From contig JAJUFM010000019.1 in assembly GCA_029265995.1 (NCBI GenBank), positions 1 through 33,953 on the forward strand: a stretch of DNA of 33,953 nucleotides. The letters are read 5' to 3'. This DNA comes from Rhodospirillaceae bacterium (GTDB lineage Bacteria > Pseudomonadota > Alphaproteobacteria > Kiloniellales > DSM-21159). Made by a program: the position numbers and the translations under genes. The notes below the pieces were generated by a model. It was given only the letters and a program-made list of their open reading frames with translations. It ran no database searches and was not told the origin of the DNA. Each line of letters begins with the position of its first letter. Positions within the stretch are counted from its first letter, which is position 1. Positions 1 to 33,953 of this stretch are shown in pieces.

Positions 1-398
1 ATGACGCCAATCGAGCCGACGATGGAACTTGGGTCCACCAGGATTTCATCGGCTGCAGTCGCGAGCCAGTAGCCTCCAGAAGCGCCTGCATCCTCGATGA
101 AGGCGAGCACTCGGACGCCCTTCTCGTCGGCAAGTTCGCGGATGTAGCGGGCAATCATCGCGGATTGGACGGGAGAGCCGCCGGGCGAATTGATCGCCAA
201 AGCCACGGCGGCCAATCGCTTCATCCGGAAGGCACGCTCCAGCGGCTCGCGCACCGTCTCGAAGGTCAGGCCACTGCGCAGGGGGCCAACCTGTCCGATC
301 ACGCCGCTCAGGCGGACAACCGGGACGACCGGCGGCGGATTGCGCAGACTCTGCAGCGGCAAAACCTTTCCCAACGTCTCGCGCAGATCGAAAGACAT
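1..398 (-). CDS. S49 family peptidase (SppA/SohB-like), 5' part only
   Basis: The first 132 residues of a serine peptidase of the S49 (signal peptide peptidase A / SohB) family are present; the gene runs off the left edge. The start is the ATG at 396-398, preceded by a purine-rich GAGAGA. Visible family hallmarks are the AINSPGGS strand-turn (residues about 68-75) and GASGGYW, whose Ser107 is the expected nucleophile; the general-base lysine would lie in the missing part. The family cleaves residual signal peptides or membrane protein fragments at the inner membrane. No N-terminal membrane segment is visible, so this is the short form. Only 4 nt separate it from the stop of the acetylpolyamine amidohydrolase upstream, so it could be read from the same transcript. 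Family assignment is firm; the exact substrate is unknown. Confidence 0.9.
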   Translation of the reverse strand, partial: MSFDLRETLGKVLPLQSLRNPPPVVPVVRLSGVIGQVGPLRSGLTFETVREPLERAFRMKRLAAVALAINSPGGSPVQSAMIARYIRELADEKGVRVLAFIEDAGASGGYWLATAADEILVDPSSIVGSIGV

Positions 399-402
399 TC
401 TC

Positions 403-1434
403 TCAGCCTTGTTGTTCAAATCCGGTGAGCACGTTCACCGTGTTGATGCCGATGGCTTCGACTGCGTAACCGCCTTCCATCACGAAGAGCGTGGGAATGC
501 CCAGACGAGCCATACGCCCTCCCATCCGCAGGTAGTCGTCGTGGTCCAGTCGAAAGTGGGAAATGGGATCTTCCTTGAAGGTATCGACGCCCAGTGAGAC
601 GACAAGGCCTTCTGCACCGAAACGATCTATGGCCTCGCAGGCTTCTTCCAGTGCTGCGAACCAAAGGTCGGGGCCGCTGCCCCAGCGCAGGGGAAAGTTG
701 GCGTTGTAGCCTTCGCCGGCGCCTGTCCCCTTTTCATCGGCATAACCCAGAAAATAGGGAAATTCCTGCAGCGGGTCGGCATGGATCGAGGCGAAGAAGA
801 CGTCGTCCCGATCATAGAAGATCGACTGGGTGCCGTTGCCGTGATGATAGTCCACATCCAGCACCGCCACCCTGGGGGCGCCCTGGTCGCGCCAGGCCTG
901 CGCCGCAATGGCAGCGTTGTTCAGGAAGCAGTAGCCGCCGTAGTAGTCAGCCGCGGCGTGGTGTCCAGGCGGGCGGCAGAGAGAGAAGACGCCGCGTTCG
1001 CCGGCGGTCAGTTCAGCAAGGCCCGTCAGCGCCACATCGACGGCTGAGGTTGCTGCCTTCCAGGTGCCGGCCGTTATCGGAGTTCCGGCGTCGAAGGAGA
1101 AGTGGGAGAGCTTGCCGTCAATGACCTCTGGCTCGCGGTCCCGCATGTCCCTCACGGCCCAATTGAGCGGTAGGGCGTCATGGGTCCGCCCCGTTTGGGT
1201 CCAGAGAGTCCAGGCTTCCTCCAGAAAGCTTACGAAGCGAGGCGCGTGGACGCGTAGGATGGGCTCCGTGCCGAAGGAGCGCGGTTCGATGACTTGGCCC
1301 AGGCCTGTTTCCTGGACGCGCGCCAGGATCATGTCGGCGCGCCGCGGCATTTCGAAACAGGGCATGAGCTTGCCGTCGACCAATTCAGCCTGGCCGTGCT
1401 GTAGCCGGTGATCCTCACTGTACACCGTCAGCAT
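403..1434 (-). CDS. aphA: Acetylpolyamine amidohydrolase (class II histone-deacetylase fold)
   Basis: Removes acetyl groups from acetylated polyamines such as acetylputrescine, acetylcadaverine or acetylspermidine, in the cytoplasm. The 343-residue protein carries RPPGHHA with the His158/His159 pair, the zinc ligands Asp195 and His197 (DVDYHHG) and Asp284 (GVDTF), and the transition-state Tyr323 (EGGY). This spacing agrees with what I recall of the characterised Mycoplana enzyme. The ATG at 1432-1434 follows the stop of the nitrilase-family gene by 3 nt, with GGAGG inside the end of that gene, so the two are translationally coupled. Context (PotABCD importer upstream) supports polyamine rather than histone or acetoin substrates. 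Confidence in the family is very high and in the substrate class high. Confidence 0.93.
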   Translation of the reverse strand: MLTVYSEDHRLQHGQAELVDGKLMPCFEMPRRADMILARVQETGLGQVIEPRSFGTEPILRVHAPRFVSFLEEAWTLWTQTGRTHDALPLNWAVRDMRDREPEVIDGKLSHFSFDAGTPITAGTWKAATSAVDVALTGLAELTAGERGVFSLCRPPGHHAAADYYGGYCFLNNAAIAAQAWRDQGAPRVAVLDVDYHHGNGTQSIFYDRDDVFFASIHADPLQEFPYFLGYADEKGTGAGEGYNANFPLRWGSGPDLWFAALEEACEAIDRFGAEGLVVSLGVDTFKEDPISHFRLDHDDYLRMGGRMARLGIPTLFVMEGGYAVEAIGINTVNVLTGFEQQG

Positions 1435-1437
1435 CGA

Positions 1438-2358
1438 TCAGCCTCCAACTAGCTCCACGTGGGCCGCATCCCAAGCGCCTGGCCACACCTCGGCATCTCC
1501 GCCGCGCAGGGAGTCCAGCGCTCCGAGCGGAACATCGGCGATCACAAAGGGACCGAAGCCTTCGGCCTGCGCGACAGGGGGGACTTCCACCGCGCGCCCG
1601 TGACTGCCCAGCCTCTCCTCACAAGGGAGGAAGAGACTGCAGCCCGATATCGTTCCGGCCCGCTGCTTTCCATAGGCTGCCGCGCCGATGGTGCCGCACA
1701 CCCCAATGGCAGCCTGCAGTTCTACCGCACGCGCCTTGGCGCAGCTGAAGACCCTGTGGTAGCCGGCGAGTCGGCCGGTCTGGGAGGGGACGAGGACGAG
1801 GTCGGGGCGTGCCGGCGCCAGTTTCGCCGCCAGCGACGGTAGCTCGATGTCCAGGCAAATGACGACTGCGATCCGGATCCCGTTCCAGGTCACGAGATGC
1901 AGCTGCCGACCGGTCGAGAGGTTCCAGCTTTCGGGATCCTTCTCGGCTGGAGTCAGGCAGAGCTTGTCCTGGGCGATGGTTTGGCCGTCGGGCAACAGGA
2001 TCCAGGCGCGATTCAGCCAGGGGGGATTTCCGTCTGTGGTTTCCGCTGGAACGGGCATGGTGCCGGCGACGAGTGCGACGCCATGCTTCGCTGGCAGGCC
2101 GCGGATGGCTTCCAGGGCTGCTGCTGACTGTTCAGCCAGCCAGGGAATTTCGGCGCTCGCCGCCAGGCCCGGAGGCGCGAAAGAGAGCCACTGTTCGGCC
2201 GCATACTCGGGCATCAGAAGAAGTTGAGCGCCAGCCCCGGCAACCTCCGCCAGTCTGGCATCTATCATGTCCGCCCATTCGCCAATGTCTTTCAGCGGGT
2301 GGCCAATGTTGGTCGCCCAAAGGGCAAGGCGGAAGGTGGAAGGACGCTGACTTGCCAT
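1438..2358 (-). CDS. Carbon-nitrogen hydrolase (nitrilase superfamily amidohydrolase)
   Basis: A 306-residue member of the nitrilase superfamily, which hydrolyses amide or carbamoyl C-N bonds through a Glu-Lys-Cys triad. All three residues are visible: Glu51 in LLMPEYAAEQ, Lys132 in AQDKLCLTP and Cys168 in VVICLDIELP. The length is usual for a single-domain member. It sits between the PotABCD-type importer and the acetylpolyamine amidohydrolase, so an amide derivative of a polyamine (for example an N-carbamoyl or gamma-glutamyl form) is a reasonable substrate, but this is inferred from context only. The Shine-Dalgarno is weak (GAAGAAG). A strong terminator hairpin lies just upstream of the start, so transcription would need readthrough or a promoter inside that short gap. 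Confidence 0.85.
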   Translation of the reverse strand: MASQRPSTFRLALWATNIGHPLKDIGEWADMIDARLAEVAGAGAQLLLMPEYAAEQWLSFAPPGLAASAEIPWLAEQSAAALEAIRGLPAKHGVALVAGTMPVPAETTDGNPPWLNRAWILLPDGQTIAQDKLCLTPAEKDPESWNLSTGRQLHLVTWNGIRIAVVICLDIELPSLAAKLAPARPDLVLVPSQTGRLAGYHRVFSCAKARAVELQAAIGVCGTIGAAAYGKQRAGTISGCSLFLPCEERLGSHGRAVEVPPVAQAEGFGPFVIADVPLGALDSLRGGDAEVWPGAWDAAHVELVGG

Positions 2359-2381
2359 GATGCTTCTTCACAACTCACGAG

Positions 2382-2430
2382 AAAAAAGCACAGGGTCGGA
2401 AGGCGAGAAGCTCCCGCTTCCGGCCCTGTG
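2382..2430 (-). terminator. Rho-independent terminator after the polyamine-binding protein gene
   Basis: Read on the minus strand, an almost continuous stem of about 18 bp is formed by CACAGGGCCGGAAG and its partner CTTCCGACCCTGTG, extended inward by GCGGGA/TCTCGC with one mismatch and one bulge. It is followed at once by six T (plus positions 2382-2387). It begins 16 nt after the potD-like stop and ends 23 nt before the start of the next gene on the same strand. It should end most transcripts of the importer genes. Confidence 0.85.
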
Positions 2431-2445
2431 CCAATCCGATTAGCT

Positions 2446-3489
2446 CTAGCTGCGCAGGCGGGTCCAGACGCGGTTGCGTAGTTCCCGTGCCTTCACGGAG
2501 CAATCTTCCGTCGGCCGCAGCCGGTCTGCATACTCTTCCGGCATGTTCACCGCCGGGTCCTCGACAAGCGACTCATCCATAAAGTCGCTCGAGCCACGAA
2601 TGGCGTTCATATAGCCGGTGTAGTTCGACGCGATTGCGATGTTCTCCGGAGCCATCATCCAGTTGATGAAGGTCTTGGCGTTTTCCAGGTTGGGCGCTCC
2701 CTTTGGAACCATAAAGTTGTCGTTCCAGAAGCTCATGCCCTCCTTGGGGTAGACGTAGACGAGGCTATCCCGCTGCTGCTTGGCCCGATGGGCAGCGCCG
2801 TTGAACTGCATGTGCATGATCAATTCACCGGCGGCCATGCGGTCGATTGTGCCATCGGACTGGTACATGGCCACATGGGGCGCTTGGGCCTGCAGCACGT
2901 CCAGAATCTGCTGTGCCTCCGCGGGATCTTCGGTGCACTTGAAAATGCCGCTGTAGTAGGCGGCCGCGTTGTAGGCCTCTACCTCGTCATTCAGAACGGC
3001 GATCTGGCCGCTCAATTCTGCACGTGGCTCGAAGAACTCCTTCCAGCTTTCCTCCAGCTCACCCTCGACGCGGGCGCTGTCGTAAGTAAAGCCGGTGGTG
3101 CCCCAGAGGTAAGGCGCCGAGTAGGCACGCTCCGGATCTTGGCGGGGGCTGTCGTGAGGCTTGGTGACGTTTGCGAAGTTCTCCATCTCGCCCGTGTCGA
3201 TGCGCTCAACCAGCCCCTCTTCGATCATGATTTCCATCATGTAGTCGGAGGGGACCACGACATCATAGCCGGCAGCGCCGGCCTGCAGACGGGCCAGCAT
3301 CGTCTCATTGGAATCGTACACGTCGAGGGTGACGGAAATGCCCGTGTCCTCCTCGAACTTCTTAAGTAGTTCCGGTGGGAAGTAGTTGGACCAGTTGTAA
3401 AGGTAAAGCTCATTTGCATCGGCGGCCTGGCCGATCCCCATGCACAGGCTGGCTGCAACGCCAGCTGCCAGTAGTGAAGTGCGTTTCAT
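2446..3489 (-). CDS. potD: Periplasmic polyamine-binding protein (PotD/PotF family)
   Basis: Substrate-binding component of a spermidine/putrescine-type ABC importer, exported to the periplasm. The chosen ATG at 3487-3489 gives 347 residues beginning MKRTSLLAAGVAASLCMG with a typical Sec signal peptide ending near AADA, and is preceded by GGGAGAG at a good distance. An in-frame extension upstream to 3783 lies over the permease gene and is not credible. The mature protein starts LYLYNWSNYFPPELL and continues with the GYDVVVPSDYMM segment, both typical of PotD/PotF. It follows the two permease genes with a 65-nt gap and is followed by a strong terminator. Whether it prefers spermidine, putrescine or an acetylated polyamine cannot be read from sequence alone; the neighbouring acetylpolyamine amidohydrolase hints at the last. 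Confidence 0.92.
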   Translation of the reverse strand: MKRTSLLAAGVAASLCMGIGQAADANELYLYNWSNYFPPELLKKFEEDTGISVTLDVYDSNETMLARLQAGAAGYDVVVPSDYMMEIMIEEGLVERIDTGEMENFANVTKPHDSPRQDPERAYSAPYLWGTTGFTYDSARVEGELEESWKEFFEPRAELSGQIAVLNDEVEAYNAAAYYSGIFKCTEDPAEAQQILDVLQAQAPHVAMYQSDGTIDRMAAGELIMHMQFNGAAHRAKQQRDSLVYVYPKEGMSFWNDNFMVPKGAPNLENAKTFINWMMAPENIAIASNYTGYMNAIRGSSDFMDESLVEDPAVNMPEEYADRLRPTEDCSVKARELRNRVWTRLRS

Positions 3490-3554
3490 CGCTTGTTCTC
3501 TCCCATTAGATGCCAACCGCCCTACGGCCAGCTTCAAAACTGCCAGTGGCAGCG

Positions 3555-4349
3555 TCAACGCCGCATGCGTCCCACCAGGAACGACAGGGTAACGAAGGTA
3601 ATCGAAATCAACAGCATCAGGGCCGAAACCGCATTCACTTCCGGTGTGATACCGATGCGGATCATCCCGAAGATATAAACGGGCAGGGTGGTCGCGCCCG
3701 CACCTGCCACGAAGTAGGTGATGACGAAGGTATCCAGCGAGATGATAAAGGCGAGCATCGCTCCGGAGAGGATGCCCGGCCACAAGAGCGGCAGGGTAAT
3801 CCTTCGGAAGGTCCTCCAGGGATCTGCATAGAGGTCCGAGGCCGCTTCCTCAAGCCTGGGATCCATACCCTGCAAGCGCGCCCGGATCGGCAGGTAAGCG
3901 AAGGGAATGCAGAAGACCGTATGGGCTATGATGACAGTCAACAGTCCCAGCCTGATGCCGATGATTACGAAGAACAGCAGCGTCGCGACGGCGGTCACGA
4001 TCTCCGGCACGATCAGGGGCAGAGCGATAACCGCGTTGACGGCCTGCTGCCGGCGAAAGCGTTCCCGGGTCATGCAGAGCGCCGCCATGATCGCCGCGAG
4101 CGTGGCGATGAAGGTGGCGCTGCTCGCCACGATCAGCGAGTTGCGGGCCGCGCGGATCATGTCGCTGTTGTTGAGGGCGACGCTGTACCAGTCGAACGTA
4201 AAGCCAGTCCAGATGGTCGCCAGGCGGTTCTCGTTGAAGGAGAAGGCGATCAGGATGAAAATCGGCAGGTAGAGGTAGGCAAAGACAAATGCCGCCGTAG
4301 GCGCAACACCGGGAAAGCGCCAGAGAGGGTTGCCGCGACGCTTCAGCAT
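3555..4349 (-). CDS. potC: Polyamine ABC transporter permease (PotC family)
   Basis: Inner-membrane subunit of the polyamine importer, 264 residues with about six hydrophobic membrane segments. The cytoplasmic coupling loop LEEAASDLYADPWRTFRRITLPLLWPG (described here by its EAA and G positions, near residue 165) is the EAA motif that contacts the ATPase. I chose the ATG at 4347-4349 because it has GAGGGTAGG directly upstream and falls 10 nt after the PotB-like stop; a longer in-frame start at 4397 would overlap that gene by 38 nt. The end of the protein (SFLVGRMRR) is charged and cytoplasmic. The gene is part of the potABCD-type operon. Confidence 0.92.
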   Translation of the reverse strand: MLKRRGNPLWRFPGVAPTAAFVFAYLYLPIFILIAFSFNENRLATIWTGFTFDWYSVALNNSDMIRAARNSLIVASSATFIATLAAIMAALCMTRERFRRQQAVNAVIALPLIVPEIVTAVATLLFFVIIGIRLGLLTVIIAHTVFCIPFAYLPIRARLQGMDPRLEEAASDLYADPWRTFRRITLPLLWPGILSGAMLAFIISLDTFVITYFVAGAGATTLPVYIFGMIRIGITPEVNAVSALMLLISITFVTLSFLVGRMRR

Positions 4350-4359
4350 CCTACCCTCG

Positions 4360-5253
4360 TCATGCCTGACCCGGCGCACGACGGTAGCGCCGCGCATAGA
4401 GCATCATGGCGAGCAATACGAGCGCCAGGAGCACGAAGGCCAGAGCTGCTCCGAAGGGCCAGTTGCGCGCTGCGCCGAACTGCCCCTGGATCAGGTTGCC
4501 GATCATAAGCTGCCTCGACCCGCCCAGCAGCTCTGGCGTGACATAGGCACCCAGAGAGGGGATGAACACCAGAATGCTCCCGGCGGCGATGCCCGGCATG
4601 GCGAGGGGGAGCACGATGCGCCGCAACGCCTGCCACTTGCTGGCGCCGAGGTCGTAGGCGGCCTCCACAAGGCGCAGGTCGATTTTCTCAAGGCTTGCGT
4701 AGATCGGCAGGATCATGAAGGGCAGAAATGAGTAGGTGAGCCCTACGCCTACCGCAAAGGGCGTATAGAGCAGGCGGATCGGCTCACTGCTCAACCCGAG
4801 CCACTGCAGGCCGCCGTTAATCAGACCGCTGTCTCGCAGCAGCAGGATCCAGGCGTAGTTGCGCACCAGCAGGTTCGTCCAGAAGGGAATGGTGACCAGG
4901 AAGATCAGCAGGTTGCGCCAGCGCGCAGGCTGCAGCGACATGTAGAAGGCTGTGGGCAGCCCGATCAGCAGCGCGATGATGGTGGTCGAAAGCGCCAGCA
5001 GGAAGGAGCGGGCGAAGATCCGGAGGTAGTCGATATTGACCACCAGGTTGTCCATCAGGTCGCGCTCGAACAAGAAGCGCACGTAGGCTTCTACGGTATG
5101 CTGTCCCCACTGCACGCCGCCGGCCATGCCGCGTTCCAGGATGGAGACATAACCCATCAGGAAGAGGGGCAGCAGCATGAAGAAGCCGATGATGAAGAGC
5201 GCTGGCCCGAGCAGGAGCGAGCGACGCAGCAGTCGGCCCATCCCCCCGCCCAT
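4360..5253 (-). CDS. potB: Polyamine ABC transporter permease (PotB family)
   Basis: First inner-membrane permease subunit of the importer, about 297 residues. It shows a short basic N-terminus (MGRLLRRSLLLGP), six hydrophobic segments and the EAA loop with LVEAAYDLGASKWQALRRIVLPLAMPG as its core (Glu-Ala-Ala near residue 201). The ATG at 5251-5253 overlaps the stop of the ATPase gene as TGATG, a normal coupled start; a TTG one codon earlier and an ATG four codons later (5239-5241) are alternatives. It pairs with the PotC-like permease as a heterodimer. Confidence 0.92.
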   Translation of the reverse strand: MGGGMGRLLRRSLLLGPALFIIGFFMLLPLFLMGYVSILERGMAGGVQWGQHTVEAYVRFLFERDLMDNLVVNIDYLRIFARSFLLALSTTIIALLIGLPTAFYMSLQPARWRNLLIFLVTIPFWTNLLVRNYAWILLLRDSGLINGGLQWLGLSSEPIRLLYTPFAVGVGLTYSFLPFMILPIYASLEKIDLRLVEAAYDLGASKWQALRRIVLPLAMPGIAAGSILVFIPSLGAYVTPELLGGSRQLMIGNLIQGQFGAARNWPFGAALAFVLLALVLLAMMLYARRYRRAPGQA

Positions 5254-6347
5254 CAATCCTGGAGAACCCGGACAGCGTCCGGCGCGATGTGGAGCCGAAC
5301 CTCTTCCCCTTCGGCAAAGCCCCCGCCAGCGCCGCTGCGGTTCTGGCGCCGCACCACGAAAGGCGTGGGGTCATTTCCCAGACGGAGCCGGTAATGAGTG
5401 TCTGTTCCGAAGTAGACGAGTTGTTCGACCCTAGCGGGCAGGCCCGGGCCGTCACGTTGCAGTTCCGCCCGCTCCGGCCGCACAGCCAGTGTTACGGCCG
5501 CGCCCTCTTGATGGCCGCCATCATCCTGGCCCTGCAGTTCCCCTCCGCCATCAAGATCAAAAATGGCGCGGCTGCCGTCTCGGCGGGACAGGCGAGCCGA
5601 CAGCAGATTTGTTTCTCCGATGAAGTCAGCCACGAAGCGGCTTGTGGGATGCTCATAAATTTCCGTGGGGCTGCCGACCTGAAGCACCTGACCTTCGTTC
5701 ATGACCGCGATGCGGTCCGACATGGTGAGTGCTTCTTCCTGATCATGTGTCACGAAGACAAAGGTAATGCCGGTCTCGTTCTGCAGACGCTTCAGTTCGA
5801 TCTGCATATCCTTCCGAAGCTTTAGATCGAGTGCCGACAAGGGCTCATCGAGCAGAAGAACCTTCGGCTGATTGGCGAGGGCGCGTGCCAAAGCAACACG
5901 TTGCTGCTGCCCGCCTGAAAGCTGCGCCGGGCGCCGTTCGCCCATGCCGCTCAGCTTGACCAGCGAAAGCATTCTCTCGACCCGGGCCTTGATGTCCTGC
6001 CGCGGCGTTCGCTGCATCTCGAGGCCAAAAGCCACGTTCTCCGCCACGCTCATGTGAGGGAAAAGCGCATAGGACTGGAAGACCGTGTTGACGGGCCGCC
6101 GGTGCGGCGGCCGGTGCGCCATCGGCTGTCCTTCCAGCAAGAGCTCGCCGCTCGTCGGCTGCTCGAAGCCGGCTACCAGACGCAGGAGAGTCGTCTTTCC
6201 GCAGCCCGATGGGCCGAGAAGCGTGAAGAACTCATTTTCTCGAATGATGAGGTCCACGCCGTCGAGTGCACGCACTTCGCCACCCGGGCCATCGAATATC
6301 TTCGTGAGCCGCTGTGTCTCAATGGCCGCCCCTGACGTCGCCTGCAT
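5253..6347 (-). CDS. potA: Polyamine ABC transporter ATP-binding protein (PotA family)
   Basis: ATPase that powers polyamine import. From the ATG at 6345-6347 the protein has 364 residues: Walker [10 protein letters not shown] (45-53), Q-loop near FQSYALFPH (90-98), ABC signature LSGGQQQR (143-150), Walker B VLLLDEP (163-169), the switch His in FVTHDQEE near 200, and a C-terminal TOBE-like substrate-sensing region. AGGAGATC stands just before this ATG, which decides the start; the frame stays open up to 6518 but without a better signal. It is the first gene of the minus-strand potA-potB-potC-potD block. The 160 nt upstream, up to the methyltransferase stop, should hold its promoter, though I could not identify one with confidence. 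Confidence 0.94.
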
Positions 6348-6507
6348 CTGATCTCCTACGCTCCGCAGGTGAATGGCGCCCGCAGTATCGGAAGTGGCGC
6401 AGTTCTGGCAACCAGCATTTTCCGCTTCATTCCTGGCCCTCTTGGAGCGGAGCAGGTTCCGGCGAGTGTGTGGGATGATCTGATCTTGGCACCTGGACGC
6501 GATTCCT

Positions 6508-7308
6508 TCACGGCACAAGATTTAGGGCATCGCCCCTTCTTAAAACGGCTTCCGCGGCAGCACTAAAGCCTCCGCCGGGTTCGTGCAGGACAAGATCTGG
6601 CAACAGCAGCAGTGGTGCCCGCTTGCTCTTGCGGACGGTAACGATTACCCGCTTTGCCGGCCGATCTCGAAAAGCGCGCAACGGGAGAATGCGCGCCTCG
6701 CCAGCTTTGCCCCGCAAGAGGCTCAGGATCTCGTCCAGACGGTCGGCTCGGTGAATCAGTGTGAGGCGGCCCCCAGCGGACAGTCGATCCAGGGCCGCAG
6801 CGATCCAGTGGCTGAGCTCGGCTTCCTTCTCCACATTCGCCGCCGCGCGCGTTGCGGTGGGGGACGCCGTTGCTGCGTTCGCAGGCAGGTAAGGCGGATT
6901 CATGAATACCTGGTCGACCTGGATCGGGAGTTCGCCGGGCGGGGACAAGAGATTTCCGACAACAACATCCAGCTTTACGCCATTCAGTGCCGCGTTGCGC
7001 TGCGCCAATGCGGCGAGCTCGTGATTCAGTTCCAGGCCGGTGACGTCGAGACCCGCCACCCGGGTCAGCAGACAGAGCGATGCCGCGCCGCTACCGCAGC
7101 CCAACTCGATCAACCTTTCTCCTGGCCGTGCCGGGACGGCGGCGGCCAGAAGGACGGGGTCAATCGCTACCCGATATCCCTGCGCGGGTTGCAGCAACTT
7201 CACCTGCCCATCCAAAAGAGCGCATTCAGCTATCTCTTCCGGGTGGTGATGATGAAGGCAGCCTTCTTCTGGCTTGGGCGCCCAGGCCTTTTCCGGATCC
7301 TCAATCAT
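6508..7308 (-). CDS. tRNA1(Val) A37 N6-methyltransferase-like protein
   Basis: A 266-residue SAM-dependent methyltransferase of the TrmN6/YfiC type. It has the SAM-binding ELGCGSG (68-74) and the N6-adenine catalytic motif NPPY (137-140), preceded by DQVFM. These enzymes methylate A37 of tRNA1(Val). The N-terminal region includes a run of four histidines (about 19-22) that is not part of the fold. The ATG at 7306-7308 overlaps the end of the DUF2007 gene by 8 nt, a coupled start; a longer form from 7365 would overlap far more. RNA versus protein target is not decided by these motifs alone, since PrmC-type enzymes also carry NPPY, but the length and layout fit TrmN6. Confidence 0.8.
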
Positions 7309-7519
7309 CGTCCAAAACCTCTCCCGATTCGCGCATGATCCGACGGGCGCGAGCGAAATCCACATCCTCCACCATCAGCCGCCTGCGGATGGCCAGGGCC
7401 GAACCTTCCAGAACCGAGGCGTGGGCGTCGAACACGAGATGCGGAATTTGCGCATCCGTCAGCAGCGCTTGCAGCCAGGAGAGTTTTACCAGGTCGTTCG
7501 TTCGCAGAAGTTCCCGCAC
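7301..7519 (-). CDS. DUF2007 domain protein (putative signal-transducing)
   Basis: A small protein of 72 residues if started at the GTG at 7517-7519, giving VRELLRTNDLVKLSWLQALL, the typical beginning of DUF2007 proteins; AAGG lies just upstream. An ATG at 7583-7585 would add 22 residues that do not look like family sequence. The compact alpha-beta (ferredoxin-like) domain has the usual LSWLQALLTDAQIPHLV core and DFARARRIM near the end. No biochemical function is established for the family. It overlaps the methyltransferase gene by 8 nt and is divergent from the polyprenyl synthase gene, with about 100 nt between them for both promoters. Confidence 0.8.
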   Translation of the reverse strand: MRELLRTNDLVKLSWLQALLTDAQIPHLVFDAHASVLEGSALAIRRRLMVEDVDFARARRIMRESGEVLDDD

Positions 7520-7619
7520 ATCCTTTTCCCTTCCGCTTGACCGAAGGTCCAGCCGTCCTATTGTGCCTGCGCCAGCTTGCGGCATGGCTCGTTGTAAAAC
7601 AATCGACTAAGGGCATGTA

Positions 7620-8636
7620 ATGGTTGCAGGTGATCAGGCAGTCGCACCGAATTCTCGGTCTTCCAGCCTTCAACCGCTGCTGGATCTCGTCGGCGCTGAT
7701 CTGAAGCGGGTCAACGCCCTGATCCTTGAGCACATGCAGTCGTCGGTCCCTCTGATACCTCAGGTGGCAGAGCACATCATCGCGGCTGGAGGCAAGCGTT
7801 TACGGCCGCTGCTGGTTCTGGCGGGCGCGCGTTTGGTTGGGGTCGACAATGACCGGCCACTGGCACTCGCGGCCTGCGTTGAATTCATCCATACAGCGAC
7901 CTTGCTGCACGATGACGTGGTCGATGAAAGCGATCTGCGCCGTGGGCGCCAGACCGCCAAGGCAGTTTTCGGCAACCAGGCGAGCGTGTTGGTGGGGGAC
8001 TTCCTTTTCAGCCGCGCCTTCCAGCTCATGGTTGCCGATGGCTCGCTTGCCGTACTGAAGCTTCTTGCCGACACCGCGGCAACGCTCGCTGAGGGCGAGG
8101 TGCATCAGTTGATGACGGCGCACGACACGGCCACGGACGAAGAGGTCTATCTTCAGGTCATTCGTGCCAAAACTGCCGTCCTTTTTGCTGCCTCCGCTGA
8201 AGTGGGGGGCCTGGTGGGCGAACGACCTCAAACGGAAATTGATGCCTTGCGGGGCTATGGCGAAAACCTCGGCATGGCGTTCCAGGTGGTCGATGATGTT
8301 CTGGACTACCTGCCAGAGGCGGAAAGCCGCGGAAAAGCTTTGGGGGACGACTTCCGTGAGGGAAAGCTGACTCTCCCGGTGATTCTCGCCTTTCAGGCCG
8401 GATCCGAGGAGGAGAGAACCTTCTGGAAAAGGTGTCTCGAAGAAGGGGAGCAGCAGGAGGAGGATCTATCCCATGCTCTTACGCTCCTCGAACGGCACCG
8501 GGCGTTGGATCGAGCGAAGGAAAGGGCGCAAGCCTTCGCAGTGGAGGCGCATCGAGCCCTGGAGGCTTTCCCGCCAAGTGACGCCCGCGAGGCGCTGAAG
8601 CACGCGGTCGACTTCACGATCGATCGGCTGTTCTGA
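7620..8636 (+). CDS. ispB: Polyprenyl diphosphate synthase (octaprenyl/decaprenyl type)
   Basis: Long-chain trans-prenyl transferase that builds the isoprenoid side chain of ubiquinone from FPP and IPP, acting at the cytoplasmic membrane face. The 338-residue protein shows GGKRLRP (57-63), the first aspartate-rich motif LLHDDVVDESD (Asp98, Asp99, Asp102) and the second QVVDDVLDY (Asp226, Asp227, Asp230), followed by GDDFREGKLTLP. The residues before the first DDxxD (about 90-96) are small or medium in size, consistent with a long product, but chain length (C40 or C50) is not certain. The ATG at 7620 has AAGGG 6 nt upstream. The gene converges with pgsA. Confidence 0.93.
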   Translation: MVAGDQAVAPNSRSSSLQPLLDLVGADLKRVNALILEHMQSSVPLIPQVAEHIIAAGGKRLRPLLVLAGARLVGVDNDRPLALAACVEFIHTATLLHDDVVDESDLRRGRQTAKAVFGNQASVLVGDFLFSRAFQLMVADGSLAVLKLLADTAATLAEGEVHQLMTAHDTATDEEVYLQVIRAKTAVLFAASAEVGGLVGERPQTEIDALRGYGENLGMAFQVVDDVLDYLPEAESRGKALGDDFREGKLTLPVILAFQAGSEEERTFWKRCLEEGEQQEEDLSHALTLLERHRALDRAKERAQAFAVEAHRALEAFPPSDAREALKHAVDFTIDRLF

Positions 8637-8669
8637 CAGCCGCGACCTTCGCCCCATGCTTGGACAGCT

Positions 8670-9251
8670 CTAGCTTTCGAGCATGTAGCGAAGTCCGCGG
8701 GCGAGGTAGTCCCATCCGGTGATCACGGTCAAAACCGTCGCCAGCCAGAACAGCAGAATCCCTGCAAGCGCGAGTTCCTCTGGACCGGCCGGCCCGATCA
8801 GCAGAATGCCAAGCGCGACCATCTGAACGGTGGTTTTCCATTTCGCGAGCTTGCTGACGGGCAGCGGCACCTGAAGTACCGACAGATACTCCCGGAGGCC
8901 GGACACCAGCAGTTCACGACAAAGGATGATGATCGCGGCGATGACGTGAATGCCGCCGAGATCGCCCGCTGCGACCAGCATGAGGATAATCGCGGCGACG
9001 AGCAGCTTGTCGGCGATCGGGTCGAGAAAGCGCCCCAGTGGAGAAACTTCTCCGCGGGCGCGTGCAATCTTTCCGTCCAGCCAATCGGTAACGCAGGCAA
9101 GAGCGTAGACGCCAAAGACAGCCCATCGCGCTATCGGGCTTTCCAGGAACAGCAATCCTACGACCAGAGGAATGACCGCGATGCGGCCAAGGGTCAGGAT
9201 GTTGGGAAGGCTCGTAAGTCCGCCCCTATGGCTTTGATCCAGACTAGACAT
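8670..9251 (-). CDS. pgsA: CDP-diacylglycerol-glycerol-3-phosphate 3-phosphatidyltransferase
   Basis: Integral membrane enzyme that makes phosphatidylglycerol phosphate, the committed step to phosphatidylglycerol and cardiolipin. The CDP-alcohol phosphotransferase signature is complete: Asp56, Asp59-Gly60, Ala63-Arg64, Gly73, Asp77 and Asp81 (DWLDG..AR........G...D...D). From the ATG at 9249-9251 it has 193 residues and several hydrophobic helices, and begins with a short polar stretch then LPNILTLGRI, the usual family beginning. The frame is open to 9305, but family alignment favours the later ATG. In many relatives pgsA follows uvrC; here it lies 2 kb before uvrC and in the opposite orientation. 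Confidence 0.93.
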   Translation of the reverse strand: MSSLDQSHRGGLTSLPNILTLGRIAVIPLVVGLLFLESPIARWAVFGVYALACVTDWLDGKIARARGEVSPLGRFLDPIADKLLVAAIILMLVAAGDLGGIHVIAAIIILCRELLVSGLREYLSVLQVPLPVSKLAKWKTTVQMVALGILLIGPAGPEELALAGILLFWLATVLTVITGWDYLARGLRYMLES

Positions 9252-9313
9252 GACCCCATCTTGCACAAACGGCCGCCTGTCCGACAGGGAAACCCCGCAA
9301 CTCACCTAATCTG

Positions 9314-9613
9314 TCATTCCTGCAAACGCTTGAGATAGGCAATAAGGTTCTCGATCTGTTGTTCGCTCAAATCTGCAAACTGGGGCATCTGCGGGTGTGG
9401 CGAGACGGTGAAGCTACGCAAGGCGCCGATGTCGTCTCCTGCTTCGCGTGCGATCGAACGGAAGGTGGGGACAGCGTCGCTGCCTCGACCGCCGTCCTCT
9501 ACTACGTGACAAAAGGCGCAGGCCTTTCTGGCAAGTTCGAGGCCAGCATCAGGGTCTGCAGCCAGAGCCGCAGGCGCCAAAGTGACTACAAGTAGGGCAA
9601 GCAGCACGCGCAT
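9314..9613 (-). CDS. Small monohaem c-type cytochrome
   Basis: A 99-residue exported class I cytochrome c. It has a signal peptide (MRVLLALLVVTLAPAALA, cleavage after residue 18), a single haem site CAFCH (Cys32, Cys35, His36), and a likely sixth ligand Met76 in SPHPQMPQF. The C-terminal helix IENLIAYLKRLQ is typical of cytochrome c. It would act as a soluble periplasmic electron carrier or redox-enzyme subunit; no partner gene is adjacent. It is divergent from msrB with 92 nt between the starts, and upstream of pgsA on the same strand. Confidence 0.9.
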   Translation of the reverse strand: MRVLLALLVVTLAPAALAADPDAGLELARKACAFCHVVEDGGRGSDAVPTFRSIAREAGDDIGALRSFTVSPHPQMPQFADLSEQQIENLIAYLKRLQE

Positions 9614-9705
9614 CTGAAGCTCTCCTGCATCCTTTATGTTTCGGCCCCTGTACCTTAGCGCCTTGCAAGCCGATATAGGAGAGAGTGGTTATTCGGAGGT
9701 TTAGT

Positions 9706-10101
9706 ATGAGCGAGGATGTGAAGAAGGCGCACTTCCCCAAGGATCACCTGACGCCGGAGCAATACCGCGTTACTCAGGAAGCAGCGACGGAACGCCCCTT
9801 CTCAGGCGCTCTCAACGACGAGAAGCGGCCGGGGACATTCCACTGCGTGGTCTGTGGCACCCCTGTTTATTCCAGCGAGCACAAGTATGAAAGCGGAAGC
9901 GGCTGGCCCTCCTTCTGGCGGCCAGCCGACGAGCAGGCGGTGGGAAAGAAGGTCGATCGCAGCCACGGTATGGTCCGCACGGAAGTGCACTGCGCGACCT
10001 GCGGCGCGCATCAAGGGCATGTTTTTGAAGACGGGCCGGAGCCCACAGGCTTGCGTTACTGCATCAACTCCCTCGCCCTCAAGTTCGAGCCAGAATCTTG
10101 A
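9706..10101 (+). CDS. msrB: Peptide methionine-R-sulfoxide reductase
   Basis: Repairs methionine-R-sulfoxide in oxidised proteins using thioredoxin. The protein has 131 residues, the usual length for a single-domain MsrB. It shows the two zinc CxxC pairs (Cys47/Cys50 and Cys96/Cys99), the substrate-binding GSGWPSF (64-70) and the catalytic Cys119 in RYCINS. The start at 9706 is decided by GGAGG at 9695-9699; an upstream in-frame ATG at 9685 lacks such a site. The stop overlaps the start of the SDR gene, so the two are probably one transcript. Confidence 0.95.
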   Translation: MSEDVKKAHFPKDHLTPEQYRVTQEAATERPFSGALNDEKRPGTFHCVVCGTPVYSSEHKYESGSGWPSFWRPADEQAVGKKVDRSHGMVRTEVHCATCGAHQGHVFEDGPEPTGLRYCINSLALKFEPES

Positions 10102-10880
10102 GTGGGCTAGTGGCAGCCGGGTATGCCCCGGGCGCTCTGGTTACCGGCGCTGCGCGGCGTATCGGGCGGGCCCTTGCCATGGAACTGGCGGCGCAAGGCT
10201 TTTCGGTTGTCATTCACTACTCCCGTTCGAAGAGTGATGCGGCTGAAACCATTGCGGAGATCGAGAAGGCCGGGGGGCGCGCCGCCTCGTTACAAGCGGA
10301 CCTGAGCCAGGAAGCGGAGGTCCAGGGCCTTGTCCGCAAGGCAGAGGAACTGGTGGGGCCGCTGGGAGTGTTGGTCAACAACGCCTCTGCCTTCGAGCGG
10401 GATGAGTGGAACAGTGCCACGCGGGAAAGCTGGGATCTCCATATGGAGACAGGGCTGCGGGCGCCCTTTGTCCTATCACAGGATTTTGCGCACCAACTCC
10501 CCGAAGGTGCTCATGGGATGATCCTCAACATGCTCGATGAGCGTGTCTGGAGCCTTACCCCACACTTTGTGAGCTATACAGTGGCCAAGTCCGGCCTGTG
10601 GAGCCTTACACGCCAGTTGGCGCTGGCTTTCGCGCCGCGCATTCGCGTCAACGGGATCGGCCCTGGCTTTACCCTGCCAGCGCCGAATCAGACAGATGAG
10701 CAGTTTGCCAGGCAACTGGAGACGATGCCCCTCCAGCGCGCGCCTGACATGGCGGAGATGCGCGCATGCCTTCGCTTCTTCCTGGAGGCGCGTTCCGTCA
10801 CGGGCCAAATGATCGCTCTTGACGCCGGCCAGCATTTGGGTTGGGCCCAATCGCCGCTCGCCCGGCGCAATAGCCCTTGA
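10098..10880 (+). CDS. SDR-family oxidoreductase, pteridine reductase/FolM-like
   Basis: A 260-residue NAD(P)-dependent short-chain dehydrogenase. It has the cofactor motif TGAARRIG (16-23), NNAS (94-97) and Tyr160/Lys164 of YTVAK. The residue 13 positions before the tyrosine, normally the catalytic serine, is Asp147 (NMLDERV). That substitution is characteristic of pteridine reductases and FolM-type dihydromonapterin reductases, so a pterin substrate is a good guess. The start is uncertain: TTG at 10098 overlaps the msrB stop, and a GTG at 10110 would give the same domain. It precedes uvrC by 324 nt. Confidence 0.82.
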   Translation: MSGLVAAGYAPGALVTGAARRIGRALAMELAAQGFSVVIHYSRSKSDAAETIAEIEKAGGRAASLQADLSQEAEVQGLVRKAEELVGPLGVLVNNASAFERDEWNSATRESWDLHMETGLRAPFVLSQDFAHQLPEGAHGMILNMLDERVWSLTPHFVSYTVAKSGLWSLTRQLALAFAPRIRVNGIGPGFTLPAPNQTDEQFARQLETMPLQRAPDMAEMRACLRFFLEARSVTGQMIALDAGQHLGWAQSPLARRNSP

Positions 10881-10979
10881 CTCTGTCTCTGGTCGCCGAA
10901 GTTGTGCACATGCGAATCGTGCGGCTGCTCGGATTTCCGATTCCACTTTAGATTCTGGCGAACGATTTGCACGCTACGA

Positions 10980-11009
10980 TTGACAGAGGGGAAGGTGAGT
11001 AAATTCAAT
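10980..11009 (+). promoter_or_regulatory. Candidate sigma70-type promoter for uvrC
   Basis: A perfect -35 TTGACA (10980-10985) is followed after 18 nt by TTCAAT (11004-11009), a 4/6 match to TATAAT. Transcription would begin near 11016 and give a leader of about 190 nt to uvrC, containing the DnaA box. The assignment is by pattern only. Confidence 0.5.
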
Positions 11010-11086
11010 GGGTTATGGTGCTGCCCACTTTTTGTGCAGCAGCGGCAAAGCCTTGATTCCTCAAAAGGGAGATGCTGAAGACAACA

Positions 11087-11112
11087 AGCTGTGCACAGAG
11101 TTATCCACAGCT
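11087..11112 (+). promoter_or_regulatory. Consensus DnaA box within an inverted repeat, uvrC leader
   Basis: TTATCCACA at 11101-11109 matches the DnaA box consensus exactly. It forms the right half of an inverted repeat AGCTGTG (11087-11093) / CACAGCT (11106-11112); the left half also contains the palindrome CTGTGCACAG (11089-11098). A related TGTGCACA octamer lies 187 nt upstream. This could be a DnaA-responsive control site for uvrC or a DnaA-titration site. There is no cluster of boxes, so it is not an origin by itself. Confidence 0.5.
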
Positions 11113-11204
11113 TCCGTGGACAGACCCCTATATCGCCGTGATTCTCGGGGCTTAGGGCCTTTCATGAAGACGCTACCGGTGATTTCGACGCCAGGAAATG
11201 CGCG

Positions 11205-13244
11205 ATGACCAGCAAACGTAGAAGAGCGCGAATCGCCGACCCAACTGGCGGCGGCAAACGTGCCCCCCTTTCCTTGACGAAGCTGACGAATCTTCACGAA
11301 CCGCAGGAGATCCACCTTGGCGGCCTCGCGGAAGAAGGTGAGCTGCTCGAGCGGGAGGATCGGCGTCCGGAGCGGGCGCCTGGGTTAGCTGCAGGCGCTG
11401 CGGCGCTGTCGCAGGCCGTCAAGACCCTGCCGTCCGGGCCCGGTGTTTATCGTATGCTGGATCGCCGGGGTGAGGTCCTCTACGTCGGCAAGGCCAAAAG
11501 CCTTCGCAAAAGGGTCTACGCCTATACCCAGGTGGGCAAGCTCCCACGCCGCTTGCAGCGAATGGTGGCCGAGACGGTTGCCTTGGAGGTGGTCGCCACG
11601 GGGAGCGAAGTGGAAGCGCTGCTGCTGGAGAGCAATCTCATCAAGCGCTTCATGCCGCGCTACAACGTGCTGCTGCGCGACGACAAGTCTTTCCCCTACA
11701 TTCTGATCGGCGGAGACCATCCCTTTCCGAGAATCCAGAAGCATCGCGGCAGTCAGGACCTCGTTGGCAGCTACTACGGTCCTTTCGCTTCAGCAGGGGC
11801 GGTCAATCGAACGCTCACGGCGCTGGAGAAGGCTTTCTTGCTGCGCTCCTGTTCGGATGCCCTCTTCGCGAACCGCACCCGGCCCTGCCTGCTGTATCAG
11901 ATCAAGCGCTGCTCTGCCCCTTGTGTGGGCCGGATCAGCGAAGCGGACTATGCCAAGCTGGTTGCCGAAGCCCGCGACTTTCTTTCGGGGAAGAGCCAGG
12001 CGGTGCAGGCAGAGCTGGCGGAAGCAATGCAAGACGCATCAGAGCGGCTGGATTTTGAACAGGCCGCTCGTTACCGCGATCGAATTCGGGCTCTGGCGCA
12101 TGTGCAGTCGCACCAGGACGTGAACGTTGCGGGTGTTGAGGACGCGGACGTCATCGCCGCCCGGCAAATGGGTGGTCAGACCTGCATCCAGGTCTTCTTT
12201 TTCCGGGCAGGTCGCAACTATGGCAACCGCTCCTACTTCCCCAGCCACGACAAGAGCCTGGATCAGTCAGAGGTGCTGGGCGCCTTCGTTGCGCAGTTCT
12301 ACGAGAACAAGCCGATTCCAAAGCTGGTGCTGCTGAACGCAGAGCTTGATGAGCAGGCACTGGTAGCCGATGCACTCGCGCTGTCAGCGGGGCGGCAGGT
12401 GGAAATTGCCGTGCCAAAGCGCGGCGCGAAGCGGAAGCTGGTAGAGGCGGCCGAGCGGAATGCGGAGGAGGCCCTGGCGCGCCGCCTGGCCGACAGCAGC
12501 GCCCAGAGCAAGCGGCTGCAGGAACTTGCCGATCTTTTTGATCTCGAACAGCCGCCGGAACGCATAGAGGTATACGACAACAGCCATATTCAGGGGAGTA
12601 ACCCCTACGGCGCCATGATCGTGGCTGGACCAGAAGGCTTTCGAAAGAATGCCTACCGGCGCTTTGCCATTCGTGGTCTGTCACGCGAAGAGGGTGAGGA
12701 AAGCGCCAGTAACGACGACTACGCCATGATGCGCGAGGTGCTGACGCGCCGTTTCTCACGGGCGCAGAAGGAGGATCCTGAGCGCACACAGGGCGGTTGG
12801 CCGGATCTTGTGCTGGTAGATGGCGGGCGGGGCCAGTTGAATGCCGCGCTCGACGTTTTCGCCGAACTTGGTATCGAAGACCTTCCGGTCGCTGGTATCG
12901 CCAAGGGGCCGGAGCGCGACGCAGGCCGAGAGCGCATCTTCCTGGCGGATCGGGCGCCCATCTTGCTGCAGCCGGCTGATCCTCTGCTGCACTACATTCA
13001 GCGTCTGCGTGACGAAGCGCACCGCTTTGCGATCGGAACTCACAGGGCAGGTCGCAGCAAGGCGCGGCTGAAGAGTGTCCTGGATGACATTCCAGGCATC
13101 GGACCCACGCGCAAGAAGGCGCTCTTGCATCACTTCGGATCAGCCAGGGCAGTCGAGCAGGCCGGACTTGCAGATCTGGAGGCCGTAGAAGGAATTTCCA
13201 GCGGAGTCGCCAAGAAGATTCACGACTTCTTCCACGGCGGATAG
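11205..13244 (+). CDS. uvrC: Excinuclease ABC subunit C (UvrC)
   Basis: Makes both incisions around bulky DNA lesions in nucleotide excision repair with UvrA and UvrB. The protein has 679 residues. The GIY-YIG nuclease domain starts near residue 77 (GPGVY at 78-82, [13 protein letters not shown] at 92-104), a UVR motif for UvrB contact lies near 270-290 ([16 protein letters not shown]), then the UvrC RNase H-like endonuclease domain with YDNSHIQG and LVLVDGG, and a C-terminal helix-hairpin-helix ([15 protein letters not shown]). The first 70 or so residues are an extra basic, low-complexity extension compared with E. coli UvrC. The ATG at 11205 is preceded by AGGAA. The extension has no later strong start, so it is probably real. 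Confidence 0.96.
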
Positions 13245-13276
13245 GAAGTGACAGATGGCCGGAGCGGAGGATTGGG

Positions 13277-14779
13277 TCAGTTCTGGCTGAGCACGGCTTC
13301 GGCCGGGGCAAAGCCAGCCAGATAGCGGAGAAACCGGCGCCCGAGCTCGGCTGCGTCGATTTCCTCAGGACCGTCGCAGGGACAATCTCTTGAGGTGACG
13401 ATCAGATAGTCGGTCCGATGGTCAGGCGCAGGATCACCGATCGAACGCAGGATGGGGGGGTGATCGCCGTAAAAGCAGAGAGCCCAGGGCCGGCCGCTGC
13501 TTTCCAGGGCTGATAGGAGACGACCTACCATGGCATCTGCGTGAAGCAGGTGTTGGCCGTAGATTTCCGTCTCCTGAACAAGGCCCGGCAAGCGCCCCGG
13601 GCGCCACGGTCCATGATTCTCCATCGTCACGGTAAAGAGAAAGCAAGGCCGGGTCTCCCGCTCGAGCTGGCGGAGGATCTCGCTGGTCAAGGCGGCATCG
13701 GACACGTAGGGGCCAATGCGCTCGGCGCCATGGAAGGCCTCCTCCGTGATCATGCGTTCGAACCCCAGCGCCGGCATGACTTTGTTGCGCCGAAAGAAGT
13801 CCCCCACATGGGGATGGACGAAGAGGGTTTGCCAGCCCGCCTGTGAGAGCCGTCCCGGCAGCGCCGGAAGGGGATAGGTGTCGGCGCGCAGATAGGGGTC
13901 GAGAGCGTCGAAGCCGAGCCTGGCGCTCGGCGTGCCAGTCAGGAAGGCATACTCGGTGCGCATGGTGTAGGCACCGATGGCCGGTACCCGTAAAGGACCC
14001 CAGGCGGCCGCGCGAGCCTGAGCGGCTGCGATGTTCGGAAGCGGTGGAGCGTCTTCGCGCAGTCTTCGCAGATCAAGAAAGGATTCGCTCTGAACCGCTA
14101 CGACCAGTGGGGCGCTTCGCTTGCCGCAATCCTTGATGCTCGGCAGCGGGAAGGCCTCTTCGGCCGCTGTCGGGCGGGTTTCGAGCCACCGCAGGAAAGA
14201 CAGGAGAAGGCTTCCTGCCAGGCCCAGCTTCTCGATACCTCCTGCAGGATCCGGATCGGGAAGATGGCGTGCCGCAGCTTGGCGCACCAGTGTCCCTATC
14301 AGGGGAAGAAAAGGGACCGCAATCAGCAGGGCCGTAGGGGCTATCAGGAGCAGGATCCGCTCTGTGGGCGAAAGGGGGCTCGGCTCCAGCCAGAGCCAGA
14401 GCAGCATCAGCCCCAGGAGCGGCGCCAGCAGCAGCCAGGTTCGGGCCTGCTGCACCAACTCAACATAATAGAGACGTGGATGGCGGATCACCTGTGGGAC
14501 CAGCGCGAAGTCTGAAAATACCAGTGGCTCGCGGAGAAGGCGGTACTTGGCGTTGCTGACCCAGGTGAGAGCGAGAGCGCCAGCCAGGGCCAGGGCGAGC
14601 GCCATGAGAACCCTTCCCGTCAGACCGAGCAGTAGCCCGTACCAGCTGCACCCGAGGAGAAAGAAGCTTCCCCATGCGAGCCACGGACGGCGCCAGCGAG
14701 GAGGGCGGGGAAGAGTTTGCCGCTCGAGCAGCGCCGCCCCGACCAGGAGCACCAGCAGTCCAAGCAGCGGGTACAGCAT
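13277..14779 (-). CDS. LTA-synthase-like membrane sulfatase/phosphotransferase family protein
   Basis: A 500-residue polytopic membrane protein with an extracytoplasmic alkaline-phosphatase-superfamily domain. The N-terminal part has about five hydrophobic segments (near 2-17, 35-52, 56-73, 114-131, 141-162). The catalytic domain from about 224 has the LtaS-type metal and nucleophile set: Glu232 (QSES), Thr272 (GAYTMRTEY) and Asp439-His440 (FYGDHPP). Relatives transfer phosphoglycerol or phosphoethanolamine from lipids to envelope glycans. The ATG at 14777-14779 shares one base with the stop of the KpsC-like gene (TGATG), so the two are coupled and probably act on the same polysaccharide. The exact donor and acceptor are unknown. 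Confidence 0.82.
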   Translation of the reverse strand: MLYPLLGLLVLLVGAALLERQTLPRPPRWRRPWLAWGSFFLLGCSWYGLLLGLTGRVLMALALALAGALALTWVSNAKYRLLREPLVFSDFALVPQVIRHPRLYYVELVQQARTWLLLAPLLGLMLLWLWLEPSPLSPTERILLLIAPTALLIAVPFLPLIGTLVRQAAARHLPDPDPAGGIEKLGLAGSLLLSFLRWLETRPTAAEEAFPLPSIKDCGKRSAPLVVAVQSESFLDLRRLREDAPPLPNIAAAQARAAAWGPLRVPAIGAYTMRTEYAFLTGTPSARLGFDALDPYLRADTYPLPALPGRLSQAGWQTLFVHPHVGDFFRRNKVMPALGFERMITEEAFHGAERIGPYVSDAALTSEILRQLERETRPCFLFTVTMENHGPWRPGRLPGLVQETEIYGQHLLHADAMVGRLLSALESSGRPWALCFYGDHPPILRSIGDPAPDHRTDYLIVTSRDCPCDGPEEIDAAELGRRFLRYLAGFAPAEAVLSQN

Positions 14780-16947
14780 CACCGCTCCGTTTGCAGCCGC
14801 CGGTTCCAAAGGCGTCGTCCCGCTGCAAAGGCATGCCAGGCCGCGACCTTGAAAGGCCAGGCGAGGCGGCGTGGGGGCTTACTCGAGTAGCCTTCAGCCA
14901 GGCGGGAAACCACCAGCTCCGGCCGGCAGGGAAGGCCGGATACGGGATCCAGATAGCGCGGGTAAAGAATGAGGGCGACGGCGACCAGCTCATCCAGGGT
15001 TAGTCGCCGCTTACGTCGCGGCAGCGGTAGGAGATCTTCGGTAAGTCCCCAGCCCGCATAGAAAGGCCGCCCGTGGACCGCAACCCTCTTTTCTCGTAGC
15101 AAAGCCTCAAAGCCGACAAGCGAACTCATTGTCTCAACTGCGTCGCATTGGGCCAGGATATCCGGCATGGCGACCTCGCGGACGATGGCATCCGCGTGCT
15201 GCAGAACCAACCGATCTTCGACGGCGCCCTGGCGATAACCCGCTTCCACGTCGGGATGAGGTTTGTAGAGAATGTAGCCCTGAGGGTTACGCTCACGGGC
15301 GCGGCGCAGCAGGCCGAGATTGCCTCCGGTTTCCGGTGCGCCGAGCTGTACAGACTGGTCGTCTTCCACCTGGCCGGGGACCAGGATGGCCTCTTGGCCG
15401 GATGGGAAGAGGGCGCGCTTGTCCCTTTTGCCTACGTTGTACTTGGTCACAGCGCGATGAACGATCGTCTCGCGCAGGGCGGCGGCGCGCGCCAGCAGCT
15501 CCGGGGAGAAGGTGCAGGTCTCCGCCAGCTCTTCAAGACGGCTCCTCTGGCGCGGATCGTAGTAGATGCCCAGATCGTCAAAGACCAGAGAGGCGGCCGG
15601 GGTGAGCGCCGAGCCCAGCCCCACGGAACGGAGGAAGCCGTCCTCCACGTTGGTGACGGCAACGCCTGCCTCTGCAGCCGCCTTACGCAGGTCTGGAGGA
15701 CAGCGCGTGTTCCAGACGAGCAAGCGGCCTCTTCTCTGGGCGGCTAGCTTCACCGCCTTGCGGGCTTTCTGCTCGAACCGCGGAGGAGCGGAGCCAGGCA
15801 GGAACGCAGCCACCGTTTCCCTTTTCCAGCGGGTGAAGCCCACCAAAACCGCGGGCGTACGGTTCTCCATATAGATGTCCCGCAGAAAGGCGAGGGCGTC
15901 TGCCGCCTCCTCGAACTCGATAGGGCGCCGATCCCAGGGATCGAGATAGCGGGTATAGGTCAGGTAGGACGCTGCAAAAATCTCTTCCACGCTGCAGGTG
16001 CGGCGGCGCCGGGGGCAGGCCTTCCGATCTTCGGTAACGCCCCAGCCCGCATAGAATGGCATGCCGAAGCAAACCACCGGCAGCCCCGCGCAGAGCGCTT
16101 CGAAGCCAAGTCCGCTGCTGACCGTATAGACCTTGTCGACGCGTTCCAGAAGGCACCAGGGATTTACCGTTTCCACAAAAAGTCTGAGACCGGCCGCTGC
16201 TGCGGTTGCAGTGAGGTAACCCTGCTTGCGACCTTGGGCGACCTCTGGGTGTCCCTTGACCAGGATCTCTGCACCCGGGTTTTCGGCGATGGCGGCGCGC
16301 AACATCTGCTGAAAATCATCAGGCTCAGACAGCGAGCCGGGAATTGAGATGTCGCCGACTGTCTGGTCGATCACCAGGATTCGCGCTCTCTGCCGCGGCT
16401 CCTCCAGGCCCAGTTCGGCTGCCGAAAGCTCGGGGCCGTCATTGTATTTGGAAAGACGTAGTTTGCGCAGGAGGGCAATTCCCTCAGCGGCGCGCGCCAA
16501 GGGCGCTGGCGTTGCGCAGGCGCCACTTTGCAGGAGGTCTTCCAGATCACTGGGCTGGCGCGCGTCGTAATAGATACCCTGCCGGTCCAGTACGAAGCTT
16601 AAGGGGGTGTCCAGATCACGGCCCGGCCGCACCGACCGCAGAAAACCGTCCTCCAGCCGCAAAAAGGGCAGGCCCAGGGCATCAGCCTGCCTGCGCACAG
16701 GGGCCGCACTCGGCCGGTGCCCCCAGCCAAGCAAGGCGCTCGCACCCGGGGGCGGGCGCAAGTGGTAGCGCTGAGGCTGAAGGCCGGTCAGCACTTCTAC
16801 TTCGTGTCGCAGCTTCCAGATGCCGGGCGAGCGAATGGCAACGCTCTGGCGGTTCACGTGAACAGGACCCTCATTTACTGTGCGCTCCCAAGGAGCGCCA
16901 TTCTGCGTCTTGTAGCACCCCAGCCGATACCGCAGAAAGGCCAGCAT
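14779..16947 (-). CDS. kpsC: Capsule polysaccharide biosynthesis protein, KpsC-like (double Kdo-transferase)
   Basis: A 722-residue protein made of two homologous halves, as in KpsC, which builds the poly-Kdo linker joining capsule to its lipid anchor on the cytoplasmic side of the inner membrane. The duplication is visible directly: EDGFLRS at about 99-105 and again at 435-441, each followed by a GIYYD segment; KGHPE near 232 and KPHPD in the second half; FYAGWG in both halves. No kpsS or export genes are in the window. Start choice is uncertain: ATG at 16945-16947 has GAGG upstream, but TTG at 16965 and GTG at 16857 (with TGAGGG) are possible, and KpsC relatives are usually a little shorter, which favours the latter. 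Confidence 0.87.
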   Translation of the reverse strand: MLAFLRYRLGCYKTQNGAPWERTVNEGPVHVNRQSVAIRSPGIWKLRHEVEVLTGLQPQRYHLRPPPGASALLGWGHRPSAAPVRRQADALGLPFLRLEDGFLRSVRPGRDLDTPLSFVLDRQGIYYDARQPSDLEDLLQSGACATPAPLARAAEGIALLRKLRLSKYNDGPELSAAELGLEEPRQRARILVIDQTVGDISIPGSLSEPDDFQQMLRAAIAENPGAEILVKGHPEVAQGRKQGYLTATAAAAGLRLFVETVNPWCLLERVDKVYTVSSGLGFEALCAGLPVVCFGMPFYAGWGVTEDRKACPRRRRTCSVEEIFAASYLTYTRYLDPWDRRPIEFEEAADALAFLRDIYMENRTPAVLVGFTRWKRETVAAFLPGSAPPRFEQKARKAVKLAAQRRGRLLVWNTRCPPDLRKAAAEAGVAVTNVEDGFLRSVGLGSALTPAASLVFDDLGIYYDPRQRSRLEELAETCTFSPELLARAAALRETIVHRAVTKYNVGKRDKRALFPSGQEAILVPGQVEDDQSVQLGAPETGGNLGLLRRARERNPQGYILYKPHPDVEAGYRQGAVEDRLVLQHADAIVREVAMPDILAQCDAVETMSSLVGFEALLREKRVAVHGRPFYAGWGLTEDLLPLPRRKRRLTLDELVAVALILYPRYLDPVSGLPCRPELVVSRLAEGYSSKPPRRLAWPFKVAAWHAFAAGRRLWNRRLQTER

Positions 16948-17010
16948 AGTCCTCAAGCGCGGCAATTTGGGAAATGCGACAGCTGGCCCAACCGTAAAGG
17001 CAACGCAAAT

Positions 17011-17033
17011 AAAAAGGCCGCCAAAAAGGCGAC
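17011..17033 (-). terminator. Rho-independent terminator of tRNA-Gly
   Basis: On the minus strand GTCGCC-TTTTT-GGCGGC forms a 6-bp stem with one G-U pair and a 5-nt loop, followed by CC and then TTTTTATTT. It begins 21 nt after the tRNA CCA end and is well placed to end the tRNA transcript before the KpsC-like gene. Confidence 0.7.
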
Positions 17034-17053
17034 CCTTATAGAAAAACCTGAAT

Positions 17054-17128
17054 TGGAGCGGGCGATGAGATTCGAACTCACGACCCCAACCTTGGCAAGG
17101 TTGTGCTCTACCCCTGAGCTACGCCCGC
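17054..17128 (-). tRNA. tRNA-Gly (anticodon GCC)
   Basis: Full cloverleaf on the minus strand: acceptor GCGGGCG/CGCCCGC, D-arm AGCTCAGGGGTAGAGC, anticodon stem CAACC/GGTTG with loop TTGCCAA (anticodon GCC), T-arm with GTTCGAATC, discriminator T and an encoded CCA (17054-17056). It is a single tRNA gene with its own promoter and terminator. Confidence 0.97.
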
Positions 17129-17162
17129 ACCGGGTAAGGCGCCCACCGCTGGGCGCGGAGGG

Positions 17163-17191
17163 TGAATAGCCTTTCCGGCCGGGTGTTGCAA
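17163..17191 (-). promoter_or_regulatory. Promoter of tRNA-Gly
   Basis: On the minus strand TTGCAA (17186-17191) and TATTCA (17163-17168) are separated by exactly 17 nt, the sigma70 layout. The tRNA 5' end is 34 nt downstream of the -10 element; the short leader contains a GC-rich hairpin (GCGCCCA/TGGGCGC). Confidence 0.6.
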
Positions 17192-17234
17192 GGGCCTTTA
17201 TCGTCCCAGCTCGAATAGCTATCGTCCCGCCGCC

Positions 17235-17771
17235 ATGCATGACATCAGTGAAATTGAAAAGCGGCTGGAGGACGGCTCGGCGCCCTTCTCCCCGCAGCAG
17301 CTCTTTCAGCGTCTCGACGAAATGGGCATCGCTTACAGAAGCGTTTCCCATCCGCCACTTTTCACTGTCGAGCAGTCCAAGGAACTGCGCGGTGAGCTGC
17401 CGGGTGGCCACACCAAGAATCTCTTTCTCCGCAACAAGAAGGGGTCGATGTGGTTGGTAACCTGCCTGGAAGATCGGGAAATCGATCTGAAGGCGCTCGG
17501 AGAGCTGCTCGGTGCCGGTCGCCTGTCTTTCTGCAAGCCCGATCGCCTGATGCGCTACCTGGGAGTCATTCCCGGCGCTGTAACTCCGCTGGCGGTCATC
17601 AACGACAAGCTGAAACAAGTCGAGTTCGCGATCGATAGCGCGCTTTTGAAATTCGACCCGGTGAACGTTCATCCCCTGACTAACGAGATGACGGTGGCGA
17701 TTTCACCCCTGGATCTTCTGCGCTTTCTGGAAGCCGTGGATCACCCGCCGCGCATTTTGGATTTCTCATAG
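17235..17771 (+). CDS. Prolyl-tRNA editing protein (YbaK/ProXp-ala, PrdX type)
   Basis: A free-standing trans-editing deacylase of 178 residues from the INS/YbaK superfamily. It hydrolyses mischarged tRNA, in this subgroup most often Ala-tRNA(Pro). Hallmarks are the SHPPLFTVEQ segment (38-47), HTKNLFLRNKKG (59-70) with the conserved Lys61, and the central GAGRLSFC and GVIPGAVTPLA strands (the last with the family's G-x-x-P-G loop). No strong Shine-Dalgarno is present; the ATG at 17235 is the first in frame. The gene is convergent with the aminotransferase gene and shares a hairpin terminator with it. Confidence 0.88.
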   Translation: MHDISEIEKRLEDGSAPFSPQQLFQRLDEMGIAYRSVSHPPLFTVEQSKELRGELPGGHTKNLFLRNKKGSMWLVTCLEDREIDLKALGELLGAGRLSFCKPDRLMRYLGVIPGAVTPLAVINDKLKQVEFAIDSALLKFDPVNVHPLTNEMTVAISPLDLLRFLEAVDHPPRILDFS

Positions 17772-17778
17772 ATCAGCT

Positions 17779-17818
17779 TGCCTTTGACCCGGCCGCCGCG
17801 CGTGCCCGGTCAAAGGCA
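17779..17818. terminator. Hairpin between convergent genes (probable bidirectional terminator)
   Basis: TGCCTTTGACC(C)GG and CCGGTCAAAGGCA form a 13-bp stem with a single extra C, around a 13-nt GC-rich loop. It lies 8 nt after the editing-protein stop. The plus-strand product continues with TCTTTGTCCT, which is only moderately U-rich. It sits between two converging stops, so it may serve both. Confidence 0.6.
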
Positions 17819-17853
17819 TCTTTGTCCTATCCCTTCCCGGTAGTGCGGGCGGT

Positions 17854-19005
17854 TTAGCGACCCCGACCCCAGACCGTAAGCCTTCGAGCCGCTTCGGCCA
17901 CATCTGCTTCAGAAGCGGCGAAGGAAAGCCTTACGAAGCGGTGTCCTCGGTCAGGATCGAAGTCGCTGCCAGGGGTGATGGCAACTCCGGTTTCGGCCAA
18001 AATGCGGCGACACAGTTCCTGAGAATCATTCGTCATCCGCGCGACGTCGGCGTAGAGGTAGAAGGCGCCATCGGCTGGGGCTATATCCTCGAATCCAGCT
18101 TTCGGCAGCTCGTTCAGCAGCAGCTCCCGCTTGCGGCCATAGGAGGCCACGTGGGCACGTAGCTCTTCATGGCAGTCGAATGCCGCGATCGCGGCAATCT
18201 GTGAGAGGCTGGGCGGCGACACGAAGAAGTTCTGCGCCAGGCACTCGACGGGTCGAAGGAGTTCTTCGGGCAGCACGAGCCAGCCCAACCGCCAGCCCGT
18301 CATGCAGAAGTACTTGGAAAAGGAATTGACCACTACTGCCTGATCGGTCAGCTCGAGCGCGGAAACTGCCGGCTCGCCGAAGCTGATTCCATGATAGATC
18401 TCGTCAGAAACGAGGCGAACGCCATTGGCATCGCACCATCTGACCAACTCGGCCATTTCCTGGCGCCGCAAGATGGTGCCCGTCGGATTGGAGGGGCTGG
18501 CGACGATCAATCCATCGAGTGGACCGGCGGCGTCGAGCAGCTCCGGTGTCGGCTGGTAGCGATGCTCCAGAGTTGTCGGCAACAACACCGGCTCGATTCC
18601 CAGGGCGCTGAGGATGTTGCGATAGGCGGGGTAACCGGGAGCGGCCAGAGCCACCCGGTCACCGGCTTCGAAGGCCGCAAGGAAGGTGAGTAGAAAGCCT
18701 GCCGAGGATCCCACCGTTGCGGCGACTCGCTCGGCAGTGACGCTAACGTTGTAGCTCTCCTTGTAATGCCGAGCGATCGCTTCACGCAGATCCGTAAGAC
18801 CCAAGGCGTCCGTATAGCCGATTGCATCCTGCTCGAGGGCACGCGCGGCTGCAGCGCGAACTCCGGCCGGGGCAGGGCTGCCAGGCTGACCTAGCTCGAG
18901 ATGCAGTACCGAATTGCCGGCGGCAGCTCGTTCGTTGGCAGCTCGCAGCACATCCATCACGATGAAGGGAGGAATCTGGCCGCGACGAGCCACTTTCAAA
19001 GACAC
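17854..19005 (-). CDS. PLP-dependent aminotransferase, class I/II
   Basis: A 383-residue fold-type I aminotransferase of the aspartate/aromatic group. Visible residues are the cofactor-binding GSSAG (99-103), PSNPTGT (171-177), Asp201 and Tyr204 (SDEIYHG), the Schiff-base Lys231 in NSFSKYFCMTGWRLGW, and Arg239 of that segment. The C-terminal substrate-binding arginine lies near RFVRLSFA. Substrate cannot be told from these motifs; nothing adjacent fixes the pathway. The ATG at 19003-19005 gives MSLKVARRGQIPPFIVMDVL, a normal family start. Confidence 0.9.
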   Translation of the reverse strand: MSLKVARRGQIPPFIVMDVLRAANERAAAGNSVLHLELGQPGSPAPAGVRAAAARALEQDAIGYTDALGLTDLREAIARHYKESYNVSVTAERVAATVGSSAGFLLTFLAAFEAGDRVALAAPGYPAYRNILSALGIEPVLLPTTLEHRYQPTPELLDAAGPLDGLIVASPSNPTGTILRRQEMAELVRWCDANGVRLVSDEIYHGISFGEPAVSALELTDQAVVVNSFSKYFCMTGWRLGWLVLPEELLRPVECLAQNFFVSPPSLSQIAAIAAFDCHEELRAHVASYGRKRELLLNELPKAGFEDIAPADGAFYLYADVARMTNDSQELCRRILAETGVAITPGSDFDPDRGHRFVRLSFAASEADVAEAARRLTVWGRGR

Positions 19006-19030
19006 CTATTCATCTCCTGTTTCACTGGCA

Positions 19031-19801
19031 TTACGGCGTCGCAGGAATCCTGTCTTTCACCGCGGCGCCAAAAGGTAGGAATGCAAGCTCTTCGACCGGC
19101 CGGAAACCGGGCAGGGCGCTGTCGCGTGAATGGTCTCCGAGCCTGCGGATCAGTCGACGCCGTTCTGTCGGATCGCGGATCACACCCAGAGCAAAGTCGT
19201 CCAGAGACCCTTCGATTCCCAGCAGCCGCTGGATCGCGCTTAACATCTGCTTTTGCGCCAATCGCGGCCACGTAATCTTGCCGTAGGCCTCAACAGCGGC
19301 GAGGCATCGCGGTTCGCCGTCAAGCAGCAGTGCCCCGTGCGGACTGTGGTAGAGGTAGAAGTGATCGACGGAGGGACCTTCCTCCGCCTCGTAGTCGGCC
19401 GTGAGGTCGCCGAAGCCATAGGAACCCTCGGTGAGGTGCATCACTTTCAACTGGTCGCGCGTAAGCCAGGTCAGTGCCAAGCGAACGCGGCTGCCTGGGC
19501 AGGGAAGCAGCAGCGAAGGGCACGCGCCATAGCGTGTTAGACAAGCGGCATAGACGACCGTGAAATCCCGTAGCCCTCTCCGGGTAACGGGTATTTCGCC
19601 CTCTGGAAATTTTCGGGCGAGCTGGGATGGAGCGCGGTTAGAACCATGCGCGAGAACGGGGATCCGGTCGTTGAAACAGGCCTCTTCAAGCGGATTGATC
19701 ACGCCGTCTCGAAGAAGAAAGCCCTGGTTCGGTGCGGCGAAGGGATAGCCGTAGGCAAGCCCTAGCAGGTCGTTCGCCGACTGCGGAAGAGGCCAGCTCA
19801 T
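19031..19801 (-). CDS. Unrecognised protein with an AHGSNRAP motif
   Basis: I do not recognise this 256-residue soluble protein with certainty. Codon use and base composition match the neighbours, and there is no signal peptide or membrane segment. Near residue 50 it has VLAHGSNRAPSQLARKF, which resembles the YGSN nucleotide/gamma-glutamyl loop of gamma-glutamylcyclotransferase-fold proteins, but the rest is not obviously that family. A later segment, DHFYLYHSPHGALL, could be another strand pair. It lies 25 nt upstream of the aminotransferase gene and 39 nt downstream of the DUF4170 gene, all on the minus strand, so the three may be cotranscribed. Confidence 0.7.
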   Translation of the reverse strand: MSWPLPQSANDLLGLAYGYPFAAPNQGFLLRDGVINPLEEACFNDRIPVLAHGSNRAPSQLARKFPEGEIPVTRRGLRDFTVVYAACLTRYGACPSLLLPCPGSRVRLALTWLTRDQLKVMHLTEGSYGFGDLTADYEAEEGPSVDHFYLYHSPHGALLLDGEPRCLAAVEAYGKITWPRLAQKQMLSAIQRLLGIEGSLDDFALGVIRDPTERRRLIRRLGDHSRDSALPGFRPVEELAFLPFGAAVKDRIPATP

Positions 19802-19840
19802 CCCGCAGTCACACCTTCGAATTGGGCGGCAGATGGCACC

Positions 19841-20053
19841 TCAATCGGTGCAAGGCGGGCATTCGTCCGGGTCCATCGCCTCGATGCGGTAGCGGGTCGT
19901 CGCATCATCCACAGTTGCCCATGCAAGTTTTGCCCACTCTTTTTTGGCTTGCTCGAAGGAGTCGAAGGGGCCGATCCACTTTTCGCGACCGGCGGCAATC
20001 TTTGTGAAGGAGGTATCCTTGTATTGACCGCCGATCACCCAATAGCGCTGCAT
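19841..20053 (-). CDS. DUF4170 family small protein
   Basis: A 70-residue protein that matches the short DUF4170 family of alphaproteobacteria: it starts MQRYWVIGGQYKDTSF, has the WIGPFDSFEQAKKEWAK centre, and then WATVDDATTRYRIE. The pattern is that of a compact alpha-beta domain with many aromatic residues. No function is known. It is probably the first gene of a minus-strand group with the two genes that follow. AAGGG precedes the ATG at a slightly long distance. The tail ECPPCTD contains a CxxC-like pair that may be incidental. Confidence 0.8.
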   Translation of the reverse strand: MQRYWVIGGQYKDTSFTKIAAGREKWIGPFDSFEQAKKEWAKLAWATVDDATTRYRIEAMDPDECPPCTD

Positions 20054-20217
20054 CGGTAGCTACCCTTAGTTTCCTGATTCACCTCACCTAATGGTTAGAA
20101 GTTAGGCCGCATGTCTTGCGGCTGCAAGCTTGCCGCCGCCCAGCGTCTAGCTAAGGCCTCCCCACAAGCGCACAACTTCGAATTAATCGCACCCTCTTCC
20201 CTCCTTGGACATTCGCT

Positions 20218-22305
20218 TCAGGGGGATGCCGGAGCATCCTCAGGTGCGATTTGAAGATGCGGCTGATTTGTGATGGGGAGGTGGCAAGTCGCGATGGTGC
20301 CCGTGTTGCTGTGGGAATCGAATTCTAACCAACCGCCGTGCAGATCCACCAGGGACTTGGCCAAAATCAAGCCTACCCCAGCACCAATGCGTCTGCGACG
20401 CCCTCGCGCGAGACGGTTGAGCGAAGCGCGGCCAAGAATGGCTTCCTGCTCGTCCTCCGGGATGCCGATTCCATCGTCCCGAACCCGCAGCAGCACCTCG
20501 GTTTCATGCCGCTCCGCCGAAATGTCGATGACGCCGTAATCGGGCGTAAAGCGGAAGGCGTTGGACAAGAGATTGAAGAGCGCTTGGCGAAGCCGGCGTT
20601 CATCACACCAGAGCGTGCCAATGTCGTCGGGACAGGTGAGGGTGAGCGTGATGTTGCGCGCTTCCGCCCGGGGACGCCATAGCTTGTCGAGCGAGCGGAG
20701 CAACTGCCTGAGATCGGTTTCCGAGGGCTCGAGTTCCATATAGCCGGCCTCGATAGAGGCCAAGTCGATCATGTCGTCGATCAAAGCTGTCAGCTGTTCC
20801 GCCGAGGTGATGATCGACGTAACGTATTCCTTCTGCCCCGAGGTCAAGCTGCCGAGGTATTCCTGCTGCAGCAGCTGGGAAAAGCCGGTGATGGCGTTGA
20901 GCGGCGTCCGCAGCTCGTAGGAGATGTTAGCGATGAACTCGCTTTTCAGGCGATCTGCTGTCTCCAACGCCTCGTTTCGTTCTCGCAGGGCAGCCGCGGT
21001 CCGGGCGCTGGCCGTTGCATCTAGATAGCTGAACACGCAGTTTCCATCTGGCAGTGGCATCTGGCGCCAATCGATGACACGTCCATCAGTCCGCTCAATG
21101 CGCCCGCGCCTCGGATCGCGCTCCGTCGTCAGCGCCACGATGCCTTCGCGCAGGTCTGGCCACTCCTCGTCGCTCACGCCGACGAGGTGGCGGGAGCGCT
21201 CGACAATATCTCGTACATGCGGCTTTTCATCCAGCCAGGGCAGACGCAGGTCCCAAATCTGGGCATAGGCGGGGTTGCACAGTTGAAGGCGGCCGTCGGG
21301 CCCGAAAACCGCCACCCCCTCATGCAGGCTGTCGAGCGTTGCCCGCTGCACGGCGAGCAGCGTGTTGTAGGTTCGCTCCAGGCGGAGATTATCGCTGACG
21401 TCTTCATAGATCTGTATCACCCCGCCGAAGGGGTTGGGGTGCAAGGTGGCCCGCAGGCTCCGTCCGTCTGGCAGGTGGTGGCTTTCCTCCTCGGCCTCCA
21501 GCAGGGTTTCGAGTTTGTTCAGACGCTGGCGACGAAAGGTTGCGTAGTCAGCCTGCTCCGGCAAAAGCCGGCGATCGCGCAGCCAGTTCAGCATTTCACT
21601 GACGTGGGGCCGGCTATTGAGGAAGTCCTCGTCGAAGCCCCAGATCCGAGCATAAGCCTGGTTAAAGAAGCTGAGGCGCAGCTTCTGGTCGAGAACCGCA
21701 ATTCCGAAGCCCACACGCTCCAGAATGCTCATCTCCATTTCCTTGCGCCGGTCGAGGTCGCGCTGGGCCTGCTCCAAATCGGTCAGGTCTCTGGCGAAAC
21801 TCACCAAGCTTCCATTGGCCAGCGGCTGTTCCGTTATCTCCATGAGACGGCGCTTGCCCGCGAGAACGACATGAAAGCGCGCGCTTTGGGCAGTTCCGCT
21901 CTCCTGGGCTTTCAGCGCAAGTTCATGGGCCGCCACCCGATCGAGCTGTTCGACCAGCGGCTCATCCTCCGCCAGCACATCTTCTCGTGGGAGACCGATC
22001 GCTTCGGCGTAGGCCAGATTACAGTAGGTGAGGGTAAGATCGGGCGCTCGGGCCCACACCGGCTTGGGGTAATGGTCCAAAATGCCGGAAAGGAGGTCTC
22101 GCTGACGCGCTGCATCACGGAGAAGCTGCGACTGGCTGTCGAACTGCGCTTGAAGGCTGGCCACCTGCAACTCGGCGGCCGATAGGGCGGTGGCGGTTTC
22201 CCTCTGGCGCCTTTCCGCCTTTCGGCTCCTGATATAAAGGAAGGCACTCACGCACAAAGCGAGCAGGGCAACTAGCCCACTGCCAAGGGGGAGTAGACCG
22301 CTCAT
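20218..22305 (-). CDS. divL: DivL-like PAS histidine-kinase homologue with Tyr in place of the phosphoacceptor His
   Basis: A 695-residue membrane-anchored kinase-like protein. Residues 5-25 form one membrane segment, followed by a coiled region (30-70) and three PAS-type domains (about 70-180, 190-305, 315-432). The dimerisation domain contains FIANISYELRTPLN, where Tyr463 (codon TAC at 20917-20919) takes the place of the phosphoacceptor histidine. The ATP-binding domain is intact: N-box NLLSNAFRFTP, G1 DDGIGIP and G2 GAGVGLILAKSL. Tyrosine here is the hallmark of DivL, which in Caulobacter controls CckA and so CtrA and cell polarity; I infer the same role. Domain count and synteny differ somewhat from Caulobacter, so another Tyr-type sensor remains possible. 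Confidence 0.82.
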   Translation of the reverse strand: MSGLLPLGSGLVALLALCVSAFLYIRSRKAERRQRETATALSAAELQVASLQAQFDSQSQLLRDAARQRDLLSGILDHYPKPVWARAPDLTLTYCNLAYAEAIGLPREDVLAEDEPLVEQLDRVAAHELALKAQESGTAQSARFHVVLAGKRRLMEITEQPLANGSLVSFARDLTDLEQAQRDLDRRKEMEMSILERVGFGIAVLDQKLRLSFFNQAYARIWGFDEDFLNSRPHVSEMLNWLRDRRLLPEQADYATFRRQRLNKLETLLEAEEESHHLPDGRSLRATLHPNPFGGVIQIYEDVSDNLRLERTYNTLLAVQRATLDSLHEGVAVFGPDGRLQLCNPAYAQIWDLRLPWLDEKPHVRDIVERSRHLVGVSDEEWPDLREGIVALTTERDPRRGRIERTDGRVIDWRQMPLPDGNCVFSYLDATASARTAAALRERNEALETADRLKSEFIANISYELRTPLNAITGFSQLLQQEYLGSLTSGQKEYVTSIITSAEQLTALIDDMIDLASIEAGYMELEPSETDLRQLLRSLDKLWRPRAEARNITLTLTCPDDIGTLWCDERRLRQALFNLLSNAFRFTPDYGVIDISAERHETEVLLRVRDDGIGIPEDEQEAILGRASLNRLARGRRRRIGAGVGLILAKSLVDLHGGWLEFDSHSNTGTIATCHLPITNQPHLQIAPEDAPASP

Positions 22306-22374
22306 GGGGAAGCGGTAGCTTTCGTGGGGAGCCGTGGTCGATAGCTGGTCACATCGATCAGGCGCTCCTTGAGC

Positions 22375-23217
22375 TTACTCTGCCGCGCAAGCGACAACCC
22401 GACCACCATAGCGCCCGTCCTCGAGCGAGGTGATCGTCGGTTCACTGCCACAGAGGGCGCACGCCGGGTCAGCCTTTAGCCGCATCTCGGCAAAGCGCGC
22501 CTCCAATCCTTCGTACAGCAACAGGCGCCCGGCCAAGGAGCGGCCGACACCCAGGATCTCCTTGACCACTTCCGTTGCTTGCAAAGTGCCCAGAACGCCT
22601 GGCAGCATCGCAAGCACTCCAACATCGGCGCAGGAGTTTTTCATCGTACCGTCCGGCTGTTCCGGGTAAACGCACCGCCAACAGGGATTGGCTGTGCCGT
22701 CCGGCCCGTGGCCCAGATGCGATCGATAAACCGAAAGCTGTCCTTCGAAGCGCATCATGGCCGCCGAAACGAGGGTGCGCCCAGCCAGATGACAGGCGTC
22801 GGCCACCAGGTATCGGGTCGCAAAGTTATCGCTGCCGTCTGCGACGATGTCGTAGGAGGAAATGATCGAGTGAGCATTGCTGGTGGTGAGGCGCAAGGGG
22901 TGCGCTTCGAGGCCGACTTCTGGATTGATCGCTTTCAGGCGCTTGCGCGCGCTCTCAACCTTCTGTTGGCCGATGTCGGCCGTAGCGTGCACGATCTGCC
23001 GTTGAAGGTTGGAGAGATCGACCTGATCATCATCGATGACACCCAGCGTGCCGACACCCGCTGCGGCGAGATATAGCAGAACCGGGGAACCCAGGCCGCC
23101 AGCGCCGATCACCAGTACCCGGGCCTCCATAAGGCGTCGCTGCCCCTCCTCGCCGATCTCCGGCAAGACCAGGTGGCGCGCATAGCGCTCGATCTGTTCG
23201 TCGGTGAAATCTTCCAT
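22375..23217 (-). CDS. moeB: Molybdopterin-synthase adenylyltransferase (MoeB/ThiF/HesA family)
   Basis: A 280-residue E1-like enzyme that adenylates the C-terminal glycine of a small sulfur carrier (MoaD or ThiS). It has the nucleotide motif GAGGLGS (38-44), the Asp-rich VIDDDQVDLSNLQRQ (60-74), two zinc pairs Cys179/Cys182 and Cys253/Cys256, and Cys196 in NSCADVGVL. There is no C-terminal rhodanese domain. Neither moaD nor thiS is adjacent, so the partner is not settled by context. It lies 69 nt upstream of the divL-like gene on the same strand. Confidence 0.9.
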   Translation of the reverse strand: MEDFTDEQIERYARHLVLPEIGEEGQRRLMEARVLVIGAGGLGSPVLLYLAAAGVGTLGVIDDDQVDLSNLQRQIVHATADIGQQKVESARKRLKAINPEVGLEAHPLRLTTSNAHSIISSYDIVADGSDNFATRYLVADACHLAGRTLVSAAMMRFEGQLSVYRSHLGHGPDGTANPCWRCVYPEQPDGTMKNSCADVGVLAMLPGVLGTLQATEVVKEILGVGRSLAGRLLLYEGLEARFAEMRLKADPACALCGSEPTITSLEDGRYGGRVVACAAE

Positions 23218-23277
23218 GCGTAGAATTTACACCTCCCGGCGGCGGGCGTCACCTGCCGGCGCGTTTCTGCCTCTGAC

Positions 23278-24294
23278 CTAGAGTTCCAGCCCTGTGGGAG
23301 ACACAAGGCCGTAGGGCGTGAGGTGGGACGCTTCCTGCCGCCTTTCCCGCAAGGGTGGGTGACCGAAGCGTGCATGATAAGCTCGACTGAAATAGGGGGC
23401 CGAGGTAAAGCCGCAGGCAAGACCCACTTCGAACACCGGCATCCGCGACTGTCGCAGCAGCTGCCGCGCGCGCTCAAGCCGGAGGTTCAGGTAATGGCGT
23501 AGCGGAGGTTCGCCAACATGGGTCCGGAACAACCGGGAGAGTTGGCGTTTGGAGAGCCCTGCGTGGCCAGCCAGTTCATCCAGGCCGAGGGGATCCTCGA
23601 TATTCTCCTCCATCAGTTCGATGACAGCAGCCAATCGCTGATTTTGCGCACCCACACGCCGGTCGGCGGGCATGCGCTGCTGCTCCTTCGCCGTGCGTAT
23701 CTGGTCATGGATGAATTGCTCACTGACGCGACGGGCTAGCGCTTCCCCGTGGCTCAGTCCTATAAGGTGCAGCATCAAATCCAGGGCCGCCGTACCGCCC
23801 GAACAGGTGAAGCGGCTGCGGTCGATCTCAAAAAGCGTCTCTCTGGCGTCGATTTCCGGGAAGGCTTCACGAAAGGCGGGAAGTGCCTCCCAGTGGAGAG
23901 TGACGCGGTAGCCTGAAAGCAGGCCCGCTTCGGCCAACACAAAGGGCCCTGTATCCAGCCCGCCCAGATCCGCGCCACGTATGGCCTCACGACGAAGCCA
24001 CGACGCGATCTGGCTATTGTCTTGACTGTTCACGTGAAAGCCCGCGACCACCACCACAACCGGCAAGGCGCCAACTTCCGCGATTGGCGCCTCGGCCATT
24101 ATGACCATGCCATTGCTGGCCTCGACCGCTCGTCCGTCACGGGAATAGAAATGCCAGGAATAAAGAACCTTTCCCGTCTGCTGGTTGGCGACGCGGAGCG
24201 GTTCAATGGCCGATACCAGGCAAAGCATGGAAAAGCCTGGTAGCAAAAGGAATCCTACCTTCTGAGGCGTGTTGCGATTGCGTTCGCTGATCAC
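23278..24294 (-). CDS. cdhR: GlxA-type AraC-family regulator, probable carnitine regulator CdhR
   Basis: A 338-residue transcription factor with an N-terminal DJ-1/PfpI-like domain (about 10-190) and a C-terminal AraC-type double helix-turn-helix (about 225-320, with GLSKRQLSRLFRTHVG and VGLACGFTSAPYFSRAYHARFG). The position of the amidotransferase nucleophile is Asp114 (GGLDTGPF) rather than Cys, so the first domain is a sensor, as in the GbdR/CdhR/ArgR subgroup. Placement behind carnitine genes suggests CdhR, which activates them in response to carnitine. The ATG (start near 24294) is separated from the thioesterase stop by 100 nt containing a palindrome. Specific ligand is inferred. Confidence 0.82.
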   Translation of the reverse strand: MISERNRNTPQKVGFLLLPGFSMLCLVSAIEPLRVANQQTGKVLYSWHFYSRDGRAVEASNGMVIMAEAPIAEVGALPVVVVVAGFHVNSQDNSQIASWLRREAIRGADLGGLDTGPFVLAEAGLLSGYRVTLHWEALPAFREAFPEIDARETLFEIDRSRFTCSGGTAALDLMLHLIGLSHGEALARRVSEQFIHDQIRTAKEQQRMPADRRVGAQNQRLAAVIELMEENIEDPLGLDELAGHAGLSKRQLSRLFRTHVGEPPLRHYLNLRLERARQLLRQSRMPVFEVGLACGFTSAPYFSRAYHARFGHPPLRERRQEASHLTPYGLVSPTGLEL

Positions 24295-24373
24295 CGGCCA
24301 CCCCGCGCGCTATCTCCGGCAGACTGCTCGATCAGCGCGGTTTCCCCCTCCAATCAAGCGGCCCTATTGCCTG

Positions 24374-24387
24374 CCCCTGATCAGGGG
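24374..24387. promoter_or_regulatory. Perfect palindrome upstream of the cdhR-like gene
   Basis: CCCCTGATCAGGGG is a 14-nt perfect palindrome lying 7 nt after the thioesterase stop and about 80 nt before the regulator start. It is flanked by a wider inverted repeat, ATTGCCT (24366-24372) / AGGCAAT (24403-24409). No U-tract follows, so it is a weaker candidate for a terminator than for an operator or mRNA structure. Role inferred. Confidence 0.4.
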
Positions 24388-24394
24388 GTAGCTG

Positions 24395-24850
24395 TCAGGA
24401 CAAGGCAATGCGTCGTCCAGAATAGCTCGGTGGTGAGGGGGTGCAATGCGCCTTGAAGGCGGCCAGCAAGCCAGCCTCAAAAGGTACGCTGCGGCCTAAA
24501 CGAGTGTCGACGCAGAGTGCCAGCAGTTCCTCGGTTGCAACAAGCTCGCCATCCCGCTCCATCTCATGGGCGAAGTGCAGGCGCTTGCTATCACAAGCGA
24601 TGACTCGGCTTATGATCTCAATCCGATCGCCGAGGGCAAGCTCGCGAAGGTAGCGGACGTGGGACTCCACCGTATAGAGGGAGCGACCGTTGCTAGCCCG
24701 CCAACGGGCGTCCATCCCCAGCTTCTCATAGAGGGCGTCACTGGCATGTCCGAAGAGAAGCACATACCACCCTTCGGTCACATGCCCGTTATAGTCGAGC
24801 ATTTCCGGACGTATTTCGTCCTGATACAGTCTTAACTTACGGGTATGCAT
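24395..24850 (-). CDS. cdhB: Hotdog-fold thioesterase, probable CdhB
   Basis: A 151-residue acyl-CoA thioesterase-like protein of the hotdog superfamily. The signature region is DYNGHVTEGWYVLLFGHASD (19-38), with Asp19, Asn21 and His23 in the positions used by 4-hydroxybenzoyl-CoA-type thioesterases. In the carnitine pathway the third enzyme releases glycine betaine from betainyl-CoA; this fits a thioesterase placed next to the dehydrogenase and the trimethylamine-transferring enzyme. The ATG at 24848-24850 follows the dehydrogenase stop by 6 nt, so it is cotranscribed. Confidence 0.83.
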   Translation of the reverse strand: MHTRKLRLYQDEIRPEMLDYNGHVTEGWYVLLFGHASDALYEKLGMDARWRASNGRSLYTVESHVRYLRELALGDRIEIISRVIACDSKRLHFAHEMERDGELVATEELLALCVDTRLGRSVPFEAGLLAAFKAHCTPSPPSYSGRRIALS

Positions 24851-24856
24851 GGCGGA

Positions 24857-25828
24857 TCAGCCTGTTTGGGAGGTTGCTCTTGCGCCGCCAGCGCGCCCGG
24901 CTCTCAACGCCTTGAGGATGGCCACCAGGCCGCGATCGCGTTCGCGCACCAGGTCGCCGATTGTGCGGCTGGCGGCTTCCTGCGTGCAGCCCTCTACCAT
25001 TGCGTTTCGCAAGGCAGGCGTCAGTTCTGGTGCTTCCAGGCGGGTCCAGGGTTCTTTCAGGGAAGGGCCGAAGTGGTCCAGCATGTGCGCCATTCCCCCT
25101 TCACCTCCGGCCAAGTGAAAGGTAAGGCAAGGGCCCATCAGTGCCCAGCGCAAGCCGGGGCCGTCCACAATAGCCTGGTCGATCTGTTCTACTGTTGCCT
25201 CGCCGGCGGCGACCATATGTAGTGCCTCACGCCAGATGGCGTCCTGAAGGCGGTTGCCGATGAAACCGGGAAGCTCGCGTTCCAAACGAATGACCGACTT
25301 GCCCGCCGCCTGATAGAAGGCGCAGGCCCGCTCTACTGCCCAGGTCTCGCTCCTTTCTCCTCCCACGACCTCGACCAGCGGAATCAGGTAGGGTGGATTG
25401 AAGGGATGGCCGACAACGAGGCGAGAAGCATCGTGGGTCGATCTAGCCATCTCGGTTATGGAGAAGCCGGACGTGGAAGAGGCAATAACCACGTTGGCAG
25501 GGGTTTCCGTCGCCAGTTCTGCCAGCAGGCGCTGCTTCAACTCCAGCCGTTCTGGTGCACTTTCCTGAACGAAATCGACGGCGGCGACGGCTTCCTTCAG
25601 GGACGCTGCAAAACTCAAACGATCGGGGGAGGCCTCGGCTGCTAGCCCTAGTTCCTCGAGCGCGGGCCAGGCCAGCTTGAGAAGTCGGCGCAGCGCTCCT
25701 TCCGCATCGGGATGCGGATCCCAGACGACAACGTCGAAGCCTTTCGCGAGGAAGTGGGCCGCCCAACCGCCGCCGATAACCCCGGCTCCGATACAGGCAA
25801 CGCGACCTGTTTGCTTATCAAACGGCAT
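24857..25828 (-). CDS. cdhA: L-carnitine 3-dehydrogenase
   Basis: NAD-dependent oxidation of L-carnitine to 3-dehydrocarnitine in the cytoplasm, first step of aerobic carnitine breakdown. The protein has 323 residues, the length of known carnitine dehydrogenases. It belongs to the 3-hydroxyacyl-CoA dehydrogenase group: dinucleotide motif GAGVIG (14-19), a conserved SSTSG (117-121), and the His141/Glu153 dyad in GHPFNPPYLIPLVEVVGG. The frame is open back to 25939, over the end of the BKACE gene, but the ATG at 25826-25828 has AGAGGA upstream and falls 10 nt after that gene's stop, which decides the start. Confidence 0.9.
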   Translation of the reverse strand: MPFDKQTGRVACIGAGVIGGGWAAHFLAKGFDVVVWDPHPDAEGALRRLLKLAWPALEELGLAAEASPDRLSFAASLKEAVAAVDFVQESAPERLELKQRLLAELATETPANVVIASSTSGFSITEMARSTHDASRLVVGHPFNPPYLIPLVEVVGGERSETWAVERACAFYQAAGKSVIRLERELPGFIGNRLQDAIWREALHMVAAGEATVEQIDQAIVDGPGLRWALMGPCLTFHLAGGEGGMAHMLDHFGPSLKEPWTRLEAPELTPALRNAMVEGCTQEAASRTIGDLVRERDRGLVAILKALRAGRAGGARATSQTG

Positions 25829-25838
25829 CGGGGTCCTC

Positions 25839-26723
25839 TTATGCATTGGAGATACGAAGCTTCTGCCGAGCTTGCGTGGGCGTGCAGACTTCAGCGCCCA
25901 ACGTGCGGATAAGGCGCACAGCCTTTTCGACCAAGGCACCGTTGCTCGCGAAGACGCCCTTCTCCAGGTATAGATTGTCTTCCAGGCCGACGCGTACGTG
26001 TCCTCCTAGCAGGACGGCCTGCGCGACCATCGGCATTTGCATTCGACTGATGCCGAAGCCTGCCCAGATTGCGCCGGTGGGGAGCTGTTGCGCCATATGC
26101 GCCATGGTGCGCGTGTCTGCCGGAGCGCCCCAGGGGATACCCAGGCAGAGCTGAAACATCGGTGGCTCGTCGATCAGCCCTTCAGAGACGAGCTGCTTTG
26201 CAAACCAGAGGTGGCCGGTGTCGAAGACCTCCATTTCCGGCTTGACGCCCAGCTCCTGAATCCGGCGCGCCATGGCGCGCAGGATGTTGGGGGTTTGCAC
26301 GACCACCGCATTGCTATCGCCGAAGTTCATCGTTCCGCAATCGAGAGTGCAAATCTCGGGCTTGAGCAGTTCGATGTGTTCCAGCCGCACCGCCGCATTG
26401 ACCAGATCACTTCCCTCGCCAGGCCGCGAAGGCTCTTCGTCGTCAACGATCAGGTCGCCGCCCATGCCGGCGGTGAGGTTCAGGATGACTTCCTGGTTCC
26501 TCTCCCGCACGCGCTCGACCACCTCCGCATAGAGGGCGGGATCGCGACTGCCTTGGCCGGTCTCGGGATCGCGAACATGGATGTGGGTGATGGCCGCCCC
26601 GGCCTCGGCAGCTTCCAGGCAGGCGTCGGCGATCTGCTTGGCCGTGACCGGAATTGCGGGATGCTTGCTGGTGGTGTCGCCCGCGCCGGTTACGGCACAG
26701 GTTATAATCACCTCTCTGTTCAT
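25839..26723 (-). CDS. cdhC: BKACE-family enzyme, 3-dehydrocarnitine:acetyl-CoA trimethylamine transferase
   Basis: A 294-residue TIM-barrel beta-keto acid cleavage enzyme (formerly DUF849). It condenses a beta-keto acid with acetyl-CoA; in the carnitine subgroup it converts 3-dehydrocarnitine to betainyl-CoA and acetoacetate. The start [19 protein letters not shown] and the metal ligands His47 and His49 ([11 protein letters not shown]) are diagnostic. The ATG at 26721-26723 has a full AGGAGG seven nt upstream. Presence next to carnitine dehydrogenase and a thioesterase decides among the many BKACE substrates; sequence alone would not. Confidence 0.88.
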
Positions 26724-26835
26724 GCTGGCCTCCTGATCAGGCGGTCGAGAGTCAGCTCCATCCTGCCTCTCGCGCCTCGTTCGCCTTGACCTCAGCAGCC
26801 GCTATCCGGCTGTCTTGGGCAAGTCGGAGATCCAA

Positions 26836-26874
26836 GCAATTCTGCCGCTATTGCAAGGCGGCGCGGCATGCCGC
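26836..26874. promoter_or_regulatory. Candidate operator region of the carnitine genes
   Basis: The 191-nt gap between polA and the BKACE gene contains two symmetric elements: GCAAT (26836-26840) / ATTGC (26850-26854), separated by 9 nt, and the perfect palindrome GCGGCATGCCGC (26863-26874). They lie 110-150 nt upstream of the cdhC start, where an AraC-family activator would bind. No convincing -35/-10 pair was identified. Function inferred. Confidence 0.4.
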
Positions 26875-26914
26875 ATTTCGGTCTAGATCAACGTGATAGA
26901 GCCAAGTGGCTATC

Positions 26915-29701
26915 CTAGTGCGCAGTGGCCCAGCTGTTGCCAATTCCAGCTTCCGCCACCAGAGGCACGCTTAGTTCGACGACCGGCGCGCAGGCATTTT
27001 CCATGATCTGCTTCACCCGAGCCTGCGTTTCCTCGAGCTCGGATTCCGGCACCTCGAAGAGCAACTCGTCGTGCACCTGCAGCAGCAGCTTGGCACTAAG
27101 GCCCGCCTGCTTGAGGGCAGGGGGCACGCGGATCATGGCCCGCTTGATGATGTCTGCAGCGGTGCCCTGGATGGGGGCGTTGATGGCTGCGCGCTCGCCA
27201 AAGGCGCGGCGGGCCGGGTTCTTCTCGCGAAGCGCGGGCACATGCACCTTTCGGCCGAAGAGCGTTTCTACGTAGCCACGCTCCCTGCCGAGTGCCTTCA
27301 TGCGATCCATGTAGTCGCGGATGCCGGGGAAGCGCTCGAAGTAGGCCTGGATGTAGGCGCGCGCTTCACCCTGGGTGATTCCCAAATTCTGCGCCAAGCC
27401 ATAGGGCGAAATGCCGTAGATGATGCCGAAGTTGATCGCCTTGGCGCGCCGGCGGGTGGCCGGGTCCATGTCTTGCAGCGGCACGCCGAAGACCTGGCTG
27501 GCCGTCATGGCATGAATGTCCAACCCCTGTTCAAAAGCTTCCCGCAGCGACGGAACCTCTGCGATATGCGCCGTCAAGCGCAGTTCGATCTGGCTGTAGT
27601 CCACGGAAAGCAGCTTGTGGCCCGCTTCCGCAACGAAGGCCTCGCGGATCTTGCGGCCTTCTTCTGTGCGGATGGGGATGTTTTGCAGGTTCGGATCGTT
27701 GGAGGACAGGCGGCCAGTCGAGGCGACCGCCTGGCTGAAACAAGTATGGACCCGCCCTGTCTCCTTGTTGATCTGCTGTTGCAGGGCGTCGGTGTAGGTC
27801 GATTTGAGCTTGGTTAGCTGGCGCCAGTCGAGCACCTTGCGCGGCAACTCATGCCCTTGCGCCGCGAGCATCTCCAGGATGTCGGCACCTGTTGAATAGG
27901 CTCCCGATTTGCCTTTTCGGCCGCCGCCGTCGAGACCCAGTTCATCGAACAGCACCTCGCCCAGCTGTTTCGGGCTGCCGATGGTGAAGGGGCGGCCGGC
28001 GAGCTGGTGGATTTCCTGCTCGAGCGTGCCGATCCGCTGCGCAAAGTCGTTGGAGAGGCGGCGCAGATGCTCCCGATCCACCTTGATGCCCGCCCACTCC
28101 ATGTCCAGCAGCACCGGCACCAGCGGGCGCTCCATGGTCTCGTAGACCGTGGCCACGCGTTCCAGCGGTAGCCGGGGCTTCAGCAGCCGCCAGAGTCGAA
28201 AGGTGACGTCGGCGTCCTCTGCTGCATAGTCGCGCGCTTTATCCAGAGGCACCCGGTCAAAGGTGATCTGACTGCGGCCACTGCCGGCGATCTCCTTGTA
28301 GGGAATGCAATTGTGGTTCAGGTGCAGCTTGGCAAGTTCATCCATGCCGTGCCCGTGCAGACCGCCTTCCAGAACATAGGAGAGCAGCATGGTGTCATCG
28401 ATCGGCGAGAGGGTGAGGCCGTAGCGACCCAGCACGCGCATGTCGTACTTGAGGTTCTGGCCTACCTTCAGCACGGCAGGATCTGACAAGAGTGGGGCCA
28501 GACGCTGCAGCACAGCGTCCCGATCGAGCTGCCGTGGCATCAAGCGTGCTTCGAGCTCCAAGCCGCCCTCGTCCCCGTTTGGAGCCTTGTGCCCAAGCGG
28601 AATGTAGCAGCCATGCCCTTCGGCAACCGACAGGCTGATACCGACAAGCTCTGCTACCTGCGGGTCCAGTGAGGTCGTTTCGGTATCTATGGCGACGATG
28701 CCCGCTTCGTAGGCTGACGCCAGGCAGGCCTCCAGCGCCTCCCAATCCTGAATCAGGCCATAGTTTTCGTAGTTTCCCAGGGCGGGGGCATTATTGGTGT
28801 CCTGGGAAGGGGAGGGGGGAATGCCTAGCTGGTCGCTCAAGCGCGCCAATATGGAGCGGAACTCATAGGTCTCGAGAAACGTCCGCAGTTTTTCGGGATC
28901 GAGGTCGGGCTTGGTCCAGGATGTCAGCCCATTGGACAGTGGGACCTCGCAGTCCAGCTCCACAAGGCGGCGGGACAGCCTGGCCTGATCAGCAAATTCG
29001 ATGAGGCGCTCCCGGCGCTTTGGCTGCTTTATCTCATGCGCACGGGCCAGTAGTGTCTCGAGATCGCCGTGGGTGCGGATTAACTCCGCCGCCGTCTTCA
29101 CGCCGATCCCGGGCACGCCGGGGACGTTGTCCACGGAATCGCCAGCCAGCGCCTGGACGTCGACTACTTTTTCAGGTGGAACGCCGAACTTCTCTTCGAC
29201 CTCTTCCGGCCCAATGGGGGTGTTGCGGATGGGATCCAGCATGTCGACGCCATCGCCCACCAGCTGCATCAGGTCCTTGTCAGAGGAAACGATGGTGACC
29301 TGGACGCCGGCGTCGCGCGCGCGGCAGGCCAGGGTCGCGATGATGTCGTCGGCCTCGTAGTTTTCCAGCTCTATGATCGGCAGGCTGCAGGCCTCTGCCG
29401 CTTCACGCACGATCGCAAACTGCGGTATCAGATCTTCCGGCGGATCCGGCCGCTGCGCCTTATAACCCTCGAAAATATCATGCCGAAAGGTACGCCTTCC
29501 CTTGTCGAACACGACGACAAGCCCGCCGGCCTCGTTATCCCGCAGGAACTTCAAAAGCATGTTCGTGAAGCCGAAGACGGCCGAAACGGGCACGCCCTGG
29601 CTGGTGGTCATCGGGGTCTTCAACGCGAAGTACGCGCGAAAGATGTATCCGGAGCCGTCGATGATGAAGAGATGGTCGTAGGGAGGCTTTTGGTCGGTCA
29701 T
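26915..29701 (-). CDS. polA: DNA polymerase I
   Basis: Replaces RNA primers and fills repair gaps. The 928-residue protein has all three domains: the 5'-3' exonuclease (about 1-290, with IIDGSGYIFRAY and ENYEADD), the 3'-5' proofreading exonuclease (about 315-530, intact AIDTETTSLD with Asp339 and Glu341), and the polymerase domain (SVDYSQIELRL motif A, the O-helix AINFGIIYG and VHDELLFEVP motif C). Proofreading residues are retained, unlike in some lineages. The ATG at 29699-29701 is 57 nt after the zf-CHCC gene on the same strand. Confidence 0.97.
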   Translation of the reverse strand: MTDQKPPYDHLFIIDGSGYIFRAYFALKTPMTTSQGVPVSAVFGFTNMLLKFLRDNEAGGLVVVFDKGRRTFRHDIFEGYKAQRPDPPEDLIPQFAIVREAAEACSLPIIELENYEADDIIATLACRARDAGVQVTIVSSDKDLMQLVGDGVDMLDPIRNTPIGPEEVEEKFGVPPEKVVDVQALAGDSVDNVPGVPGIGVKTAAELIRTHGDLETLLARAHEIKQPKRRERLIEFADQARLSRRLVELDCEVPLSNGLTSWTKPDLDPEKLRTFLETYEFRSILARLSDQLGIPPSPSQDTNNAPALGNYENYGLIQDWEALEACLASAYEAGIVAIDTETTSLDPQVAELVGISLSVAEGHGCYIPLGHKAPNGDEGGLELEARLMPRQLDRDAVLQRLAPLLSDPAVLKVGQNLKYDMRVLGRYGLTLSPIDDTMLLSYVLEGGLHGHGMDELAKLHLNHNCIPYKEIAGSGRSQITFDRVPLDKARDYAAEDADVTFRLWRLLKPRLPLERVATVYETMERPLVPVLLDMEWAGIKVDREHLRRLSNDFAQRIGTLEQEIHQLAGRPFTIGSPKQLGEVLFDELGLDGGGRKGKSGAYSTGADILEMLAAQGHELPRKVLDWRQLTKLKSTYTDALQQQINKETGRVHTCFSQAVASTGRLSSNDPNLQNIPIRTEEGRKIREAFVAEAGHKLLSVDYSQIELRLTAHIAEVPSLREAFEQGLDIHAMTASQVFGVPLQDMDPATRRRAKAINFGIIYGISPYGLAQNLGITQGEARAYIQAYFERFPGIRDYMDRMKALGRERGYVETLFGRKVHVPALREKNPARRAFGERAAINAPIQGTAADIIKRAMIRVPPALKQAGLSAKLLLQVHDELLFEVPESELEETQARVKQIMENACAPVVELSVPLVAEAGIGNSWATAH

Positions 29702-29758
29702 GCGCCGGAGAATGCCCGCAGACGGCCTGGGTGTCGAGCAAGGGAAGGCGGGAGGAGG

Positions 29759-29935
29759 TTACCGGCCCTCTGCGGCCACCTTCTGCTTGAAGACATAGGT
29801 GCGGCTGCAGTAGGGGCACTCGACCTGGCCGCGGCCGCGCATGTTCAGCCAAACCCTGGGGTGCCCGAGGGCCCCGGCACCGCCGTCGCAGGCCACAATC
29901 TCAGTTTCAACCTCGTATTTCTCTTCCGATCGCAT
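29759..29935 (-). CDS. Zinc-finger zf-CHCC protein, 58 residues
   Basis: A short gene encoding MRSEEKYEVETEIVACDGG and so on, ending AAEGR. The likely zinc ligands are Cys16, His25, Cys40 and Cys43, in the order C-H-C-C with ALGHPRVWL and VECPYCSR, the signature of the zf-CHCC family, which is shared with the NDUFS6-type accessory subunit of complex I. Alphaproteobacterial members are of this length and are thought to support complex I, but no other complex I gene is here. It is upstream of polA on the same strand and divergent from the ABC ATPase gene. Confidence 0.85.
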   Translation of the reverse strand: MRSEEKYEVETEIVACDGGAGALGHPRVWLNMRGRGQVECPYCSRTYVFKQKVAAEGR

Positions 29936-30064
29936 CCGTGCGCTCCTAGCTAGGCTCTGGCAACCCGATCATAGCGGCGAAGCCCCTGCTGGCAATGGCG
30001 GCTGAACCGCCAAAGCGTCGTTCATCCAGCCTTCTGCCAGAGGCATAGGTGGGCGGCGGGATGC

Positions 30065-31132
30065 ATGGCTTGCACCGACATCGCCACTGCCCTAAGTCAT
30101 TCGACTATGGAAATACAAGAGCCCCAGCTTATGCCAGCGAGCGATCATCGAGGTGTTGACGCGCCCCGAGATGCCGTTTCCGTGTCTGGCTTGACCAAGG
30201 TGTACAAAGCCAGCGGACGCACCCCCGACAAGACCGCTCTTCATGCCATTGACCTGAAGGTGCCGCGCGGTTCGCTTTTCGCCCTGCTCGGCCCCAATGG
30301 CGCCGGCAAGTCCACACTGATCAATATCCTCGCGGGCCTGGTGCGGAAGAGTAGTGGTACGGCGTCCATCTGGGGCTACGACATAGACAAGCAGACCCGG
30401 ATGTCGCGCGCCTCGATTGGCGTTGTTCCTCAGGAACTCAATATCGACCCCTTCTTTACCCCCAAGGAGCTGCTCGAGCTGCAGGCCGGCCTCTATGGGG
30501 TGCCCAAGAAGGAGCGTCGGAGTGAGCAGATCTTGGCGAGCCTGGGGCTGACCGATAAGGCGGAGGCCTATACGCGCACCCTGTCCGGGGGCATGCGGCG
30601 GCGCTTGATGGTCGCCAAGGCCATGGTGCATCGGCCGCCGGTGCTGGTGCTGGACGAACCGACCGCCGGTGTTGATATCGAATTGCGCCAGCAACTTTGG
30701 TCGCAGGTGAAGGAGTTGAACGAGGCGGGTACCACCATCCTGCTGACGACCCACTACCTGGAGGAGGCCGAAGAGCTCTGTGATACCATCGCGATCATCA
30801 ATCACGGCCGCGTGATCGCCTGCGAACCTAAGGAACAGCTGCTGCGACGCCTCGACAGCAAGGAGCTTCTGGTAGAAGTCGATGCGGCGCTGCGGGTCAC
30901 TCCGCCGGAGCTGGAAGCCTTCTCTCCTGAGCTGACGGCGCCCAATCGGCTGCTTTTCCGCTATCGTGCAAGCGAAAGCCCGGTGGCAGGCATTCTCGAT
31001 GCCCTTTCCCGGGCCGGGTTGACCGTGGTGGATCTACGGACAGAAGAGGCGGACCTGGAAGACATTTTTCTTCAGCTGACGCGCGGCGCCCACGATGCAG
31101 CACTCACGGTTCCGCAGGAGCATGTCGGTTAA
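30065..31132 (+). CDS. ABC transporter ATP-binding protein (ABC-2 exporter type)
   Basis: A 355-residue ATPase of the exporter type (DrrA/CcmA/NodI group). From the ATG at 30065: Walker A GPNGAGKST (76-84), Q-loop in VVPQELNIDPF (120-130), signature LSGGMRRRL (173-181), Walker B VLVLDEPTAGVD (193-204), switch His in TTHYLEEAEE. A C-terminal domain of about 90 residues follows. Alternative starts at 30107 or 30131 would shorten only the poorly conserved N-terminus; the upstream ribosome site is weak. No ABC-2 permease gene is in the flanks; the next gene encodes a hydrolase that overlaps by 11 nt. The substrate is unknown. Confidence 0.88.
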   Translation: MACTDIATALSHSTMEIQEPQLMPASDHRGVDAPRDAVSVSGLTKVYKASGRTPDKTALHAIDLKVPRGSLFALLGPNGAGKSTLINILAGLVRKSSGTASIWGYDIDKQTRMSRASIGVVPQELNIDPFFTPKELLELQAGLYGVPKKERRSEQILASLGLTDKAEAYTRTLSGGMRRRLMVAKAMVHRPPVLVLDEPTAGVDIELRQQLWSQVKELNEAGTTILLTTHYLEEAEELCDTIAIINHGRVIACEPKEQLLRRLDSKELLVEVDAALRVTPPELEAFSPELTAPNRLLFRYRASESPVAGILDALSRAGLTVVDLRTEEADLEDIFLQLTRGAHDAALTVPQEHVG

Positions 31133-32225
31133 CATTTTCGGCACCTCCAGGGGCTTGGGTCATCGCCTTGCAGCGGGCTGCATGGCGGCGCTGTTGCTTT
31201 GCGGAGCCATGACAGCCTGTACGCCTGGGTCTTCCGCCATGGGCGACACCACTGAAACACCGCTTGCAGAGCCATCGATGCTCTTGCCTGACGGAGTGGA
31301 CGCGAACGCGGAGGACGCGGACCATCTGGTCGTGAGCGGCAGTTTCCGTAGCTTCGATGGCGTTGAGTTGCCGCTGCGCGCTTGGCTTCCTTATGGCGGG
31401 CCGCCCAAGGCCATCTTGCTCGCACTCCATGGCTTCAACGATTACGCGAAAGCCTTTGAACCTTTAGGCAGTTCCATCGCTCCCCGTGGTGTCGCGGTCT
31501 ATGCCTATGACCAGCGCGGCTTCGGTGCCGGGGTTAACGTGGGTATCTGGGCCGGTATGGGGAGAATGACTGGAGATCTCCGTGCAGCAGCTGCCCGACT
31601 GCGCGCAGATCATCCCGGGGTGCCGCTCTATATCCTGGGCGAGTCCATGGGGGGCGCCGTCGCCCTGGCCGGCGAGGCCGAGGATCCCCTTGGCGCGGAC
31701 GGTCTCATCCTGTCGGCTCCTGCGGTCTGGGCGCGGGAAACGCAGCCATGGTATCAGCGCGCGGCCTTGTGGCTCGCGTTGCAAACCGTGCCCTGGTATC
31801 GACCTTCCCCGCGGGGACTCGACATACAAGCATCCGACAACATCGAGATGCTGCGGGCTCTGGGCCAGGATCCATTGGTGCTAAGCAGTGCGCGGGTGGA
31901 CACGATCGCGGGGCTGGTCGATCTCATGGACGTAGCCTTGACCGCCGGGCCGGCGATCCAAACGCCCACCCTGCTGCTCTATGGGGAGCGAGACGAAATC
32001 ATCCCCCCCGGACCGATCGAGCGCTTGTGGCAGACTATGCCCGAGCACGCAGGCCATCGCTTCATCCGCTATCCCGAGGGCTGGCACCTGCTCACTCGAG
32101 ATCTTCAGGGGCCCCGCGTTATCGACGATATTTACGCCTGGATCGAACAGCCGGATGCACCGCTCCCTTCTACCGAAAGCCCGCTCCCGCCGGTCGCGCG
32201 CGGCGAGGAGATGTCTGAAGGCTGA
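31122..32225 (+). CDS. Alpha/beta hydrolase, lysophospholipase/monoacylglycerol lipase type, probable lipoprotein
   Basis: A 367-residue serine hydrolase. The ATG at 31122-31124 follows AGGAG closely and overlaps the ABC gene by 11 nt; a longer form from 31095 lacks a ribosome site. The N-terminus has a hydrophobic stretch (CMAALLLCGAMTAC, 20-33) ending in a lipobox-like AMTAC with Cys33, suggesting an outer- or inner-membrane lipoprotein. The triad is visible: Ser175 in GESMGG, Asp291 in GERDEIIPP and His322 in EGWHLLTRD; LHGFND (102-107) forms the oxyanion hole. Residues near the C-terminus are a proline-rich tail. The esterase substrate is probably a lipid or lysolipid, by family. Confidence 0.88.
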   Translation: MSVNIFGTSRGLGHRLAAGCMAALLLCGAMTACTPGSSAMGDTTETPLAEPSMLLPDGVDANAEDADHLVVSGSFRSFDGVELPLRAWLPYGGPPKAILLALHGFNDYAKAFEPLGSSIAPRGVAVYAYDQRGFGAGVNVGIWAGMGRMTGDLRAAAARLRADHPGVPLYILGESMGGAVALAGEAEDPLGADGLILSAPAVWARETQPWYQRAALWLALQTVPWYRPSPRGLDIQASDNIEMLRALGQDPLVLSSARVDTIAGLVDLMDVALTAGPAIQTPTLLLYGERDEIIPPGPIERLWQTMPEHAGHRFIRYPEGWHLLTRDLQGPRVIDDIYAWIEQPDAPLPSTESPLPPVARGEEMSEG

Positions 32226-32283
32226 TCATCTCGCAGAAAGTCTCCACACGAGACATTTAGCGCGGTTTCCCCCATCCGCGGAC

Positions 32284-32312
32284 TTGTCGCTCCGCCTCAC
32301 CTCCGCTAATGT
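32284..32312 (+). promoter_or_regulatory. Promoter of tRNA-Arg
   Basis: TTGTCG (32284-32289) and TAATGT (32307-32312) are separated by 17 nt, and the tRNA 5' end follows 12 nt after the -10 element. It is the only good sigma70 pattern in the 99 nt upstream of the tRNA. Confidence 0.6.
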
Positions 32313-32324
32313 CCCGCCGCATGC

Positions 32325-32401
32325 GGACCCGTAGCTCAGCTGGATAGAGCGCTTCCCTCCGGAGGAAGAGGTCTGGGGTTCGAATCCCTACGGGTCCGCC
32401 A
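32325..32401 (+). tRNA. tRNA-Arg (anticodon CCG)
   Basis: A 77-nt cloverleaf: acceptor GGACCCG/CGGGTCC, D-arm AGCTCAGCTGGATAGAGC, anticodon stem CTTCC/GGAAG with loop CTCCGGA (anticodon CCG, reading CGG), variable loop, T-arm with GTTCGAATCCC, discriminator G and encoded CCA (32399-32401). Its 3' part is overlapped on the opposite strand by the end of the integrase gene, showing it is the integration target of a mobile element. Confidence 0.97.
32388..32401. other. Probable attL core in the tRNA-Arg 3' end
   Basis: The integrase frame ends in TAG whose complement is CTA at 32388-32390, inside the T-arm of the tRNA. The 3' end of the tRNA gene is thus shared with the element, the usual result of tyrosine-recombinase integration. 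A copy of the core should exist at the far end of the element, outside this window; no second copy is present within it. Confidence 0.6.
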
Positions 32402-33422
32402 ATCTTTTCAAAGACTTAACGTTGCTGGCGGGAAGTTCTCTTTTGTCCCATTGCACCTCCAGCGCCGATGCGGCACCGCGGAGGTGATCGGGGCTGAACC
32501 TCGCATAAACCCGCTCGGTAACTGAGGTAGATGTGTGGCCGAGGTACTGGCTGACCTCGCTCATGGGCCATCCAGCCTCCACCATCCACACTGCGGCGCT
32601 GTGCCGCAGAACGTGTGGCGACACGTCCTCAAGCCCGGCGCGTTCGCAGGCCGAGGCGAATCCCCTCTTCACGCTCCCCACCTTCTTTCCGGCGTACTCG
32701 ATCACATAGTCGGAGACGGCGGCCTCCCGAGCGGCGACAAGGGCCGTCCGCGCCATGTCGTTCATCGGCGGGTTGCCGCGTCGCTTATTGCGAGCGCCGC
32801 GCCCCAGGTTGATATAGCCACGGTCGAAGTCGATCTGGTCCCATCGGAGCTCCAGCAAGGCAGAAGCGCGTGCTGCGGTCGATAGGGCGAGGATGACAAA
32901 GAGCCGGACGTGTGGCGCCGTGCAGGCTCTGATGAGCGCGGCGGCCTCGTCTCGAGTCAGGTGGCGGTCCTTCGGGTCTGGCTGCGGCGGCATCTCGATC
33001 TTGGCCGGGGTGTTCGGGTCCTGCCAGCGCAGCGCAGCGCGCAGCAACCCGAGCTGCTTGATGATGGTTCCGTCCGAAGATCCGGCTTCACGGCGTGCCT
33101 TGGTAAATTCGCGGCAGAGATCGTAGGTGACGTGATGGGGCTCCAGGTGGTCGAAGGTCTTGCTGGCGGCCTTCCACGCATAGCGCCGGTTCTTCTCGTT
33201 GGCGCCGCCGCCCTCTCGGTGCTCGAGGTAAGCCTTGATGATGCCCCCAATGAGGGGGCCGGTCTTGCTCTCGTTGAGAGCGAGCTCTAGATTCCGCTTC
33301 CGGCGTTCAGCTTCCGCACGGTCCTTTGTGCCCAGAGAGCGTCGTCTAGGCTTGCCGCGCCCTTCTCTCCAGTAGATGCACCAGACGCCGCGGTAGAGTC
33401 TGAGCTCGCGTTCTCCTGACAT
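32388..33422 (-). CDS. int: Tyrosine recombinase / integrase
   Basis: A 344-residue site-specific recombinase of a genomic island or prophage. The catalytic set is complete: Arg185 (STAARASALLEL), His270 and Arg273 (SPHVLRH), His296 (LGHTSTS) and nucleophile Tyr306 (ERVYARF). The N-terminal part is a basic arm-binding region (RLYRGVWCIYWREGRGKPRRRSL, residues 8-30 in outline), then a SAM-like core-binding domain. The last residues (about Asp343-Pro344 and stop) are supplied by the tRNA-Arg 3' end. Its first 45 codons overlap the HTH gene in another frame. Confidence 0.95.
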   Translation of the reverse strand: MSGERELRLYRGVWCIYWREGRGKPRRRSLGTKDRAEAERRKRNLELALNESKTGPLIGGIIKAYLEHREGGGANEKNRRYAWKAASKTFDHLEPHHVTYDLCREFTKARREAGSSDGTIIKQLGLLRAALRWQDPNTPAKIEMPPQPDPKDRHLTRDEAAALIRACTAPHVRLFVILALSTAARASALLELRWDQIDFDRGYINLGRGARNKRRGNPPMNDMARTALVAAREAAVSDYVIEYAGKKVGSVKRGFASACERAGLEDVSPHVLRHSAAVWMVEAGWPMSEVSQYLGHTSTSVTERVYARFSPDHLRGAASALEVQWDKRELPASNVKSLKRLADP

Positions 33423-33583
33423 GCCTCGTACCTCTCCACTTCCTCCCGCCTGATTCGTATTAAGCGACCGACGCGAAAGGCACGCAAGTGACCGGCGGCG
33501 ACAAGATCCCTAATGTGCTGCGAACTGCACGACCACCGCTCCGCCAGCGTCTCGGGGGTGTAGGGGCGGGCAGGTTCAGCCAT
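33287..33583 (-). CDS. Helix-turn-helix protein, excisionase/AlpA-like
   Basis: A 98-residue protein whose first 55 residues are a MerR/excisionase-type winged helix: YTPETLAERWSCSSQHIRDLV, followed by GHLRAFRVGRLIRIRREEVERY. Such proteins direct excision or control integrase expression. The ATG at 33581-33583 overlaps the upstream gene by 8 nt (ATGGCTGA). The remaining 43 residues are Ser/Ala-rich and overlap the integrase start in a different frame for 136 nt. The domain is clear; whether the long tail is really used is less sure. Confidence 0.85.
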   Translation of the reverse strand: MAEPARPYTPETLAERWSCSSQHIRDLVAAGHLRAFRVGRLIRIRREEVERYEACQENASSDSTAASGASTGEKGAASLDDALWAQRTVRKLNAGSGI

Positions 33584-33836
33584 CGGCGCCTTCCTCCAAG
33601 GCGGCGCGGCGAACTTGGCGCATCAGCCGCAGCCTGCGCTCAGCCTCCTTCTGAGTGATTTCTCCGGACAGGAGGTAATCATAGCTTTCGACCAATGCGG
33701 CCGCGACGAATCTAACCTGCTCCGGGTTCCCGTATCGGAGCCGCCATTCAACGCCACCGGCTTCAAATGTGCGCGGATCGGCAATCGACATGAATGCCCC
33801 GTCGCCGCAGTCCACTTCTATCGTCAGCCTAGCCAT
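33576..33836 (-). CDS. Small phage/island protein of unknown function
   Basis: I do not recognise this 86-residue protein. It begins MARLTIEVDCGDGAFM and continues with a predicted beta-rich half (to about residue 40), then VRFVAAALVESYDYLLSG and a basic helix rich in Arg/Leu (TQKEAERRLRLMRQVRRAAL). The ATG at 33834-33836 overlaps the upstream gene by 8 nt (ATGGCTAG), a coupled start; a longer frame from 33893 would overlap that gene's coding region and is not favoured. The acidic tail is EEGADG. Confidence 0.7.
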   Translation of the reverse strand: MARLTIEVDCGDGAFMSIADPRTFEAGGVEWRLRYGNPEQVRFVAAALVESYDYLLSGEITQKEAERRLRLMRQVRRAALEEGADG

Positions 33837-33953
33837 CGTCGCCTCCCTTTGACTTGCCGAGGGCGTGCTGCTGCGCATCCCGAACAGTCGCAAACGCCTT
33901 GCCTCGGTAGAACACTCCGAGCGGGCTTTCGACGACAGCGTAGGTGGCGTCCG
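33829..33953 (-). CDS. 3' end of an unrecognised small gene (partial)
   Basis: The last 40 codons of a gene run in from the right edge: DATYAVVESPLGVFYRG, then KAFATVRDAQQHALGKS and an acidic end. The stop TAG (33829-33831) overlaps the start of the next gene (ATGGCTAG), matching the coupling used throughout this operon. A frame with an ATG at 33893 also crosses this stretch, but the shown frame has the more protein-like composition. Function is unknown; nature as an island gene is inferred from position. Confidence 0.6.
   Translation of the reverse strand, partial: DATYAVVESPLGVFYRGKAFATVRDAQQHALGKSKGGDDG

Follow-up and report, generated by a model that had tools for sequence, protein, structure and literature searches.

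A DivL orthologue in an alphaproteobacterial genus that seems to have lost both known outputs of the CckA-ChpT relay

Introduction

In Caulobacter, CckA receives the control of DivL and feeds ChpT, with DivL binding phosphorylated DivK (DivK~P) through the surface of its DHp domain. CtrA is the transcription factor of this DivL-CckA-ChpT pathway and is regarded as the reason for the existence of the relay. To our knowledge, CtrA and CpdR are the two known targets of ChpT.

A tyrosine at the phosphoacceptor site is conserved in alphaproteobacterial DivL, with Ala occupying this site in Magnetospirillum, and the Caulobacter protein was reported to be devoid of kinase activity and to bind DivK~P (Childers et al. 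2014, PMC4211667). Alphaproteobacteria with CckA but without CtrA were noted earlier and called unexplained (Brilli et al. 2010, PMC2877005). Regarding Rhodospirillales, a survey from 2021 reported that the relay genes are least conserved there, CtrA being more frequent than CckA, ChpT and DivL (PMC8116508).

Here, a stretch of 33,953 nucleotides from a Rhodospirillaceae bacterium (hereafter, the window) was analyzed together with the genome it belongs to (G000) and that of a congener (G001). The window DivL shares with Caulobacter DivL (4q20; PMC4211667) the PAS-DHp-CA architecture, the phosphoacceptor Tyr, Arg at the R553 position, Ala at the A601 position and a DivK orthologue in the genome. 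On the contrary, it carries Asn where the Caulobacter protein has T557 and Phe in place of Y562, it has lost the F box present in 4q20, its gene lies between moeB and a DUF4170 gene, and G000 is devoid of CtrA and CpdR.

Among the described circuits, that of Magnetospirillum and Rhodospirillum (cluster C in Brilli et al. 2010, PMC2877005) similarly combines DivK and CckA-ChpT without CpdR, although cluster C retains the CtrA that is missing from G000. Granulibacter and Pelagibacter also contain CckA-type kinases without a ctrA orthologue (Brilli et al. 2010), but they are devoid of ChpT and of the DivK system, whereas G000 retains DivK, DivL, CckA and ChpT. Relative to the Rhodospirillales in PMC8116508, the pattern of G000 is the opposite one, the relay being kept and CtrA missing. 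Loss of CtrA has a precedent; no description of a genus with DivK, DivL, CckA and ChpT but without CtrA and CpdR was found in the open-licence literature. The case is stronger than the earlier ones of CckA without CtrA in that the whole upstream module, DivK and ChpT included, is accompanied by neither known output. With about 22 further receiver-domain proteins in G000, the question is amenable to testing, and the genus reveals the components of the module that have survived the loss of CtrA.

Materials and Methods

G000 is a draft genome of 208 contigs, 96.8% complete, that was searched and read piecewise. G001 consists of 30 contigs with a completeness score of 100%, and these two genomes are the sample of the genus. 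Sequences of Caulobacter CtrA, DivK and CpdR were used as queries, and were validated by their strong matches in relatives, in the PDB and with NCBIfam models. CtrA was searched for with the Caulobacter query in 61 genomes of the order, a match being defined as 1e-65 or better. The comparison for CpdR covered the receiver-domain proteins of G000 and G001, and the tree of OmpR-type regulators included proteins from G000, G001, G003 and G005.

The DHp-CA alignment contained 68 rows, 67 of them distinct, as one genome was entered twice: 30 from G000 and relatives, 7 from a wider contig collection, 30 retrieved across the class with 4q20 as query, and the 4q20 sequence. The single-protein scan of the wider collection, which relied on weakly conserved patterns, yielded mostly unrelated kinases together with the seven true orthologues, and no Caulobacter sequence.

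Results and Discussion

The divL gene of the window is an open reading frame with an ATG start on the minus strand (20218..22305) that encodes a pseudo-histidine-kinase of 695 aa, assigned from the reading frame, Pfam, PDB matches, alignment and tree. All the features given next are also on the minus strand. A hydrophobic, putative membrane segment at residues 7-25 (22231..22287; Kyte-Doolittle 2.25) precedes three PAS domains recognized by Pfam, namely PF08448 at residues 76-178 (21772..22080), a PF13188 segment at residues 194-243 (21577..21726), and PF12860, which reports two stretches in the protein, at residues 324-436 (20998..21336). Pfam then places the DHp/HisKA domain at residues 454-521 (20743..20946) and the HATPase_c/CA domain at residues 568-679 (20269..20604), with the PAS, HisKA and HATPase_c matches all well over cut-off. 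In the H box, FIANISYELRTPLN, the phosphoacceptor position is occupied by Tyr463 (codon TAC, 20917..20919), as read from the sequence and confirmed by the alignment with 4q20. The N box SNAFRFT, the G1 box DDGIGIP and the G2 box GAGVGL are retained. These traits concur with the preliminary description, which had reported the reading frame, the replacement of the phosphoacceptor His by Tyr463, the conserved ATP-binding boxes, and the N-terminal membrane segment with PAS domains.

To them must be added the loss of the F box. This motif, F-x-x-F, mostly takes the form VFGKF or IFDRF, and its region reads AILGRASL in the window DivL (residues 622-629), the aligned site being ILGRASL at residues 623-629 (20419..20439). 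The corresponding site in G001 is GILGREDY. Within the aligned DivL set, both Phe residues are lost only in these two proteins, and L073, another DivL orthologue, has lost the first one alone.

The absence of this catalytic box and the fast branch of the protein would fit an ordinary PAS kinase that had lost its His independently and was not DivL. Such an origin is hardly credible, as the protein is nested among DivL orthologues, grouping with that of G001 (support 99) and then with those of G001 and G008 (95), and its Tyr is common to the whole group rather than a local change. The best PDB match of the window protein is Caulobacter DivL 4q20 (1.1e-47; next, 8.5e-35), and conversely 4q20 finds it as the best among the kinases read from G000 (7.9e-46; next, 2.1e-32). 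The preliminary description had proposed a DivL homologue and a tree of the DHp and catalytic domains; in that tree, with 63 rows, a single branch (SH-aLRT 99) separates 48 DivL proteins, including those of Caulobacter and of the window, from 15 ordinary His-type kinases, the His/Tyr difference being one change. DivL orthologues occur in 35 of the 39 genomes of relatives, with about 44-59% identity. Tyr463 is not a chance substitution, because 66 of the 67 distinct orthologues have Tyr in this column and those paralogues from G000 that align there carry His (paralogue L042 is misaligned). Owing to the PDB match, the tree and the conserved Tyr, the window gene is, as judged from its sequence, a genuine DivL and ordinary as a protein in this respect.

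The sole exception to Tyr is the DivL orthologue of G152 (L250:5363-7756), which lies inside the DivL clade with His at the phosphoacceptor, FIANVSHELRTPLN. It may have reverted to a kinase, or else it may be an early-branching form.

As the preliminary description had indicated, divL is flanked by a moeB/thiF-family gene upstream (22375..23217, minus strand) and by a DUF4170 gene downstream (19841..20053, minus strand), both identified by Pfam, and the order moeB-divL-DUF4170 is shared by the window and G001. Most relatives display, in whole or in part, ahcY-divL followed by genes for an FNR-type reductase, tsaE, APH, an NTP-transferase and addB, with ptsP or moeB upstream of divL in some of them. 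G003 and G008 retain the downstream part and moeB, with no ahcY seen in them. The arrangement in the window looks derived because most relatives retain the ahcY-divL...addB order. Downstream of divL and DUF4170, the window also contains an open reading frame of 256 aa (19031-19801, minus strand) without a Pfam match, which has a counterpart with 51% identity in G001.

The remaining partners of the relay, cckA, chpT and divK, for which the preliminary description had advised a look in the genome, are all in G000. DivK (C27:66283-66618), which co-occurs with full-length DivL, shares 76% identity with the Caulobacter query and matches the solved DivK in the PDB at 1e-59. CckA is a hybrid kinase encoded beside recA-alaS on contig C75 (L068:8489-10798), its best PDB matches being the CckA structures 5idj (7.1e-66), 5idm and 6tne, and the His of its HDFNN motif and its receiver Asp are retained in both G000 and G001. 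ChpT, on contig C177, matches PF10090 over cut-off (2.0e-24), has ChpT structures as its only PDB matches and retains the phosphorylated His; its best NCBIfam match is ChpT too, but under the strict cut-off of that model. A candidate for the PleC/DivJ-type kinase of DivK is L032 on C39, which resembles PdhS/DivJ in DHp-CA, with PdhS as best NCBIfam match at 231 bits, far under cut-off. The gene after divK in G003 encodes a PleD-like double-receiver protein (L251:2531-4451), an architecture that none of the receiver-domain matches of G000 displays.

Regarding CtrA, a match was found in 54 of the 61 genomes of the order, the best ones usually being 67-72% identical. With the same Caulobacter query, G000 and G001 gave no match at 1e-65 (best, 36% and 38%, respectively). 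The NCBIfam CtrA model scored at most 183 bits with the regulators scanned in G000 and G001, under its cut-off of 350, versus 438 bits for the G003 control. Likewise, the CtrA clade in the tree of OmpR-type regulators (100/100) contains proteins of G003 and G005 and none of G000 or G001. Two regulators were considered and discarded as CtrA. That of C179, 36% identical to CtrA, has orthologues of 71-88% in G001 and, beside CtrA itself, in G003 and G005; it adjoins its own kinase, and its best scores are to heavy-metal regulators. That of C37 was placed by the tree with other OmpR-type regulators, which does not support a divergent CtrA. Five other genomes of the 61 were also without a CtrA match (G016, G023, G038, G047 and G059); G016 and G023, from family f6, gave in addition no match to ChpT, DivL or FliG with the thresholds applied.

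CpdR was present in G003 and G005, both of the family members checked, with 56-59% identity to the query; the G005 protein scored 169 bits (2.7e-50) with the NCBIfam CpdR model, just below its cut-off of 180. Among the receiver-domain proteins compared from G000 and G001, the best standalone receiver reached 28%. FliG is also absent in both. In G003 the order is chpT-fbpA-permease-cheA...ctrA-fliI (names read from the sequences, not all of them scanned), and in G001 the gene found after chpT-fbp is that of RNase E, so that the chemotaxis/ctrA/flagellar block is gone from G001.

The canonical DivL-CckA-ChpT-CtrA pathway might still be present if CtrA and CpdR had been missed through a fragmented assembly, and the 208 contigs and 96.8% completeness of G000 leave some room for this. 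It is nonetheless very improbable and largely refuted, because G001, with its score of 100% and 30 contigs, is also without CtrA and CpdR. Moreover, the receiver domains of G001 were listed and those outside hybrid kinases examined, and other genes occupy in it the place of the block found after chpT in relatives. As judged from searches and synteny in the two genomes, the genus seems to have lost CtrA and CpdR along with flagellar and chemotaxis genes. Of the cell-cycle polarity control that the preliminary description had taken to exist in this organism, CckA, ChpT and DivK stand, and CtrA and CpdR do not; absence of CckA/CtrA, named there as evidence against it, is found for CtrA in G000 and G001, CckA being present in G000.

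Loss of CtrA as a mere result of flagellar loss was discarded, since G013 and G020 are without FliG yet retain CtrA. These two genomes, from family f3, contain CtrA and ChpT and have no DivL match at 1e-40, a pattern that is the reverse of that in the window's genus.

Both known outputs being seemingly lost and the relay being kept, the latter therefore either ends elsewhere or is decaying. By analogy with Caulobacter, the window DivL would be a pseudokinase anchored in the membrane, with its DHp surface as the binding site of DivK~P, and we infer that it may still sense DivK~P and steer CckA by setting the kinase/phosphatase balance of the enzyme that would feed ChpT. DivK, DivL, CckA and ChpT persist with intact phosphorylation residues in a genus seemingly devoid of CtrA and CpdR, and ChpT would pass phosphate to some other response regulator. 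The window gene, a DivL orthologue, probably acts in a relay without CtrA and CpdR, which would have persisted because the phosphate most likely goes to another response regulator.

As the main alternative, the relay would be vestigial, left without selected function after the loss of CtrA, CpdR and motility and in slow decay. Several traits could be marks of such decay. CckA of both congeners (L068:8489-10798 and L208:1482-3446) has no N-terminal membrane segment, which each of the eight close CckA proteins checked outside the genus (G002 to G008 and G025) carries, and it is shorter in G001; the DivL F box is lost in this genus only, within the aligned DivL set; and ChpT carries the motif HDLASP in the congeners versus HDLVGP in G003, G017 and G029. 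Identities between G000 and G001 are also low for ChpT (50%), DivL (58%) and CckA (59%), with 81% for DivK, relative to MoeB (76%), PhoB (89%) and RecA (91%). However, in the CtrA-containing pair G003-G005 the same proteins diverge fast as well (ChpT 40%, DivL 56%, CckA 57%, versus MoeB 69%, PhoB 81% and RecA 83%), and DivK of G003 and G001 share 74% identity. These values suggest that the relay is fast-evolving everywhere and modestly faster in this genus, since its proteins also diverge fast in the other pair, and that the excess within the genus is modest versus expectation. Furthermore, the His and Asp of CckA, the His of ChpT and the phosphorylation residues of DivK are kept in both congeners, all four relay genes have open frames, and the cckA-recA-alaS synteny is retained. 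Decay without function is on balance unlikely.

If, as preferred here, the relay ends in another response regulator, the OmpR-type regulator on contig C37 of G000 would be a candidate for that output. A rewiring of the relay towards a regulator distinct from CtrA and CpdR, such as this one, with the upstream cell-fate module working without its master regulator, is a tentative proposal, plausible though somewhat short of probable. The C37 regulator is 66% identical to its counterpart in G001, with best values of 38% in G005 and 31-33% in G003, neither of which has a close orthologue, and so, across the compared genomes, its conservation is confined to the genus. This lineage specificity points weakly to it as the relay output. 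In both congeners (L144:19-852 and L201:635-1450), the gene lies beside an ABC-transporter gene.
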